The translations under genes and the position numbers were made by a program. DNA of 64,000 nt from Klenkia taihuensis (GTDB lineage Bacteria > Actinomycetota > Actinomycetes > Mycobacteriales > Geodermatophilaceae). This document shows, piece after piece, positions 1 through 64,000 of the stretch. Location of the stretch: contig NZ_FOMD01000004.1 of the NCBI RefSeq assembly GCF_900112525.1, forward strand, positions 558,001 to 622,000. The letters are read 5' to 3'. Numbering within the stretch: the stretch's first letter is position 1; the number at the start of each line of letters is the position of its first letter. The notes beneath the pieces were generated by a model. It worked only from the letters and a program-made list of their open reading frames with translations, was not told the origin of the DNA and ran no database searches.

Positions 1-105
1 GTGGAGGCCTCCAACCAGCTCGCCCAGTGGCAGCTGGACCACGTGCAGGGCGACATCCCCTCGCTCATGCGCACCGTCGCCCAGCTCGTCAGCCAGCCCG
101 CCTGA
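1..105 (+). CDS. 3' end of an unidentified protein (partial)
   Basis: An open frame runs in from the left edge and stops with TGA at 103-105. Only the last 34 residues are visible; the tail contains LAQWQLDHVQGD and ends SQPA. No family can be named from this tail. It ends 12 bases before the dioxygenase gene, so it is probably an upstream member of the same catabolic operon, for example an aromatic-ring monooxygenase. That role is inferred from position only. Confidence 0.5.
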   Translation: MEASNQLAQWQLDHVQGDIPSLMRTVAQLVSQPA

Positions 106-117
106 CAGGAGAAGACA

Positions 118-1056
118 GTGACCGAACGCCTCATCACCCACCTGCGGCACATCGACCTGGCCGTGCCCGACCTCGCCAAGCAGCGGGAGTTCTTCACCGG
201 CACCTGGGGCCTGAAGGAGGAGACGACCGACAGCGGCCTGTCCTTCCTCGCGGCCGAGGGGAGCCCCGAGCAGTACGTCGTCCGGCTCCGCGAGGCCACC
301 GACAAGCGGATCGACCTGGTCTCCTTCGGCGCCGCGGACCGCGCCGACGTCGACACCCTGGCCGGCCGGATGGCGTCGGCCGGCGTCCAGCTCGTGCACG
401 AGCCCACCGACCTGCAGACCCCCGGCGGCGGCTACGGCTTCCGGTTCTTCGACAACGAGGGCCGCACGGTCGAGGTGTCCGCCGACGTCGCCGTGCGCGA
501 GCACCGCCGCATCGAGGAGGGCGAGTCGATCCCGGTGCGGCTGTCCCACGTCGTGCTGAACTCGGCCGAGCCCGAGAAGACCGTGGCCTTCTACGAGCAG
601 CACTTCGGCTTCGCGCTGTCGGACACCCTCATGCACCCGCGGATGGGCAACATGATGTGGTTCCTGCGCACCAACGCCTGGCACCACAGCATGGCCGTCG
701 CCCGCGGCCCGCACGCCTCGCTGCACCACGCCTCGTTCGAGCTGCGCGGCATCGACGAGTACATGCGCGGCACCGGCCGGGCGCTGCGCGCGGGCGTGGA
801 GAAGATCTGGGGCCCGGGGCGCCACATGGCCGGCAACAACACCTTCTCCTACTTCCTGGACCCGCACGGCAACACCGTGGAGTACACGACCGAGCTCGAC
901 CTGGTCGACGAGGACACCTGGCACCCCTCGCTCTACGACTTCACCCAGCCCGAGGTCAGCGACCAGTGGGGCACCGCGAACGCGATGAACGAGTTCGTCG
1001 CGCAGAAGTCGTTCAACGACCCCGACAAGGGTCTCTTCGTGGCACCCCCGGTCTGA
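118..1056 (+). CDS. Extradiol ring-cleavage dioxygenase (VOC fold, catechol 2,3-dioxygenase type)
   Basis: The protein has 312 residues and two vicinal-oxygen-chelate modules (about 5-125 and 140-265). The second carries the type I extradiol signature: candidate Fe(II) ligands His144 (RLSHVVL), His204 (SLHHASF) and Glu255 (GNTVEYTTE), with His189/190, His236 and Tyr245 at the spacing of the BphC active site. Length matches the family. It would open a catechol-type ring between a hydroxylated and an adjacent carbon. The GTG start sits 9 bases after GGAGAAG. The stop overlaps the next start (TGATG), so the FAH-family hydrolase is translationally coupled and probably acts on the same route. The exact substrate cannot be read from sequence. 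Confidence 0.88.
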   Translation: MTERLITHLRHIDLAVPDLAKQREFFTGTWGLKEETTDSGLSFLAAEGSPEQYVVRLREATDKRIDLVSFGAADRADVDTLAGRMASAGVQLVHEPTDLQTPGGGYGFRFFDNEGRTVEVSADVAVREHRRIEEGESIPVRLSHVVLNSAEPEKTVAFYEQHFGFALSDTLMHPRMGNMMWFLRTNAWHHSMAVARGPHASLHHASFELRGIDEYMRGTGRALRAGVEKIWGPGRHMAGNNTFSYFLDPHGNTVEYTTELDLVDEDTWHPSLYDFTQPEVSDQWGTANAMNEFVAQKSFNDPDKGLFVAPPV

Positions 1057-2009
1057 TGCGGTTCGCGACCTGGGAGCACCAGGGCGAGGTGTCCGCCGGT
1101 GTCGTCTCCGACGCCGGCGTGCACGGCATCCCCGGGACGACGGTGCTCGAGCTGGTGCGCTCGGGCCTGGCCACCGCGGTCGCCGCGGGGGAGCAGGCGC
1201 TGGAGGCACCGGCGGTGCCGCTGGCCGACGTCCGGCTGCTGCCGCCGCTGCAGCCGCCGACCGTGCGCGACTTCGTCACCTTCGAGGAGCACGTCGAGGG
1301 CGTGCGCAAGAGCATCGACGGCGCCGCCGGGGTGCCGGAGCGGTGGTACGCAGCACCGACCTTCTACTTCACCCACCCCTACGCCCTGGTCGGCGCGCAC
1401 GACGACGTCGCCGTCCCGCCGGGCTGCCGGCGGTTCGACTTCGAGCTCGAGGTGGCGGCGGTCGTCGCCGAGGACCTGACCTCGCCCAGCCCCGACCAGG
1501 CCGCGGTCTTCGGCTACACGGTGCTCAACGACTGGTCGGCGCGGGACCTGCAGGCCGCCGAGATGCAGGTCAGCCTCGGCCCGGCCAAGGGCAAGGACTC
1601 GGCCACGACGCTGGGCCCGTGGCTGGTCACCGCCGACGAGCTCGAGCCCTACCGCGACGCCGAGGGGTTCCTCGCGCTGGAGATGACGGTGTCGGTCAAC
1701 GGCACCCGCATCGGCCACGACCTGCTGTCCAACATGGGCTGGCCGTTCGAGGAGCTGGTGGCCTACGCCGGCCGCGGCACCCGGCTGCTGGCCGGCGACG
1801 TGCTGGGGTCGGGCACCTGCGGCAACGGTGGCTGCCTGGCCGAGCTGTGGGGCCGGGACGGGGCGTCCGCCCCGCCGCCGCTGCAGCCCGGCGACGTCGT
1901 GGAGATGACCGTCGAGGGCATCGGCACCATCCGCAACCGCGTCGTGGCCGGCGCCGAGCTGCCGCCGGTGGCCCCCGCGCGCACCCGCACCCGCGCCCGC
2001 ACCCGATGA
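1056..2009 (+). CDS. Fumarylacetoacetate hydrolase family protein
   Basis: A 317-residue FAH-fold protein. The metal-binding region FDFELEVA (Glu130, Glu132, with Asp128) and NDWSARDLQ (Asp159/Asp164) is intact, followed by GPAKGKD with a candidate catalytic lysine. Family members hydrolyse C-C bonds of diketo acids or decarboxylate/isomerise ring-fission products in homoprotocatechuate-type pathways. ATG overlaps the dioxygenase stop by one base, and the gene overlaps the SDR by 4 bases (ATGA). The C-terminus is a run of Arg-Thr pairs encoded by a simple cgcacc repeat, probably unstructured. The substrate is unknown, but the context supports ring-cleavage product hydrolysis. Confidence 0.88.
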   Translation: MRFATWEHQGEVSAGVVSDAGVHGIPGTTVLELVRSGLATAVAAGEQALEAPAVPLADVRLLPPLQPPTVRDFVTFEEHVEGVRKSIDGAAGVPERWYAAPTFYFTHPYALVGAHDDVAVPPGCRRFDFELEVAAVVAEDLTSPSPDQAAVFGYTVLNDWSARDLQAAEMQVSLGPAKGKDSATTLGPWLVTADELEPYRDAEGFLALEMTVSVNGTRIGHDLLSNMGWPFEELVAYAGRGTRLLAGDVLGSGTCGNGGCLAELWGRDGASAPPPLQPGDVVEMTVEGIGTIRNRVVAGAELPPVAPARTRTRARTR

Positions 2010-2752
2010 GCCCGGACCTGGCCGGCCGGGTCGTCGTCGTCACCGGCGGCGGCCGCGGCCAGGGCGCGGCGGAGGCCCGCCTGCTGTGCGCGCTCGGCGC
2101 GGAGGTCACCGCGGTCGACCTCGGGGACGGCCCCGACGAGGACCTCGGCGGGGCCGGCTACCGGCGGCTGGACGTCACCGACGCCGCGGGCTGGGCGGCC
2201 CTCGCGGCCGACCTCGGCGAGGTGCACGGCCTGGTCTGCAACGCCGGGGTCACCTGGCGGGCGCGGTTCACCGAGCTGGACCCGGCCGACCTGGCGCGGG
2301 TCATGGCGGTGAACGTGACCGGCACGCTGCTGGGCCTGCAGGCGCTCACCCCGCGGATGGGGCCCGGCGGGTCGGTGGTCGTCGTGGGCTCGGTGGCCGG
2401 GCTGACCGGGCACTTCCCGGCCGCCTACACGGCCAGCAAGTGGGCGCTGCGCGGGCTGGCCAAGACGGCCTGCCTGGAGCTGGGCCCGCGCGGCATCCGG
2501 GTCAACACCGTCCACCCCGGCTACGTCGAGACGCCGATGACCGCCTCGGCCGCACCGGCCTTCCGGGCGGCCAACGTCGCCGAGACCCCGCTGGGGCGCA
2601 CCGGCACCGTCGACGAGGTGGCCCCGCTGGTGGCCTTCCTGCTCGGCGACGGCGCCTCCTTCATCACCGGCGCGGAGATCCCCGTCGACGGGGGCCTCAC
2701 CGCCCACGGCGGCGTGAAGTCCATCAGCGACGCCGTCGCCGCACCCACCTGA
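2006..2752 (+). CDS. SDR family NAD(P)-dependent oxidoreductase
   Basis: A 248-residue classical short-chain dehydrogenase. The cofactor loop is TGGGRGQG (13-20), NAG starts at residue 79, and the catalytic residues are Ser129, Tyr141 and Lys145 (YTASK). The C-terminal part has the usual FITGAEIPVDGG motif. The start ATG overlaps the preceding stop (ATGA), so it belongs to the catabolic operon. It probably oxidises or reduces a hydroxy/keto intermediate of the aromatic route; the substrate is not predictable. Confidence 0.9.
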   Translation: MSPDLAGRVVVVTGGGRGQGAAEARLLCALGAEVTAVDLGDGPDEDLGGAGYRRLDVTDAAGWAALAADLGEVHGLVCNAGVTWRARFTELDPADLARVMAVNVTGTLLGLQALTPRMGPGGSVVVVGSVAGLTGHFPAAYTASKWALRGLAKTACLELGPRGIRVNTVHPGYVETPMTASAAPAFRAANVAETPLGRTGTVDEVAPLVAFLLGDGASFITGAEIPVDGGLTAHGGVKSISDAVAAPT

Positions 2753-2768
2753 GCAGAGAGGAACGCAC

Positions 2769-3938
2769 GTGTTCGAGTACTTCCCGGGCAACTACGTCTG
2801 GAACCTGGGCGTCGTCGCGACGCTGAACTCCGGCGGGCTGATCGACGAGGTCGACCGCGCCTGCCGGCCGATCAAGGACGCCGCGCAGCAGGGCGAGGAC
2901 GCCGGCACCCAGGACTTCCTGCGGGCCTGGACGGCGCTGACCGACCAGCTGGTCGAGCAGGCCGAGGCGGCCGAGAAGGCCGGGCACACCCGCACCGCCG
3001 GGCAGCTGTGGTTCCGCGCCACCAACTACCTGTGCCAGGCCGAGCGGATGCTGTCCCACACCAGCCCCGACCGGGTGCCCACCTACCGGCGGGTCACCGA
3101 CATCGCCGAGCGCGCCTTCGCCACCCACAGCCCGCGGGTCTCGCGGGTGGAGATCCCCTACGAGGGCACGACGCTGCCGGCCTACTTCAGCGCCGCGCCG
3201 GCCACCGACCAGGGGCCCGCACCGGTCGTCGTGCTGGTCAACGGGCTGGACTCCACCAAGGAGCACATGTACACGTCCAACCACTGGGAGGAGCTGGCCG
3301 CCCGCGGCATCTCCTGCCTGATGCTGGACCAGCCCGGCACCGGCGAGGCGCTGCGCCTGCAGGGCCTCACCGCGCGCATCGACACCGAGGTGTGGGCCGG
3401 CGCGGCGGTGGACTGGCTGGAGACCCGCGCGGACGTCGACACCGCGAGGATCGGCATCGTCGGCTGGTCACTGGGTGGCTACTTCTCGCCGCGCGCCGCG
3501 GCCTTCGAGAAGCGGTTCGCGCTCTGCGTGGCGTGGGGGGCCAACCACGACTGGGGCGCGGTGCAGCGCCGCCGGGCCCAGCGCGAGGGCGAGCGCCCCG
3601 TGCCGCACTACTGGTCGCACGTGCTGTGGGTGTGGGGCATCGAGGGCGACGAGCACCACCTCGACGCGTTCCTGGAGTTCGCCGACGGCGTCCACCTGGA
3701 CGGCGTCGTGGAGAAGATCACCGTGCCGTTCCTCGTCGCGCACGGGGAGCACGACCGGCAGATCCCGCTGGAGTACGCGCACCGCTCCTACGAGCAGGCC
3801 GTCCACTCCCCGAAGCGGGAGCTGCGGGTGTTCACCCCCGAGGAGGGCGCCACCGAGCACATCGGCCTGGACCACCTGCCGCACGTCAGCGTGTTCGTCG
3901 CCGACTGGGTCGCCGACACCTTCGCCGAGCTGGGCTGA
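2769..3938 (+). CDS. Alpha/beta hydrolase with helical N-terminal domain (FrsA / C-C hydrolase type)
   Basis: A 389-residue serine hydrolase. The first 120 residues form a helical N-terminal domain (VWNLGV, repeated Glu/Ala helices), as in FrsA-like and 2,6-dihydroxypseudooxynicotine-hydrolase-like enzymes. The catalytic core follows, with nucleophile elbow GWSLGG (Ser234), acid Asp329 (HGEHDRQIP) and a candidate His364. GTG is the start (GAGCAGAGAGGAACGC upstream). It lies 16 bases after the SDR gene and closes the cassette. In this setting it may cleave a C-C bond of the ring-fission product; this is inference from family and neighbours. Confidence 0.85.
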   Translation: MFEYFPGNYVWNLGVVATLNSGGLIDEVDRACRPIKDAAQQGEDAGTQDFLRAWTALTDQLVEQAEAAEKAGHTRTAGQLWFRATNYLCQAERMLSHTSPDRVPTYRRVTDIAERAFATHSPRVSRVEIPYEGTTLPAYFSAAPATDQGPAPVVVLVNGLDSTKEHMYTSNHWEELAARGISCLMLDQPGTGEALRLQGLTARIDTEVWAGAAVDWLETRADVDTARIGIVGWSLGGYFSPRAAAFEKRFALCVAWGANHDWGAVQRRRAQREGERPVPHYWSHVLWVWGIEGDEHHLDAFLEFADGVHLDGVVEKITVPFLVAHGEHDRQIPLEYAHRSYEQAVHSPKRELRVFTPEEGATEHIGLDHLPHVSVFVADWVADTFAELG

Positions 3939-3978
3939 CCCGCACCGGGCCGCCCGCCCCGCCTCAGCGGGTGCGGGT
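3938..3978. terminator. Possible hairpin between convergent genes
   Basis: A perfect 9-base inverted repeat, ACCCGCACC at 3938-3946 and GGTGCGGGT at 3970-3978, spans the gap between two convergent genes. The loop is 23 bases and there is no T-tract, so a terminator role is only possible. Confidence 0.35.
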
Positions 3979-4932
3979 GGTCCGGTCGGCGAGGTCGATG
4001 GCGGTGGACAGGCCCAGCGCCATGGCCCGGCCGCTGGTCGACCCCGTGGCCAGCAGCGTGGCCAGCGCGGCGTCGAGGTCGCCCTGCCCGATCAGCGCCC
4101 GGACGACGGCGGCGAACTCGCCGCTGACCCGGCCGGCCGCGGCGTGCTTGAGCAGCGCACGGGACAGCTCGGTGGTGCGCCCGGCGGCCAGCGCGTGCAC
4201 GCCGGCGCCGAAGCGCTCGGCGGCCGGGTGCCCCATGAGCACCAGTCCGGCGACCGTGCCGGCGAGCACGTCGTCCCCGGCGGGGGTCAGGCCCGGGCCG
4301 AGCCCGACCAGCCGGGTGGCGGTGCGCAGCGCGGCGTCGAGGTCGGCACGCCGGACGGCGCCGCGCAGCGCCGCCAGCGGGCCGCTGGGCCCACCGGGCA
4401 GGCCGGGCAGGGTGAAGGCCGAGTGCGGTCCGTCGCCGTAGAGCGCGGTGCGCAGCGTGCGGACGCCCTCGGGCAGCAGCACCGGGCGCAGGCCGGGCAG
4501 CCTGGGCCGGGGGTCCCACCAGGCGGCGGCGGACACGGTGAGGTCGCCGACGACGACGCGGCCGCCGCCGACGGAGGCCCGGGCGCCGGCCGGGGCACCC
4601 ACCAGCGGGCGGCCGTTGGACGGGCGGGAGAGCACCAGGCCCAGCGGCAGCCGGGCGGCGTCGGCGGTGAGCACGCCGACCACGTCGGTGCCCTGCGGGG
4701 TGGCCACGGCCAGGTAGACCGCGGCGGGCACCGACAGCAGCACGGTGGCCGGGCGGACCGGTCCGCGCAGCAGTTCGGCGACGCCGGTGCTGGCCGCCGC
4801 GGGGACGGCGGGCCCGGCGGTCAGCGGGCGGGCGGGGTCCCGGGGGAGCGGGATGGTCGGCACACCGGCGCGGGCGGCCCGGCCGCGCTCGGCCGTGGCG
4901 GTGGTGGTGTGCTGCGGTCCTGCGGTGCGCAT
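3964..4932 (-). CDS. DUF2877 family protein (AllH-like, ureide/oxamate metabolism)
   Basis: A 322-residue protein with the hallmark GLGPGLTPAGDDVLAG-type motif of DUF2877. This family includes AllH, a subunit linked to oxamate carbamoyltransferase in anaerobic allantoin use. I start it at the ATG at 4932 because GGGAGGA lies just upstream; another ATG lies 48 bases further out. It is transcribed away from a PucR-type regulator, the usual regulator of purine/ureide genes, which supports a nitrogen-catabolic role. The other expected allantoin genes are not next to it, so its substrate is open. Confidence 0.75.
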   Translation of the reverse strand: MRTAGPQHTTTATAERGRAARAGVPTIPLPRDPARPLTAGPAVPAAASTGVAELLRGPVRPATVLLSVPAAVYLAVATPQGTDVVGVLTADAARLPLGLVLSRPSNGRPLVGAPAGARASVGGGRVVVGDLTVSAAAWWDPRPRLPGLRPVLLPEGVRTLRTALYGDGPHSAFTLPGLPGGPSGPLAALRGAVRRADLDAALRTATRLVGLGPGLTPAGDDVLAGTVAGLVLMGHPAAERFGAGVHALAAGRTTELSRALLKHAAAGRVSGEFAAVVRALIGQGDLDAALATLLATGSTSGRAMALGLSTAIDLADRTTRTR

Positions 4933-5174
4933 GGGTCCTCCCGTGGGTACCGGCGGTCGCCCCCGCGCCGCCGTCCGCACCGTGACCGGGCGGAGGAGCC
5001 GCGGTGGGGCGGCTTACCATCCACACGAGCCGATCGGGCGTATGTCGAACCTATGCGGCGCGTCCACACCCGTCGTATGGCGTAACTAGCCAAGAATGCG
5101 TGGCCGAGTCCAGGCAGCTCTGACAGGATGAGCGGGCAGGACCGGGGGAGCACGGGACGTGGGGGGACAACACG
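4933..5174. promoter_or_regulatory. Divergent control region between DUF2877 gene and pucR-like gene
   Basis: This 242-base region lies between two divergent starts and is less GC-rich than the flanking genes around 5035-5110. It contains the similar 9-mers cgtatgtcg (5039-5047), cctatgcgg (5051-5059) and cgtatggcg (5074-5082). These could be repeated operator half-sites for the PucR protein. No promoter can be assigned with certainty. Confidence 0.35.
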
Positions 5175-7121
5175 GTGACCGATCGTGAGTACGCGGTGAC
5201 ATCGCCTTCGGAGGGTGGCCGAACGGCTCCGCTGCGTCAGGTCTCGGGCCGGTCCGAGCCGGCGCTGTCCCGGGTGGCGCCGACCGAGCGCACCGCCCTC
5301 GAGGACAGCATGGGCCTGTCGGTCACCCAGCTGCTGGCGCTCACCGACGGCACCCTGGTCGCGGGTTCCGCGGGGGCCGGCCGGGTGGTCCGCCAGGTGG
5401 TCGTCGACGACCCCGCCGACCCGCTCGCCGGTGCCGGCCCCGACGTCCTGGTGGTGCTCGGCGCCCGGCTGCCCCCGGCCGACCCGGCGCAGTGCCGGGC
5501 CCTCATCGAGCGGCTCACCGCGCTCGGCACCGCGGCGCTGGCCTACCGCGACGCCGAGGGCCCGCCCGCCGTCCCCGCCGAGGTGCGCTACGAGGCCGAC
5601 CGCCGCGGGTTCCCGGTGGTGGCGCTGCCGCGCACCTCCCGGCTGGACCTGGTCGTCGCCGAGGTGTTCGGCGCCATCGTGGCCAAGCAGTCGCAGGCGC
5701 TGAGCCTGGCCGACCGGATGCACAACCAGTTCATCGACGTCGCGCTGACCGGCGGCGGGCTGGCCGAGGTCACCGCGCAGGCGGCCACGTTCCTCGACGG
5801 CGCCGCGGTGCTGGGCCTGGGCCCCGACCGCGAGATCGCCACCAGCGCCGGGCCGTCGGACGACGTCGCCGAGGTGCGCGACTGGCTGTGGCTGCTCGAC
5901 GCCGCCGCCGACGACGCCTACTCCGACCTGCCCAGCGCCCGCCGGCTCTCGGAGAACCGCGCCGACCAGGCCATCGTCACCCCGGCCGACGTGCTCGCCG
6001 ACGCCGACCTCTCCCCGGCCGACGGCATCCTGCTGGTCCCCGGCCACCACGAGCTGCCCGGCGGGGTCGGCGAGTACGCCGTCGCGCCGATCATGGCCGG
6101 CGACCAGCGGCACGGCTGGCTGGTCGCGGTGAACCGGCACGGGCCGATGCTGGTCGGCGCCGGGGCGGTGCTCGAGCGCGGCGCGGTCATCGCGGCGCTG
6201 TCGGAGATCCGCCACCAGGCCGTGCACTCGGTGGAGCTGCGCTTCCAGGGCGACATGGTGCGCCGGCTGGTCAGCGGCACCGTCGGGCACACCGAGCGGG
6301 CGCTGGCCTACACCCGCTCCTTCGGCTGGCGGCTCGACGGGCCGGTCGCGGTGCTGGTCACCGCCACCGAGACCGTCGCCGACGCCAGCGCCGACCCCAC
6401 GCGGGCGCTGGACGTGCTGGACCGGCTGGCCGACGGCTGGCGGGCCGCGATCGACGGCGAGGTCGCCGGCGCCGCGGTGGCGGGCCTGGCCACCGAGATC
6501 GTCACGGTGCTGCCGCTGGACGGCCGCACGCCCGAGGAGCTGACCTCCCTGGTCGCGGCGGTCACCGGCCGGGTCAACGCCCGGCTGCGCCGGGTGGGCC
6601 GGGTGCTGGCCACCGGCATCGGCCGGCCGGCGCGGGAGCTCTCCGGCCTGGGCGAGGCGCACCAGCAGGCGCAGCGGGCGCTGCAGGTGGGCCAGGAGAT
6701 CCACGGCGAGGCCACGGTCACCCACTTCGACCAGCTCGGGGTGTTCCGGCTGCTGTCGCTGATCCCGGACTCGACGGAGCTGCGGTCCTACGTCGACGAG
6801 GTGCTCGGCCCGCTGGCCGATGCCGCCGACCCCGACTCCGCCGACCTGCGCGACACCCTGCGGGTGCTGCTGGAGACCAACCTCAACGTCGCGGAGTCCG
6901 CCCGCCGGCTGCACTTCCACTACAACACGATGCGCTACCGGATCGGCAAGCTGGAGCGGATGCTGGGGCCCTTCACCTCCGACCCCACGCTGCGGCTGAA
7001 CCTCCTGCTGGCCCTGCACGCGGCACGCATGCGCGGCCTGGACCAGGTGCACCGGCCGCCGGTGGAGGCCACCGGCCTGCCCTACCTCGACGACGGCCTG
7101 GAGGCCCTCGCCCAGGCCTGA
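5175..7121 (+). CDS. PucR family transcriptional regulator
   Basis: A 648-residue regulator. An N-terminal PucR sensory domain (about 47-185) is followed by a central GGDEF-like/CdaR-type domain (about 340-500) and a C-terminal helix-turn-helix (LLETNLNVAESARRLHFHYN, with NTMRYRIGKLERMLG). Family members sense purine or ureide signals and activate catabolic operons. GTG 5175 is the chosen start; an internal ATG at 5310 (Met46) begins exactly at the conserved domain and may be the true start, since residues 1-45 look unstructured. It is divergent from the DUF2877 gene and probably regulates it and itself. Confidence 0.9.
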   Translation: MTDREYAVTSPSEGGRTAPLRQVSGRSEPALSRVAPTERTALEDSMGLSVTQLLALTDGTLVAGSAGAGRVVRQVVVDDPADPLAGAGPDVLVVLGARLPPADPAQCRALIERLTALGTAALAYRDAEGPPAVPAEVRYEADRRGFPVVALPRTSRLDLVVAEVFGAIVAKQSQALSLADRMHNQFIDVALTGGGLAEVTAQAATFLDGAAVLGLGPDREIATSAGPSDDVAEVRDWLWLLDAAADDAYSDLPSARRLSENRADQAIVTPADVLADADLSPADGILLVPGHHELPGGVGEYAVAPIMAGDQRHGWLVAVNRHGPMLVGAGAVLERGAVIAALSEIRHQAVHSVELRFQGDMVRRLVSGTVGHTERALAYTRSFGWRLDGPVAVLVTATETVADASADPTRALDVLDRLADGWRAAIDGEVAGAAVAGLATEIVTVLPLDGRTPEELTSLVAAVTGRVNARLRRVGRVLATGIGRPARELSGLGEAHQQAQRALQVGQEIHGEATVTHFDQLGVFRLLSLIPDSTELRSYVDEVLGPLADAADPDSADLRDTLRVLLETNLNVAESARRLHFHYNTMRYRIGKLERMLGPFTSDPTLRLNLLLALHAARMRGLDQVHRPPVEATGLPYLDDGLEALAQA

Positions 7122-7137
7122 CCCCGAGGACGACGCA

Positions 7138-7165
7138 GGCCCGCCACCCGGGTGGGTGGCGGGCC
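7138..7165. terminator. Strong hairpin between convergent genes
   Basis: A perfect 12-bp stem, GGCCCGCCACCC (7138-7149) and GGGTGGCGGGCC (7154-7165), with a 4-base loop. It lies 17 bases after the pucR-like stop and just beyond the cbtA stop, so it can serve both strands. There is no clear T-tract, as is common in high-GC genomes. Confidence 0.65.
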
Positions 7166-7178
7166 CCGTCGAGGCGGC

Positions 7179-7928
7179 TCAGCTGCGGCGGGCGAGGCGG
7201 TCGACCAGGTAGCCGGCGGTGAGGCCGAGCGTGGTCCACATGACCGCGAGCTGGCCGAGGGACGCCAGCCGGAAGTCCCACACGACCGCGGCGGGCACGT
7301 CGGCGGCGATGGTGTCGGGGTTGTCCGGCACCAGCAGCACCGTGGCCGCGACCAGCGCGACGGCGAGCAGGACCGCCGCCGTCGCCACGGCCGACGGGTG
7401 CAGACCGCGGGCGCGCAGCGTGCCGACCAGCGCCGACACCAGCAGCGCGGTGACCACGCCGGCGCCCAGTACCGCGACGTAGATCGCCGTCCGGGTGCCG
7501 ACGGTGTCGGGGTCGCCGACGGCCGGCGGGTTGGCCGGCATCTTCAGCGCGGGCAGCAGCGCGAACACGCCGAACCCGACCGCGGTGAGGACGGCGACCC
7601 GGCCGACGTCGGTGCGCCCGGGCAGCCGGTGCCGCACCCCGGCGTACACCGCGGCGACGACGACGGAGAACACCACCGCGGCGACCACGGTGCCGAGGAA
7701 CCCGCCGACCAGCTGCGTGCCGCGGCCGACCAGCTCCTCGCCGTGCTCGTGGCCGCCGGCGCGGGACTCCTCCAGCGCCAGCGCCGGCGCGATGGCCCGC
7801 TCGGTCACCAGCAGCGCCCACGCACCCGACGCCGCCCCGGCCGCGACGCCGGCGAGGGCGAAGCGGCCCAGCAGCGGCGCGAAGCGGGGGGCGGTCCCCT
7901 GGCGGGGGCTGTCGAGGGCGGCCGCCAT
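7179..7928 (-). CDS. cbtA: CbtA family cobalt transporter
   Basis: A 249-residue membrane protein with about five to six hydrophobic segments. The N-terminal half has the CbtA pattern, including a His/Glu loop after TM1 (GGHEHGEEL) likely to meet metal, and the mid-protein LPALKMPANPPAVGDP motif typical of CbtA. It is thought to move Co2+ into the cell for cobalamin synthesis. Its ATG overlaps the cbtB stop (ATGA), and both lie behind a cobalamin riboswitch, which supports the assignment. Confidence 0.88.
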   Translation of the reverse strand: MAAALDSPRQGTAPRFAPLLGRFALAGVAAGAASGAWALLVTERAIAPALALEESRAGGHEHGEELVGRGTQLVGGFLGTVVAAVVFSVVVAAVYAGVRHRLPGRTDVGRVAVLTAVGFGVFALLPALKMPANPPAVGDPDTVGTRTAIYVAVLGAGVVTALLVSALVGTLRARGLHPSAVATAAVLLAVALVAATVLLVPDNPDTIAADVPAAVVWDFRLASLGQLAVMWTTLGLTAGYLVDRLARRS

Positions 7929-8128
7929 CAGTGGCAGGGCATGCCCAGCGAGTGCCGGGCGTCGTGGAAGAACTCGTGCGCGAAGTCGCCGGCCGAGGCG
8001 AGCACGGCGCCGTTGTCCTGGGCGACCAGGTACAGGGCGAACAGCGCGAGCAGCGCCAGCGCCCAGGCGTAGGCCGGCACGGCCATGCGCGGGACGGCGG
8101 TGCGGGTGGTCTGCTGTGCAGAGGTCAT
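7928..8128 (-). CDS. cbtB: CbtB family cobalt transporter subunit
   Basis: A 66-residue protein with one transmembrane helix (about 19-38) and a histidine-rich C-terminus, HEFFHDARHSLGMPCH, the expected CbtB metal-binding tail. ATG 8128 is preceded by AGGAAGG. It is the first gene of the cbtB-cbtA operon, directly below the cobalamin riboswitch. Confidence 0.9.
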   Translation of the reverse strand: MTSAQQTTRTAVPRMAVPAYAWALALLALFALYLVAQDNGAVLASAGDFAHEFFHDARHSLGMPCH

Positions 8129-8159
8129 CGGGGAACCTTCCTGTCCATCACTCGTGGGT

Positions 8160-8300
8160 GCGCCGCGGCCGGTGTCCGGCTGCCGGGCGCGTGCGCCCGG
8201 GTGACGGTGGCGAGGACCGCGCCGGACTCCCACCGGCTTCCCTGCACCGCAGCGGTGCGGACGCTACGGCCGGGTTCCCCGGTCCACCAACGTCGAAGGT
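8160..8300 (-). promoter_or_regulatory. Cobalamin riboswitch upstream of cbtB
   Basis: Read on the minus strand, 8200-8243 gives GGGAAGCCGGTGGGAGTCC, then GGCGCGGTCCTCGCCACCGT and CACCC. This matches the conserved cobalamin-aptamer core (GGGAA..GGTG..A.TCC....C.G.CC.GCCAC.GT). CAGCCGGACACC at about 8171-8182 matches the B12-box end (AGCCAGGAGACC). The element ends about 30-40 bases before the cbtB start. Cobalamin binding is expected to lower cbtBA expression. Outer helix boundaries are approximate. Confidence 0.85.
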
Positions 8301-8319
8301 GCGCAGCTGCGCAGGTGGA

Positions 8320-9027
8320 TCAGGCGGGCAGGCCGACCAGCACGCAGTCCGCGCAGGGCAGCGCCCCGGGCAGCCGCTGCAGCAGGCAGCAGGACCGCCG
8401 GGCGAACCCGCCGTCGGGCCGCCACCCGCCGGTGCCGGCCAGCGGCCCGGCGGCCAGCAGCGCGTCGAGCACCGCCCGGGTCCGCGCGGCCAGCCCCGGC
8501 CGGGCACCGGCCACCACGACGGCGGTGCCGTGCAGCGCGGAGACGACGTTGCCGGTGAGCACCCGCGGCGACACCGACCGGGCCGCGACGGCGGCGGTCC
8601 ACGGGTCGACCAGCGGGGTCAGCCAGTGCGCGGCCAGCCCGGCCGCGACGTCGTCGGGCGTGCGGACGGCGACCGCGCGCACCCCGGCCCACGCCATCGG
8701 CACCGGGTTCGACCCCACCGGCTGCAGCACCACCGAGGCGGGCACCGGCAGCACGCCGGTGGCCAGCGCGGCGCCGAGGGCGGGGGAGAGGACCCGGGCC
8801 ACCACGCCCAGGTGCACCAGCGAGTGCACCTCCCGGGCCGCGGCCGCCGATCCGAGCACCGCCGACACCGCGGCCGCCCGGGCGCGCAGCAGGGTGTCGC
8901 CGTCGGCGAGGTCCACCGCCCCGGGACCGGCGTCGTCGTCCACCGCGCAGAACGGGCCGAGCTCCGCGGCGGCGCGGAGGGCGGCGTCGGCGGGGGGCAC
9001 GACGCGAGCCTGCCACCCGACCGTCAC
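8320..9027 (-). CDS. FhuF-like (2Fe-2S)-binding protein, probable ferric-siderophore reductase
   Basis: A 235-residue protein ending in RRSCCLLQRLPGALPCADCV. The C-C-x10-C-x2-C pattern is the [2Fe-2S] site of FhuF-type ferric iron reductases; the rest is Ala/Val-rich and poorly conserved, as usual in this family. It may reduce iron released from siderophores in the cytoplasm. The GTG start at 9027 is only 23 bases from the divergent amidohydrolase start. The riboswitch lies just downstream, so this gene is not under it. Confidence 0.75.
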   Translation of the reverse strand: MTVGWQARVVPPADAALRAAAELGPFCAVDDDAGPGAVDLADGDTLLRARAAAVSAVLGSAAAAREVHSLVHLGVVARVLSPALGAALATGVLPVPASVVLQPVGSNPVPMAWAGVRAVAVRTPDDVAAGLAAHWLTPLVDPWTAAVAARSVSPRVLTGNVVSALHGTAVVVAGARPGLAARTRAVLDALLAAGPLAGTGGWRPDGGFARRSCCLLQRLPGALPCADCVLVGLPA

Positions 9028-9050
9028 ACGGCTGCGGTAGAAGGTCCGGC

Positions 9051-10256
9051 ATGAGCGACCTGCTGGTGACCGGTGCCCGCCTGCGCGACGGCCGGGTGGT
9101 CGACGTCCACGTCGCCGGCGGCCGCGTCGTGGCGATGCCCGAGGCGGGCACCGGGCCTCGGCCGGACGGCGTCCCCGTGGTGGACGCCGACGGCGGGCTG
9201 GTCACCGAGCCGTTCGTCGACGGCCACCTGCACCTGGACAAGGTGCGCACCCTGCCGCTGGCCGGCGAGGCCGCGCTGGCCGCCTACACCGCCGACGGCA
9301 TGGCCGAGTCCGCGGCGAGCATCGACCTGGCCAGCGCGGTCAAGGCGCACTGGTCGGTGGACCTGCTGCTGCCCAACGTGCGCGAGGTGCTGGCGCTGGG
9401 GGTCGAGCACGGCGTGCTGCACGTGCAGGCCTTCGTCGACGTCGACTCCGCGGCCGGGCTGGTGGGCATGGAGGCGGTGCTGGCCGCTCGCGAGGAGTTC
9501 GCCGGCACCGTCGACGTCTCCGTGGTCGCCTTCCCGCAGGACGGCGTGCTGCGCGACCCCGGCACCGCCGAGCTGGTGGAGGCGGCACTCGACCTGGGGG
9601 CCGACGTGGTCGGCGGCATCCCGTGGATCGAGGACGGCGAGGCCGACCAGCGGGCGCACGTGCAGTGGGCGTGCGCGCTGGCCGCCCGCCGCGGGCTGCG
9701 GGTGGCGATGCTGACCGACGACGCCCCCGACCCCGCCTACCGCACCACCGGGATGCTGGCCGAGGCGATGGTCGAGCACGGCCTGGTCGGCCGGGGCGTC
9801 GCCTGCCACGCCCGCGCGCTCGGCGCCTACGGCGAGGACGACCTGGCCACCGTGGTCGGGCAGGCCCGGGCCGCCGGGCTGCGGTTCGTCAGCGACCCGC
9901 ACACCGGAGGGCGGGCGCTGCCGGTGCGCCGGCTGGTCGCCGAGGGCCTGCCGGTGGGGCTGGGCCAGGACGACGTGGAGGACGCCTACTACCCCTTCGG
10001 CCGGCACTCCCTGCTCGAGGTGGCGTTCCTCGCCGCGCACCTGCTGGAGATGCGCTCGGCGGCGGACCTCGAGACCCTCGTCGACCTCATCAGCACCTCG
10101 GCCGCCCGGGTGCTGGGCCTGGCCGACCACGGGCTGCGCGTGGGCGGGCCGGGTGACCTGCTGGTGCACGACGCCGTCCGCACCGTGGACCTGCTGGCCC
10201 GGCACGCGGCCCCGCGCGCCGTGGTGCGGTCCGGCCGGGTGGTCGCTCAGCGCTGA
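9051..10256 (+). CDS. Cytosine-deaminase-like amidohydrolase
   Basis: A 401-residue metal-dependent hydrolase. The N-terminal metal motif is GHLHLDK (His59, His61, with Asp63 and Lys64), as in cytosine deaminase; a later His lies in GVACHARAL and an Asp in GLGQDDVEDAYYPFG, a motif close to the CodA metal Asp. The segment where CodA has HxDE reads MLTDDAPDP, so the His and catalytic Glu are not conserved and the substrate may differ. The stop overlaps the remains of an opposing DUF998 gene. A broken, diverged second copy lies at 12955-13178. Confidence 0.78.
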   Translation: MSDLLVTGARLRDGRVVDVHVAGGRVVAMPEAGTGPRPDGVPVVDADGGLVTEPFVDGHLHLDKVRTLPLAGEAALAAYTADGMAESAASIDLASAVKAHWSVDLLLPNVREVLALGVEHGVLHVQAFVDVDSAAGLVGMEAVLAAREEFAGTVDVSVVAFPQDGVLRDPGTAELVEAALDLGADVVGGIPWIEDGEADQRAHVQWACALAARRGLRVAMLTDDAPDPAYRTTGMLAEAMVEHGLVGRGVACHARALGAYGEDDLATVVGQARAAGLRFVSDPHTGGRALPVRRLVAEGLPVGLGQDDVEDAYYPFGRHSLLEVAFLAAHLLEMRSAADLETLVDLISTSAARVLGLADHGLRVGGPGDLLVHDAVRTVDLLARHAAPRAVVRSGRVVAQR

Positions 10257-10261
10257 CGCGG
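10155..10261. repeat. Left copy of a 107-bp direct repeat flanking the island
   Basis: These 107 bases (the last 34 codons of the amidohydrolase plus the end of the opposing gene) align without gaps to 13077-13183; I count 5 mismatches. Weaker similarity continues to about 10340 and 13282. The pair brackets the low-GC island. Confidence 0.85.
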
Positions 10262-10340
10262 GGTCCTCCAGGCGGCTTCCTCGTCGAAGGGCTCGTCGTC
10301 GTCCTCGTCCACCCGCTGCTTCTTGGTGTCCGCCTTCAAG
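10247..10340 (-). pseudogene. Remnant of a duplicated DUF998 gene (C-terminal end only)
   Basis: On the minus strand this stretch encodes about 30 residues ending [18 protein letters not shown] and a stop. They match the C-terminus of the intact DUF998 gene at 13169-14011 ([15 protein letters not shown], then KTPRQR), with small indels. Similarity ends near 10340, so only the tail of a second copy remains. Its stop overlaps the amidohydrolase stop in the same way as in the intact pair. Confidence 0.8.
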
Positions 10341-10754
10341 GTGGGCGTTGTCAACGGCCCTGCGCAGTGCGGGCAGCACATTGACCTTGCTCTGCAGCCG
10401 GCCGAGTCGGGTGCGCAGATGGCTGATGGCCATTTGCTCAAAGGTGTGGTGACGCAGGGGGGAAAGGCGCAGGGAAAACCGCCGTGCTTCGAGAGCTGGT
10501 CCTTGATGATGCCGTCGGCGGTAAACCGGGCGGTCGCCCGACTAGGAAGGGCGGTTTGGGCCGCCTCGTCGTGTGTCTCGACACAAGTCACCCCGGCATC
10601 GGTCGACGACGCACCATGAGGGACACGGCCAGCACGAGGTCTAATCGAACCGCCCGCCAAGCCGGCAGCTGAGCGGTATGAGTCTGCAGCTTGTGACATG
10701 CTGAACCGACTCGCACAGAATCTAGCTATCTTGACAACAGGAACAGGTAACGGC
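10341..10754. other. Intergenic stretch at the left side of the island, no confident gene
   Basis: This region holds no gene I can support. GC falls along it toward the island gene. On the minus strand, about 10330-10450 reads as HHTFEQMAISHLRTRLGRL and then QSKVNVLPALRRAVDNAH, which looks protein-like but has no start and no recognised family; it may be a fragment of a lost gene. The last 60 bases contain TTGACA at about 10732 and a weak AGGAACAGG leader to the ATPase gene. Confidence 0.4.
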
Positions 10755-12842
10755 ATGCGATTCAACAGCATCTCTATCTCGAACCTCCGCGCCATTGAGC
10801 GGTTTGAAGTTGACGACCTGAAAGATTTTATTGTCATTGCAGGCCAAAACGGTTCAGGTAAATCTTCCGTATTTGACGGACTGAGACTGTTGAAGTCAGT
10901 TTACGGAGGCTATCAGGCTGACGAATACATGCAGTGGTTTGGCGAATTTGCAATTAATCTCCAAGACAAGTCCGCTCTGCGGCGGTTGTTCCGAGACTCG
11001 TCTCGCGAGATCAAGATCGCAGCCGAGGTGTCGTTCACAGAAGCAGAGCGCGCGTTCGTGCTGGACAATCTCGATAATTTGACGGATCCGATCGCATGGC
11101 AGATGGTGACCGGTCAGCGATCCGACCACTGGTCGTTCAGCAGAATGGCCATTGCATTGCAGTTGCAGCAGTATGAAGAACAAGTCAAGGCGGCGTCCGC
11201 CTCCCTGAAGGAGGCGGTGCGCAGCCAATTTACCTCCCGCGACCAGTCGCTCTCGCTTACTATTCTGCCGTCGGGAGAGATGTACCTGAACAATTCTAAG
11301 CCTGTCGAGGTCGCCTTTCAAAGTTATCAACCGGACCACTTGGGCGTAATCGAATATCACAGCGCGTCACGCGCTTACACGCGCCAAGATGTCGGCGGCA
11401 TCGACTTGAATGTGCGCAACTTTCAGGACCAGCGCCGACAGCAGGCGCTGTACAACTGGCAAGCTAAATACCAGAACGTTAAGACCGAATTGGCGTCGAG
11501 CTACCTGCGTCAGCTTATTTCGAGGCAGGCGGGAACCGGGGGTTCGGAAGACGATCTGAACGCTACGCTGGCTGAACTATTCAAAACGTTCTTCCCAGAC
11601 AAATCGTACGGGGGAGTTCGACCGCTAGAAAATGGCGGTCTCGAATTCCCGGTGAAAGTTGGCGAGAGTGCTCAGCACGATATCGACGATCTGAGCTCGG
11701 GCGAGAAGGAAATTCTATATGGGTACTTGCGCCTGCGGAACTCAACCCCCGCCAACAGTGTAATTCTGCTTGACGAACCCGAGCTGCACCTTAATCCAAG
11801 CCTGATGCAGGGGTATGCCGACTTCTATCATCGGCACCTGGGTCTAGCGAGGGGGAACCAGCTGTGGCTTGTGACGCACTCGGACGCGCTTCTGCGACAG
11901 GCCGTCGGAAATAGTAATTATCGCGTTTATCACATGGTGTCCGCATCCTCGGCTGGGCCCGCCGTGAATCAGGCGGCCGAGGTCCTCTTGGACGACGAGT
12001 TGGATCGCGCTGCGATTGACTTGGTCGGTGACCTTGCTAGTTACAGGCCGCAGGCGAAGATTGTCATCCTCGAGGGGGCGGAGGATGACGGTTTTGACGT
12101 TGGTGTCGTTCGCCGCCTCTTCCCCGATGCTGCTCGTCGACTGAATCTTGTAAGTGGCGGATCCAAGCGTCGAGTGCGCGACCTACACGAAATATTGGTG
12201 AAATCGTCGGAGCTAAACGGGGCTCACAACAAGTTTTATGCCATCTGCGACCGGGATTCGGACGTAAGGTTGACCGCCGAGATTGAGAATCGAGTTTTCA
12301 CTTGGGATCGCTACCATATTGAGAACTATTTGCTCGATTCCGAGCTCATCCTCTCGGTCTCGACAAGTCTTAGTTCATCGGCACCGTTCGCGACGGTGGA
12401 AGAGGTGGATGCTGCCCTGGTGAAGGCCGCGCGGGAGGTGCTGGGAGGATTGGTAGTCCAAGTTGTGCAGCGCGGAATCAATTCTGCCCTTATTAAGACC
12501 GTGTCCATCGGCATAGATCCGGCATCTCGCACCCCCGCGGCCGATTTCTTGAACTCGGTTGCCTCGTCCACGAACAAGTTCAGGGCGGCGGCGGACGGGC
12601 TGACGTACGAGGAGGTGAACCGTCGCGTGACGGATGCGCAGGCAAAATTCGCGGACGCGCTGTCGGATGCGAGTTGGCGTACGGAATTCCCGGGTCGCGA
12701 CGTGCTGAAAAGATTCGTCGGTGCTTCCCTAGTGGGTGTCAATTACGTTGCATTTCGAAACCTGCTGCTTGACAAGATGGCTGAGCAGCAGATCCAACCA
12801 GTTGGGATGAAGGCCGTCATTGAAAGGGTTCTACATGAGTAA
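10755..12842 (+). CDS. AAA ATPase fused to DUF4435/TOPRIM-like domain (candidate phage-defence protein, PARIS/OLD-like)
   Basis: A 695-residue protein read from ATG 10755 (MRFNSISISNLRAI); an upstream in-frame ATG at 10698 is less likely, because SMC/OLD-type ATPases begin near this strand. Walker A is GQNGSGKSS (30-38), the ABC-type signature LSSGEKE (313-319), Walker B VILLDEPELHL (336-346) and the switch His375 (THSD). The C-terminal third has ILEG (Glu440), CDRDSD (Asp499, Asp501, Asp503) and YHIENYLL (520-527), the acidic pattern of DUF4435/TOPRIM-like domains. ATPase plus DUF4435 are the two parts of the PARIS system (AriA, AriB), which also occurs fused; OLD nucleases are the other close model. 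GC is about 47% in a 60-base sample (10861-10920) against about 77% at 10141-10200, so the gene is foreign. Function is inferred. Confidence 0.8.
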   Translation: MRFNSISISNLRAIERFEVDDLKDFIVIAGQNGSGKSSVFDGLRLLKSVYGGYQADEYMQWFGEFAINLQDKSALRRLFRDSSREIKIAAEVSFTEAERAFVLDNLDNLTDPIAWQMVTGQRSDHWSFSRMAIALQLQQYEEQVKAASASLKEAVRSQFTSRDQSLSLTILPSGEMYLNNSKPVEVAFQSYQPDHLGVIEYHSASRAYTRQDVGGIDLNVRNFQDQRRQQALYNWQAKYQNVKTELASSYLRQLISRQAGTGGSEDDLNATLAELFKTFFPDKSYGGVRPLENGGLEFPVKVGESAQHDIDDLSSGEKEILYGYLRLRNSTPANSVILLDEPELHLNPSLMQGYADFYHRHLGLARGNQLWLVTHSDALLRQAVGNSNYRVYHMVSASSAGPAVNQAAEVLLDDELDRAAIDLVGDLASYRPQAKIVILEGAEDDGFDVGVVRRLFPDAARRLNLVSGGSKRRVRDLHEILVKSSELNGAHNKFYAICDRDSDVRLTAEIENRVFTWDRYHIENYLLDSELILSVSTSLSSSAPFATVEEVDAALVKAAREVLGGLVVQVVQRGINSALIKTVSIGIDPASRTPAADFLNSVASSTNKFRAAADGLTYEEVNRRVTDAQAKFADALSDASWRTEFPGRDVLKRFVGASLVGVNYVAFRNLLLDKMAEQQIQPVGMKAVIERVLHE

Positions 12843-12855
12843 TCGTCTTGCGTAA
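12835..12855 (+). other. Six-codon frame overlapping the ATPase stop
   Basis: ATG at 12835 overlaps the ATPase gene end by 8 bases and reads MSNRLA before TAA. Start/stop overlaps of this kind normally couple a second operon gene. Here the frame closes at once and high-GC host-like sequence soon follows, so it may be the stub of a lost partner gene, or chance. Confidence 0.25.
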
Positions 12856-12954
12856 GTCGTTCTGCATCGTTTGGGGGGTCTGATTCGTGTATACGAGGTG
12901 AGAGAAGGGTGCAACAGTTAGCGTGGATTGGCCTCCGTGCTCCGGTACTTCGCC

Positions 12955-13178
12955 AGGAGCGATCTGCTGGTGTCCAGCGCCGGCGCACGGGTCCGCGATG
13001 GCCGGGCGGCCGACGTTCACATCGCCGCGGGCCCGTTGGCCGCGCGGGCCCCGGTAGGGGACGGGGCCCGCGCGGCGACCTGCTGGTGCACGACGCCACC
13101 CGCACGGTCGACCTGCTGGCCCGGCACGCGGCCCCGCGCGCCGTGGTGCGGGCCGGCCGGGTGGTCGCTCAGCGCTGA
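12955..13178 (+). pseudogene. Internally deleted second copy of the cytosine-deaminase-like gene
   Basis: Positions 12955-13047 align to the start of the intact gene at 9051 (SDLLV, RVRDGRAADVH against LRDGRVVDVH), but the ATG has become AGG. Positions 13077-13178 align to its last 34 codons ([20 protein letters not shown]). About 1 kb between is missing and the two parts are in different frames. It cannot make the enzyme. The substitutions relative to 9051-10256 show that the two copies are diverged, not a fresh duplication. Confidence 0.85.
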
Positions 13179-13183
13179 CGCGG
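13077..13183. repeat. Right copy of the 107-bp direct repeat flanking the island
   Basis: Partner of the repeat at 10155-10261 (5 mismatches by eye, no gaps). It sits at the junction of the broken amidohydrolase copy and the intact DUF998 gene. Confidence 0.85.
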
Positions 13184-14011
13184 CGTCTTCGGCGTCTTCC
13201 AGGCGGCCTCCTCGTCGAAGGGCTCGTCGTCCTCCTCGTCGTCCGACCGGTCGGCCGCCTGCTTCTTCGCGTGCGCCTTCAGCGCCTCGTCCCGGGCTCG
13301 CGCGCGGTCAAACGCCTCGGCCTTCTCCAGCTCACGCCGCTGCCGCTTGGTGAGCGGGGCGTCCTCCCCCTCGGGGAGCACCACGCGCCAGTCGTCGCGT
13401 TGGCGCAGCAGCAGGACGGCGGCGACGGCGAGCCCGACCGGCAGCACGTAGGCCGCCACCCGCTCCATGCCGCCGTAGCCCAGCAGCGCGGTGACGCCGG
13501 TGCCGAAGAAGACCGTGCCGATGGTGCCGACCAGACCGAGCAGCGCCAGCACGGTGCCCACCGCCTCCGAGCGGGGTCGCACGCCGTAGGCCAGCGCGAT
13601 GAGGCCCAGCCCGCTGCCGAGCAGGTAGAGGACCGCGCCGACGGTGTGCGTGCCGCCGCCGGAGTCCGACGGGAACAGCCCGACCAGCAGCACCCCGGCC
13701 CCGGCGGCGGCCAGCAGCACCAGCGCCAGCCGGCCGCCGAGGCCCACGAGCGCCGGGTACAGCAGCACCGCGCCGGCCACGATGAGCACCGCCTGGGCGA
13801 CGAAGGAGGCGTTCATCAGCCCGGCGGCGGGGGAGAGGTCGGTGCCCAGGTCGCTGATCGCCTGCTCGACCCGGCTGTACCCGCCGAACCGGGCGATGGC
13901 GACGGCCTCGACGACGAAGAACTGCAGGGTGAGCAGCCACGCCAGCGACCCCGCCAGGTAGCGGGTGCGGCTCAGGGAGGTCGGGGCGGTGCTCGGCTCG
14001 CTGTCGGTCAC
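13169..14011 (-). CDS. DUF998 domain-containing membrane protein
   Basis: A 280-residue protein with about six transmembrane segments in the first 215 residues ([20 protein letters not shown], then ISDLGT, a typical DUF998 loop). A charged cytoplasmic tail follows ([15 protein letters not shown] to [14 protein letters not shown]). Function of the family is unknown. I choose GTG 14011, which leaves 37 bases to the divergent gntR start; an upstream ATG at 14086 would run into that gene. Its 3' end is partly duplicated at 10247-10340. Confidence 0.8.
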
Positions 14012-14048
14012 GGGGACCCATGGTCCCAGCACCGGCAGACTGGTGCCC

Positions 14049-14420
14049 GTGACCCTCGACGTGAGCGTGGACGCCGGCAACGGCACACCGCCCTACGAGC
14101 AGCTGCGCGCCCAGATCGCCGAGCGGGTGCACGACGGCCGGCTCACCGAGGGCGACCGGCTGCCGACCGTGCGCGGCCTGGCCGAGCAGCTCGGCGTCGC
14201 GCCCGGCACGGTCGCCCGGGCCTACGCCGAGCTGGAGGTCGACGAGCTGGTCGAGGGCCGCGGCCGGGCCGGCACCGTGGTCACCGGCGGCTCGGGCGAC
14301 CCGGCCCGGGCCCGGCTGCGGGGTGCGGCCAACCGGCTGGTCGCCGCGGCCCGTGCCGACGGGCTGGACGACGGCACGGTGCTCGCCGTGGTGCACGACG
14401 CGCTCACGGCCCGCCGGTGA
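14049..14420 (+). CDS. GntR family transcriptional regulator (YtrA type)
   Basis: A 123-residue protein made almost only of the GntR winged helix (about 12-75: [17 protein letters not shown], then [20 protein letters not shown] and GRGRAGTVV), with a short C-terminal helix pair as in the YtrA subfamily. GTG 14049 is chosen because residues upstream lack conservation and overlap the divergent gene. Its stop overlaps the ynfA-like start (GTGA). YtrA-type regulators often control adjacent transporter genes. Confidence 0.9.
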
Positions 14421-14749
14421 CCGCGCGCTCGGTCGCGCTGTTCGTGCTGGCCGCGGTCTGCGAGATCGGCGGCGCCTGGCTGGTCTGGCAGGGCGTACGG
14501 GAGCACCGCGGGTGGCTGGTCGCGGGGGCCGGGGTGGTGGCGCTGGGCCTGTACGGCTTCGTCGCGGCGCAGCAGCCCTCGGCGGAGTTCGGCCGGGTGC
14601 TGGCGGCCTACGGCGGGGTCTTCGTCGTGGGGTCGCTGCTGTGGGGCGCGGTCGCCGACGGTTTCCGGCCCGACCGGTGGGACGTCGTCGGCGCGCTCGT
14701 CTGCCTGGTCGGCGTCGCGGTGATCATGTACGCCCCGCGGTCGGGCTGA
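14417..14749 (+). CDS. YnfA family (UPF0060) small membrane protein
   Basis: A 110-residue protein with four transmembrane helices. Features typical of UPF0060/YnfA include [11 protein letters not shown], the repeated AAYGGVFV segment and a C-terminal [20 protein letters not shown] helix. The family resembles small multidrug resistance proteins; a transport role is plausible but unproven. It is translationally coupled to the GntR gene (GTGA). Its last 26 bases overlap the convergent EVE-like gene. Confidence 0.88.
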
Positions 14750-15137
14750 GCGCCCGCACCACCGCCCACTGCTCGGGCGTCAGGTAGGACGGGTTGCTCC
14801 CGGCCGGCATCCGCAGCACCTCGGCGGTGCGCACAACCGGGTCGGCGAGCAGCGCACCGCGCGGCACCGGGTCGGCCAGGAGCTCCCACCGCACCTGCAC
14901 CTCGAGGGCACCCGCGTCGACGCCGGTGACCGTGCCGACCGCGTGCACGCCCGGGTCGACCCGCCCGCTGCACCACAGCACGGCCGGGTCACCGGGTCCG
15001 ACGAGGTCCAGCCGGTAGCTGCGCCGCACGCAGCGGATCAGGTCGCCCGTCTGCCCGGGGCGCCAGCCGGGGAGCAGCTGGTCGGGCAGCACCGCCGACT
15101 TCAGCAGCCAGCAGCCGATCCCCGCCCGGGTCAGCAC
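14724..15137 (-). CDS. EVE-like (PUA-fold) domain protein
   Basis: A 137-residue protein with the pattern of EVE domains: GCWLLKS near the start, [31 protein letters not shown] and [13 protein letters not shown] domains bind modified bases in nucleic acids in some proteins; the role here is unknown. GTG 15137 overlaps the stop of the WcbI-like gene. The 3' end overlaps the ynfA-like gene, so either the overlap is real or the true end is disputed. Confidence 0.6.
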
Positions 15138-16084
15138 CCGAGCGCGGCGAGCCGGTCGGCGTAGCGGTCCACGGCGCGGCGGGCGACGTCCGGGTGCTGG
15201 GCGTAGAAGCCGAGCTGGGCCTCGGCGACCTCGGCCCAGGGCACGTCGCGGCCGGCCAGCTCCCAGCGCGGCCGGGCCGCGGCGGGGTCGAGGTCGAGGG
15301 CGGCCAGGACGGCGGTGTCCAGCGGGGCCCTCGAGCTGCCCAGCATCTGGTGGTCGGGCACCGCGGGCTCGCCGGCCCAGCCCAGCGTCCTCAGCACCCC
15401 GGCACCGACCTCGCGCAGGGTGGCGTTGGCCGGGTGGTTCACCGTCCACATCGCCTCGGCGCCCCCGGCGACGACGGAGTCGGTGGTGTCGACGTCCAGC
15501 GCGGCGTTGCGCCGCCGCAGCTCGCGTTGCGAAGCGGCGGCCAGCTCGCGGACGGCTTCCGGGTCGAGCCGGGCCGTCTCGATCGCCGCCATGGCCCGGT
15601 CGGTGTCCCACCCCCGGGTAGCGGCCTGCAGCAGCCGCAGGTCGTGGTAGTCGGTGAGCGGGGCGTCGACCCGGGCGCCGGCGGCGTCGTGGGCGTGCAC
15701 CTGCCACGGGAACAGGCCCTCGTAGTAGGTGGTGGGCACCCGCACCACCCGGGCGTCGGCGGGCAGCAGCGCGACCAGCTGCTCGCTGCCGCAGCCGGGC
15801 ACCCGGTACTCGTCCTTGACCGGCTGGGTGACCAGCACCCCGGCGACCCCGACCAGCTCGTGCAGGCGGCCCACCTCGGCCTCGTCCATCTCGAACACCG
15901 GCGGCAGCCGGACGAACTCCACCCCGTGCTCCGCGCCCGCCGGGGCGACCATCCGGCGGATCGACTCGGCCTGGCAGTTGCCCCACACGAAGCCCACGCT
16001 GCCCGGTTCCACGGTGGCGGCGTCGAGCTCGTGCCAGCGGCGCAGGTGCTCGGGGACGGGGATCTCCACCTGGTGCGCGGTCAT
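15131..16084 (-). CDS. WcbI-like polysaccharide biosynthesis family protein
   Basis: A 317-residue protein with WGNCQAESIRRM near residue 34, the signature of the WcbI domain seen in capsule-biosynthesis proteins, and TTYYEGLFPWQ and NHPANATLREVG further on. WcbI binds acetyl-CoA/CoA in capsule biosynthesis of Burkholderia; no capsule genes are seen nearby. ATG 16084 is chosen since upstream codons overlap the divergent MFS promoter. It is coupled to the EVE-like gene by a 7-base overlap. Confidence 0.7.
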   Translation of the reverse strand: MTAHQVEIPVPEHLRRWHELDAATVEPGSVGFVWGNCQAESIRRMVAPAGAEHGVEFVRLPPVFEMDEAEVGRLHELVGVAGVLVTQPVKDEYRVPGCGSEQLVALLPADARVVRVPTTYYEGLFPWQVHAHDAAGARVDAPLTDYHDLRLLQAATRGWDTDRAMAAIETARLDPEAVRELAAASQRELRRRNAALDVDTTDSVVAGGAEAMWTVNHPANATLREVGAGVLRTLGWAGEPAVPDHQMLGSSRAPLDTAVLAALDLDPAAARPRWELAGRDVPWAEVAEAQLGFYAQHPDVARRAVDRYADRLAALGC

Positions 16085-16163
16085 GTGCCCAGCCTGGGAC
16101 CTGGACGTGAGATGGGCGACCCCGGCTGGCCCCGGAGCGGTCACCGGTTGCAGGGTGGTCGCC

Positions 16164-17390
16164 GTGACCGTGACCGCCGAGCTGCCCGTCGGGCACCGGG
16201 CGGGGGAGCCGGGGCTGCGGCGGGCGTCGCTGGCCGTCTTCCTGGCCGGCATCGCCACCTTCGCGATGCTCTACGAGCCGCAGGCGCTGCTGCCCGAGCT
16301 GGCCCGCGCCTTCGACGTCGGCCCGGCGGCCTCGACGCTGTCCATCTCGGTGTCGACCGTGGCGCTGGCGGTGGGCCTGCTCGTGCTGGGGCCGCTGTCG
16401 GACCGGCGCGGCCGCACCGGGCTGCTGCAGCTGAGCCTGGCGGCGTCCGCGGTGCTGGCGGTGGCCATCGCGCTGGCCCCGACCTGGCCGGTGCTGCTGG
16501 GACTGCGCGGCCTGCAGGGCTTCGCGCTGGCCGGCCTGTCGGCGGTGGCGGTGGCCTACCTGCGGGAGGAGCTGCACCCCTCGGTCAGCTCGCGGGCGAT
16601 CGGGCTGTTCATCGCCGGCAACGCCATCGGCGGGCTGACCGGCCGGCTGCTGGGTGGGTTCCTCACCGACCTGGGCGGCTGGCGGGTGGCCCTGGGCGGC
16701 GTGGCGGTGCTCGGGGTGGCCTGCGCGGTCGCCGTCCGGGTGCTGATGCCCCCGGCCCGCCGGTTCGTCCGGGTGGACCGCTCCACGCCGCTGCTGCGCT
16801 CGCTGGGCAGCGCCTTCACCGACCCGGCGCTGCTGATGCTCTACGCGGTGGCCGCGTTCCTGATGGCGGCGTTCGTGGCGGTCTACAACGCCGGCACGTT
16901 CCGGCTGGAGTCCCCGCCCTACGACCTCACGCCCGCGCTGGCGTCGCTGGTGTTCCTGGCCTACCTGCTGGGCTCGGCGAGCTCGCCGACCGCGGGATGG
17001 CTGGCCGACCGGTCCAGCCGGCGGCTGGTCGTGCCGGTGTCGGTGCTGGTGATGGCCGGCGGGCTGGCGCTGACCCTGCTCGGCCCGCTGTGGTGCTTCG
17101 TGCTGGGCCTGTGCGTGCTCACCGTCGGGTTCTTCGCCGCGCACGCGGTGGCCAGCGGCTGGGTGGGTGCCCGGGCGGCGCTCGGCGGCCGGCCGGTCGG
17201 GCAGGCCGCCTCGCTGTACTCGTTCTGGTACTACGTCGGGTCCTCGGTGGGCGGCACGCTGGCCGGCAAGGCCTGGCAGGGCGCCGGGTGGACCGCGGTG
17301 GTGCTGCTGGCGGGCGGGTTCACGCTCGCCACGCTGCTGCTGACGGTGGCGCTGGGCCGGACCCGTTCCCTGGACCCGACCCAGCGCTGA
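16164..17390 (+). CDS. MFS transporter (YnfM type)
   Basis: A 408-residue major facilitator with 12 predicted helices. The loop after TM2 carries GPLSDRRGRTG, the MFS signature, and the second half has GWLADRSSRR. The N-terminal LYEPQALLPELARAF is typical of the YnfM/inner-membrane transport protein group. The substrate is unknown. GTG 16164 follows CAGGGTGG at good spacing. It is divergent from the WcbI-like gene. Confidence 0.85.
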   Translation: MTVTAELPVGHRAGEPGLRRASLAVFLAGIATFAMLYEPQALLPELARAFDVGPAASTLSISVSTVALAVGLLVLGPLSDRRGRTGLLQLSLAASAVLAVAIALAPTWPVLLGLRGLQGFALAGLSAVAVAYLREELHPSVSSRAIGLFIAGNAIGGLTGRLLGGFLTDLGGWRVALGGVAVLGVACAVAVRVLMPPARRFVRVDRSTPLLRSLGSAFTDPALLMLYAVAAFLMAAFVAVYNAGTFRLESPPYDLTPALASLVFLAYLLGSASSPTAGWLADRSSRRLVVPVSVLVMAGGLALTLLGPLWCFVLGLCVLTVGFFAAHAVASGWVGARAALGGRPVGQAASLYSFWYYVGSSVGGTLAGKAWQGAGWTAVVLLAGGFTLATLLLTVALGRTRSLDPTQR

Positions 17391-17403
17391 CGCCTCAGGC
17401 GTC
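17389..17403. terminator. Small hairpin containing an opposing stop codon
   Basis: GACGCC-TCA-GGCGTC forms a 6-bp stem with a 3-base loop. The loop is the stop codon of the minus-strand gene and the stem overlaps the MFS stop. It could act as a weak bidirectional terminator. Confidence 0.3.
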
Positions 17404-17562
17404 GTCGGAGTCGACCAGCTCGCGCTCGTGCTGGGTGCGGGCGTCCAGGTTCTCCTGCGACGGGTGCGGGTCCTTGGCGTGCTCGCGGTGGTCGGGCGAC
17501 ACGTTCTCGGTGGGCACCATGACGTCGTCGGTGGTCGGGGTGTCCTGCTCGGGGCTGCTCAT
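17395..17562 (-). CDS. Small acidic hypothetical protein
   Basis: A 55-residue protein starting MSSPEQDTPTTDDVMVP, very rich in Asp, Glu, His and Gln, with no hydrophobic segment. The ATG overlaps the malQ stop by 4 bases (ATGA), so it is made with MalQ. No family recognised. The frame and coupling make it a likely real gene, but the function is unknown. Confidence 0.6.
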   Translation of the reverse strand: MSSPEQDTPTTDDVMVPTENVSPDHREHAKDPHPSQENLDARTQHERELVDSDDA

Positions 17563-19403
17563 GCCCCACCCGTCCCCGACCCGCCCGAGGACGAAACCCG
17601 CAGCGCCCGGGCCACCGCCCTCACCCCGCGGTGGCCGGCCAGGTCCTCCACGGCGACCGGCAGGGGCAGCCGCCAGTTCGGCCGCTCCATCGCCCCGGGC
17701 ACGTTCGGCCGGCGCTCCACGCCGAGCGCGTCGTCCAGGGTCGCGGAGACCAGCAGGCAGGGCGCGGTGGCCAGCAGGGCGTGCGCCCGCTCGACGGCCT
17801 TGGCCACGCCCATCCGCTTCGTGGGCCCGTCGGGGTGCTCGGTGAGGTGGGCGAGCAGCTGCTGGCGGTCCTTCTGCAGCTGCTCGCGCTCGCCGGTGCC
17901 CAGCTCGACCTGCTCGGCGACGTCGGACCCGGTCCACAGGCCCGCGACGGTGGGCAGGTCGTGCGTGGTGATGGCGCCCATCGCGGCGGCCGGCCAGTCG
18001 GCGGGGGCGTCGTCCTCGAACCACAGCAGCCGGTAGGACAGCACGCCGTGCTCGGCCATGGCCTCCCGCACGCCGTCCTCGACGGTGCCGAGGTCCTCGC
18101 CGACCACGACGGCCTGCGCGCGGTGGCTCTCCAGCGCGACGATGCCCAGCAGGTCCTCGGCCGGGTAGCGGACGTAGGCGCCCGCGGTCGGGTCGCCGCC
18201 GGGCACCCACCACAGCCGGAACAGGCCCATCACGTGGTCGATGCGCAGGCCGCCGGCGCCGGCCATGGTGGCCCGGATGCTCTCGACGAAGGGTGTGTAG
18301 TCCGCGGCGCGCAGCCGCCACGGCACCAGCGGCGGGGAGCCCCAGTCCTGGCCGCGGGCGTTGAAGGCGTCCGGCGGGGCGCCGACGCTGACGCCCTCGG
18401 CGAGCACCTCCTGCCAGGCCCAGGCGTCCGCGCCACCACCGGAGACGCCGATCGGCAGGTCCTGGATGACGGTGAGGTCGCCGGTGGCGTCGGTGAGCTG
18501 GCCGTCGAGCAGCCACTGCACCCAGGCGTGGAAGGCCACCTGCGGCTCGTGCGCGGTCGACCACTCCCGGACGGCGTCCCCGTGCGGGTCGCGCAGGCCG
18601 GCCGGCCAGGTGTGCCAGTCGGCGCCGTGCTCGTCGGCGATCGCGGCCCAGTTGGCCCAGTCCTGCAGCGCCTGGCCCTGGTGCCACCACCAGTCGCGGA
18701 AGCCCTCGGGGTGCGGGTCGGCGTCGAAGGTGCGCTGCAGGACGGCGCGCTTGAGCGCCCAGGTGGCGTCCCGGTCCAGCAGCTCGGCGGCGTTGAGCTC
18801 GGTGACCCGGGCCCGGTCGTCGTCGGTCAGCTGCACGCCGGGGACGTCGTCCAGGCGCAGGTACACCGGGTTGCGGAAGCGGCGGGTGGCCGGCAGGTAG
18901 GGGCTGTCCTCCTGCTCGGGGCCGGGGCCGACCGCGTGCAGGGGGTTGACCAGCACGAAGCCGGCACCCTGGGCCTGCGCCAGCTCCCGGACGGTGCGCA
19001 GGTCCGCCAGGTCGCCGACGCCGGCGCTGCCGTGCCCGCGGGCGGCGTAGAGCTGCACCGCCCAGCCCCAGCTGCGCTCGTCGGGCAGCCAGCAGCGACC
19101 CGGGTGCACCACCAGCAGCCGGTCGCGGCCGTCGGGGGTGCGGATGCGGTGGTAGCCCAGCGGCATGTCCTCGGGCAGCTCGCCGTCGACGTCCACGCTG
19201 GTGCCGTCCTCGCAGACCACGAGTGCCCGGTCGACCTCCAGCGCGTCCCCGGGGACGGCGACGATCGGCGCGGTGTCCTCGAGGTCGGCGGGCGGTTCGC
19301 CGATGACCTCGCGCAGCCGGTCGATGGTGTCCTGCTCGACGGTGTGCTCGGTGTCGAGCGCGTCGAGCCAGCGGTCGTCGATGCCCCAGCGGTCAGTGCT
19401 CAC
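17559..19403 (-). CDS. malQ: 4-alpha-glucanotransferase (amylomaltase)
   Basis: A 614-residue GH77 enzyme that transfers maltosyl and longer glucan units between maltodextrins. Catalytic motifs are visible: LRIDHVMGLFRLWW (nucleophile Asp), VVGEDLGTV (acid/base Glu) and TTHDLPTVAG (third Asp). An N-terminal domain of about 110 residues precedes the barrel, as in actinobacterial MalQ. I start at GTG 19403, which has GAGGA 8 bases upstream; an ATG 9 bases earlier is too close to that site. Coupled to a small acidic protein downstream. It belongs with the GH13 enzyme at 24512 in alpha-glucan metabolism. Confidence 0.93.
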   Translation of the reverse strand: MSTDRWGIDDRWLDALDTEHTVEQDTIDRLREVIGEPPADLEDTAPIVAVPGDALEVDRALVVCEDGTSVDVDGELPEDMPLGYHRIRTPDGRDRLLVVHPGRCWLPDERSWGWAVQLYAARGHGSAGVGDLADLRTVRELAQAQGAGFVLVNPLHAVGPGPEQEDSPYLPATRRFRNPVYLRLDDVPGVQLTDDDRARVTELNAAELLDRDATWALKRAVLQRTFDADPHPEGFRDWWWHQGQALQDWANWAAIADEHGADWHTWPAGLRDPHGDAVREWSTAHEPQVAFHAWVQWLLDGQLTDATGDLTVIQDLPIGVSGGGADAWAWQEVLAEGVSVGAPPDAFNARGQDWGSPPLVPWRLRAADYTPFVESIRATMAGAGGLRIDHVMGLFRLWWVPGGDPTAGAYVRYPAEDLLGIVALESHRAQAVVVGEDLGTVEDGVREAMAEHGVLSYRLLWFEDDAPADWPAAAMGAITTHDLPTVAGLWTGSDVAEQVELGTGEREQLQKDRQQLLAHLTEHPDGPTKRMGVAKAVERAHALLATAPCLLVSATLDDALGVERRPNVPGAMERPNWRLPLPVAVEDLAGHRGVRAVARALRVSSSGGSGTGGA

Positions 19404-19437
19404 GTCGTCCATCCTCGGGGCTGGTGTCATGGGTGGC

Positions 19438-20088
19438 ATGCCGACCTGGTTGCTGTGCCACCCGCCGCTGCTCAGCGCGGCGGTGCTGCGCCCGCTGGCC
19501 CGCGAGCTGACCGCCGCGGGGCACCGGGTGGCCGTCCCGGACCTGCGGGCGACCGTCGAGGTGGCGCAGGGCTGGTGGGACGCCTACACCCGGGGGGCGG
19601 CCGCCGGCGGGCCGGTCGACGTGGTGCTGGGGTTCTCCGGCGCCGGGGTGGTGCTGCCCTCGGTGGCCGCCGCGGTGGGCGCGCGCCGGGTGGTGTGGGT
19701 GGACGCCGTGGTCCCGGTGGAGCGCGGGGCCACCCTGCCCTCGGCCGACCTGCGCCGTGCGGTGGCCGGGCTGGCCCGCGACGGGCGCATCCCGCCGTGG
19801 CCGACCTGGTGGGGGCCCGACGCGATGGCCGACCTGGTGCCCGACCCGCAGCTGCGGGCCGAGATCTCCGCGGAGGCCCCCTCCCTCCCGCTGGACCTCT
19901 ACGACGAGGAGGTGCCGGTGCCCGACCGCTGGCCGGACGCCGACGTCACCTACGTGCACCTCTCGCCGGCCTACGACCGGGACGCCGAGGAGGCCGCCCG
20001 GCGCGGCTGGCCGGTGGTCGGTGACGGGGCCGGCCTGCACACCGACGTCGCCACCGACCCCGGGCAGGTGGTGGCGCTGCTGGCCTGA
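19438..20088 (+). CDS. Alpha/beta fold hydrolase
   Basis: A 216-residue small alpha/beta hydrolase. It begins with the beta strand MPTWLLCHPPLLSA and has a nucleophile-elbow-like VLGFSGAGVVLP (Ser near 62). A C-terminal His (GAGLHTDVATDP) fits the catalytic histidine position. Substrate unknown. It is divergent from malQ and its stop lies 2 bases from the opposing lyase stop. A second ATG 9 bases upstream (19429) is an alternative start. Confidence 0.7.
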   Translation: MPTWLLCHPPLLSAAVLRPLARELTAAGHRVAVPDLRATVEVAQGWWDAYTRGAAAGGPVDVVLGFSGAGVVLPSVAAAVGARRVVWVDAVVPVERGATLPSADLRRAVAGLARDGRIPPWPTWWGPDAMADLVPDPQLRAEISAEAPSLPLDLYDEEVPVPDRWPDADVTYVHLSPAYDRDAEEAARRGWPVVGDGAGLHTDVATDPGQVVALLA

Positions 20089-20090
20089 GG

Positions 20091-20942
20091 TCAGGCGGGC
20101 TCGACGCCGAACGCCGTCGCCAGGTTCATGATCTTGCGGGCCCGGCCGAGGCGGGGCAGGTCGCTGCCGTCGCGGATGACCTGGCCGCGGGCGTCGAAGT
20201 CGGCGAGGAAGTCCGTCGCCCACGCCACGTCCGACGGGGTGGGGGAGATGACCTCGTTGATCACCGGCAGCTGGTCGATGACCAGGCACAGCTTGCCGGT
20301 CAGGCCCAGGGAGACGGTGACCTCGGTGGCGTCGCGCAGCACGCCGTGGCTGGAGCCGACGGTCGGGCCGTCGATCGGGCCGGGCAGGCCGCCGACCCGG
20401 CTGGCCACGACCAGGCGGGAGCGGGGGTAGGCCATGGCCAGGTCGTCGGCGGCGGTGCCGGTGTCGCGGCGGTAGTCACCCGAGCCGAAGGCCAGCCGGA
20501 ACGCACCGCGGGCCTTGGCGATGTGCACGGCCTCCTCGATGCCCAGCGCGGACTCCACCAGCGCCAGCACGCGGGTGGCGCCGCCGAGCCGGTCGTAGGT
20601 CTCGGTGACGTGGCTGCCGTCCTCGGTCTTGGCCAGCATGACGCCGGCCAGGCCGGGCATGCCCGCCAGCGCCGCGACGTCGTCGGCCCAGAACGGGGTG
20701 GAGTGGTCGTTGATCCGCACCCACGCCTGGCGGTCGCGCCCGCTGGAGAGGTAGTCCACCACCGAGGCGCGGGCCTCGGGCTTGGCCTTGGGGTCCACCG
20801 CGTCCTCGATGTCGAGGATCACCTGGTCGGCGCGCGAGGCGAGCGCGGCGTCGAACTCGGCGTGGTCCCGGGCACCGTTGACCAGCAGCCAGGAGCGGGA
20901 GATGTCGGCTTCCACGTGTCGTCTCTGCACGGGCGGGATCAT
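20091..20942 (-). CDS. HpcH/HpaI aldolase / citrate lyase beta-like protein (CitE family)
   Basis: A 283-residue TIM-barrel lyase. Conserved features are SWLLVNG, QVILDIEDAVDPKAKPEAR, the metal/substrate region LVESALGIEEA and FGSGDYRRDTG. CitE-like proteins cleave or hydrolyse malyl-, citramalyl- or related CoA esters with Mg2+. The start is uncertain: ATG 20942 directly follows GAGG, and GTG 20915 begins nearer the conserved region. It may share a transcript with hrpB upstream (20 bases). Confidence 0.82.
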   Translation of the reverse strand: MIPPVQRRHVEADISRSWLLVNGARDHAEFDAALASRADQVILDIEDAVDPKAKPEARASVVDYLSSGRDRQAWVRINDHSTPFWADDVAALAGMPGLAGVMLAKTEDGSHVTETYDRLGGATRVLALVESALGIEEAVHIAKARGAFRLAFGSGDYRRDTGTAADDLAMAYPRSRLVVASRVGGLPGPIDGPTVGSSHGVLRDATEVTVSLGLTGKLCLVIDQLPVINEVISPTPSDVAWATDFLADFDARGQVIRDGSDLPRLGRARKIMNLATAFGVEPA

Positions 20943-20962
20943 CCTCGACGCGGTGCTGTGAC

Positions 20963-23371
20963 TCAGCTCCGGGGTTTCGCCCGGCGGGTCGGCACCGCGG
21001 CCGCCGGGTCCTCGGGCCAGGGGTGGCGGGGGTACCGCCCGCGCAGCTCGCTGCGGACGGCGGGGTAGCCGGTGGTCCAGAACCCGGCCAGGTCCCCGGT
21101 GGTGGCCACCACCCGCCGGGCCGGCGAGAGCAGCTCCAGCCGCAGCGGCCGGCCGGCGACCACCGGGGTCTCCCGCCAGCCGAAGGCCTCCTGCACCCGC
21201 ATCGAGGCGGTCGGCACGTCGGGGTCGAGGTAGTCCACCCGGTGCGCGGTGCCACCGGGCACGACCACCTTCTCCGGGACGACGTCGTCCAGCGTGCCGG
21301 CGACCTGCCAGGGCACCAGCGCGCGCAGCGCCGCGACCAGGTCGAGCCGGCGCAGGTCGGCCCGGCTGCGGGCGGCCTGGAGCTGCGGGGTACCGGCCAG
21401 CGCGGCGGCCAGCGCGTCGTCGTCCACCGCGGGCCAGGGGTCGCCGAGCCCGGCGGCCGCCGCGGCCAGCCGCTGCCGCAGCGAGGTCGCCGCCGGTGTC
21501 CAGCGCAGCAGCGCCAGGCCCTCGGTGCGCAGGCCCGCGGCGACGGCCGCCGCGACCAGGGCGGGGTCGGGGTCGGGCAGCGGCCGCTCGGCGAGCACGA
21601 CCGCGCCCAGCCGCTCGACGCGGGCGGCGCGGACGTCGCCGTCGCGCCACACCACCTCCGGGCCGTCGGTGTGCGCGCCGACCTCCAGCGCGGTGCCCCG
21701 GTCGACCGCGGCGGCCAGCCGGATGCGGGCGTCGCGCCGTCCCGGGGCCCGGTCGGCGGCCGCGACGGCCAGCCACTCCGCGCCGGCCAGCGCCGAGCCG
21801 GGCGGCAGCTCGGCGCCGGTGCCGGCGGCCAGCAGGTAGGTGCGCTCGGTGCCCGGCCGGCGGCGGGCCAGCCAGCCGGGGTGGGCCAGCGCGGCGACCA
21901 GCCCGACCGCGGTGTCGTCGGTGAGCGCGGTGCGCGGGACCCGCGGGACGGCCCGCTCCAGCCTCGCTGCGTCGTCGCGCCAGGGCCCTCCGCCCCGGAG
22001 CGCGGCGGCCAGGTCGTCGGTGCGCGGGGCGGCGTCGGCCGAGAGCAGCGCGACCACCTCGGCGGCGCGTCGGGAGCCGACCAGCGGGGCGCCGTCGAGC
22101 AGGGCGCGGGCCAGCCGGGGGTGCGCGCCCACGCCGGCCAGCCGGCGGCCGCGGTCGGTGACCCGCCCGTCCTCGTCCACGGCGCCGAGCTCGCGCAGCA
22201 CCTGGCCGGCCACCTCGAGCGCCGCGGCCGGCGGCGGGTCGAGCAGCGCCAGCCCGGCGCCGCCGGGGGCGCCCCAGACGGCGAGCTCCAGGGCGACCGG
22301 GGTGAGGTCGGCGGTGGCCATCGCGGGTTCGGGTGCGGCGGGCCGGCGGGCGTGCTCGGCGGCCGACCACAGCCGGTGCACCCGGCCCGGCCCCTCGCGC
22401 CCGGCGCGGCCCGCGCGCTGGGTGGCGGCGGCCTGCGAGGCGGGGACGGTGACCAGGGTGCCCAGGCCGCGGGACAGGTCGACCCGGGGCGTGCGGGCGA
22501 GGCCCGCGTCGACCACCACCCGCACGCCGGGCACGGTCAGGCTGGACTCGGCGACGTCGGTGGCCAGCACCACCCGCCGGCCGTCGCGGGGGCGCAGCGC
22601 CGCGTCCTGCTCGGCCGACGGCAGCCGGCCGTGCAGCGGCAGGACGGCGGCGTCCACCCCGGCCAGCCGGCGCTGCACCGCGGCGATCTCCGCGACGCCG
22701 GGCAGGAACACCAGCACGTCGTGCGGGCCCTCGGCCAGCGCCTGCCGCACCGCGTCGGCGGCGGCGTCCAGCAGCCGGGGGTCCACGCCGGGCGCGGCGG
22801 GGACGCCGTGCCACACCACCTCGACGTCGTGCAGCGCGCCGGTCGCCTCGACCACCGGCGCCCCGCCGAGGAGCCCGGCCAGCCGCTCGGCCTGGGCGGT
22901 CGCCGACATCGCCAGCAGCCGCAGCTCCGGGCGCAGCGCCGCCCGGACGTCGAGGGCGAAGGCCAGCGCCAGGTCGGTGTCGGTGTGCCGCTCGTGCACC
23001 TCGTCCAGCACGACGACGTCCACCCCGGGCAGCTCCGGGTCGGCCTGCAGCCGGCGCACCAGCAGCCCGGTGGTGACCACCTCGACCCGGGTGGCGCCCG
23101 ACCGCCGCGACTCCCCGCGGACGCTGAACCCGACCCGCTGCCCGACCGGTTCGCCGAGCAGGTCGGCCATCCGCCGGGCCGCGGCGCGGGCGGCCACCCG
23201 CCGCGGCTCGGCGACCAGCACCGTGCCGTGCGCGGCCAGCGCCAGCGGGACCAGGGTGGTCTTGCCGGTGCCCGGCGGGGCGACCAGGACGGCGCTGCCG
23301 TGCGCGTCCAGGGCCGCCGTCAGCTCGGGCAGGACGGCGCGCACCGGCAGGTCGACGTCCGCGGGCAGCAC
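20963..23371 (-). CDS. hrpB: ATP-dependent helicase HrpB
   Basis: An 802-residue DEAH-type helicase. Motif I is APPGTGKTT (31-39), motif II DEVH, motif III SAT, and motif VI QRAGRAGRE. The HrpB-specific C-terminal domain is present, with REAF/WP-type motifs such as QEAFGWRETP, FWTTGYPAVRSELRGRYPRH and WPEDP at the end. Length fits HrpB. Members are RNA-helicase-like proteins of unclear role in bacteria. The GTG start was accepted from the onset of conservation. Confidence 0.92.
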   Translation of the reverse strand: MLPADVDLPVRAVLPELTAALDAHGSAVLVAPPGTGKTTLVPLALAAHGTVLVAEPRRVAARAAARRMADLLGEPVGQRVGFSVRGESRRSGATRVEVVTTGLLVRRLQADPELPGVDVVVLDEVHERHTDTDLALAFALDVRAALRPELRLLAMSATAQAERLAGLLGGAPVVEATGALHDVEVVWHGVPAAPGVDPRLLDAAADAVRQALAEGPHDVLVFLPGVAEIAAVQRRLAGVDAAVLPLHGRLPSAEQDAALRPRDGRRVVLATDVAESSLTVPGVRVVVDAGLARTPRVDLSRGLGTLVTVPASQAAATQRAGRAGREGPGRVHRLWSAAEHARRPAAPEPAMATADLTPVALELAVWGAPGGAGLALLDPPPAAALEVAGQVLRELGAVDEDGRVTDRGRRLAGVGAHPRLARALLDGAPLVGSRRAAEVVALLSADAAPRTDDLAAALRGGGPWRDDAARLERAVPRVPRTALTDDTAVGLVAALAHPGWLARRRPGTERTYLLAAGTGAELPPGSALAGAEWLAVAAADRAPGRRDARIRLAAAVDRGTALEVGAHTDGPEVVWRDGDVRAARVERLGAVVLAERPLPDPDPALVAAAVAAGLRTEGLALLRWTPAATSLRQRLAAAAAGLGDPWPAVDDDALAAALAGTPQLQAARSRADLRRLDLVAALRALVPWQVAGTLDDVVPEKVVVPGGTAHRVDYLDPDVPTASMRVQEAFGWRETPVVAGRPLRLELLSPARRVVATTGDLAGFWTTGYPAVRSELRGRYPRHPWPEDPAAAVPTRRAKPRS

Positions 23372-23465
23372 GGGGACCAGTGTCGGTCCCGCCGTGCGGC
23401 GACGGATCGGTTGCTCCCCGCAACCCGGGTCGCCCTACCGCGGGGTAGCCGCTAGACACGGCCCG

Positions 23466-24515
23466 GTGACCGTGATCGGCTTCCACGCCAGCCACGAGCA
23501 GATCCCCCCGTCGGAGCTGCTCACCGCCGTCCAGCACGCCGAGCGGGTCGGGTTCACCGCCGCCATGTGCTCGGACCACCTCGAGCCCTGGTCGGTGCGC
23601 CAGGGCCAGTCCGGGTTCGCCTGGTCCTGGCTCGGCGCCGCCCTGGCCACGACGTCCCTCCCGTTCGGGGCGGTGAACGCGCCCGGCCAGCGGTACCACC
23701 CGGTGGTCATCGCGCAGGCCGTCGCGACGCTGGCGCAGATGAACCCGGGCCGGTTCTGGGTGGCGCTGGGGTCGGGCGAGCTGATGAACGAGCACGTCAC
23801 CGGGCAGCAGTGGCCCCGCAAGGAGCTGCGCGACGCCCGGCTGCGCGAGTGCGTCGACGTCATCCGCGCGCTGCTGGCCGGCGAGGAGGTCACCCACGAC
23901 GGCCTGGTGACCGTCGACCGCGCCCGCGTCTGGTCGCTGCCCGAGCAGCAGCCCGCGCTGGTGTGCCCCGCGGTCACCGCCGCGACGGCCCGCCGGGGTG
24001 CGGACTGGGCCGACGGCCTGATCACCATCAACCAGCCGCACGACCGGCTGCGCGAGGTGCTCGGCGCCTACCGCGACGCCGGCGGGCACGGCCCGGCCAC
24101 CGTGCAGGTGCACCTGTCCTGGGCGCCGGACGACGACGAGGCCCTCGAGATCGCCTACGACCAGTGGCGCTCGAACCTGCTGCCGCCCCCGACGTGCTGG
24201 GAGCTGGAGGGCGCGAAGAGCTTCGACCAGGTCGGCGAGCTGGTGACCCGCGACCAGGTGCGCGAGGCGGTGCGGGTGTCGGCGGACCTCGGGCAGCACG
24301 CGGCCTGGATCGCCGAGTACGCCGAGCTGGGCTTCGACCAGGTGGTGCTGCACCACGTCGGGCAGAGCCAGGAGCGGTTCCTCGACGCGTTCGGGTCCGA
24401 CGTCCTGCCGCAGCTCGACGTCACCCGGCCCGGGCCCGCGGTGGCGATCGACCCACCGGGGCCGGAGGGCGTGCGCCGTCCCCAGCAGGAGCCGCAGCCG
24501 GCGGTGCTGGCGTGA
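23466..24515 (+). CDS. LLM-class flavin-dependent oxidoreductase (TIGR03885-like)
   Basis: A 349-residue luciferase-fold (TIM barrel) oxidoreductase. It begins VTVIGFHASHEQIPPSELL and has CSDHLEPW, GVNAPGQRYHP-like (GAVNAPGQRYHPVVIAQA) and VALGSGELMNEHVTG motifs typical of F420/FMN-dependent LLM enzymes. The HASHEQ start resembles the group described as probable non-F420 flavin oxidoreductases; the cofactor is therefore uncertain. The stop overlaps the start of the GH13 gene (GTGA), an unusual coupling of redox and glucan enzymes. Confidence 0.82.
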   Translation: MTVIGFHASHEQIPPSELLTAVQHAERVGFTAAMCSDHLEPWSVRQGQSGFAWSWLGAALATTSLPFGAVNAPGQRYHPVVIAQAVATLAQMNPGRFWVALGSGELMNEHVTGQQWPRKELRDARLRECVDVIRALLAGEEVTHDGLVTVDRARVWSLPEQQPALVCPAVTAATARRGADWADGLITINQPHDRLREVLGAYRDAGGHGPATVQVHLSWAPDDDEALEIAYDQWRSNLLPPPTCWELEGAKSFDQVGELVTRDQVREAVRVSADLGQHAAWIAEYAELGFDQVVLHHVGQSQERFLDAFGSDVLPQLDVTRPGPAVAIDPPGPEGVRRPQQEPQPAVLA

Positions 24516-26182
24516 GGGTCAGCGACACCGCCGACCTGTGGTGGAAGAACGCCGTCCTGTACTGCCTGGACGTCGAGACGTTCATGGACTGGGACGACGA
24601 CGGCAGCGGCGACTTCCCCGGCCTGGTGCAGCGCCTGGACCACCTGGTCGACCTGGGCGTCACCTGCCTGTGGCTGATGCCCTTCTACCCGACCGCCGAG
24701 CGGGACGACGGCTACGACATCACCGACTTCTACGGCGTGGACCCCAAGCTCGGCACCCACGGCGACCTGGTCGAGCTGGTCCGGACCGCGCACGACCGTG
24801 GCCTGCGGGTGATCGCCGACCTGGTGGTCAACCACACCTCCGACCAGCACCCCTGGTTCAAGGAGTCCCGCCGGTCGAAGGACAGCCCCAAGCGCGACTG
24901 GTACGTGTGGCGGGCCGACGCACCGCCGGACACCAGTGACCAGGTGGTCTTCCCCGACCAGGAGGACTCGATCTGGGAGCTCGACGAGCGCACCGGCGAG
25001 TACTACCTGCACCAGTTCTACAAGACCCAGCCCGACCTGGACGTGACGAACCCGCTGGTCCGCGACGAGATCGCCAAGATCGTGGGGTTCTGGACGCAGC
25101 TGGGGCTGGACGGCTTCCGGATGGACGCCGTCCCGTTCCTGCTGGACACCAACGGCGCCGAGGCCGACCGGCTGCCCGACCCGCACGCCTGGATGCGCGA
25201 CGTGCGCAGCTTCCTGGACCGCCGGACCAGCGGGGGGATCCTGCTCGGCGAGGTGAACCTGCCCTTCGAGCAGCAGCTGAAGTTCTTCGGCGGCGCCGAC
25301 GGCGACGAGCTGACGATGCAGTTCGACTTCATCTCGATGCAGGCCACCTACCTGTCGCTGGCCCGCTGCGACGCCGGCCCGCTGACCCGTGCGCTCACCG
25401 GGCGGCCCGCGACGTCGCCGCACTCGCAGTGGGCGACGTTCGTGCGCAACCACGACGAGCTGACCCTGGACAAGCTGACCGAGGACGAGCGGCAGGAGGT
25501 CTTCGCCGCGTTCGGGCCCGACCCGGCGATGCAGATCTACGACCGCGGGCTGATCCGCCGGCTGCCGCCGATGCTCGGCGGGGACCCGCGGCGGGTGCGG
25601 ATGGTCTACAGCCTGCTGTTCTCCCTGCCGGGGACGCCGACGATCTTCTACGGCGAGGAGATCGGCATGGGGGAGCAGCTCGACGTGGGCAGCCGCCTCG
25701 CCGTCCGCACCCCGATGCAGTGGACGTCGGGCACCAACGGCGGGTTCTCGCGGGCGAAGGCGTCGAAGCTGCCCGGCCCGGTGGTGACCGGCGGCTACGG
25801 GCCGGAGTTCGTCAACGTGGCCGACCAGCGCAAGGACCCCGACTCCCTGCTGTCGTTCTTCCGCCGGCTGGTCTCGCGCCGCAAGGAGTGCCCGGAGCTC
25901 GGCTGGGGCGAGTTCGAGGTGCTGGAGCAGCCGCACGCCGCGGTCCTCGCGCACCTGTGCTCCTGGGACGACGGTGCTCTGGTCGCGCTGCACAACCTCG
26001 GCCCGGAGCCCGCGGTGGTGCCGGTGGAGCTGGACGGCTGCGGGGCCGAGCACCTGCTGGCCGACCTGCTGGTGGAGGGGACGACGGCGCTGGACGAGCG
26101 GGGGCGGGCGGACGTGCCGCTGGAGGGCTACGGCTACCGGTGGCTGCGGGTGGTGGCGCCGGGGACGCGGCGGTTGCTGTGA
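24512..26182 (+). CDS. GH13 alpha-amylase family protein (trehalose synthase-like)
   Basis: A 556-residue GH13 enzyme with a complete catalytic site: DLVVNHTSD (region I, about 103-111), GFRMDAV (nucleophile Asp205), LLGEVNLP (acid Glu247) and RNHDEL (Asp315). The N-terminus WWKNAVLYCLDVETFMDWD and the DGYDITDFYGVDP segment place it near trehalose synthase (maltose glucosylmutase, GH13_16). A short beta C-terminal domain follows. It may interconvert maltose and trehalose or act on related glucans. It overlaps both neighbours by 4 bases, so three proteins are made in step. Confidence 0.87.
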   Translation: MRVSDTADLWWKNAVLYCLDVETFMDWDDDGSGDFPGLVQRLDHLVDLGVTCLWLMPFYPTAERDDGYDITDFYGVDPKLGTHGDLVELVRTAHDRGLRVIADLVVNHTSDQHPWFKESRRSKDSPKRDWYVWRADAPPDTSDQVVFPDQEDSIWELDERTGEYYLHQFYKTQPDLDVTNPLVRDEIAKIVGFWTQLGLDGFRMDAVPFLLDTNGAEADRLPDPHAWMRDVRSFLDRRTSGGILLGEVNLPFEQQLKFFGGADGDELTMQFDFISMQATYLSLARCDAGPLTRALTGRPATSPHSQWATFVRNHDELTLDKLTEDERQEVFAAFGPDPAMQIYDRGLIRRLPPMLGGDPRRVRMVYSLLFSLPGTPTIFYGEEIGMGEQLDVGSRLAVRTPMQWTSGTNGGFSRAKASKLPGPVVTGGYGPEFVNVADQRKDPDSLLSFFRRLVSRRKECPELGWGEFEVLEQPHAAVLAHLCSWDDGALVALHNLGPEPAVVPVELDGCGAEHLLADLLVEGTTALDERGRADVPLEGYGYRWLRVVAPGTRRLL

Positions 26183-26769
26183 CCGCGCCGGACGACGACT
26201 CGGTCCTCGCCGGCGTCGGGCCGCGGCTGCGGGCGCTGCGGCAGCGGCGGGACCAGACGCTGACGGGGCTGTCGGCGGCGACGGGGATCTCGGTGAGCAC
26301 GCTCTCGCGGTTGGAGTCCGGTGGGCGCAAGCCGACGCTGGAGCTGCTGCTGCCGATCGCGCGGGCGCACGGGGTGGCGCTGGACGAGCTGGTCGGGGCG
26401 CCGCGGGTGGGGGACCCGCGGGTGCGGGCGGACCCGGTCGAGATGCACGGCATGACGATGTGGCCGCTGTCGTCGCAGCCGGGGGGTCTGCAGGCCTACA
26501 AGCTGGTCGTGCGACCGGGGACGGGCCGGGGGGAGCCGGACCAGAAGACGCACGAGGGCTACGACTGGCTGTACGTGCTGTCGGGGCGGCTGCGGCTGGT
26601 GCTCGCGGAGCACGACCTGGTGCTGGGCCGGGGGGAGGCGGCGGAGTTCGACACCCGGACGCCGCACTGGTTCGGCAGCGCCGACGACCGGCCGGTGGAG
26701 CTGCTGGCGCTGTTCAGCAAGCAGGGGGAGCGGCTGCACCTGCGCGCCCGGCCGAAGGGGTCGGGCTGA
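26179..26769 (+). CDS. XRE-family regulator with C-terminal cupin
   Basis: A 196-residue regulator. Residues about 12-70 form an HTH (LRALRQRRDQTLTGLSAATG, STLSRLESGGRKPTLELLLP), and residues about 110-185 form a cupin barrel (HEGYDWLYVLSGRLRLVLAEH, PHWFGS) that may bind a small ligand. GTG overlaps the GH13 stop. Encoded in the oxidoreductase-GH13 operon, it is likely an autoregulator of that operon. Confidence 0.88.
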   Translation: MTAPDDDSVLAGVGPRLRALRQRRDQTLTGLSAATGISVSTLSRLESGGRKPTLELLLPIARAHGVALDELVGAPRVGDPRVRADPVEMHGMTMWPLSSQPGGLQAYKLVVRPGTGRGEPDQKTHEGYDWLYVLSGRLRLVLAEHDLVLGRGEAAEFDTRTPHWFGSADDRPVELLALFSKQGERLHLRARPKGSG

Positions 26770-26790
26770 GGGTCGTGGCAGGCTGCTGAG

Positions 26791-27345
26791 GTGGCCGTCT
26801 CCTCCCTGGACCCCGCCCGTACCGCGCTGGTCGTCGTGGACCTGCAGCGGGGGGTGGTGAGCCGCGACGTGGGTCCGCACCCGGCGGACACGGTGCTGGA
26901 GAACGCGCTGCAGCTGGCCGAGGCGTTCCGGGCGGCCGGGGCGCCGGTGGTGCTGGTGAAGGCCGAGCCGGGGGAGGCCCCGCCGGCGGACGCGGACGTG
27001 CAGCGGACGGCGGCGACCCCGCCGGTGGGCGACGTGGTGGACGAGCTGGCGCCGCTGGGTGACCTCGTGGTGGTCAAGCACGGGTGGAGCGCGTTCCACG
27101 GCACGGACCTGTCCTCGGAGCTGCGGGACCGCTCGGTGGACACGGTGGTGCTGGTCGGCCTGGCGACCAACATGGGCGTGGAGTCCACCGCGCGGGACGC
27201 CCGGGAGCACGGGTTCGCCGTCGTCGTGGTCGAGGACGCGACGAGCAGCACGGACGCCGTCATGCACGAGTTCGCCGTCGCCCGGATCTTCCCGCTCATC
27301 GCCCGCGTCACCACCACCGCCGGAGCCCTCGCCGCCCTCGCCTGA
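26791..27345 (+). CDS. Isochorismatase-like hydrolase lacking the usual cysteine
   Basis: A 184-residue protein of the isochorismatase/cysteine hydrolase fold. The Asp (VVVDLQRG, near residue 17) and Lys (VVVKHGWSAFHGTDL) are present. The loop that usually reads T-x-x-C-V reads ATNMGVEST, so the catalytic Cys is replaced by Gly, as in true isochorismatases. It may hydrolyse an enol ether rather than an amide. No siderophore genes lie near. It follows the XRE-cupin gene by 21 bases and probably shares its transcript. Confidence 0.82.
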   Translation: MAVSSLDPARTALVVVDLQRGVVSRDVGPHPADTVLENALQLAEAFRAAGAPVVLVKAEPGEAPPADADVQRTAATPPVGDVVDELAPLGDLVVVKHGWSAFHGTDLSSELRDRSVDTVVLVGLATNMGVESTARDAREHGFAVVVVEDATSSTDAVMHEFAVARIFPLIARVTTTAGALAALA

Positions 27346-27358
27346 CCCCGGCCGGGCG

Positions 27359-29179
27359 TCAGAAGGGCGGCGGGTCGGCCTCGTCCGCGGTGGGGGTGTT
27401 CTCCGGTGTCCCGGCCGCCGCGCGGGCGAGGGCAGCGTCGAGCTCGGCCTCGATCTCGGCGGCCAGGCGTGCCCGGTCGACCGCGGCCTGACGGCGGGCG
27501 GCGCGATCGTCCGGGGTGGGCGAGCGGAAGCGGGCGGGGGTGCGGCCGAAGAGACCGGTGAGCACGTCGGGGCACGTGGGTATCGACATGTCGACCTCGG
27601 CCATCCCGGCGGGCCGGGTGGTGCGGGTGGGACCGCCGGGCGGGGTGACGTGCAGCGTGCCGTCGGCGTCCATCGCGAACACCCAGCCCCGGGCGTGCGT
27701 CTTCAGCCGGTGGTGCCGTCGGCACAGGCACACCAGGTTCGACACGCACGTCGGGCCGCCCGCGGCCGGGTCGTCGTGGTCGCGGGGGACCACGTGGTCC
27801 AGGTCCGCATACTCCGCCGGCCGGGCGCAGCCGGGGAAGCGGCAGTGCCGGTCACGGGCCTTGACGAACCTGGTCTGCGCGGCGCTCGGGGCGTACCGGT
27901 CGACCGGTGGCGGCGGTCCGAGCCCGCCACCCCGCCGGACGGCCGCCCTCAGCTCCGCCGCCGAGGCCACGGCCCGGAGCCGCCCCGTGCCGTCGACGAC
28001 CTCGAACCAGACCTCGCCGCCGTCGACCCGCGCGATCGGTCCGGCGGACGTCAGCGCCCCGAACCGGGCCAGGACCTCCGCGACCGCCACCGGCGTGACC
28101 GGCAGCCGACCCACCGACCCGACCCTGGACCCAGTGGGTGCAGGTGCAGGCGAGGAGTCGGACGAACTGCCGAGGTCGTCCGGCACGGGGCCGAGGTCGT
28201 CCAGGTCGGCGAGGTCCACCTGCAGCCGCAGGTGCCAGCAGGCGCGGGCGACCTCGTCGGGCACGCTGTCCCACGGCCGGGTGAGCAGCTGCTTGAGCGC
28301 ATCGACCCGGAGCTGGCCGATGGGCCGCCGGTCGCCGGCCTTGTGCATCGTCGCAGCCATGGCGTCGAGCACCGCTTGCATGGCCGCTGCGTCCGCGGCG
28401 TCCAGCAGGTCGGCCCGCAGGCCGGCGAGGCCGTCGCCGCAGCCGGTGACGGAGACGTTCTGCTTCCGCTTCCTGCGCTCCGCCCGCCGCTGGGCCTCGG
28501 CCGGGTCCGCGGCGACGAGTGCACCGCCGATGCGGTCGGCGAGCGGGGTGGGGCCGATGCCCTCGCCGATCCAGCGCAGGCCCCGGGCGGCCACGGCGTC
28601 GACCACGTCGTCGTCCAGGCTCCCGCCCGCTGACCTCTTGCGGTGGGCGAGGGCGTCGACGAGCACCTGCGCGCGGCGGACGTCGACGCGACCGTCGGCC
28701 AGCGCTTCCCACACCCTGGGCAACTGCTCCACCAGGGCGCGCTGCCTGTCGACCAGGACGGACGCCGTCCCGGTGCCGATCCCGAGCACGACCGCGACCT
28801 CGTCGGGCACCCAGTCGTCCGGTCGGTCGGGGTCGTCGGGGTCGTCGGCGCGGGAGCCGGGGAGCGTGGACTGCCGGGGCTGCAGCTCCGCCAGTCGGGA
28901 GAGGGCGGCGGCCTGCAGTGCGTGCAGCTGCGCCTGCGCCTCGGCGACGTCGCGGAGCACGGCGTGCACCTCGGCCCGCCCGGTGGCGGACGTGACGAGC
29001 AGGTCGGCCAACCGGGTCGGGCGGTAGGTCAGGGTGGCTGTGTCGTCGTCGACCGCGACCTGGGCGATGCGCTCGGCCTCGAGGACGGCTGCGCGAGCGG
29101 CGGCGGAGGCGAAGACCTCGACCTGGGCGATGCCCAGCGAGACCCCGAGCCGGCTGCCGACCACCATGTCCTGCTGCAC
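27359..29179 (-). CDS. DUF222 / HNH endonuclease domain protein
   Basis: A 606-residue member of the 13E12-repeat/DUF222 family common in actinomycetes. DUF222 covers about residues 30-390. Then comes an HNH nuclease with CRFPGCARPA, YADLDHVVP, and CVSNLVCLCRRHHRLKTH, giving paired Cys and the His-Asn-His set. I use GTG 29179, 8 bases after GGAGG, not the GTG 9 bases further upstream. Such proteins occur in multiple copies per genome and are often linked to mobile DNA; the exact role is unknown. A heptanucleotide tandem repeat lies upstream. Confidence 0.85.
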   Translation of the reverse strand: MQQDMVVGSRLGVSLGIAQVEVFASAAARAAVLEAERIAQVAVDDDTATLTYRPTRLADLLVTSATGRAEVHAVLRDVAEAQAQLHALQAAALSRLAELQPRQSTLPGSRADDPDDPDRPDDWVPDEVAVVLGIGTGTASVLVDRQRALVEQLPRVWEALADGRVDVRRAQVLVDALAHRKRSAGGSLDDDVVDAVAARGLRWIGEGIGPTPLADRIGGALVAADPAEAQRRAERRKRKQNVSVTGCGDGLAGLRADLLDAADAAAMQAVLDAMAATMHKAGDRRPIGQLRVDALKQLLTRPWDSVPDEVARACWHLRLQVDLADLDDLGPVPDDLGSSSDSSPAPAPTGSRVGSVGRLPVTPVAVAEVLARFGALTSAGPIARVDGGEVWFEVVDGTGRLRAVASAAELRAAVRRGGGLGPPPPVDRYAPSAAQTRFVKARDRHCRFPGCARPAEYADLDHVVPRDHDDPAAGGPTCVSNLVCLCRRHHRLKTHARGWVFAMDADGTLHVTPPGGPTRTTRPAGMAEVDMSIPTCPDVLTGLFGRTPARFRSPTPDDRAARRQAAVDRARLAAEIEAELDAALARAAAGTPENTPTADEADPPPF

Positions 29180-29312
29180 CGCCGCCACCTCCGTCTCGTT
29201 CGATCAGGTGTTCGAAGCCTACGGCACGGAAACGGCTAGGACAAGGCGAAACTGCAGGTCGGAGCCCCGTCCACAGCTATCGGCAGACCTGTCAGAGGGG
29301 TATGCCAGGATC

Positions 29313-29414
29313 CCGCGAGCCGCGAGCCGCGAGCCGCGAGCCGCGAGCCGCGAGCCGCGAGCCGCGAGCCGCGAGCCGCGAGCCGCGAGCCGCGAGCCGC
29401 GAGCCGCGAGCCGC
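29313..29414. repeat. Tandem 7-bp repeat, about 14.5 copies
   Basis: The unit ccgcgag is repeated 14 times without error from 29313 to 29410, followed by a partial unit. It lies between the end of a TauE/SafE gene and the start of the DUF222-HNH gene, both on the minus strand. The remaining 29180-29425 holds no gene. Copy number is likely variable between strains. Confidence 0.95.
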
Positions 29415-29425
29415 TGAGAGCACGG

Positions 29426-30187
29426 TCAACCGAAGGCGTCGAAGCCCAGCTTGATGGCCAGCCCGAGGCCCAGGACGGCGATGACCCGGCGCAGCCAGGT
29501 GCCGTCGACCCGGCGCACCACCCGCGGGCCCAGCCGGCCACCGACGAAGAAGCCGAGGGCCAGCGGCAGCATCGCCGCCCAGGCCACGTCGGCGAACAGC
29601 GCGAAGCCGATCGCGGCCACCAGGTTGGCCACGAACAGCAGCACGTTCTTCGCCGCGTTGCCCCGGGCCACCGTCGTCCCGGTCGCCAGCAGGAACATCG
29701 CCAGCATGAGGACACCGGCCGCCGCCCCGAAGTAGCCGCCGTAGATCGCGATCGCGTACACCCCGACCGCCAGCCACCGGCCCGACCCGCCCGGGTGCCG
29801 GGCGCCCTCGACGGCCAGCTCCCGCGGCGGCCGCTGCACGAGGATCGCCACCGAGGCCCCGGCGATGAGGAAGGGCACGATGCGCTCGAACCCGCCGGCC
29901 GGGGTGATCAGCAGCAGCACGGTGCCGGTGACGCCGCCCAGCAGCGCGGCCACCGAGAGGCGCGCCAGCCGCCGTCCCTGCCCCACCAGCTCCGGGCGCG
30001 AGGCGCTCACCGACCCGACCCCGTTGAACACCAGCGCCACGGTGTTGGTCACGTTCGCCACCACCGGCGGCAGCCCGGCGGCCAGCAGCGCCGGGTAGCT
30101 GACCAGGGACGCCAACCCGGCGATCGAGCCCGCCAGCCCGCCACCGACGCCGGCGAGCAGCAGCAGCAGCCAGGTCAGCACGCTCAC
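29426..30187 (-). CDS. Sulfite exporter TauE/SafE family permease
   Basis: A 253-residue membrane protein with about eight hydrophobic helices and the internally repeated TauE/SafE layout. Motifs are SLVSYPALLAAGLPPVVANVTN in the first half and GGYFGAAAGVLM, NAAKNVLLFVANLVAA in the second. Such proteins move sulfite, sulfonates or related anions; the substrate here is unknown. GTG 30187 overlaps the upstream TauE/SafE stop (GTGA). The tandem pair may form a hetero-oligomer. Confidence 0.87.
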   Translation of the reverse strand: MSVLTWLLLLLAGVGGGLAGSIAGLASLVSYPALLAAGLPPVVANVTNTVALVFNGVGSVSASRPELVGQGRRLARLSVAALLGGVTGTVLLLITPAGGFERIVPFLIAGASVAILVQRPPRELAVEGARHPGGSGRWLAVGVYAIAIYGGYFGAAAGVLMLAMFLLATGTTVARGNAAKNVLLFVANLVAAIGFALFADVAWAAMLPLALGFFVGGRLGPRVVRRVDGTWLRRVIAVLGLGLAIKLGFDAFG

Positions 30188-30954
30188 CGGGTCACCAGCA
30201 CCACGATCGCCACGACCCCGACCGCGACGATCAGGGACCGGAGCAGCCAGGACGGCAGCCGGCGTCCGTACCGCCCGCCAAGGAAGCCCCCCACGAGCGA
30301 CCCGGCCGCCACCAGGCCCGCGGCGACCCAGTCGACGCGGTCGGTGGCGACGACCGCGTAGGTGATCGCGGCGACGGCGTTCACGCCCAGGGTGAGCACG
30401 TTCTTCAGCGCGTTGAGCTGCTGCAGGGAGTGGGGGAGCAGCAGCCCGAACAGCCCGATCTGCAGCACGCCCTGGCTGGCCGCGAAGTAGCCGCCGTACG
30501 TGCCGGTGGCGTAGGCGCACCCGAACAACGCCGCGGTCCGGCCCGGGCCCACGCGGTCGGTGGGCGAGGACCGGTGCCGGAGCCACCGCTGCAGCAGGGG
30601 CTGCACCGCGACCAGGACGACGGCGAGCGCCACCAGCACCGGGACGACGGTCTCGAACGCCGCGGCCGGCAGGTGCAGCAGCAGGAACGCCCCGGTCAGC
30701 GCCCCCAGCACCGACGCGGGGAACAGCGAGAGCAGCAGCCGGCGCTGGCCGGTCAGCTCACGCCGGTAGCCCAGCGCGCCGGTCAGGTTGCCCGGCACCA
30801 GGCCCATCGAGTTCGACACCGTCGCGGTCACCGGCGGCAGCCCGACGGCCAGCAGCACCGGGAAGGTCACCAGCGTTCCCGACCCGACGACGGCGTTGAT
30901 GCCGCCCGCCGCCAGGCCGGCCGCGACGACGGCGACCATCTCCCAGACGGTCAC
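30184..30954 (-). CDS. Sulfite exporter TauE/SafE family permease, second copy
   Basis: A 256-residue TauE/SafE protein, clearly paralogous to its downstream neighbour: LVTFPVLLAVGLPPVTATVSN and GGYFAASQGVLQ, NALKNVLTLGVNAVAA match the neighbour's motifs. GTG 30954 overlaps the stop of the DUF3516 helicase gene, so all three genes are coupled. The two copies have diverged well, so the duplication is old. Confidence 0.87.
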   Translation of the reverse strand: MTVWEMVAVVAAGLAAGGINAVVGSGTLVTFPVLLAVGLPPVTATVSNSMGLVPGNLTGALGYRRELTGQRRLLLSLFPASVLGALTGAFLLLHLPAAAFETVVPVLVALAVVLVAVQPLLQRWLRHRSSPTDRVGPGRTAALFGCAYATGTYGGYFAASQGVLQIGLFGLLLPHSLQQLNALKNVLTLGVNAVAAITYAVVATDRVDWVAAGLVAAGSLVGGFLGGRYGRRLPSWLLRSLIVAVGVVAIVVLVTR

Positions 30955-33455
30955 GAGTCCTTGCGTCCGGCATCGACCACCCGCAGCACGGGTGCGCCCT
31001 GGTCGTCGGAGGCCTCCAGGTCGACCTCGACGTCGATGCCCCAGTCGTGGTCGCCGTCCGGGTCGTCGATGATCTGCCGCACCTCCCACACCCCCGGGCG
31101 CGAGGTGCGGTCGACGACGAACAGCCCCGGCCCGCGCGCGTCGGCGCCGGTGAGCACCTCGGTGTGCTGCGCGAAGTAGGCCCGCACGACCTCGCCCCAG
31201 CGCTCGGCGTCCCAGCCCGAGCCGGCGTCCAGCTCGCCCAGGTCGTACCAGCGCCGCCGGGCCCAGAACTGCACCCGCTGCCAGACCGCGTTGCGCACCA
31301 TCGCGGTGAACGCCCGCACGTTGCCGGTCAGCGGCCGCGGTCGGGCGGGCACCGCGGGGACCGCGACGTCGGCGACCGGGTTCGTCAGCTCCTCCCACTC
31401 GTCCAGCAGCGACGAGTCCACCTGCCGCACCACCTCGCCCAGCCACTCGACGACGTCGGTGACCTCCTCGGTGCGGGCCTCGGCCGGGACGCCGGACCGC
31501 AACGCCCGGTAGGCGTCGGTCAGGTAGCGCAGCACCGCCCCCTCCGACCGGGTCAGCCCGTAGGCGTTGACCAGCTCGCGGAAGGTGTAGGCGTTCTCCC
31601 ACATGTCCCGGACGACGGACTTCGGCGAGGGCTCCACCGCGGCGGCCCACGGGTTGCCGCGCACGAACGTCTCGTGCGCCGCCGCCAGCAGCTCCTCCAG
31701 CGGCTTGGGGTAGGTGACCTCCTCGAGGAGCTCCATCCGCTCCTCGTACTCGATGCCCTCGGCCTTCATCTCGGCCACGGCCTCGCCCCGGGCCTTGTTC
31801 AGCTGCGCGCCGAGGATCTGCCGCGGGTCGTCCAGCGTGGACTCGATGACGCTCACGACGTCGACCACGAAGGTCTCCGACGCCGGGTCCAGCAGGTCGA
31901 TGACGGCGAGGGCGAACGTCGACAGCTGCTGGTTCAGCGCGAACCCCGGCGGCAGGTCACCGGTCAGCCGGTAGGTCGGCCGGCCGTCCACGACGACCCG
32001 CTCGACGACCTCGGCGGCGATGAGCGTGCGGCCGATGCCGATCGCGTCGCGGATGTGCTTGAGCTGCCGCTTGCGCGGCTCGTGGTTGTCGGTGAGCAGC
32101 TGCGCCAGTGCCGCCACCGGGTCGCCCGGGCGGGCCAGCACGTTGAGCAGCATCCCGGTGGTGACCTGGAAGTGGCTGGTCAGCGCCTCGGGCTCGGCGG
32201 TCTCCAGCCGCTGCGCCGTCGCCTCGCTCCACGGCACCATGCCCTCGGGCACCTTCTTGCGCACCAGCTTGCGGCGCTTCTTCGGGTCGTCGGCCACCTT
32301 GGCGAACTGCTTGAGGTTCTCCACCTCGTGCTCGGGCGCCTGGACGACGACGTACCCCGCGGTGTCGAACCCGGCGCGGCCGGCCCGCCCGGCGATCTGG
32401 TGGAACTCGCGCGCCGAGAGCAGCCGCATGCGGGTGCCGTCGTACTTGGACAGCGCGGAGAACACCACGGTGCGGATCGGCACGTTGATGCCCACGCCCA
32501 GGGTGTCGGTGCCGCAGATGACCTTGAGCAGCCCGGCCTGGGCCAGCTGCTCCACCAGCCGCCGGTACTTGGGCAGCATCCCGGCGTGGTGCACGCCGAT
32601 CCCGTGCCGCACCAGCCGCGACAGCGTCGTCCCGAAGGCGCTGGAGAAGCGGAACCCGCCGATCAGGTCGGCGATCCTCGCCTTCTCCTCCTTGGTGCAC
32701 ACGTTGACGCTCATCAGCGCCTGCGCGCGCTCCAGCGCGGCGGCCTGGGTGAAGTGCACGACGTAGACCGGCGCCTGCCGGGTGTCCAGCAGCTCCTGGA
32801 TCGTCTCGTGCGCCGGGGTGGTGGCGTAGCTGAAGTGCAGCGGCACCGGCCGCTCGGCGCCGGCAACCAGCGCGGTGGGCCGGCCGGTGCGGCGGGTGAG
32901 GTCCTCGCGCAGCGCGGTGGTGTCGCCGAGGGTGGCCGACATCAGCAGGAACTGGGCGCCCGGCAGCTCGAGGATGGGCACCTGCCAGGCCCAGCCGCGG
33001 TCGGGGTCGCCGTAGAAGTGGAACTCGTCCATGACGACCAGGCCGATGTCGGCCTCGGGGCCCTCGCGCAGCGCGATGTTGGCCAGCACCTCGGCGGTGC
33101 AGGCGATGATCGGGGCGTCGGCGTTGACCGCGGCGTCGCCGGTGAGCATGCCGACGTTCTCCGCGCCGAACACCCCGCACAGGGCGAAGAACTTCTCGCT
33201 GACCAGCGCCTTGATCGGCGCGGTGTAGAAGCTCACCCGGTCCTGGGCGAGCGCGGCGTACTGCGCGCCGGTCGCCACCAGCGACTTGCCCGACCCGGTG
33301 GGGGTCGCCAGCACCACGTTGGCGCCGCTGACCAGCTCGATCAGCGCCTCCTCCTGGTGCGGGTACAGCTCGGTGCCCGCCTCCGACGCCCAGGCGGCGA
33401 ACTCGGTGAACAGGGTGTCGGCGTCGGCGCCGTCAGGAGGGGAGAGAACAGCCAT
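30951..33455 (-). CDS. DEAD/DEAH helicase with DUF3516
   Basis: An 834-residue SF2 helicase. Motif I ATPTGSGKS (50-58), motif II MDEFH (142-146), LMSATLGDT and QIAGRAGRAG are intact; the C-terminal half is the DUF3516 domain found in actinobacterial helicases of this size. It resembles Ski2-like RNA helicases, so RNA metabolism is likely, but the substrate is unknown. ATG 33455 follows GGAGAGAAC-like sequence on the opposite strand only weakly; the start agrees with family N-termini. It is the first gene of the three-gene minus-strand operon. Confidence 0.9.
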   Translation of the reverse strand: MAVLSPPDGADADTLFTEFAAWASEAGTELYPHQEEALIELVSGANVVLATPTGSGKSLVATGAQYAALAQDRVSFYTAPIKALVSEKFFALCGVFGAENVGMLTGDAAVNADAPIIACTAEVLANIALREGPEADIGLVVMDEFHFYGDPDRGWAWQVPILELPGAQFLLMSATLGDTTALREDLTRRTGRPTALVAGAERPVPLHFSYATTPAHETIQELLDTRQAPVYVVHFTQAAALERAQALMSVNVCTKEEKARIADLIGGFRFSSAFGTTLSRLVRHGIGVHHAGMLPKYRRLVEQLAQAGLLKVICGTDTLGVGINVPIRTVVFSALSKYDGTRMRLLSAREFHQIAGRAGRAGFDTAGYVVVQAPEHEVENLKQFAKVADDPKKRRKLVRKKVPEGMVPWSEATAQRLETAEPEALTSHFQVTTGMLLNVLARPGDPVAALAQLLTDNHEPRKRQLKHIRDAIGIGRTLIAAEVVERVVVDGRPTYRLTGDLPPGFALNQQLSTFALAVIDLLDPASETFVVDVVSVIESTLDDPRQILGAQLNKARGEAVAEMKAEGIEYEERMELLEEVTYPKPLEELLAAAHETFVRGNPWAAAVEPSPKSVVRDMWENAYTFRELVNAYGLTRSEGAVLRYLTDAYRALRSGVPAEARTEEVTDVVEWLGEVVRQVDSSLLDEWEELTNPVADVAVPAVPARPRPLTGNVRAFTAMVRNAVWQRVQFWARRRWYDLGELDAGSGWDAERWGEVVRAYFAQHTEVLTGADARGPGLFVVDRTSRPGVWEVRQIIDDPDGDHDWGIDVEVDLEASDDQGAPVLRVVDAGRKDS

Positions 33456-33554
33456 GGTGTCCCCAGGGTCCCGCACGCGTGCCCGCCGGACGCCGGGGGT
33501 AGGGCGGGTGCGGGTCGAGGCCAGGCCGCGCACACCAGACCGAGGAGCCTGATC

Positions 33555-34418
33555 GTGACCGAGCCCCGCCCCGAGCCCGACGCCCAGCCCGCCCAGCAGC
33601 AGACCCCGCCCGGCACGCTGGACCAGATGCAGCCGCGCCCCGACCACGGCGAGGAGAGCTACCGCGGCTCCGGCAAGCTCACCGGCAAGGCCGCGATCAT
33701 CACCGGCGGCGACAGCGGCATCGGCCGCGCCGTCGCGATCGCCTTCGCCCGCGAGGGCGCCGACGTGCTGATCAGCTACCTGTCCGAGGACGACGACGCC
33801 CGCGACACCGCGCGTCTGGTGGAGGAGGCCGGGCGCCGCTGCGTGCTGGTGCGCGGCGACCTTGCCGACCGCGCGCACGCCAAGACCGTCGTCCCGAAGG
33901 CCGTCGAGGAGTTCGGCCGGGTCGACGTGCTGGTCAACAACGCCGCGTTCCAGATGAGCCGCGACACCCTGGCCGACGTCCCCGACGAGGAGTTCGACCA
34001 CACCGTCGCGCTCAACCTCGGCGCGATGTTCACCCTCTGCAAGGACGCCGTGGAGCACATGGGCCCGGGCGGCGCGATCATCAACAGCTCGTCGGTGAAC
34101 TCCGACATGCCCAGCCCCACGCTGGCCGTCTACGCGATGACCAAGGCCGGCATCGCCAACTTCACCGCCAGCCTGGCGCAGCTCTACGCGGACAAGGGCA
34201 TCCGGGCCAACAGCGTCGCACCCGGGCCGGTCTGGACCCCGCTGATCCCCTCGACCATGCCCGAGGACAAGGTGGCGTCCTTCGGCGAGCAGGTGCCGAT
34301 GGGCCGGGCCGCCCAGCCCGCCGAGCTCGCCCCGGTCTACGTGCTGCTGGCCAGCGACGAGGCCAGCTACGTCTCCGGTGCGCGGGTCGCGGTCACCGGC
34401 GGCAACCCGATCCTCTAG
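33555..34418 (+). CDS. SDR family oxidoreductase (YghA / GSP39 type)
   Basis: A 287-residue SDR with a proline- and glutamine-rich 40-residue N-terminal extension typical of YghA/general stress protein 39. The cofactor motif is TGGDSGIG (50-57), NNAA at 128-131, and catalytic Tyr193 and Lys197 (YAMTK). The end has the SYVSGARVAVTGG motif. GAGGAG lies 7 bases before GTG 33555. Likely a stress-related aldehyde or glucose-dehydrogenase-like enzyme. Its TAG shares the palindrome CTAG with the stop of the convergent gene. Confidence 0.88.
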   Translation: MTEPRPEPDAQPAQQQTPPGTLDQMQPRPDHGEESYRGSGKLTGKAAIITGGDSGIGRAVAIAFAREGADVLISYLSEDDDARDTARLVEEAGRRCVLVRGDLADRAHAKTVVPKAVEEFGRVDVLVNNAAFQMSRDTLADVPDEEFDHTVALNLGAMFTLCKDAVEHMGPGGAIINSSSVNSDMPSPTLAVYAMTKAGIANFTASLAQLYADKGIRANSVAPGPVWTPLIPSTMPEDKVASFGEQVPMGRAAQPAELAPVYVLLASDEASYVSGARVAVTGGNPIL

Positions 34419-35272
34419 ATCGCCGCGGCGACCCGGGCGACGTCGTCCGGCCGCACCCGGCAGCAGCCGCCGACGAGCCGGGCGCCGGCGGCGACCCAGC
34501 CGGGCACGTCCCAGCCGGCGCCGGTGTACCCCGTCCACCGGCGCCCGGCGGCGTCCCAGCCCTCGCCGCTGTTGGGGTAGACGACGGTCGCGCCCGCGGC
34601 CACGGCCGGGGCGACGGCGGCCGGGTCGGTGCAGTTCACCCCCACGGCCAGGACCGAGCCGGCGCACATCGCGACGACGGAGGCCAGCGGCTCGCCGCGG
34701 CGGGTGCGCACGCCGTCCGGCCCGTCGACGACGGTCAGCGAGATCCAGGCCGGCACACCGAGCGGTTCCAGCTCGGCCAGCAGCGCCTCCACCTCGGCGG
34801 CGCCGGGCAGCGTCTCGCAGGCCAGCACGTCGACCCCCGCCTCGGCGAGCACCTGCAGCCGCGGCCGGTGGAACTCCCGCAGCTGCGCCACCGTCACGTC
34901 GGACAGGTACGCGCCGGTGTACTCCGACCCGTCGGCCAGGTACGCGCCGTAGGGCCCGACCGACCCGGCCACCCAGGACGACGGCGCCCCCTCCCGGGCC
35001 AGCTGCACCGACCGCGCGATCAGGCCGGGGGCGTTGGCGTACCCCGCGGCGGCGAACCCCGGCGCGGTGGCCTGGTAGCTGGCGGTGGTGGCCACCTGGG
35101 CGCCGGCGGCCTCGAACGCGGCGTGCGCGTCGCGGACCGCGTCCGGGTCGTCGCGCAGCAGCCGGGCCGACCAGAGCGCACTGGTGACGTCGTGGCCGCG
35201 GGACTCCAGCTCGGTCGACAGACCGCCGTCGAGCACCACGGGTCCGACGGCCAGCGCATCGGCGAGGGGCAT
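34415..35272 (-). CDS. mmuM: Homocysteine S-methyltransferase
   Basis: A 285-residue methyltransferase that moves the methyl group of S-methylmethionine (or SAM) to homocysteine. The zinc-binding cysteines are present: Cys214 (GVNC) and Cys270-Cys271 (VGGCC). Motifs DGGLSTELESRG and ACETLPGAAEVEAL are typical of MmuM. The stop (TAG on the minus strand) overlaps the SDR stop in CTAG. Start ATG 35272; the divergent arfB gene begins 19 bases away. Confidence 0.9.
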   Translation of the reverse strand: MPLADALAVGPVVLDGGLSTELESRGHDVTSALWSARLLRDDPDAVRDAHAAFEAAGAQVATTASYQATAPGFAAAGYANAPGLIARSVQLAREGAPSSWVAGSVGPYGAYLADGSEYTGAYLSDVTVAQLREFHRPRLQVLAEAGVDVLACETLPGAAEVEALLAELEPLGVPAWISLTVVDGPDGVRTRRGEPLASVVAMCAGSVLAVGVNCTDPAAVAPAVAAGATVVYPNSGEGWDAAGRRWTGYTGAGWDVPGWVAAGARLVGGCCRVRPDDVARVAAAI

Positions 35273-35291
35273 CACGGGGAGGATGGTGCCC

Positions 35292-35729
35292 GTGCCCACC
35301 GACGACCCGTCCGGCGACCTCCCGGTCACGCCTCGGCTCGTCGTGCCCGCGGCGATGCTCGGCTGGCGGTTCAGCCGGTCGTCGGGCCCCGGCGGGCAGG
35401 GCGTCAACACCGCCGACAGCCGGGTGGAGCTCTCGGTGCGCCCCCTGGACATCCCGGGGTTGAGCGAGCACCAGCAGGCCCGGCTGGCCGACCGGCTGGG
35501 CCCGAGGCTGGTGGACGGCGTCCTCACGATCGCCGCGTCGGAGCACCGCCAGCAGCTGCGCAACCGCGAGGCCGCGCGCGCCCGGATGGCGACGGCCATC
35601 GGCCAGGCCCTGGCCCCGCCCGCACCCCCGAGGCGGGGGACCAAGCCCACCCGGGGGTCCCAGCAACGCCGGATCGACGCCAAGAAGCGCCGCGGCCAGC
35701 TCAAGAAGCAGCGCGGCGGCCTCGACTGA
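35292..35729 (+). CDS. arfB: Peptidyl-tRNA hydrolase ArfB (ribosome rescue)
   Basis: A 145-residue release-factor-like protein. RSSGPGGQGVNTADSRVEL carries the GGQ motif (34-36) that hydrolyses peptidyl-tRNA on stalled ribosomes. The C-terminal tail is highly basic (PRRGTKPTRGSQQRRIDAKK), which enters the mRNA channel. I choose GTG 35292, 8-9 bases after GGGGAGG; two earlier in-frame starts (35283, 35286) lie too close to this site. Confidence 0.9.
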   Translation: MPTDDPSGDLPVTPRLVVPAAMLGWRFSRSSGPGGQGVNTADSRVELSVRPLDIPGLSEHQQARLADRLGPRLVDGVLTIAASEHRQQLRNREAARARMATAIGQALAPPAPPRRGTKPTRGSQQRRIDAKKRRGQLKKQRGGLD

Positions 35730-35765
35730 TCGGCTGACCGACCTCACCGCCGTCCCCGGGGGGCC

Positions 35766-38384
35766 GTGAGGACGACGGAACGCGAGCTTGACGCCGGTGA
35801 CCCCGGTGCGGAACGCGCCCCGCGCAGGCTCGCCGACGTGTTCACCGCCGTCCCCGCCCGCACGCGGACGACGCAGACCCACTGCCCGTACTGCGCCCTG
35901 CAGTGCGGCATCGCGCTCACCGCCGGCGACCGGCCGGCCACCCTCGTCCCGGCGGACTTCCCGACCAACCGCGGTGGCCTGTGCTCCAAGGGCTGGTCGG
36001 CGACCGAGCTGCTGGACCACCCCGAGCGGCTGACCCGCCCGCTCGTGCGCGCCGTGCCCGGCGACCGGTCGAGCGCGTTCGTGGAGACGACCTGGGACGC
36101 CGCACTCGACCTCGTCGTCGCCCGGGTCCGGGCCGTGCAGGAGGCCCACGGGCTCGACGCCGTCGGCTGCTTCGGCGGCGGCGGGCTGACCAACGAGCAG
36201 GCCTACCAGTTCGGCAAGTTCGCCCGGGTCGCGCTGCGCACCTCCCAGATCGACTACAACGGCCGGTTCTGCATGTCCTCGGCGGCCGGCGCGGCCAACC
36301 GGGCGTTCGGCCTGGACCGCGGGCTGCCCTTCCCGCTCGCCGACGTCGGCGAGGCCGACGTCCTGCTGCTGGTGGGCAGCAACCCGGCCGACACCATGCC
36401 GCCGGCGATGCAGTACCTGGACGCCTCCCGCGAGAAGGGCGGCCGGCTGTTCGTCGTCGACCCCCGCCGGACGGCGACCGCCCGCGCGGCCGAGCTGCAC
36501 CTGGCGCCGCTGCCGGGCACCGACCTCGCGCTGGCCAACGGCCTGCTGCACATCGCGGTCGCCGAGGGCCTGGTCGACGAGCACTACGTCGCCGCCCGCA
36601 CCACCGGGTGGGACGCCGTCCGCGCCTCGGTGCAGGCCTCCTGGCCCGACCGGGTGGAGCGGCTCACCGGCGTCCCCGTCGCCGCCATGCGGCGGGTGGT
36701 GCTGGCGCTGGCCGGGGCGCAGAACGCGATCGTGCTCACCGCCCGCGGCGCCGAGCAGCACCGCCACGGGACCGACACCGCGCAGGCGTGGATCAACCTG
36801 GCGCTGGCCCTCGGCCTCGTCGGCCGCCCGGGCAGCGGGTGGGGCACCGTGACCGGGCAGGGCAACGGGCAGGGCGGCCGCGAGCACGGCCAGAAGGCCG
36901 ACCAGCTGCCCGGCTACCGGATGCTCGCCGACCCCGCCGCCCGCGCCCACGTCGCCGCGGTGTGGGGCGTCGACCCCGACAGCCTGCCGCAGCCCGGGCG
37001 CAGCGCCTTCGAGCTGCTGGACGCCCTCGGCCGGGACGTGCACGCCCTGCTGGTGCTCGCCTCCAACGTCGCCGTCTCCGCCCCCGACGCCCGCCGGGTG
37101 ATGAGCCGTCTGCGGGACCTGGAGTTCCTGGTCGTCAGCGACTTCTTCCTCTCCGAGACCGCCGAGCTCGCCGACGTCGTCCTGCCCAGCGCCATGTGGG
37201 CGGAGGAGGACGGCACGATGACCAACCTGGAGGGCCGGGTCATCCGGCGCCGCAGGACCCTCGACCCGCCCGGTGAGGCCCACGACGACCTGGCCCTGCT
37301 GGCCGACCTCGCCGACCGGCTGGGGGCCGGCGCGCACTTCAGCGCCGACCCGGAGACCGTGTTCGCCGAGCTCGGCCGCGCCAGCGCGGGCGGCAGGGCC
37401 GACTACGCCGGCATCACCTGGGCGCGGGTGGACGACGAGCAGGGCGTCTTCTGGCCCTGCCCCACGCCGGACCACCCCGGCACCCCGCGGCTGTTCCTCG
37501 ACCGGTTCCCGACGCCGGACGGCCGGGCCCGGTTCGTCGCCGTCGAGCACGTCGGCGCCCACGAGCCCCCGGACGCCGAGCACCCCTACGTGCTCACCAC
37601 CGGCCGGGTCATGGCCCAGTACCAGTCGGGCACGCAGAGCCGCCGGTCGCGCAGCCTGCAGCTGGTCGCCCCGGCCCCGCGGTGCGAGCTGCACCCCGAC
37701 CTCGCCGCCCGGCACGGCATCGCGCACGACGACGTCGTCGAGCTGACCACCCGCCGCGGGAAGGCCCGGTTCACCGCCACGGTCACCGACGCCGTCCGGC
37801 CCGACGTCGTCTTCGCGCCCTTCCACTGGGGCGGCGGGTCCAGCGCCAACGCGCTCACCGACGCAGCGCTCGACCCGATCAGCCGGATGCCGGCCTTCAA
37901 GACCTGCGCGGTCGCCGTCGCCCGCGTCGGCGGCCCCGTCGAACGGGTCCCCGCCCCGACCTCCCAGCCCGTACCCGTCGTCCTCGAACCCGCACCCCGC
38001 ACCCCGCTCACCCCCACCCGGAGGAGAACCGCAGCCGTGAAGAGCACCCCGAGGTTCCTGCAGGGCGTCTTCCCCCTGACCGGCGAGGGCCTGACCAAGC
38101 CCGGCCCCGTCGACCCGGCGCTCACCTACACGGTGCCGAGCGGGGCCAGCGCGCAGGCGCTCTACTTCCGCGGCGGCAACTCGACCGACGAGCTGGTGTA
38201 CGTGCTGCTGGTGCGCGACGGCGAGCCCGTGCGCTGGTTCCCGATCGGCGCCAAGGGCGACGTGCACGTGCCGCTGCGCGTGGTCGAGGACCTGCCCGGC
38301 GGCACGGTGGTGTCCCTGCACGCCGCCGCACCGGCGGGCACCACCGGCGAGCTGGTGGTCGACCTGGGTCTGGTGGAGGTCTGA
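35766..38384 (+). CDS. nasA: Assimilatory nitrate reductase catalytic subunit with C-terminal extension
   Basis: An 872-residue molybdopterin oxidoreductase. A [4Fe-4S] site near the start (Cys40, Cys43, Cys47, Cys73; HCPYCALQCG) is followed by the molybdopterin domains (CMSSAA, VGSNPADTMPP, GWGTVTGQGNGQGG) and the dinucleotide-binding C-terminal domain (TTGRVMAQYQSGTQSRR). It reduces nitrate to nitrite. About residues 758-872 form a distinct domain (STPRFLQGVFPLTGEG, FRGGNSTDELVYV) joined without a stop. The first base of nirB overlaps its TGA. The reductase partner for electrons is not obvious in the window. Confidence 0.92.
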   Translation: MRTTERELDAGDPGAERAPRRLADVFTAVPARTRTTQTHCPYCALQCGIALTAGDRPATLVPADFPTNRGGLCSKGWSATELLDHPERLTRPLVRAVPGDRSSAFVETTWDAALDLVVARVRAVQEAHGLDAVGCFGGGGLTNEQAYQFGKFARVALRTSQIDYNGRFCMSSAAGAANRAFGLDRGLPFPLADVGEADVLLLVGSNPADTMPPAMQYLDASREKGGRLFVVDPRRTATARAAELHLAPLPGTDLALANGLLHIAVAEGLVDEHYVAARTTGWDAVRASVQASWPDRVERLTGVPVAAMRRVVLALAGAQNAIVLTARGAEQHRHGTDTAQAWINLALALGLVGRPGSGWGTVTGQGNGQGGREHGQKADQLPGYRMLADPAARAHVAAVWGVDPDSLPQPGRSAFELLDALGRDVHALLVLASNVAVSAPDARRVMSRLRDLEFLVVSDFFLSETAELADVVLPSAMWAEEDGTMTNLEGRVIRRRRTLDPPGEAHDDLALLADLADRLGAGAHFSADPETVFAELGRASAGGRADYAGITWARVDDEQGVFWPCPTPDHPGTPRLFLDRFPTPDGRARFVAVEHVGAHEPPDAEHPYVLTTGRVMAQYQSGTQSRRSRSLQLVAPAPRCELHPDLAARHGIAHDDVVELTTRRGKARFTATVTDAVRPDVVFAPFHWGGGSSANALTDAALDPISRMPAFKTCAVAVARVGGPVERVPAPTSQPVPVVLEPAPRTPLTPTRRRTAAVKSTPRFLQGVFPLTGEGLTKPGPVDPALTYTVPSGASAQALYFRGGNSTDELVYVLLVRDGEPVRWFPIGAKGDVHVPLRVVEDLPGGTVVSLHAAAPAGTTGELVVDLGLVEV
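38020..38039 (+). promoter_or_regulatory. Internal ribosome-binding site and GTG inside nasA
   Basis: GGAGGAG at 38020-38026 lies 10 bases before an in-frame GTG at 38037, exactly where the extra C-terminal domain starts. Translation from it would give a 115-residue protein. This suggests the domain was, or still is, also made separately. Confidence 0.55.
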
Positions 38385-40909
38385 TGACGGCGGTCCTGGG
38401 CGGCCGCACCGCCGGGCAGACCTCGCTCGCGCTGGACGGCGACGACACCCGGGCCCGGCTCGTCGTGGTCGGCAACGGCATGGCCGGCGCCCGGTTCGTG
38501 GAGGAGGTGCTCGAGCGCGACGGCGGCGAGCACCTGCGGATCACCGTCTTCGGCGACGAACCGCACGGCAACTACAACCGGATCATGCTCTCGCCGGTGC
38601 TGGCCGGGGAGGCCGACGAGGCCGACATCGTGCTCAACAGCCACGACTGGTACGCCGACCGGGACGTCGACCTGCGCGCCGGTGTGCGGGTCGAACGGGT
38701 GGACACCGTCGCCAAGGTGGTCCACGCCGCCGACGGCAGCGCCACCCCCTACGACCACCTGGTGCTCGCCACCGGCAGCCACTCGTTCATCCCGCCGATG
38801 ACCGGGGTGCGCACCGCCGACGGGTCGCTGCTGCCCGGTGTCGTCGGCTTCCGGACCATCGACGAGACCCGCCAGATGCTGGCCGCTGCCCGCACCCACC
38901 GCCGGGCCGTCGTGCTGGGCGGTGGGCTGCTCGGGCTGGAGGCCGCCCGCGCGCTGCAGGCCCAGGGCATGGTCGTGGAGCTCGTGCACGCCGCGGAGTG
39001 GCTGATGAACGCCCAGCTGGACGCCGAGGCCGGCGCCGTGGTCCGGCGCAGCGTCGAGGAACTGGGCATCGCCGTCCACCTGGGCGCGCTGGCCACGGAG
39101 GTGGTCGGCACCGACCGGGTCGCCGGGATCGTGCTCAAGGACGGCCGCCGGCTGGACTGCGACCTGCTCGTGGTGGCCGCCGGCGTCCGGCCGCACACCG
39201 ACGTCGCCGTCCGGTCCGGCATCGAGGTGGAGCGGGCCGTCCTGGTCGACGACCGGATGGCCACCGACGTGCCCGACGTGTACGCGATCGGGGAGTGCGC
39301 GCAGCACCGCGGCACCGTCTACGGCCTGGTCGCCCCCGCCTGGGAGCACGCCACCGTGCTCGCCGACCTGCTCACCGGTGCCGACCCCGAGGCCGCCTAC
39401 ACCGGCTCCCGGACGGCGACCAAGCTCAAGGTCGCCGGGGTCGACGTCGCGGTGATGGGGGTGAGCACCCCCGAGCGCGACTCCGACGAGTTCCTGGTCA
39501 TCAGCGAGCCCAGGCGCGGGGTGCACCTCTCGGTGGTCGTGCGGGACGACCGGCTCATCGGCGCCACCCTGGTCGGCGACACCCGCAAGGTCGCCTTCCT
39601 CACCCAGGCCTTCGACCGGGGCACCCCGCTGCCGGCCGAGCGGATCAAGCTGCTGGTCGACCTCTCCGACGGCGACGCCGAGGTGGGCGTGGCCGAGCTG
39701 CCCGGCGACTCCCAGGTGTGCAACTGCAACGGGGTGTCCAAGGACCGCATCTGCGGCGCGGTGGCCGACGGCTGCACCTCGCTGCCGTCGGTCATGGACG
39801 CCACCCGCGCCGGCAAGGGCTGCGGTTCCTGCAAGGGCCTGGTGCGCCAGATCGTGGAGTGGGCCGCCGACGGCGAGCTCACGGTGGAGGAGTCGGCGTC
39901 CTGGTACGTGCCGGGCATCCCGATGCCCAAGCCCGAGCTCGTCACCGCGATCAGGGAGCACGACCTGCGCAGCGTCTCCTCGGTGTTCGCCACGCTGGCC
40001 CGGGGCGGCGTGGAGGACGCGAAGTCCAAGATGGGGCTCGCCAGCCTGCTCAAGACGATCTGGGGCAGCGACTACGTGCCCGAGCCCGACGCCACCTTCG
40101 TCAACGACCGGGTGCACGCCAACATCCAGCGCGACGGCACGTTCTCCGTCGTCCCGCAGATGAAGGGCGGGGTGACGACGCCGGCCCAACTGCGGCGGAT
40201 CGCCGACGTCGCGGAGAAGTACGAGGTGCCGATGGTCAAGGTGACCGGCGGCCAGCGGATCGACCTGCTCGGCATCCGCAAGGAGGACCTGCCGAAGGTG
40301 TGGGCCGACCTCGGCATGCCCTCGGGCTACGCCTACGGCAAGTCGATGCGCACGGTGAAGACCTGCGTGGGCAGCGACTTCTGCCGCTTCGGCCTGGACG
40401 ACTCCACCCAGCTCGGCATCGACATCGAGACCCGGTTCCAGGGCGTGGAGAGCCCGGCCAAGATCAAGATGGCCGTGGTCGGCTGCCCGCGGAACTGCGC
40501 CGAGGCCTACGTGAAGGACGTCGGCGTGGTGGCCACCGGCAAGGGCCGGTGGGAGGTCTACGTCGGCGGGGCGGCGGGTGCCTCCGTGCGCAAGGGCGAC
40601 CTGCTGGCCACCGTCTCCACCACGGAGGAAGTGCTCACGCTCATCGGCCGGTTCATCCAGCTCTACCGGGAGAACGGCAACTGGCTGGAGCGCACCTACG
40701 ACTTCGTGCCCCGCTGGGGCCTGGACCGCATCAAGGCCGTGCTGCTGGAAGATTCCGAGGGCATCTGCGACGCGCTCGACGAGGGCATCCAGCGCTCCAT
40801 CGACGCCTACACCGACCCGTGGGCCCGCGACCTCGCCGAGCCCGCGTCGCCGGGGCAGTTCCGGACGTCGCTGCCGCTGACCGTGCTGCCGCAGGTGCCG
40901 GTCCGGTGA
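38384..40909 (+). CDS. nirB: Nitrite reductase (NADH) large subunit
   Basis: An 841-residue enzyme that reduces nitrite to ammonium with NAD(P)H. FAD/NADH-binding motifs are VVVGNGMAGARF and VVLGGGLLGLEA. The BFD-type [2Fe-2S] site is Cys446, Cys448, Cys480 and Cys483 (CNCNG, GCGSC). The siroheme/[4Fe-4S] ligands are Cys661, Cys667, Cys701 and Cys705 (TCVGSDFC, GCPRNC). All are present. ATG overlaps the nasA stop by one base and its stop overlaps nirD (GTGA). Confidence 0.96.
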   Translation: MTAVLGGRTAGQTSLALDGDDTRARLVVVGNGMAGARFVEEVLERDGGEHLRITVFGDEPHGNYNRIMLSPVLAGEADEADIVLNSHDWYADRDVDLRAGVRVERVDTVAKVVHAADGSATPYDHLVLATGSHSFIPPMTGVRTADGSLLPGVVGFRTIDETRQMLAAARTHRRAVVLGGGLLGLEAARALQAQGMVVELVHAAEWLMNAQLDAEAGAVVRRSVEELGIAVHLGALATEVVGTDRVAGIVLKDGRRLDCDLLVVAAGVRPHTDVAVRSGIEVERAVLVDDRMATDVPDVYAIGECAQHRGTVYGLVAPAWEHATVLADLLTGADPEAAYTGSRTATKLKVAGVDVAVMGVSTPERDSDEFLVISEPRRGVHLSVVVRDDRLIGATLVGDTRKVAFLTQAFDRGTPLPAERIKLLVDLSDGDAEVGVAELPGDSQVCNCNGVSKDRICGAVADGCTSLPSVMDATRAGKGCGSCKGLVRQIVEWAADGELTVEESASWYVPGIPMPKPELVTAIREHDLRSVSSVFATLARGGVEDAKSKMGLASLLKTIWGSDYVPEPDATFVNDRVHANIQRDGTFSVVPQMKGGVTTPAQLRRIADVAEKYEVPMVKVTGGQRIDLLGIRKEDLPKVWADLGMPSGYAYGKSMRTVKTCVGSDFCRFGLDDSTQLGIDIETRFQGVESPAKIKMAVVGCPRNCAEAYVKDVGVVATGKGRWEVYVGGAAGASVRKGDLLATVSTTEEVLTLIGRFIQLYRENGNWLERTYDFVPRWGLDRIKAVLLEDSEGICDALDEGIQRSIDAYTDPWARDLAEPASPGQFRTSLPLTVLPQVPVR

Positions 40910-41220
40910 CGGCGACCGCGCAGGCGTACGTGGTCGGCCGGGCCGAGGAGGTGCCGCTGGGGGAGGGCCGTGCCTTCACCGCCGGGGGAACGCCGGTGGC
41001 GGTGTTCCGGCTGCGCGACGGCTCGCTGCGGGCGGTGGCGGCGGTGTGCCCGCACGCCGGTGGCCCGCTGGCCGACGGGCAGAGCGACGCCACGGTCGTG
41101 GTCTGCCCGCTGCACCTCAACGCCTACCGGTGGGAGGACGGCAGCTCGCCCACCGGCGCCCCGCCGGTCGCGGTCTACCCGGTCCGCGAGGAGGACGGCG
41201 CCCTCGTCGTCGAGACCTGA
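40906..41220 (+). CDS. nirD: Nitrite reductase (NADH) small subunit
   Basis: A 104-residue Rieske-type protein. Unlike some NirD proteins, the [2Fe-2S] ligands are all present: Cys48-Pro-His50 and Cys67-Pro-Leu-His70. GTG overlaps nirB. NirD supports electron transfer or assembly of the nitrite reductase. A hairpin follows at 41255. Confidence 0.93.
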   Translation: MTATAQAYVVGRAEEVPLGEGRAFTAGGTPVAVFRLRDGSLRAVAAVCPHAGGPLADGQSDATVVVCPLHLNAYRWEDGSSPTGAPPVAVYPVREEDGALVVET

Positions 41221-41254
41221 CCGCACCCGGGCCGCATGGGGCCGCACATCCAGC

Positions 41255-41288
41255 ACGGTGGCCGGCTCACACGACGGCCGGCCACCGT
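41255..41288 (+). terminator. Hairpin after nirD
   Basis: A perfect 12-bp inverted repeat, ACGGTGGCCGGC (41255-41266) and GCCGGCCACCGT (41277-41288), with a 10-base loop, 35 bases after nirD. No T-tract follows. It probably ends the nasA-nirBD transcript. Confidence 0.6.
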
Positions 41289-41338
41289 CAGCGATGTCGG
41301 GCAACCCCGCCGGACCGGGTGCATGGCAGGGTGCCGGC

Positions 41339-42289
41339 ATGGGCCAGCGGTACCCGGAGATCGAGCCGTACGACAGCGGGGTGCTGGACGTCGGCGACGG
41401 GCACCGCCTGCACTGGGAGACCTGCGGCAACCCCGACGGCAAGCCCGCGCTGGTGCTGCACGGCGGGCCCGGCGGCGGCTGCAGCCCGGGCATGCGGCGC
41501 TGGTTCGACCCCGACCGTTACCGGATCGTGCTGCTCGACCAGCGCAACGCCGGGCGCAGCACGCCGTGGGCCGGCGAGCCCGAGGTCGACCTGTCGACCA
41601 ACACCACGCAGCACCTCGTCGGGGACCTCGAGCGGCTGCGCGAGCACCTCGGCGTCGAACGCTGGCTGCTGTGGGGCGGGTCCTGGGGCGTCACCCTCGC
41701 GCTGGTCTACGCCCAGGCCCACCCCGAGCGGGTCTCCGAGCTGGCGCTGGTCGCCATCACCAACGGCGACCGGCGCGAGACCGACTGGATCACCCGTGAC
41801 ATGGGCCGGGTCTTCCCCCGCGAGCACGATGCCTTCCTCGCCGCGGGCCAGGTCGGGGACGGCGACCCGTCGGCCGCCTACAGCCGGTTGCTGCACGACC
41901 CCGACCCGCAGGTGCGCGCCGACGCCGCCGCGGCCTGGTGCGCGTGGGAGGACACCCACGTCTCCCTGGCCCCCGACCACGAACCGTCGATGTCGGTCCT
42001 GCCGCCGGCGGAACAGCTGGCGATCGCCCGGGTGGTCACCCACTACTGGGCCCACGGCTGCTTCCTGGAACCCGGCCAGGTGCTCCGCGACGCGCACCGG
42101 CTGGCCGGCATCCCCGGCCTGCTGGTGCACGGACGGTTCGACGTCAGTGGCCCGCTCGACACGGCCTGGGCCCTGCACCGTGCGTGGCCGGACAGCGAGC
42201 TGGTCGTCGTGGGCGACGCCGGCCACGCCAGCGCCACCATGACCTCGCCGGTGATCGACTTCCTCGACCGCGTCGCAGATGGGGGTTGA
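41339..42289 (+). CDS. pip: Prolyl aminopeptidase (proline iminopeptidase)
   Basis: A 316-residue alpha/beta hydrolase of peptidase family S33. HGGPGGGCSPGMRR forms the oxyanion loop, DQRNAGRSTPW replaces the common DQRGCGRS, and WGGSWGVTLALVYAQ holds the nucleophile Ser. The acid and His are in HGRFDVSGP and GDAGHASA. It removes N-terminal proline from peptides. It follows nirD but is separated by a hairpin, so it is probably an independent gene. Confidence 0.87.
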   Translation: MGQRYPEIEPYDSGVLDVGDGHRLHWETCGNPDGKPALVLHGGPGGGCSPGMRRWFDPDRYRIVLLDQRNAGRSTPWAGEPEVDLSTNTTQHLVGDLERLREHLGVERWLLWGGSWGVTLALVYAQAHPERVSELALVAITNGDRRETDWITRDMGRVFPREHDAFLAAGQVGDGDPSAAYSRLLHDPDPQVRADAAAAWCAWEDTHVSLAPDHEPSMSVLPPAEQLAIARVVTHYWAHGCFLEPGQVLRDAHRLAGIPGLLVHGRFDVSGPLDTAWALHRAWPDSELVVVGDAGHASATMTSPVIDFLDRVADGG

Positions 42290-42371
42290 CCCGCCTCGAG
42301 GTCTCCCGGCCGATGCCTTCGCGCGGAGCAAGGGACCGTGCCGGGGGTCGAGCCACGCTGCAGCACGACCC

Positions 42372-43145
42372 TCAGCCCAGCGCGGCGAGGGCGGCGTCGA
42401 CGTCGTCGGGGTGCACGAAGTCCAGCGCCAGGAGCCGGTGCACCAGCACCCCGCGGCGGGTCAGCCGCAGGTCGGCCGGGCGCAGCCGCGGCTGGGCGGC
42501 GCCACCGGGCCGGGGGACGGCGACCGGCGGGTCCAGCAGGCCCGCGCGCTGCAGCTCCACCAGGTCCTCCAGCGCGCCCCACGTCACCCAGGCGCGCGGG
42601 TCGGCCGGCAGCGGGGTGAGCGGCAGCGGCGCGCGCTCGCGGCGACCCACCGCCGCCAGCAGGGCCAGCTGCCGCCAGGTCAGCGAGCGGGTCAGCAGCA
42701 GCGTGCGGTCGGCCAGCGCGGCGTCGACGTCGGGGGAGCACACCACCTCGGCGAACAGATAGCCCAGGTGGCGCACCCGGCGCTCCTCGGCCGAGGAGCG
42801 GGCGGCCAGGAGCACGCCCTCGCCGACCTCGCGCGCGGCCACCCGGCCCCCGGCCCGCTCGGTGAAGAAGCCGTCGGCGCGCACGTGCCGGTCGCGGCGG
42901 GACAGCGACACCCCGTGCTCCACCGCGAAGGCCAGCGCCGCCCCGGCCCGGGCGCGCTCGCGGCGGGGCAGGCCGCCGTCGGCCAGGTCGTCGGCCAGCC
43001 CGCGCAGGCACGCCGCGAACCGGTCGTCCAGCTGCAGCGCGGCGTCGTCGGGGGCGTAGACGACGGTGGCCGCCGACCCGGTCATCGACCCGGCGATCCC
43101 GAACCCGGACTCGATCAGCGCACGGCCCGGCTCGGTGGTGGTCAC
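42372..43145 (-). CDS. Hypothetical protein in the nitrate region
   Basis: A 257-residue soluble protein; GTG 43145 has GGGAGGAT 8 bases upstream. It is rich in Arg, Ala and Leu, with long predicted helices (LRGLADDLADGGLPRRERA, RRVRHLGYLFAEV, LTWRQLALLAAVGRRERA). The C-terminal 60 residues look like a winged-helix fold (LTRRGVLVHRLLALDFV). No catalytic motif or signal peptide seen and I do not recognise the family. It is divergent from narK. Confidence 0.6.
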   Translation of the reverse strand: MTTTEPGRALIESGFGIAGSMTGSAATVVYAPDDAALQLDDRFAACLRGLADDLADGGLPRRERARAGAALAFAVEHGVSLSRRDRHVRADGFFTERAGGRVAAREVGEGVLLAARSSAEERRVRHLGYLFAEVVCSPDVDAALADRTLLLTRSLTWRQLALLAAVGRRERAPLPLTPLPADPRAWVTWGALEDLVELQRAGLLDPPVAVPRPGGAAQPRLRPADLRLTRRGVLVHRLLALDFVHPDDVDAALAALG

Positions 43146-43279
43146 GCCGCGATCCTCCCGGCTGCGCCCCGTCCCCGCAGCACTCCTCACCACGAGGGGT
43201 CAGCCGCGGTGCGGGGAACGGAACAGAGGTCGCCCGCGCGCGCAACGGAGGGGTCACCCGCAACGCCCAGTCTCGCCCC

Positions 43280-44674
43280 ATGGCCCTGGCGACCGACCCC
43301 GCACCGACCACCCGCACCCGCCTCGGGGGGAGGTGGATCGACGACTGGCGCCCCGAGGACCCGGAGTTCTGGGAGAGCACCGGCAAGCCGATCGCGCGGC
43401 GCAACCTGTGGTTCTCGGTGTTCTCCGAGCACATCGGCTTCTCGATCTGGAGCCTGTGGTCGGTGATGGTGCTCTTCCTCGGCCCGGCCTACGTCGCCGC
43501 CGGCACCTTCACCGGCGAGCCGCCGGAGGTCGCGGCGCAGAAGTTCCTGCTGACCGCGCTGCCCACCGCGCTCGGGGCCTTCGTCCGGCTGCCCTACACC
43601 TTCGCCGTCGCCACCTTCGGCGGCCGCAACTGGACCATCGTCTCGGCGTCCCTGCTGCTGGTGCCCACCGTCGCGACCGCGCTGGTGCTCGAGCCGGGCG
43701 TCTCCTACGGCACCCTCCTCGCCGTGGCCTGCCTGGCCGGCGTGGGCGGCGGCAACTTCGCCAGCTCCATGGCCAACATCAACGCCTTCTACCCCGAGCG
43801 GGAGAAGGGCTGGGCGCTGGGGCTCAACGCCGGCGGCGGCAACCTCGGCGTCCCGGTGATCCAGCTGGTCGGCCTGCTCGTGCTGGCCACCGCCGGCGCC
43901 GAGCACCCGCGCATCGTGCTGCTGGTCTACGTCCCCTTCATCGTGGCCGCCGCGGTCGGCGCCGCCCTGCTCATGGACAACCTGTCGACCACGAGCAACC
44001 AGCCGCGAGCGCTGCGCGACGCGACCCGGGAGAAGCACACCTGGGTCATGTCGTTCCTCTACATCGGCACCTTCGGGTCGTTCATCGGGTTCAGCTTCGC
44101 CTTCGGCCAGGTGCTCACCAACCAGTTCAGCGACTCCTTCGCCACGCCGCTGGCGGCCGCCTCGCTGACCTGGCTCGGCCCGCTGCTGGGCTCCCTGATC
44201 CGCCCGGTGGGCGGCAAGCTGGCCGACCGGTTCGGCGGTGCCCGCATCACCGCCGGCAACTTCGTCGCGATGGCCGTCGGCGCGCTGGTGGTGCTCGCCG
44301 CCAGCAGGCTGGAGTCGCTGCCGCTGTTCGTCGTCGGGTTCGTGCTGCTGTTCGTGCTCAGCGGCCTGGGCAACGGGTCGACCTACAAGATGATCCCGGC
44401 GATCTTCCGGGTGCAGGCCATGGACGCCGTCGCCGCCGGCGAGGACTCCGCGGTGGCCGACCGCCGGGCGCTGCGGATGTCCGGGGCGCTCATCGGCATC
44501 GCCGGGGCCGTCGGGGCCTTCGGCGGCGTGCTGGTGAACCTGGCGTTCCGGCAGTCCTTCCTGACCACCGGGACCGGGGACGCCGCCTACCTGGTGTTCG
44601 TCGGCTTCTACGTCGTCTGCACAGCGGTGACCTGGGCGGTGTACCTGCGCCCGGGCGCCCGGGTGCGGGTCTAG
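43280..44674 (+). CDS. narK: Nitrate/nitrite MFS transporter
   Basis: A 464-residue MFS protein of the NarK group. Conserved segments include RRNLWFSVFSEHIGFSIWSLWS near the start, GVGGGNFASSMANINAFYPEREKGWALGLNAGGGN split over TM5 (a nitrate signature) and LSGLGNGSTYKMIP in the second half, the second nitrate signature. It imports nitrate for NasA or exports nitrite. Start ATG 43280. Its TAG overlaps the nnaR stop in the palindrome CTAG. Confidence 0.94.
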   Translation: MALATDPAPTTRTRLGGRWIDDWRPEDPEFWESTGKPIARRNLWFSVFSEHIGFSIWSLWSVMVLFLGPAYVAAGTFTGEPPEVAAQKFLLTALPTALGAFVRLPYTFAVATFGGRNWTIVSASLLLVPTVATALVLEPGVSYGTLLAVACLAGVGGGNFASSMANINAFYPEREKGWALGLNAGGGNLGVPVIQLVGLLVLATAGAEHPRIVLLVYVPFIVAAAVGAALLMDNLSTTSNQPRALRDATREKHTWVMSFLYIGTFGSFIGFSFAFGQVLTNQFSDSFATPLAAASLTWLGPLLGSLIRPVGGKLADRFGGARITAGNFVAMAVGALVVLAASRLESLPLFVVGFVLLFVLSGLGNGSTYKMIPAIFRVQAMDAVAAGEDSAVADRRALRMSGALIGIAGAVGAFGGVLVNLAFRQSFLTTGTGDAAYLVFVGFYVVCTAVTWAVYLRPGARVRV

Positions 44675-45792
44675 GTCGACACGGCGAGGCGGTAGCCGCG
44701 CTTGACGACGGTCTCCACGACCGGTGCGCCGAGCGCGGCCCGCAGCCGGGTCACCGCCATCTCCACCGCGTGCGCGTCCGCCCCGCCGGTCAGCCCGGCG
44801 AGCAGGTCGGGGCGGGAGACCACCGCACCGGGACGGCGCACCAACCCCCGCAGCACCGCCATGGGCGCGGGCGCCAGCTCCACGAGCCGGCCGTCCAGGA
44901 CGACGGCGTGCCCGCGGACCTGCAGCACGTGGCCGCCGACGGCCAGCACGGGGTCCCGCTCGGGCAGCCGGTCGACGACCTCGCGGGCCAGCGCGCCCAG
45001 CCGGGCCCGCTCCGGCTGCACCGTGCGGATGCCGGCGGCCGCCAGCGGCCCGGCCGTCACGACGCCGACGGCGACGGCCAGCACCCCGTCGCCGAAGGCG
45101 GCGAGGACGCCGCCGAGCACGCCCTCCTCCTCGGCCACCTGCAGCGTCGAGGCGGCGGCCGGGGCGGAGGTGAAGGTGACGGCGTCGACCCCGCGGGCGG
45201 CCACGACGTGCACCAGCCGGCGCAGCGGGGCGGTGTCCTCGGGCAGCACCCACCGGTAGACGGGGACCTCGAGCACCGCGGCGCCGGCCGCGCGCAGGCC
45301 GGTCACCAGGTCCGGCAGCGGGTCCCCGTGCAGCTGGACGGCGATGCGTCGGCCCTCGAGCGGCCCCTCGGCCCCCGACAGCAGGTGCTCGAGCACCTCG
45401 GCCGAGCTCTCGGACGCCGGCGACCAGGCGTCGACCAGCCCGCCGCCGCGGATGGCGCCGCGCGCCTTCGGCCCGCGGGCCAGCACCCGCGCACCCGCGA
45501 GGTGGCCGACCAGCGGCAGGTCCCAGGCCTCGGCGGCCTCCAGCCAGCCCCGGAAGCCGACGCCGGTGGTGGCCACCACCAGGTCCACCGGCGCGCGCAG
45601 CACCTCCTTCGTGGCCGCGACCAGCTGGGCGTCGTCGGCGAGCGGCACGATGCGGATGGCCGGGGCGGAGACCACCCGGGCGCCGCGGCGGTCCAGCAGT
45701 GCGGTGAGCTCCTCGGCGCGGCGGGCCGCCGTGACGGCCACCGTGTACCCGGCCAGGGGCGGGACGTCCACGCTCTCGGTCACGGCTCCCAT
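44671..45792 (-). CDS. nnaR: Uroporphyrinogen-III synthase-like/DNA-binding regulator (NnaR)
   Basis: A 373-residue fusion. Residues about 12-260 are a HemD-type fold (AGYTVAVTAARRAEELTALL, VVATTGVGFRGW); residues about 285-372 are an OmpR/PhoB-type winged helix (VLDGRLVELAPAPMAVLRGL, AVEMAVTRLRAAL, VVKRGYRLAV). NnaR of Streptomyces has this architecture and activates nitrate/nitrite assimilation genes with GlnR. Its place beside narK and near nasA-nirBD supports that role. The start could be ATG 45792 or GTG 45783. Whether the HemD part is still enzymatic is unclear. Confidence 0.93.
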   Translation of the reverse strand: MGAVTESVDVPPLAGYTVAVTAARRAEELTALLDRRGARVVSAPAIRIVPLADDAQLVAATKEVLRAPVDLVVATTGVGFRGWLEAAEAWDLPLVGHLAGARVLARGPKARGAIRGGGLVDAWSPASESSAEVLEHLLSGAEGPLEGRRIAVQLHGDPLPDLVTGLRAAGAAVLEVPVYRWVLPEDTAPLRRLVHVVAARGVDAVTFTSAPAAASTLQVAEEEGVLGGVLAAFGDGVLAVAVGVVTAGPLAAAGIRTVQPERARLGALAREVVDRLPERDPVLAVGGHVLQVRGHAVVLDGRLVELAPAPMAVLRGLVRRPGAVVSRPDLLAGLTGGADAHAVEMAVTRLRAALGAPVVETVVKRGYRLAVST

Positions 45793-45820
45793 GGTGTCGG
45801 GTGCGTGTTCCGGCGGTGTG

Positions 45821-46711
45821 TCAGGGCAGCACGGCGGCCGCGTGCGCCGCGACCGCCCCGGCGGTGGTCAGCCACACGTCGTCCCGGTGGGCCGCGACGT
45901 GCGCCAGTGCCGCGCGCAGCGGCCGCAGCCGGTGCGGGTGGCCCACCACGTAGGGGTGCACGGCGATGCCCATGACCAGCGGCGCGGAGCGGGACTGCTC
46001 CAGCAGCTCGTCGAACGTGGCCACCACCATGTCGGCGAACCCCTGCCCGGACACCTGCCGGGCCACCACGGCCGGGATGTCGTTGAGCTCCTGCGGGTAG
46101 GGCACCGACAGGATCCGCCCCGAGCGGGTGGCGAACCAGGTGGGCTGGTCGTCGTGCGCCCAGTCCAGCAGGTAGTCGTAGCCGGCCTCGTCCAGCAGGT
46201 CGGGGGTGACGTGGCTCTGCGAGATCCAGGGCCCCAGCCACCCGGCCGGACGGCGGCCGGCGCGGTCGGCGTACACCGCGGTGGCCTCGGCGATCAGCGC
46301 CCGCTCGTCGTCCTCGGACAGGTCGGCCTGCCGCTCGGCGTTGGTGCGGCCGTGCCCGACCAGCTCGTCGCCGCGGGCCAGGAACGCCTCCACCAGCCCC
46401 GGGCACTCCTCGAGCACCCGGCTGTTGGCGATCACCGAGGTGGGCAGGCCGAGGGCGTCGAGGGTCTCCAGCAGCCGCCAGGCGCCGACCCGGTTGCCCC
46501 AGTCCCGCCACGAGTAGTTCAGGACGTCGGGGTCACCGCCGCCCGGGGCGAGCTCGGCGCCCCGGCCGCGGCCGAAGTCGAACACCTCGAGGTTCGTGCC
46601 GATGTAGACGGCGAGGCGCTTCCCGTCGGGCCAGTCCCAGACCGGGCGGTCGGGGAGCGGGGACCAGGCGTAGCGGCCGTGCCGGGCGGGGGAGTCCACC
46701 TGCGCCAGCAT
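45821..46711 (-). CDS. Polysaccharide deacetylase family protein (PuuE-like)
   Basis: A 296-residue NodB-homology protein. It starts with a DRPVWDWPDGKRLAVYIGTNLEVF strand split here for brevity, and has DWGNRVGAWRLLETLDALG, HGRTNAERQADLSEDDERA and GWLGPWISQSHVTPDLL, the pattern of PuuE-type cofactor-independent allantoinases and related deacetylases. Metal His and Asp residues are plausible but not certain. ATG 46711 is used; a GTG 15 bases upstream is possible. It may relate to the DUF2877/PucR genes in ureide use, though distant. Confidence 0.78.
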   Translation of the reverse strand: MLAQVDSPARHGRYAWSPLPDRPVWDWPDGKRLAVYIGTNLEVFDFGRGRGAELAPGGGDPDVLNYSWRDWGNRVGAWRLLETLDALGLPTSVIANSRVLEECPGLVEAFLARGDELVGHGRTNAERQADLSEDDERALIAEATAVYADRAGRRPAGWLGPWISQSHVTPDLLDEAGYDYLLDWAHDDQPTWFATRSGRILSVPYPQELNDIPAVVARQVSGQGFADMVVATFDELLEQSRSAPLVMGIAVHPYVVGHPHRLRPLRAALAHVAAHRDDVWLTTAGAVAAHAAAVLP

Positions 46712-46816
46712 GCCCGTGGGGCGCACGGGGCGCGTGGGACGACGGCGTTCCTGGTCGGCGCGCGGCTGCCGATGTGTCGGTCACCACACCCCTGCGGACC
46801 CCCACCAGGACCGGCC

Positions 46817-47374
46817 ATGTCGCTTCCGCTCCCCGCACCCACCACCGCCGTCGTCCCCCCGGCGCTGGCCGCCGCCGTGGACCTGCTCGCCGAACGCGGC
46901 TGGCACGGCCTCCGCCTCGACGCCGTGGCCGCCCGTGCGGGTGTGCCGGTGCTGCAGCTGCAGGCGGAGTGGCCGTCGCTGTCCCACCTGGTGGCCGCCG
47001 CGGTCGCCGGGCTGCCCGTGGTCGTCGACCGCGGCGACACCGGCAGCACCGCCGGCGACCTGGCCGCGGCGCTGGAGCACTGGGGCCGCCCCCTGGGCCG
47101 CGGCGAGCTCGCCGTGGCCGCGGTGGCCGAGGCCGCCGGCGGGGACGGCGTGCTGCGCGCCGGCGTCGAGGCCGCGGTCGGCGACGCCGTCGAGGAGCTG
47201 GTCTGCGCCGTCGGCGCCCGGGCCCGCGCCCGCGGCGAGGCGCTCAGCGGCGCCCGGCAGCAGTGGGTCACCGCCGTCCTGGGGGGGGTGGTCTGGGAGC
47301 GCATCACCGGCCGCGGCCGGCCGGTTCCCGAGGCCCGCCGCGCCGAGCTCGTCGCCTCCGTCCTCGCCGCCTGA
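46817..47374 (+). CDS. TetR-like transcriptional regulator
   Basis: A 185-residue protein. An N-terminal HTH (AAAVDLLAERGWHGLRLDAV, AARAGVPVLQLQAEWPSLSHLVA) has TetR spacing but an atypical recognition helix; the rest is helical and Ala-rich as in TetR ligand domains. CAGGA precedes ATG 46817. It is divergent from the deacetylase gene across about 105 bases, so it may regulate that gene. Confidence 0.72.
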   Translation: MSLPLPAPTTAVVPPALAAAVDLLAERGWHGLRLDAVAARAGVPVLQLQAEWPSLSHLVAAAVAGLPVVVDRGDTGSTAGDLAAALEHWGRPLGRGELAVAAVAEAAGGDGVLRAGVEAAVGDAVEELVCAVGARARARGEALSGARQQWVTAVLGGVVWERITGRGRPVPEARRAELVASVLAA

Positions 47375-47410
47375 GCTGCGCCGGGACCGCCGGGACGGCA
47401 CCATCCCGGC

Positions 47411-47590
47411 ATGAGGATCCGGCGCCCGCTCACCGTCCTGCTCGCCACCACCGCCGTGCTCGCCGCCGGCGGCACCCTGACCGCCTGCGGCGGCGGGGTC
47501 GGTGACGCCGTGCAGGACCAGCAGGACGACGGCGGCGACGACGGCGTCGAGCAGGACGACGACGGCGGGGACGACCAGGACGACGACTGA
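47411..47590 (+). CDS. Small secreted lipoprotein with acidic tail
   Basis: A 59-residue protein. MRIRRPLTVLLATTAVLAAG is a signal peptide with a lipobox LTAC ending at Cys26. The mature part is glycine then almost only Asp, Gln, Gly and Glu (QDDGGDDGVEQDDDGG). It is likely anchored to the outer face of the membrane and could bind cations; this is inferred from composition. It follows the TetR gene by 36 bases. Confidence 0.65.
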   Translation: MRIRRPLTVLLATTAVLAAGGTLTACGGGVGDAVQDQQDDGGDDGVEQDDDGGDDQDDD

Positions 47591-47594
47591 CCGC

Positions 47595-48170
47595 TCAGCC
47601 CAGGACGGCGACGCCGTCCGGGCCGGGGTCGTGCGCGGGGGCGCCGTCGACGCGGACGTCGGCGCGCGCCCGGGTGCCCTCCCGGGCGAACACGGCGGCC
47701 TCGGCCCGCGCCCAGTCCGGCTGGAAGGCGGTCATCGCCGCCCCGCCGCGGTCGGCCCACCGCCGCGCGCAGACCTCCGGCGGCGCCTCCACCCAGACCA
47801 GCAGCGACACCCGGTCGGCCAGCTCCCGGGCACCGGCCCCGCAGCCCTCCACCACCAGCACCGGACCGGCCGGCACCGTCGTCGGCACCCGGAACGCACC
47901 GGCGTGCCAGTCGTAGGCGTCGAAGACGGCGTCCCGGCCGGCGGCGACCGGCTCCAGCACCCACCGGGTCAGCCGGTCGACCACGCCGTCCAGGGTCCAG
48001 CCGGCGTAGAGGTCGTCCAGGTGCACGACCGGCGCGTCCAGGGCCCCGGCCAGCCGCTGCGCGAGGGTGGTCTTCCCCGAACCGGCCGGGCCGTCGACCA
48101 GCACCAGCCGGGTGCCGCCCAGCCGCGCCGGCGCGGCCCGCACCCGGTCCGCGAGCTCGGCGAGCCTCAC
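47595..48170 (-). CDS. Uridine kinase-like P-loop kinase
   Basis: A 191-residue P-loop protein with Walker A GPAGSGKTT, HLDDLYAGW (the Asp-containing motif of uridine kinase) and VLVVEGCGAG. The lid region is short. It probably phosphorylates a nucleoside or other small metabolite. The GTG start overlaps the MBL-fold gene stop. Only 4 bases separate its stop from that of the convergent lipoprotein gene. Confidence 0.78.
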   Translation of the reverse strand: MRLAELADRVRAAPARLGGTRLVLVDGPAGSGKTTLAQRLAGALDAPVVHLDDLYAGWTLDGVVDRLTRWVLEPVAAGRDAVFDAYDWHAGAFRVPTTVPAGPVLVVEGCGAGARELADRVSLLVWVEAPPEVCARRWADRGGAAMTAFQPDWARAEAAVFAREGTRARADVRVDGAPAHDPGPDGVAVLG

Positions 48171-49237
48171 GCCGCGGTGTAGCGGGGCACCGGCCCCGGT
48201 GTGCCGACGACGGCGCCCCGGCCGGCCAGCACCCGCAGGTGCGCGTCGGTCTCGGTGACCGCGAAGACCCGCATGCCGCGCTCGTAGGACGACCACGGCC
48301 GCGACCAGGTCAGGTGCGCGGCCAGGTCCCACGGCGTGCCGCCGGGGTGCGCGCGCACGGCGTCCAGCAGCTCGGCCAGCCGGTGCTCGTGGTGCTCGCG
48401 CAGCTGCGCGGTGCGCGCGGCCAGACCGGTGAACCGCCACTCGTGCGCCGGCAGCACCTCGGCCGGCTCCGGCCGCTCGCCCACGTCGGCCAGCGCCGCG
48501 AGGTAGTCGCGCAGCGGGGACGCAGCGCCCCCGGGCACGGTCGAGATGTTGGGGCTGATCCGGGGCAGCACGTGGTCCCCGGACAGGAACACACCGGTGC
48601 GCTCCTCGTCGAAGCACAGGTGCCCCGGCGTGTGGCCGGGGGTGTGCACCGCGCGCAGCGACCAGCCGGGGAAGTCCGCGACATCGCCGTGCAGCAGCCG
48701 GCGGTCCGGCACGGCCATCCGGTGGAACCGCTCCCAGCGCTCGGGGTCGCCGACGTCGGACACCGCGGTGTCCCGGTCGGCGCCGAGGCCCACCAGGAAC
48801 TCGACCTGGGTGTCCACCGCGGTGGCGGCGTCCCGGCCGGAGAAGGCGGCCACCGCCTCGCCGTCGGCGGGGTGCATGGCGATCCAGGCGCCGCTGGCCT
48901 CCCGCACCCGCCCGGCCAGGCCCAGGTGGTCGTAGTGCAGGTGGGTGACCAGCACGCCCCGGACGTCGGCCACCCCCGCGCCGATGCCGGCCAGCCCGTC
49001 GGTCAGCGCCGTCCAGCCGGCCTCGTGCTCCCAGCCGCAGTCGACCAGGCCGAGCCCGCCGCCCTCCAGGGCGAAGGCGTACGCGGAGACGTAGCGCAGC
49101 GGGTTGTGCGGGATGGGCACCGGCACCGACCACAGACCGGGCCGCACCTCCTCCACCGGCGGCAGCTCGCGGGCCTGCCAGGCGGCGTGCTGCAGGGTGC
49201 CGGTGACCTCGGTGCCGGGGCTCTCGCTGCTGCTCAC
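48167..49237 (-). CDS. MBL-fold metallo-hydrolase
   Basis: A 356-residue metallo-beta-lactamase-fold protein. Zinc-binding THLHYDHLG is intact, followed by TPGHTPGHLCF and SGDHVLP. A C-terminal helical domain (about 275-350) resembles that of glyoxalase II/LACTB2-like enzymes with winged-helix tails. It likely hydrolyses a thioester or lactone. Coupled to the kinase gene by GTGA. Divergent from the PH-like membrane protein gene. Confidence 0.85.
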   Translation of the reverse strand: MSSSESPGTEVTGTLQHAAWQARELPPVEEVRPGLWSVPVPIPHNPLRYVSAYAFALEGGGLGLVDCGWEHEAGWTALTDGLAGIGAGVADVRGVLVTHLHYDHLGLAGRVREASGAWIAMHPADGEAVAAFSGRDAATAVDTQVEFLVGLGADRDTAVSDVGDPERWERFHRMAVPDRRLLHGDVADFPGWSLRAVHTPGHTPGHLCFDEERTGVFLSGDHVLPRISPNISTVPGGAASPLRDYLAALADVGERPEPAEVLPAHEWRFTGLAARTAQLREHHEHRLAELLDAVRAHPGGTPWDLAAHLTWSRPWSSYERGMRVFAVTETDAHLRVLAGRGAVVGTPGPVPRYTAA

Positions 49238-49270
49238 GGGCGCGACTCTGCCAGTGGGACACTGGGGCGC

Positions 49271-49756
49271 GTGAGCAGCCCCGCGACCACGACGGTGACC
49301 GCCACCCCCCGCCGCCAGCGCATCATGTGCGGCCTGATGGCGGCGGTGATCTTCACCGTGATGCTGGTGGTGTCGATCCTGCTCAAGACGCACACCACCG
49401 GGGTGATCGCCTTCCGCACCTCCGACCAGGTGGCCACCACCGGGCTGGGCATCGCGATGGCCGCGGCCACGGTCTACCTCTCCCGCGCGCGGGTCGACGC
49501 CGACGCGTCCGGGGTGCGGGTGCGCAACATCGTCGGCACCCACACGCTGCCGTGGTCGGCGGTCCGGGCGGTCCGCTTCGACGAGAACTCGCCCTGGGCG
49601 TCGCTGCTGCTGGTCGACGACGACGAGCTCTCGGTGCTGGCCGTGCAGGCCGCCGACGGCGAGCGGGCGGTGCGCGCGGTCGAGGGCATGCGCACCCTGC
49701 TGGCCGCCAGCCGGGCCGACGGGGTACGCTCGGAGGCACCTCACCCCGCTACATGA
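49271..49756 (+). CDS. PH-like domain membrane protein
   Basis: A 161-residue protein with two transmembrane helices (about 19-40 and 52-70) and a bacterial PH-like domain (RVDADASGVRVRNIVGTHT, LPWSAVRAVRFDENSPWASL). Such proteins are common in actinomycetes, usually of unknown role. GTG 49271 is used; the gene reads into the infC leader. Confidence 0.75.
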   Translation: MSSPATTTVTATPRRQRIMCGLMAAVIFTVMLVVSILLKTHTTGVIAFRTSDQVATTGLGIAMAAATVYLSRARVDADASGVRVRNIVGTHTLPWSAVRAVRFDENSPWASLLLVDDDELSVLAVQAADGERAVRAVEGMRTLLAASRADGVRSEAPHPAT

Positions 49757-49955
49757 GGCGCACCACCACGCCGACCCCGCCCCGGGTCGGCGTCCAAGAG
49801 GAGCCCGCTCCCACCTGACGCCCCCCGGGCGGCCAGGTCACCTGAAGTGCGGGGCCGGTCCGCCGGCCCCTCGGCCCTCCCCGCCCTGCGCGGGTCGAGG
49901 GCCCTTCTTCGGGTCGGGACGCTGACTCCTCGTCGCAGAACGAAGAGGAGAGGCC
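49757..49955 (+). promoter_or_regulatory. Structured leader of the infC-rpmI-rplT operon
   Basis: The 199 bases before infC hold two clear stems: GCCGACCC/GGGTCGGC (49770-49777 and 49784-49791) and GGCCCTC/GAGGGCC (49873-49879 and 49897-49903), the latter with an inner CCCG/CGGG pair. In other bacteria this operon is controlled by an L20-binding leader or attenuator, and these stems could play that role. The first hairpin may also end the upstream gene. AAGAGGAG is the infC ribosome-binding site. Confidence 0.5.
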
Positions 49956-50597
49956 ATCACCGAGCCCCGCATCAACGACCGCATCCGCGTCCCCGAGGTC
50001 CGCCTGGTCGGACCCGAGGGTGAGCAGGTCGGCATCGTCTCCATCGGCGAGGCGCTGCGCCTGGCCCAGGACTCCGAGCTCGACCTCGTCGAGGTCGCTC
50101 CCATGGCCCGGCCGCCCGTCGTGAAGCTCATGGACTACGGGAAGTTCAAGTACGAGGCCGCGCAGAAGGAGCGCGAGGCCCGTCGGAACCAGTCGCAGAC
50201 CGTCATCAAGGAGATGCGCCTGCGGCTGAAGATCGACCCGCACGACTACGAGACCAAGAAGGGCCACGTCGTCCGCTTCCTCAAGGGCGGCGACAAGGTC
50301 AAGATCACGGTGATGTTCCGCGGTCGCGAGCAGTCCCGCCCCGAGATGGGCTACCGGCTGCTGCAGCGTCTGGCCGGCGACGTCTCCGACCTCGGCGTCG
50401 TGGAGTCCAACCCCAAGCAGGACGGCCGCAACATGGTCATGGTCATCGCGCCGCACCGGAACCAGGCGGCGCAGCAGGACCGGACCGCGGAGCGGAAGAA
50501 GGCCAGGGCCACCGAGGCCGAGGACGCCGCACCGCTGGCGCCCCAGGCCCCGCCGAAGCCCGCCCCCATGGACCCGGTCGAGGCCGACCAGGCCTGA
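49956..50597 (+). CDS. infC: Translation initiation factor IF-3, with an ATC start codon
   Basis: A 213-residue IF3. The sequence from ATC 49956 ([19 protein letters not shown]) matches the N-terminus of actinobacterial IF3; no ATG, GTG or TTG occurs in frame between the upstream stop at 49943-region and the conserved start, and AGAGGAG sits 6 bases before ATC. Rare AUU/AUC starts on infC are known and let IF3 repress its own translation. [17 protein letters not shown] is the linker motif. The C-terminal 30 residues form a Pro/Ala-rich tail common in actinobacteria. Confidence 0.95.
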
Positions 50598-50635
50598 CGG
50601 CCCGGCCCAGACCCAGACACCCAGAAGGACCCATC

Positions 50636-50830
50636 ATGCCGAAGAACAAGACCCACAAGGGCACCGCCAAGCGCATCCGCGTGACCGGCTCCGGGAAGCT
50701 CGTCCGCGAGCACACGAACAACCAGCACAAGTTCGAGGTGAAGTCCTCCTCGCGCAAGCGCCGGGTGAAGGGCTCCGAGGTGCTGTCGCCGGCCGACGCG
50801 CCGCGGATGAAGAAGCTGCTCGGTCTCTGA
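50636..50830 (+). CDS. rpmI: 50S ribosomal protein L35
   Basis: A 64-residue basic protein of normal L35 length: MPKNKTHKGTAKRIRVTGSG, NNQHKFE and a final MKKLLGL. Located between infC and rplT as usual, 38 bases after infC with AGAAGGA before ATG. Confidence 0.97.
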   Translation: MPKNKTHKGTAKRIRVTGSGKLVREHTNNQHKFEVKSSSRKRRVKGSEVLSPADAPRMKKLLGL

Positions 50831-50868
50831 CCGCCCCCACCCCCTTACCGATCTAGAGGAGTACTCAC

Positions 50869-51258
50869 GTGGCACGCGTGAAGCGGGCGGTCAACGCCCA
50901 GAAGAAGCGTCGGACGACCCTGGAGGCCGCCAGCGGCTACCGGGGCCAGCGGTCGCGGCTGTACCGCAAGGCCAAGGAGCAGGTGCTCCACTCGGCGACC
51001 TACGCCTACCGCGACCGCAAGGTGCGCAAGGGTGACTTCCGCAAGCTGTGGATCACCCGCATCAACGCCGCGGCCCGCAGCAACGACATGACCTACAACC
51101 GGTTCATGCAGGGCCTCAAGCTCGCCGGCATCGACCTCGACCGCAAGGTCCTGGCCGAGCTCGCGGTGAACGAGCCGGCCGCCTTCACCGCCCTGGTGGA
51201 GGCCGCCCGCGCCGCCGTGGCCGCCGCGCCGAACCAGACCGGCGTCGCCGCCGCCTGA
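50869..51258 (+). CDS. rplT: 50S ribosomal protein L20
   Basis: A 129-residue L20: [50 protein letters not shown] and SYNR-type [20 protein letters not shown] are all typical. GTG start after AGAGGAG. L20 often binds the operon leader to control L35 and itself. A strong hairpin follows. Confidence 0.97.
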
Positions 51259-51268
51259 CGCAGGACCC

Positions 51269-51308
51269 CGACGACGCCGTCACCCCCACCGGGGTGGCGG
51301 CGTCGTCG
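51269..51308 (+). terminator. Strong hairpin after rplT
   Basis: CGACGACGCCGTCACCCC (51269-51286) pairs with GGGGTGGCGGCGTCGTCG (51291-51308): 18 bp with one T-G wobble and a 4-base loop CACC. No T-tract is present. It probably ends or attenuates the ribosomal-protein transcript before the methyltransferase gene. Confidence 0.75.
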
Positions 51309-51328
51309 CACGTCCGGGGAGGGACCGC

Positions 51329-52111
51329 ATGACCGAGCTGCTGACCGAGCGCAGCGGCCGCGTGGCCGCGGCCCGCAAGCTGACCCGCCGGGCCGGCCGG
51401 GACGCCGCCGGGGCCTTCCTCGCCGAGGGCCGGCAGGCGGTGTCCGAGGCGCTGGCCGCGGGCGTGGTCACCGAGCTGTTCGCCACGGAGGCCGCCGCCG
51501 CCGCGCACGCCGACCTGCTGGCCGGGGCGCCCGTGCGGCTGGTCACCGAGAAGGCCGCAGCCGGGCTGAGCGAGACCGCCAGCCCGCAGGGCCTGGTCGC
51601 GGTCTGCCCGCTGCGCGACGTCCCCGCAGCGACCCTGGCCACCGCGCCGCCCCGGCTGGCGGTGGCGCTGGCCGAGCTCAACGACCCGGGCAACGCCGGC
51701 ACCGTGCTGCGCACCGCCGACGCCTGCGGTGCCGGTGCCGTGGTGTTCGGCGCCGGGTCGGCCGACCCGTTCCAGGGCAAGACCGTGCGCTCCAGCGCCG
51801 GCAGCCTGTTCCACCTCGACGTCGTGCGCAGCGCCCCCCTCGAGCCGCTGCTGGCCGACGTCCGGGCCGCCGGGGTGACGGTGCTGGCCGCCGCCGGGGA
51901 CGGCGAGGTCACCCTGCCCGCCGCGGGGCAGGCCGGTCTGCTGGCCGGCCCCGTGCTGTGGCTGTTCGGCAACGAGGCCCGCGGCCTGGACCCCGCGCTG
52001 GCCGCGCTGGCCGACCACCGGGTGCGGGTGCCGATGCGCGGCCGGGCCGAGTCGCTCAACCTCGCCGTCGCCGCCGGCATCTGCCTGTACGCCACGCAGC
52101 TGGCTGGTTGA
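51329..52111 (+). CDS. TrmH family (SpoU) RNA 2'-O-methyltransferase
   Basis: A 260-residue SPOUT methyltransferase. An N-terminal RNA-binding domain precedes motif 1 ELNDPGNAGTVLRTADACG (Asn118, Asn122, Arg128), motif 2 LWLFGNEARGL and motif 3 VPMRGRAESLNLAVAAGI. It methylates a 2'-OH in rRNA or tRNA using SAM. It follows rplT as in many actinomycetes (tsnR-like position), where pheS often comes next or soon after. Confidence 0.92.
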   Translation: MTELLTERSGRVAAARKLTRRAGRDAAGAFLAEGRQAVSEALAAGVVTELFATEAAAAAHADLLAGAPVRLVTEKAAAGLSETASPQGLVAVCPLRDVPAATLATAPPRLAVALAELNDPGNAGTVLRTADACGAGAVVFGAGSADPFQGKTVRSSAGSLFHLDVVRSAPLEPLLADVRAAGVTVLAAAGDGEVTLPAAGQAGLLAGPVLWLFGNEARGLDPALAALADHRVRVPMRGRAESLNLAVAAGICLYATQLAG

Positions 52112-52130
52112 CCGCATGCGCAGTCATTGA

Positions 52131-52145
52131 TGCGAACGTTTCGCA
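52131..52145. promoter_or_regulatory. Palindrome upstream of the ABC/MFS operon
   Basis: TGCGAA-CGT-TTCGCA is a perfect 6-base inverted repeat with a 3-base centre, 38 bases before the first ABC gene. The surroundings (52110-52150) are locally AT-richer. It may be an operator for a metal or nutrient regulator, but the binding protein is unknown. Confidence 0.4.
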
Positions 52146-52183
52146 GTTAGGGTCGGGTCCGTCCCCGTCCGAGAGGCTGCTGA

Positions 52184-52936
52184 GTGCTGCGCGTGCACGA
52201 CCTGTCCGTCGCCCTGCCCGACCGACGGCTGCTGGACGGTCTGTCCTTCGACCTCGCCCCCGGGGAGCGGGTCGGCGTCGTCGGCTCCTCCGGGGCCGGC
52301 AAGTCCCAGCTGGTCGCCGCCCTGCTCGGGCTGACCCCGCCCGGCCTGGCGGTCACCGGCAGCGTGCTGGTCGAGGGCACCGAGGTCGTCGGCGCCGGCC
52401 CGGCCACCTGGCGGCCGCTGCGCGGGCGGGCCACCGCCCTGGTCGCGCAGGACCCCGGGACCGCGCTGGACCCGCTGACCCGGGTCGGCCGCCAGGTCGC
52501 GCTGCCCCTGCGCGCCCGCGGGGTCGGCCGGGCCCGGGCCGCCCGCCGGGCCGACGCCCTGCTGGCCGAGGTCGGCCTGACCGGCACCGGCCGGCGCTTC
52601 CCCGGCCAGCTCTCCGGCGGCCAGCGGCAGCGGGTGGCGCTGGCGATGGCGCTGGTCGGCGCCCCCCGGCTGCTGGTCGCCGACGAGCCCACCTCCGCCC
52701 TGGACCCCACCGTGCAGGCCGGCGTGCTGGACCTGCTGGACCGGGTCACCGGCCCCGACCGCGCCGGGCTGCTGCTGGTCACCCACGACCTCGCCGTCGC
52801 GGCGCGGCTGTGCAGCCGGCTGCTGGTGCTCGACGCCGGCCGGCTGGTCGCCGACGGCCCGGTGGCCGAGGTGCTCGCCGACCCGCGGCTGGCCGACGTG
52901 GTCACCGCCGCCCGCGAGCTGGCGGTGACCCGGTGA
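52184..52936 (+). CDS. ABC transporter ATP-binding protein (DppD/OppD type)
   Basis: A 250-residue ATPase: Walker A GSSGAGKSQ, Q-loop AQDPGTALDPLT, signature LSGGQRQRV, Walker B LLVADEPTSALDPT and HD motif THDLAVAA. The set belongs to the nickel/peptide/opine group. It pairs with the next ATPase; GTG start 52184. First gene of a five-gene operon in which every gene overlaps the next by 4 bases. Confidence 0.92.
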   Translation: MLRVHDLSVALPDRRLLDGLSFDLAPGERVGVVGSSGAGKSQLVAALLGLTPPGLAVTGSVLVEGTEVVGAGPATWRPLRGRATALVAQDPGTALDPLTRVGRQVALPLRARGVGRARAARRADALLAEVGLTGTGRRFPGQLSGGQRQRVALAMALVGAPRLLVADEPTSALDPTVQAGVLDLLDRVTGPDRAGLLLVTHDLAVAARLCSRLLVLDAGRLVADGPVAEVLADPRLADVVTAARELAVTR

Positions 52937-53697
52937 CCGAGCCGCTCCTCCAGGCCCGCGGGCTCGTCCACCGGTACCGCGGCACGACGGCGCTGGACGG
53001 CGTCTCCCTGCAGCTGCGGGCCGGCGAGCGGCTCGCCGTGGTCGGGGGGTCCGGGTCGGGCAAGTCCACCCTGGCCCGGCTGCTGCTGGCCCTGGACACC
53101 CCCGACGCCGGCACCGTCGCCCTCGACGGCCGCCCGGTGCGCCCCGGCTCCCCGCGGTCGCTGCGCTGGTTCCGCCGCCGGGTGCAGACCGTGCCGCAGG
53201 ACCCGGGCCGGTCGTTCAACCCCCGGATGCGGGTCGGCCAGGCGGTCGCCGAACCGCTGGCCTGCCTGCGGGTGCCCGGCGACCACGGCGCGCGGGTGGC
53301 CGAGCTGCTGGTCGCCGTGGGCCTGGAGCCCGACGCCGCCCGCCGCTGGCCGCACGAGTTCTCCGGCGGCCAGCGGCAGCGGCTGGCGATCGCCCGCGCC
53401 CTGGCGCCCCGGCCCGACGTGCTCGTCGCCGACGAGCCGGTGAGCGCGCTGGACGGGGTGGTCCGGCTGCAGGTGGTCGACCTGCTCGCCCAGCTGTCCG
53501 CGGCGGCGGGCCTGGCCCTGGTGGTGGTCTCCCACGACCTCGGGGTGGTGCAGCGGCTGTGCGAGCGGGTGCTGGTGCTCGACGCCGGCCGGGTGGTGGA
53601 GCAGGGCCCGGTCGCGCAGGTGTTCACCGCCCCCGCCTCCGGGGTCACCGCCGGGCTGCTGGACGCCGTCCCCGCCCTCGCCCCGGCGCCGGCATGA
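52933..53697 (+). CDS. ABC transporter ATP-binding protein (DppF/OppF type)
   Basis: A 254-residue ATPase with Walker A GGSGSGKST, VPQDPGRSFNPRM, FSGGQRQRL, LVADEPVSALD and SHDLGVVQR. It is the usual second ATPase of nickel/peptide importers. Overlaps both neighbours by 4 bases (GTGA, ATGA). Confidence 0.92.
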   Translation: MTEPLLQARGLVHRYRGTTALDGVSLQLRAGERLAVVGGSGSGKSTLARLLLALDTPDAGTVALDGRPVRPGSPRSLRWFRRRVQTVPQDPGRSFNPRMRVGQAVAEPLACLRVPGDHGARVAELLVAVGLEPDAARRWPHEFSGGQRQRLAIARALAPRPDVLVADEPVSALDGVVRLQVVDLLAQLSAAAGLALVVVSHDLGVVQRLCERVLVLDAGRVVEQGPVAQVFTAPASGVTAGLLDAVPALAPAPA

Positions 53698-54962
53698 GCT
53701 GGGCGCCCTGGGTCCTGGTGCGCCGGCTGCCCGCCGTGCCGCGGTTGCTGCTGGCCAGCCAGCTGGCCTTCAACGTCGGCTTCTACCTGGTGGTGCCCTT
53801 CCTCGCCGTCCACCTGGCCGAGGACCTGGCGCTGGCGGGCGGGGTGATCGGGCTGGTGCTCGGCATCCGCACGTTCAGCCAGCAGGGCCTGTTCTTCCTG
53901 GGCGGCGGGCTGACCGACCGGTTCGGGGTCAAGCCGGTGGTGGTGACCGGCTGCGCGATCCGGATCGCCGGGTTCGGCGTCCTGGCCGTCGTGGAGAGCC
54001 TGGCCGGGGTCCTGGTGGGCGTCGTGCTGGTCGGGTTCGCCGCCGCGCTGTTCTCCCCGGCGGTGGAGTCGGCCCTGGCCGACCAGGGCCGCCGGCTGGA
54101 AGAGGCGGGGGTGGCCACCCGCGCCGAGGTGTTCGGCCTGGACGCCGTCGCCTCCAAGCTCGGCTCGGTCACCGGCCCGGTGCTGGGCGCGCTGCTGCTC
54201 GGCGTGCCCTTCGCCGTCACCTGCGTGGTCGCCGCCGGGGTGTTCGTCGTCGTCCTCGTGGCGCACGTGCTGCTGCTGCCGCGGGACCTGCGCACCGGCA
54301 CCGGGCCGGTCGAGCCCGTCACCGCCGGGTGGGGCCAGGTGCTGCGCAACCGCCGGTTCCTGGCCTTCACCGCCTGCTACTGCACCTACCTGCTCTCCTA
54401 CAACCAGCTCTACCTCGCCCTGCCCGTCGAGCTCGACCGCGCCACCGGCTCGCAGGGCGCGCTGGGCTGGATGTTCGTCGCCGCCGCGGTGAGCGTGCTG
54501 CTCCTCCAGCTGCCGATCACCGTCCGGGCCCGCCGCCTGGGTCCCGCCCGGGCGCTGCCGCTGGGGTTCGCCCTGATGAGCGCCTCGTTCCTGGTGGTCG
54601 CCGTCGCCGCCCCGGCCGCCCCGCCGCCCGGGGTCTGGGCGCTGGCTCCCGCGGTCGGGTTCGCGCTGCTGCTCTACCTCGGCCAGATGGTCGCCGTCCC
54701 CGTCGCGCAGGACCTCGTCCCGCGGCTGGCCGGCGAGCAGCGGCTGGGCGCGCACTTCGGCGTCCTGGCCTCCGCCGGGGGGCTCGCCGTCCTGGTCGGC
54801 AGCACCGGCGTCGGCGCCCTGCTCGACCTGGCCACCGAACCACGGCCGGCCGCCGCCGTTCCCTGGCTCGTCCTCGCCGCCCTGCCCGCCGCCTCGGCGG
54901 TCGGGCTGTGGCTGCTCACCCGCCGCACCGCCCCCGCCCTCGAGACCGTAGGAGCCCCGTGA
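53694..54962 (+). CDS. MFS transporter inside the ABC operon (CntE-like position)
   Basis: A 422-residue MFS protein with 12 predicted helices; GIRTFSQQGLFFLGGGLTDRFG lies in the loop after TM2-3. An MFS exporter placed inside a peptide/nickel-type ABC operon is the layout of opine metallophore systems (staphylopine CntE with CntABCDF). No opine dehydrogenase or nicotianamine-synthase-like gene is seen here, so metallophore export is a hypothesis. Overlaps the substrate-binding gene by GTGA. Confidence 0.82.
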   Translation: MSWAPWVLVRRLPAVPRLLLASQLAFNVGFYLVVPFLAVHLAEDLALAGGVIGLVLGIRTFSQQGLFFLGGGLTDRFGVKPVVVTGCAIRIAGFGVLAVVESLAGVLVGVVLVGFAAALFSPAVESALADQGRRLEEAGVATRAEVFGLDAVASKLGSVTGPVLGALLLGVPFAVTCVVAAGVFVVVLVAHVLLLPRDLRTGTGPVEPVTAGWGQVLRNRRFLAFTACYCTYLLSYNQLYLALPVELDRATGSQGALGWMFVAAAVSVLLLQLPITVRARRLGPARALPLGFALMSASFLVVAVAAPAAPPPGVWALAPAVGFALLLYLGQMVAVPVAQDLVPRLAGEQRLGAHFGVLASAGGLAVLVGSTGVGALLDLATEPRPAAAVPWLVLAALPAASAVGLWLLTRRTAPALETVGAP

Positions 54963-56443
54963 AGCGCCGCACCGCCCTGCTCGCCGTCCCCGCCCTGTTC
55001 GCCGGTGGGTGCTTCGCCCCCTCCGGCGGTGACGGCGGTGCGGACGCCGCCGACCGGCTGCGGGTCGCGTTGAGCTTCCCGCCGGTGGCCGCGCTGTCCC
55101 CGTACACCGACGACGCGCTGCTGCTCACCCGGGTGGGCGCCGCGGAGACGCTGGTGACCTTCGACGCCTCCGGCGCCGCCGAGCCGCAGCTCGCCGAGTC
55201 CTGGGAGTTCACCGACGACCGGACGGCGCTGCTGGAGCTGCGCGACGGCGTGGTCTTCCACGACGGCACCCCGATGGACGCCGAGGCCGTCGCCGGGTCG
55301 CTGAACGCCGCCGCGGCCGCCGACCCGGGGGTGCGGGTGCTGCGCGACGTGGGCCTGGTCGCCACCGCCGTGGACGACGACACCGTGCAGGTGCAGGCCG
55401 CCCAGGCCGACCCGTTGCTGGTGCAGCGGCTGGGGGCCCCGTCGCTGGTCGTGCTGTCCCCGGCGGCCTACGCCGACCCGGCCGCCCCCGACCCGGTGGG
55501 CCACGGCACCGGGCCCTACGCGATCACCGCGGTGCAGGGCACGCAGTCGGCCACCCTCGACGCCGCCGACGCCTACTGGGGCGGCCCGCCCGCCGCCGAC
55601 GGCCTCGACGTCCGGTTCGTCGACGACGCCGACGCCCGCACCTCGGCCCTGCGCGCCGGCGAGCTCGACGTCGTGCAGGGCGTGCCGATCGCCGCGCTGC
55701 CCACCCTGACCGACGAGCAGCGGGTGGTCACCACGTCGCTGCCGCGGGTCACCGCGCTCCAGCTCAACACCGCCTCCGGGGTGTTCGCCGACCCCGCGCT
55801 GCGGGCCGCCGCGGTGGCCGCGGTCGACCCCGGCGCGGTCGTCGACGGCGTCTTCGAGGGCCAGGCCGACACCGCACCGGGCCTGCTCACCGACGACACC
55901 CTCGGCAGCGCCGCCCGCACCGCACCGGTGCTGCCCGCGGCCGGCGACCCGGCCGGGGCCGGCATCCGGCTGGCCACCTACGACGACCGGCCCGAGCTCC
56001 CGGAGGCCGCGGCCGTGCTCGCCGAGCAGCTGCGCGCCGCCGGGTTCACCGTCGAGGTGGTCGTGCAGACCTACGCCACCCTCGAGCCCGACCTGCTGGC
56101 CGGCGCCTTCGACGCGGTGCTCGGCAGCCGGCTGACGCTGCTGGACACCGGCGACCCGGTCGGCTACTTCGGCACCGACTGGACCTGCGAGGGCGGCTAC
56201 AACCTGGCCCGGCTGTGCGACCCGGCCGTGGACGCCGCCGTCGCCACCGCGGCCGGGCTGACCGACCCGCGCGAGCGCCGCCAGGCCGCCGCCGACATCG
56301 AGGCCCAGGTGCTGTCCACCGGCGCGGTGGTGCCGGTGCTGCACGAGCAGAGCCGCACCGGTGTGGCCGCCGGCGTGCAGGGCGTGGGCGACGACCCGTT
56401 CGAGCGGCAGGTCGTCACCGTCGCCACCAGCCCCGGCCGGTGA
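54959..56443 (+). CDS. ABC transporter substrate-binding protein (SBP family 5)
   Basis: A 494-residue periplasmic-type binding protein. The signal peptide VKRRTALLAVPALFAGGC gives a probable lipidation Cys18 (weak lipobox). Family-5 motifs are LAESWEFTDDRTALLELRDG, VVFHDGTPMDAEAV and GTGPYAITAV. It captures a peptide, nickel complex or metallophore outside the cell and feeds the fused permease. The ligand cannot be deduced. Confidence 0.9.
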   Translation: MKRRTALLAVPALFAGGCFAPSGGDGGADAADRLRVALSFPPVAALSPYTDDALLLTRVGAAETLVTFDASGAAEPQLAESWEFTDDRTALLELRDGVVFHDGTPMDAEAVAGSLNAAAAADPGVRVLRDVGLVATAVDDDTVQVQAAQADPLLVQRLGAPSLVVLSPAAYADPAAPDPVGHGTGPYAITAVQGTQSATLDAADAYWGGPPAADGLDVRFVDDADARTSALRAGELDVVQGVPIAALPTLTDEQRVVTTSLPRVTALQLNTASGVFADPALRAAAVAAVDPGAVVDGVFEGQADTAPGLLTDDTLGSAARTAPVLPAAGDPAGAGIRLATYDDRPELPEAAAVLAEQLRAAGFTVEVVVQTYATLEPDLLAGAFDAVLGSRLTLLDTGDPVGYFGTDWTCEGGYNLARLCDPAVDAAVATAAGLTDPRERRQAAADIEAQVLSTGAVVPVLHEQSRTGVAAGVQGVGDDPFERQVVTVATSPGR

Positions 56444-58158
56444 CCGCCACCGTCGTCCGGCGGGCGGCGGAGGTCCTCGGCGCGGTCGTCGGCACGGCGC
56501 TGCTGGTCGGTGCGCTGCCGTGGCTGTCCGGCACCGACCCGGCCCGCGCGGTGCTGCGCGCCCGGGAGGAGGAGGGCGCCCCCGACGCCGCGGCGCTGCA
56601 GGCGGTGCGCGACACCCTCGACCTGCCCGCCGACCCGGTCACCGGCACCCTCGGCTTCCTCGGCCGGCTGGCCACCGGCGACCTCGGGACGTCGTGGGTG
56701 TCGCGCACCCCGGTCGCGGACACCGTGCTGCCCGCGCTGGGCATCTCGCTGACCCTGGCCGGCACCGCGTCGGTCGTCGCGCTGCTGCTGGCCGGGCTGC
56801 TCACCGTCCCGGCGCTGCTGCGCGCCGCCGACGGCCGGCTGCGCGGCGGCGGGCCCGGGGCGGCGCTGGGCGGGGCCCTCTCCGCGCTGCCGGAGTTCGT
56901 GCTGGCCGTGCTGCTGGTCGCCGTCGTCGCCGTCGGCTGGGGGCTGCTGCCCACCTCGGGGTTCACCGGGCCCGAGCACCTGGTGCTGCCGGTGCTGGCC
57001 CTGGCCCTCCCCGCGGCCGGCGTCCTGGCCCGGCTGCTGGCCGGGGCGGTCGCGGCGACGGCGGGGGAGTCCTGGGTGCGCACCTGGCGGGCCGCCGGCG
57101 TCGCGCGGCGGACGACGGCCGCCGCGCTGGGCCGCCGCGCGGTCGGCGTGGTCGTCCCGCAGGTGCTGCTGCTCCTGGTCGGCACGCTGGGGGCCGCCGC
57201 GGTGGTCGAGGCGGTCTTCGACGTCCCCGGGCTCGGCGGGGTGGCGCTCTCGGCCGCGCTGGCCCAGGACGTGCCGGTGGTGCAGGCCGCCGTCGTGCTG
57301 CTGGTCGCGATCGGGCTGCTGGTCGGCGGTGGCGGGGTGCTGGCGCACCGGCTGCTGCTCGGCCCGGCCCTGGCGACCAGCGGGTTCACCCCGGAGACCG
57401 CCCGGGCCGGGCGCCGGCCTCAGCGGGTGGCGGTCGCCGTCGCCGGGGTGCTCGCGGTCGCGGTGGTCGCCGGGCTGCTGCGCGACCCGTCCGCCCAGGA
57501 CGTCGGCCGCCGGCTGGCCCCGCCGTCCTGGGCGCTGCCGCTGGGTGCCGACCCGCTGGGCCGTGACGTGCTGGCCCGGTTCGGCCACGGCGCGCTGCTG
57601 TCGGTGGGCCTGGCCGCCGTCCTCGCCGCGGTGGCGCTGGGGGTCGGGCTGGCCGTCGGGCTGCTCGGGCGCGGGGGCCGCTCCGGCCCGGCCGACGTGC
57701 TCAACGCGCTGCCCGCGGTGGTGGTCGGGATCGTCGTGGCCGCGGTGGCCGGGCCCGGCCTGCTGGCCGCGTGCGTCGCGGTGGCGCTGGTCGGCTGGAT
57801 CCCGCTGGCCGTGCACACCCGCACGCTGGCCGCGCAGGCGCGGGCGTCGGGCTTCCACGTCGCCGCGGTGGCCGGGGGAGCGGGCCGGTGGCACGTGCTG
57901 CGCCGGCACCTGCTGCCGGTCGTCGGCCCGCCGGTGGTGCGGCACGCGCTGGTCCGGGTGCCCCACGCGTCGCTGGCGCTGGCCGGGCTGTCCTTCCTCG
58001 GGCTGGGCGCGGGCGCGGAGTCCCCGGAGTGGGGCCGGGCGCTGGCCGAGACCACCGGCTACCTGGAGCGGGCGCCCTGGGTGGTCGCCGCCCCGGTCAC
58101 CGGCCTGGTGCTGCTCGGCGTGGTCGCCGCGCTGGCCGACCCCGCCCCGGGACGCTGA
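56440..58158 (+). CDS. Fused two-domain ABC permease (DppB-DppC type)
   Basis: A 572-residue membrane protein in which two permeases, normally separate DppB- and DppC-like proteins, are fused. The first half (about 1-310) has a DppB-type layout with GLLPTSGFTGPEHL and a cytoplasmic loop ESWVRTWRAAGVARR; the second (about 325-570) begins PLGADPLGRDVLARFGHGA, a DppC hallmark, with ARASGFHVAAVAGG as the second coupling loop. One chain can form the whole pore. The stop lies 2 bases from the convergent MFS gene. Confidence 0.88.
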   Translation: MTATVVRRAAEVLGAVVGTALLVGALPWLSGTDPARAVLRAREEEGAPDAAALQAVRDTLDLPADPVTGTLGFLGRLATGDLGTSWVSRTPVADTVLPALGISLTLAGTASVVALLLAGLLTVPALLRAADGRLRGGGPGAALGGALSALPEFVLAVLLVAVVAVGWGLLPTSGFTGPEHLVLPVLALALPAAGVLARLLAGAVAATAGESWVRTWRAAGVARRTTAAALGRRAVGVVVPQVLLLLVGTLGAAAVVEAVFDVPGLGGVALSAALAQDVPVVQAAVVLLVAIGLLVGGGGVLAHRLLLGPALATSGFTPETARAGRRPQRVAVAVAGVLAVAVVAGLLRDPSAQDVGRRLAPPSWALPLGADPLGRDVLARFGHGALLSVGLAAVLAAVALGVGLAVGLLGRGGRSGPADVLNALPAVVVGIVVAAVAGPGLLAACVAVALVGWIPLAVHTRTLAAQARASGFHVAAVAGGAGRWHVLRRHLLPVVGPPVVRHALVRVPHASLALAGLSFLGLGAGAESPEWGRALAETTGYLERAPWVVAAPVTGLVLLGVVAALADPAPGR

Positions 58159-58160
58159 GC

Positions 58161-59347
58161 TCAGGTTACCCGGGCCCGCAGCGACCGGCCGAGCACGAGG
58201 ACCACGACGCCGGCCACCACGACGGTGAGCAGGCCGACCCGCAGGCCCGCGGCGTCGGCGAGCAGACCGATCAGCGGCGGCGAGACCAGGAAGCCGATGC
58301 GCAGCAGCAGGTTCACCGCGGTCAGCCCCACCCCGGGCGGCAGGCCCGGCAGCGCGTCGGCGGCGGCGTACACCGCCGGCACCAGGGTGGCCACGCCGAC
58401 GCCGGCCAGGACGAACCCGAGCAGCGTGGTCGGCACCGACGGGAAGCCCAGCGCGAGGCCGAACCCGGCCGCGATCACCGCCCCGCCGACCCGGGCCACC
58501 ACCCGCTGGCCGAACCGGTCGACCACGCGGTCACCGGTCAGCCGGCCGGCCGTCATCGCGACCTGGAAGGCCACGAACCCCAGCCCCGCCACGACGACGG
58601 TCGCGCCGAGGTCGTCGCGCAGCCGGATGGCGCTCCAGGACGCCGCGGAGTCCTCCACGAACGCCCCGGCCGCGGCCAGCGCACCGAGCACGGCCAGCGT
58701 GCCGGCCGCCCGCCGCCAGGCCCGGCCCCCGCCGGAGGCCTCCGGTGCCACGGACGGGACGTCGGCGGCGGTGTCCGGGCCGGGCAGCATCCAGGCCCGG
58801 ACGGCGACCGCCACCGCGCCGAACACCACCGCGGACACCCCGAGGTGCACCTCGAGCGGGACGCCGAGGCCGGCCACCACCGAGCCGAGCAGGCCGCCGG
58901 CGACCGCGCCCAGGCTCCAGAGCCCGTGCAGGGCGTTGAGGATCGACCGGCCGTAGCCGCGCTGCACCCGCAGGCCGTGGGCGTTCTGCGCCACGTCGAC
59001 GACGGTGTCCAGCACGCCGACCACGAACAGCGCCGCCGCCAGCACCCACCAGGACGGCGCCGCGGCCGCCCCGGCCACCCCGACGCCCAGGCCGACCAGC
59101 CCGAGGGAGGCCACCGGCCCCGACCCCCAGCGGCCGATGAGCACGGCGGCCACGGGCCCCATCAGCAGGGCACCGAGCGGCGCGGCCGCCAGCGCCGTCC
59201 CGAGGGCGGCGTTGGAGAGCCCGACGTCGTCGCGCAGCTCGGGCAGCCGCGGCACCAAGTTGGCGTAGAAGACCGCGTTGAGCGCGAAGCAGGTGGCCAC
59301 CGCCACCCGGGCCCGGCGCAGCTGCGTGCCCGGGCGGGCGGGTGCGG

Positions 59348-59351
<4 letters not shown>
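58161..59351 (-). CDS. MFS transporter
   Basis: A 396-residue MFS protein (12 helices) resembling the YbjJ/fucose-permease-like group: FYANLVPRLPELRDDVGLSN at TM1-2, MGPVAAVLIGRWG, and RVVDRFGQR in the second half. Substrate unknown. GTG 59351 overlaps the stop of the upstream TetR gene, which probably regulates it. Confidence 0.83.

Positions 59352-64000
<4,649 letters not shown>

Follow-up and report, generated by a model that had tools for sequence, protein, structure and literature searches.

The DNA analyzed here, referred to as the window, is a 64-kb stretch of Klenkia taihuensis that lies on contig 3 of a genome measuring 4.3 Mb and 99.98% complete. At positions 10755..12842 of the forward strand it carries an intact gene for a protein of 695 aa, ariAB, which is assigned below to the single-gene fused PARIS proteins. 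An open reading frame of this length had been proposed in a sequence-only reading of the window, and it is present without an internal stop. An in-frame ATG upstream, at 10698, would extend the protein to 714 aa. The start at 10755 is favored, since the homologues at loci L011 and L012 align from that residue; L012 also has an ATG at the equivalent position. The left neighbor is an intact host amidohydrolase gene of 401 aa (9051..10256, forward strand; Pfam Amidohydro_3, 1.3e-27), which is 94% identical in the congener G007. To the right lies a convergent host DUF998 gene (13169..14086, reverse strand; Pfam DUF998, 9.7e-17), whose start codon is tentative.

The gene between these neighbors is of foreign composition. 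Its GC content is 55.1% vs 75.2% for the window, and that of the insert as a whole (10339-12950) is 56.2%. The 11 lowest-GC 1-kb windows of the 64 kb (in steps of 250) all start between 10001 and 12501, and the GC3 of the gene is 0.647 vs 0.967-0.983 in three host genes. The sequence-only reading, which saw a lone gene of low GC on foreign DNA between host genes, is borne out on both counts. The insert begins with a foreign leader of 416 bp and 62.5% GC (10339..10754) that holds no recognizable gene. The leader was considered as a transposon or other mobile remnant, and this was rejected because the four open frames tried gave no Pfam match at E <= 0.1. It has no match in plasmids, and among nine genomes of the genus it gave, apart from its own genome, a single match of 28 bp, in G008. 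A two-gene system with an overlooked partner was likewise rejected, as no flank peptide of the insert is common to the homologous loci. When 16 flank peptides from both sides were compared with nine such loci, one of which (L067) lacks upstream sequence, nothing convincing was found (best E 0.032).

The insert is bounded by direct, diverged copies of the ends of the flanking genes, a feature absent from the earlier reading. The left copy (10152..10309) and the right copy (13074..13240), both given on the forward strand, comprise the 3' end of the amidohydrolase gene together with the end of the convergent DUF998 gene, and they are 88.6% identical over 167 alignment columns (220 bits). In a control that sampled 265 bp of the window at steps of 500 bp, giving 128 tiles, the next best pair reached 100 bits. 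The same control also picked up direct repeats within two other parts of the window, 52501-53800 and 30001-30900, whose copies are roughly 75% identical (100 and 69 bits). Between the gene and the right copy, positions 12951..13031 of the forward strand hold a remnant similar to the first part of the amidohydrolase gene, whose native start is at 9051. This remnant was recognized from repeat families D3, D5, and D9 and from comparison with the amidohydrolase start of G006 (72.7% over 121 bp, E 7.4e-14); a BLAST search of the window against itself did not return it at E <= 1e-3. The second amidohydrolase is a shortened, frame-shifted remnant, with its start-like stretch in another frame than its end.

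The site is empty in six of eight congeners (G001, G003, G005, G006, G007, and G008), where the end of the amidohydrolase gene directly meets the end of the DUF998 gene. Other genes occupy the site in G004, and the best amidohydrolase match in G002, at 32%, is not a close copy. In the locus comparison across relatives that had been suggested, conservation of the gene at this position was thus not observed. G005 (L053 6997-8306) and G008 (L056 5261-6569) have about 1.3 kb of extra DNA near the equivalent of window position 14750, which makes a second variable spot. By translations read by eye, the site in G004 holds what we take to be HATPase-like and PIG-L-like genes, and those in G010 and G025 presumably metabolic or transport-type genes. 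The idea of a defense hotspot is unsupported, as no known defense gene was noticed by eye at the site in these three genomes.

The foreign composition of the gene and the empty site of the relatives suggest that it was acquired by horizontal transfer. In BLAST comparisons, G007 gives the best match to the left copy (92.7%); the right copy is 80-85% identical to G001, G003, G006, and G007 (84.7% to G007), 73-76% to G005 and G008, and has only short matches of 63-133 bp in G004, G010, and G025. In gap-free 100-bp windows, the right side is 86-89% identical to G001 and G007, within the range of other flanks, and the left side from 10100 on is 86-100% identical to G007 and 72-90% to G001, again within flank range. 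Because these windows set neither copy apart from its surroundings, neither the left nor the right copy can be assigned as the incoming one. The simplest reading of the route is a single homologous crossover, which would have brought in DNA with the defense gene beside the amidohydrolase and DUF998 genes of a related organism, after which the second amidohydrolase would have lost its middle. A tandem duplication followed by an insertion would leave an identical picture. An integron cassette was also considered, prompted by an integron integrase about 4 kb from the homologue on a Kovacikia plasmid, and was rejected. Downstream of the stop codon, the sequence is less well folded than shuffled versions of it (z 1.91; 197 of 200 shuffles at least as good), an Rfam search found nothing at E <= 1, and an attC-like site is therefore unsupported. 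The insert offers a readable case of a one-gene defense system in a chromosome without a recognizable integrase in the insert.

With regard to its family, the protein is matched nearly end to end by the PADLOC model for fused AriAB, PDLC02981 (residues 1-694 against positions 1-692 of 694; E 5.5e-181, 601.7 bits). The models for AriA and AriB alone each hit the corresponding half (E 6.1e-18 and 7.3e-11). Pfam AAA_21 scores 57.1 bits (cut-off 27) and AAA_15 48.4 bits (cut-off 32.1), and DUF4435, at residues 437-539, scores 28.0 bits vs a cut-off of 27 and passes by 1 bit only. These thresholds are those applied to two-gene PARIS by Rousset et al. (PMC9122126). Both domains lie on one protein that covers the whole fused AriAB model, and the same model matches all of the proteins in a six-protein alignment that includes the window's own; a profile search of NCBIfam yielded no model above its cut-off. 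The effector half is 23% identical to one split AriB over 97 columns and shares the TOPRIM motifs with it. Membership in the single-chain PARIS family is very likely. The earlier reading had offered a merged PARIS-like protein or a new ATPase-TOPRIM defense protein. Its PARIS half stands, supported by the full-length AriAB match, the Pfam domains, and the predicted fold, while a new system need not be invoked, because fused single-gene PARIS has a PADLOC model and has already been published. Rousset et al. 2022 (PMC9122126) found ariAB, either fused or as a cassette of two genes, in 5.2% of the genomes.

The motifs that had been listed for the protein proved correct to within one residue (Walker A, LSSGE, Walker B, switch His, ILEG, DRD, and YHIEN), and the catalytic motifs of both halves are intact and invariant in the six aligned proteins. 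The AriA-like half, an SMC/ABC-type ATPase, spans approximately residues 1-400 (10755..11954; this and all following features are on the forward strand). It contains the Walker A motif GQNGSGKS at residues 30-37 (10842..10865), in which G30, N32, G33, G35, K36, and S37 are invariant, and the ABC signature LSSGEK at 313-318 (11691..11708), with L313, S314, G316, E317, and K318 invariant and LSSGE at 313-317. These are followed by the Walker B motif LLDEPE at 338-343 (11766..11783; D340 and E341 invariant) and the invariant switch Thr-His at 374-375 (11874..11879), which lies within THSD 374-377 and has His 375 as the switch His. A predicted helix at residues 413-430 (11991..12044) links the ATPase and TOPRIM halves and contains most of a conserved GDLA.Y.P stretch, whose residues G425, D426, L427, A428, Y430, and P432 are invariant.

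The AriB-like TOPRIM/DUF4435 half comprises residues 434-695 (12054..12839). The TOPRIM glutamate motif ILEG at 438-441 (12066..12077) was placed from the six-protein alignment and from comparison with that split AriB, and its E440 would be the counterpart of the catalytic E26 of AriB. The basic turn GSKRR at 469-473 (12159..12173), with invariant K471, aligns with GNK of the split AriB. The TOPRIM DxD motif is DRD at 499-501 (12249..12257; D499 and D501 invariant) and DKD in the split AriB. The DUF4435 motif YHIENYLL at 520-527 (12312..12335), of which YHIEN is 520-524, has invariant Y520, H521, E523, N524, L526, and L527, and its counterpart in the split AriB is YSIENDLF.

Weak matches of SMC_N, RecF, and RecN at the Walker A region would fit an ATPase of the host that serves some other purpose, for instance DNA repair or chromosome maintenance in the manner of RecF, RecN, or SMC-like proteins, but they all fall below their cut-offs. 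The best match is to AriAB and not to a housekeeping ATPase family. Moreover, the congeners have no orthologue, the site is vacant in most of them, and the GC3 is foreign, so that this explanation is extremely improbable and close to refuted.

Other defense families that combine such domains account for the protein less well. On the ATPase, the PADLOC PtuA model scores slightly above the AriA models (65.7 vs 63.8 bits). Septu is nevertheless not supported: the best stretch of the best PtuA model is at residues 306-380, and no PtuB/HNH gene was found among the five neighboring frames scanned. Gabija, class 1 OLD, and the retron Eco8 effector do not fit either. The GajA model scores 37.9 bits, with its best stretch at residues 1-59; PADLOC Old scores 34.4 bits, and its best stretch is at residues 1-46 and not the whole chain; retron_eff_Eco8 scores 37.2 bits vs a cut-off of 250, best at residues 1-41. 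Neither a GajB helicase nor a retron partner gene occurs among the same five frames. The profile search that had been proposed against AriA, AriB/DUF4435, GajA, and OLD thus came out with AriAB as the best match and with GajA and Old weak and confined to N-terminal stretches.

The C-terminal third has an AriB/OLD-like predicted fold, although the AriB-like fold of the effector half was matched by a second-look aligner with a high rmsd. Foldseek alone returned nothing for the C-terminal half at E <= 0.001, and a profile of this half found no AriB chain among the PDB sequences. For the whole chain, the Foldseek matches are headed by the retron Eco8 OLD nuclease (4.0e-11) and GajA (1.6e-9) and include the OLD protein of T. 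scotoductus (1.7e-8); AriA chains are absent from the best 50, which tells nothing either way. By sequence profile, solved AriA chains match at residues 300-379 (E 1.7e-5). OLD-type nucleases carry an ATPase and a TOPRIM domain on one chain. Both this layout and the Foldseek ranking agree with a single-chain OLD-type DNA nuclease (like class 1 OLD, GajA, or the retron Eco8 effector), which would act on phage DNA and not as a tRNase. An OLD-type nuclease is an unlikely explanation; the sequence family and the C-terminal domain are nearer to AriB.

In its own genome the protein and the DUF4435 domain are each single and belong to the same gene (E <= 0.001). Of 196 genomes of relatives, 10 (own included) have a match at E <= 0.001, and the best non-self match, in a congener, has 29% identity over part of the protein. 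Among 396 genomes of the phylum, two (own included) match AriAB at E <= 1e-20, the other one partially. A collection of species genomes, scanned with six exact peptides, yielded eight loci; in six of them the match extends over almost the entire query, at 38-54% identity, and in two it is short. The nearest relative fetched is 55% identical. Six plasmid records match, two of them full-length (Lichenicola, 39.6%; Kovacikia, 39.5%), while 50,697 phage records gave no match at E <= 1e-5. In IMG/VR, a single protein query found one full-length locus; an alignment query found six loci, two of them full-length, and one of these is the contig already found, which equals the Rhodovulum contig of L013 in length. 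A tree built from eight intact proteins places the window's protein with the actinobacterial L011 and L012 at 100/100, and the branch of Cellulomonas is long and its placement unsure. The cyanobacterial and alphaproteobacterial plasmid copies pair at 98/95, a grouping that would speak for transfer between phyla. In addition, the congener G001 has a different ATPase-TOPRIM-like fusion of 606 aa at another genomic place (L059:7808-9628, reverse strand). A 359-aa piece of it gives a partial AriAB match (E 1.3e-22), and on visual inspection the DRD of the window's protein is replaced by DAD in this fusion.

Neighborhoods were inspected for six of the nine full-length loci outside the window (L011-L014 and the two plasmids, the others being L015, L016, and L067), and mobile-element genes lie within about 4 kb in five of these six. 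An integrase lies within this distance in L012 and in L013, a Rhodovulum contig. The neighbors in L014 include TrbL, below its cut-off, and DUF6112, above its cut-off, which we take to be conjugation-linked. Two integrases, one integron-type and one tyrosine, are near the gene on the Kovacikia plasmid, and the Lichenicola plasmid has a tyrosine recombinase directly upstream; in L011, the five neighbors scanned hold no mobile-element gene. On the 28.8-kb Lichenicola plasmid (NZ_CP053715.1; L063 1034-8567), the fused gene overlaps the recombinase gene, and a separate pair of an ATP-binding protein and a DUF4435 protein is also present, all within 7.6 kb. In L012 (4134-10164), which comes from a Mycobacterium MAG, the fused gene has the integrase on one side and, on the other, a gene of host-like composition for the RNA ligase RtcB. 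RtcB could heal cut tRNA, though its proximity may be chance.

Two of the six loci with near-complete matches in the species-genome scan, L015:6001-8100 and L016:6001-8099, both from MAGs, have interrupted reading frames. Such decay bears on whether the window's gene, though intact, is a decaying or silent passenger without function in its host. Its foreign composition with little amelioration and the adjoining shortened, frame-shifted amidohydrolase remnant would also agree with this. Upstream, there is one weak promoter-like site (GTGACA-17-CAGAAT, 10693-10721, 9/12), and the scan total of two sites is little more than the 0.7 (sd 1.1) of shuffled sequences. The frame is nonetheless open over 695 codons with all ATPase and catalytic motifs intact, and a passenger appears improbable. 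The favored reading, likely as a whole, is of a horizontally acquired, single-chain PARIS anti-phage protein that would act through the sensor and tRNase mechanism proposed below.

The published accounts of two-gene PARIS portray AriA as an ABC ATPase sensor, a hexamer that holds three AriB. Upon a trigger such as Ocr, AriA releases AriB, which then pairs and cuts tRNA-Lys(UUU) between positions 40 and 41, as well as tRNA-Thr(UGU) and others (PMC12409363, PMC11455837). The change U16C is reported to impair cleavage, and the tRNA of T5 to have C16 (PMC12409363). Whether the fusion works like two-gene PARIS is described as unclear in PMC10568477. In the protein described here, sensor and effector are on one chain and are therefore fixed at a ratio of 1:1, with no release of a free subunit unless the chain is cut.

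By analogy, the N-terminal ABC ATPase, or AriA part, would assemble and keep the C-terminal TOPRIM nuclease, or AriB part, off. During infection, a phage protein, in the E. coli case a DNA mimic such as Ocr, would bind the ATPase part, whose change of shape would allow two TOPRIM domains to pair and cut host tRNA. Translation would then stop and the infection would be aborted. The effector half is probably a tRNase. Since no free effector subunit can depart, activation would be expected in place, as in single-chain OLD-type nucleases; this is the preferred reading, at about even odds.

The host possesses both tRNA-Lys(CUU) and tRNA-Lys(UUU), and two pattern matches were examined among its tRNAs. 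By hand numbering, tRNA-Lys(CUU) has U36 A A U C A41 and U16, like the E. coli substrate, while tRNA-Lys(UUU) has U36 A A U C C41 and C16. The former thus agrees with the published determinants of AriB on both points (UAAUC|A at 36-41, and U16), and if the specificity were carried over, it would be the target. This prediction is weak because the effector half has only 23% identity to a split AriB, and the specificity was measured on a different AriB. The more specific proposal, in which single-chain PARIS departs from the published route through a fixed 1:1 ratio, firing in place with no effector release by pairing of neighboring TOPRIM domains within the ATPase assembly, and tRNA-Lys(CUU) as the target, is less likely than not as a whole.

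PARIS is thought to back up restriction. No match to HSDR_N, of the type I R subunit, or to PglZ was found in the genome. Two large type IIG-like enzymes (946 and 1632 aa) are encoded on contig 6 (L076:6927-17055), in a stretch with a GC content below that of the window. They are compatible with a first line of defense behind which PARIS would act, but prove nothing.

PARIS has been understood as a sensor that releases its effector, and a fused protein without a free subunit cannot do so. The locus bears on how a sensor would work when its enzyme is permanently attached. An intact, compact one-gene PARIS from outside the enterobacteria is a convenient object for such tests. Among the matches listed from the open-licence literature, no experimental study of fused PARIS was recognized by title or abstract, though one may exist.

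In comparison with known systems, Gabija, retrons, and Septu differ in that they would call for a GajB, retron, or PtuB partner, none of which is among the five neighboring frames scanned. The OLD single-chain nucleases (class 1 OLD, GajA, and the retron Eco8 effector) have the same ABC ATPase followed by TOPRIM and a likeness in fold, whereas the window's protein is closer to AriB in sequence family and C-terminal domain. Two-gene PARIS (AriA and AriB of E. coli B185, PMC12409363; PDB 8ux9 and 8v45-8v49) has the same pair of ATPase and DUF4435/TOPRIM domains, the AriB-like fold, and the motifs. In published work, however, it forms a complex of six AriA and three AriB that releases AriB (PMC12409363, PMC11455837), whereas here the two are inseparable on one chain at 1:1. 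The closest likeness is to the single-gene PARIS fusions (AriAB, PDLC02981), with which the protein shares the two domains, their order, the length, and an end-to-end alignment; no class-level difference from them was found. It appears to be a new, diverged AriAB member from a genome of high GC that resembles those of actinobacteria, and the DNA around its gene bears a recombination-like footprint.
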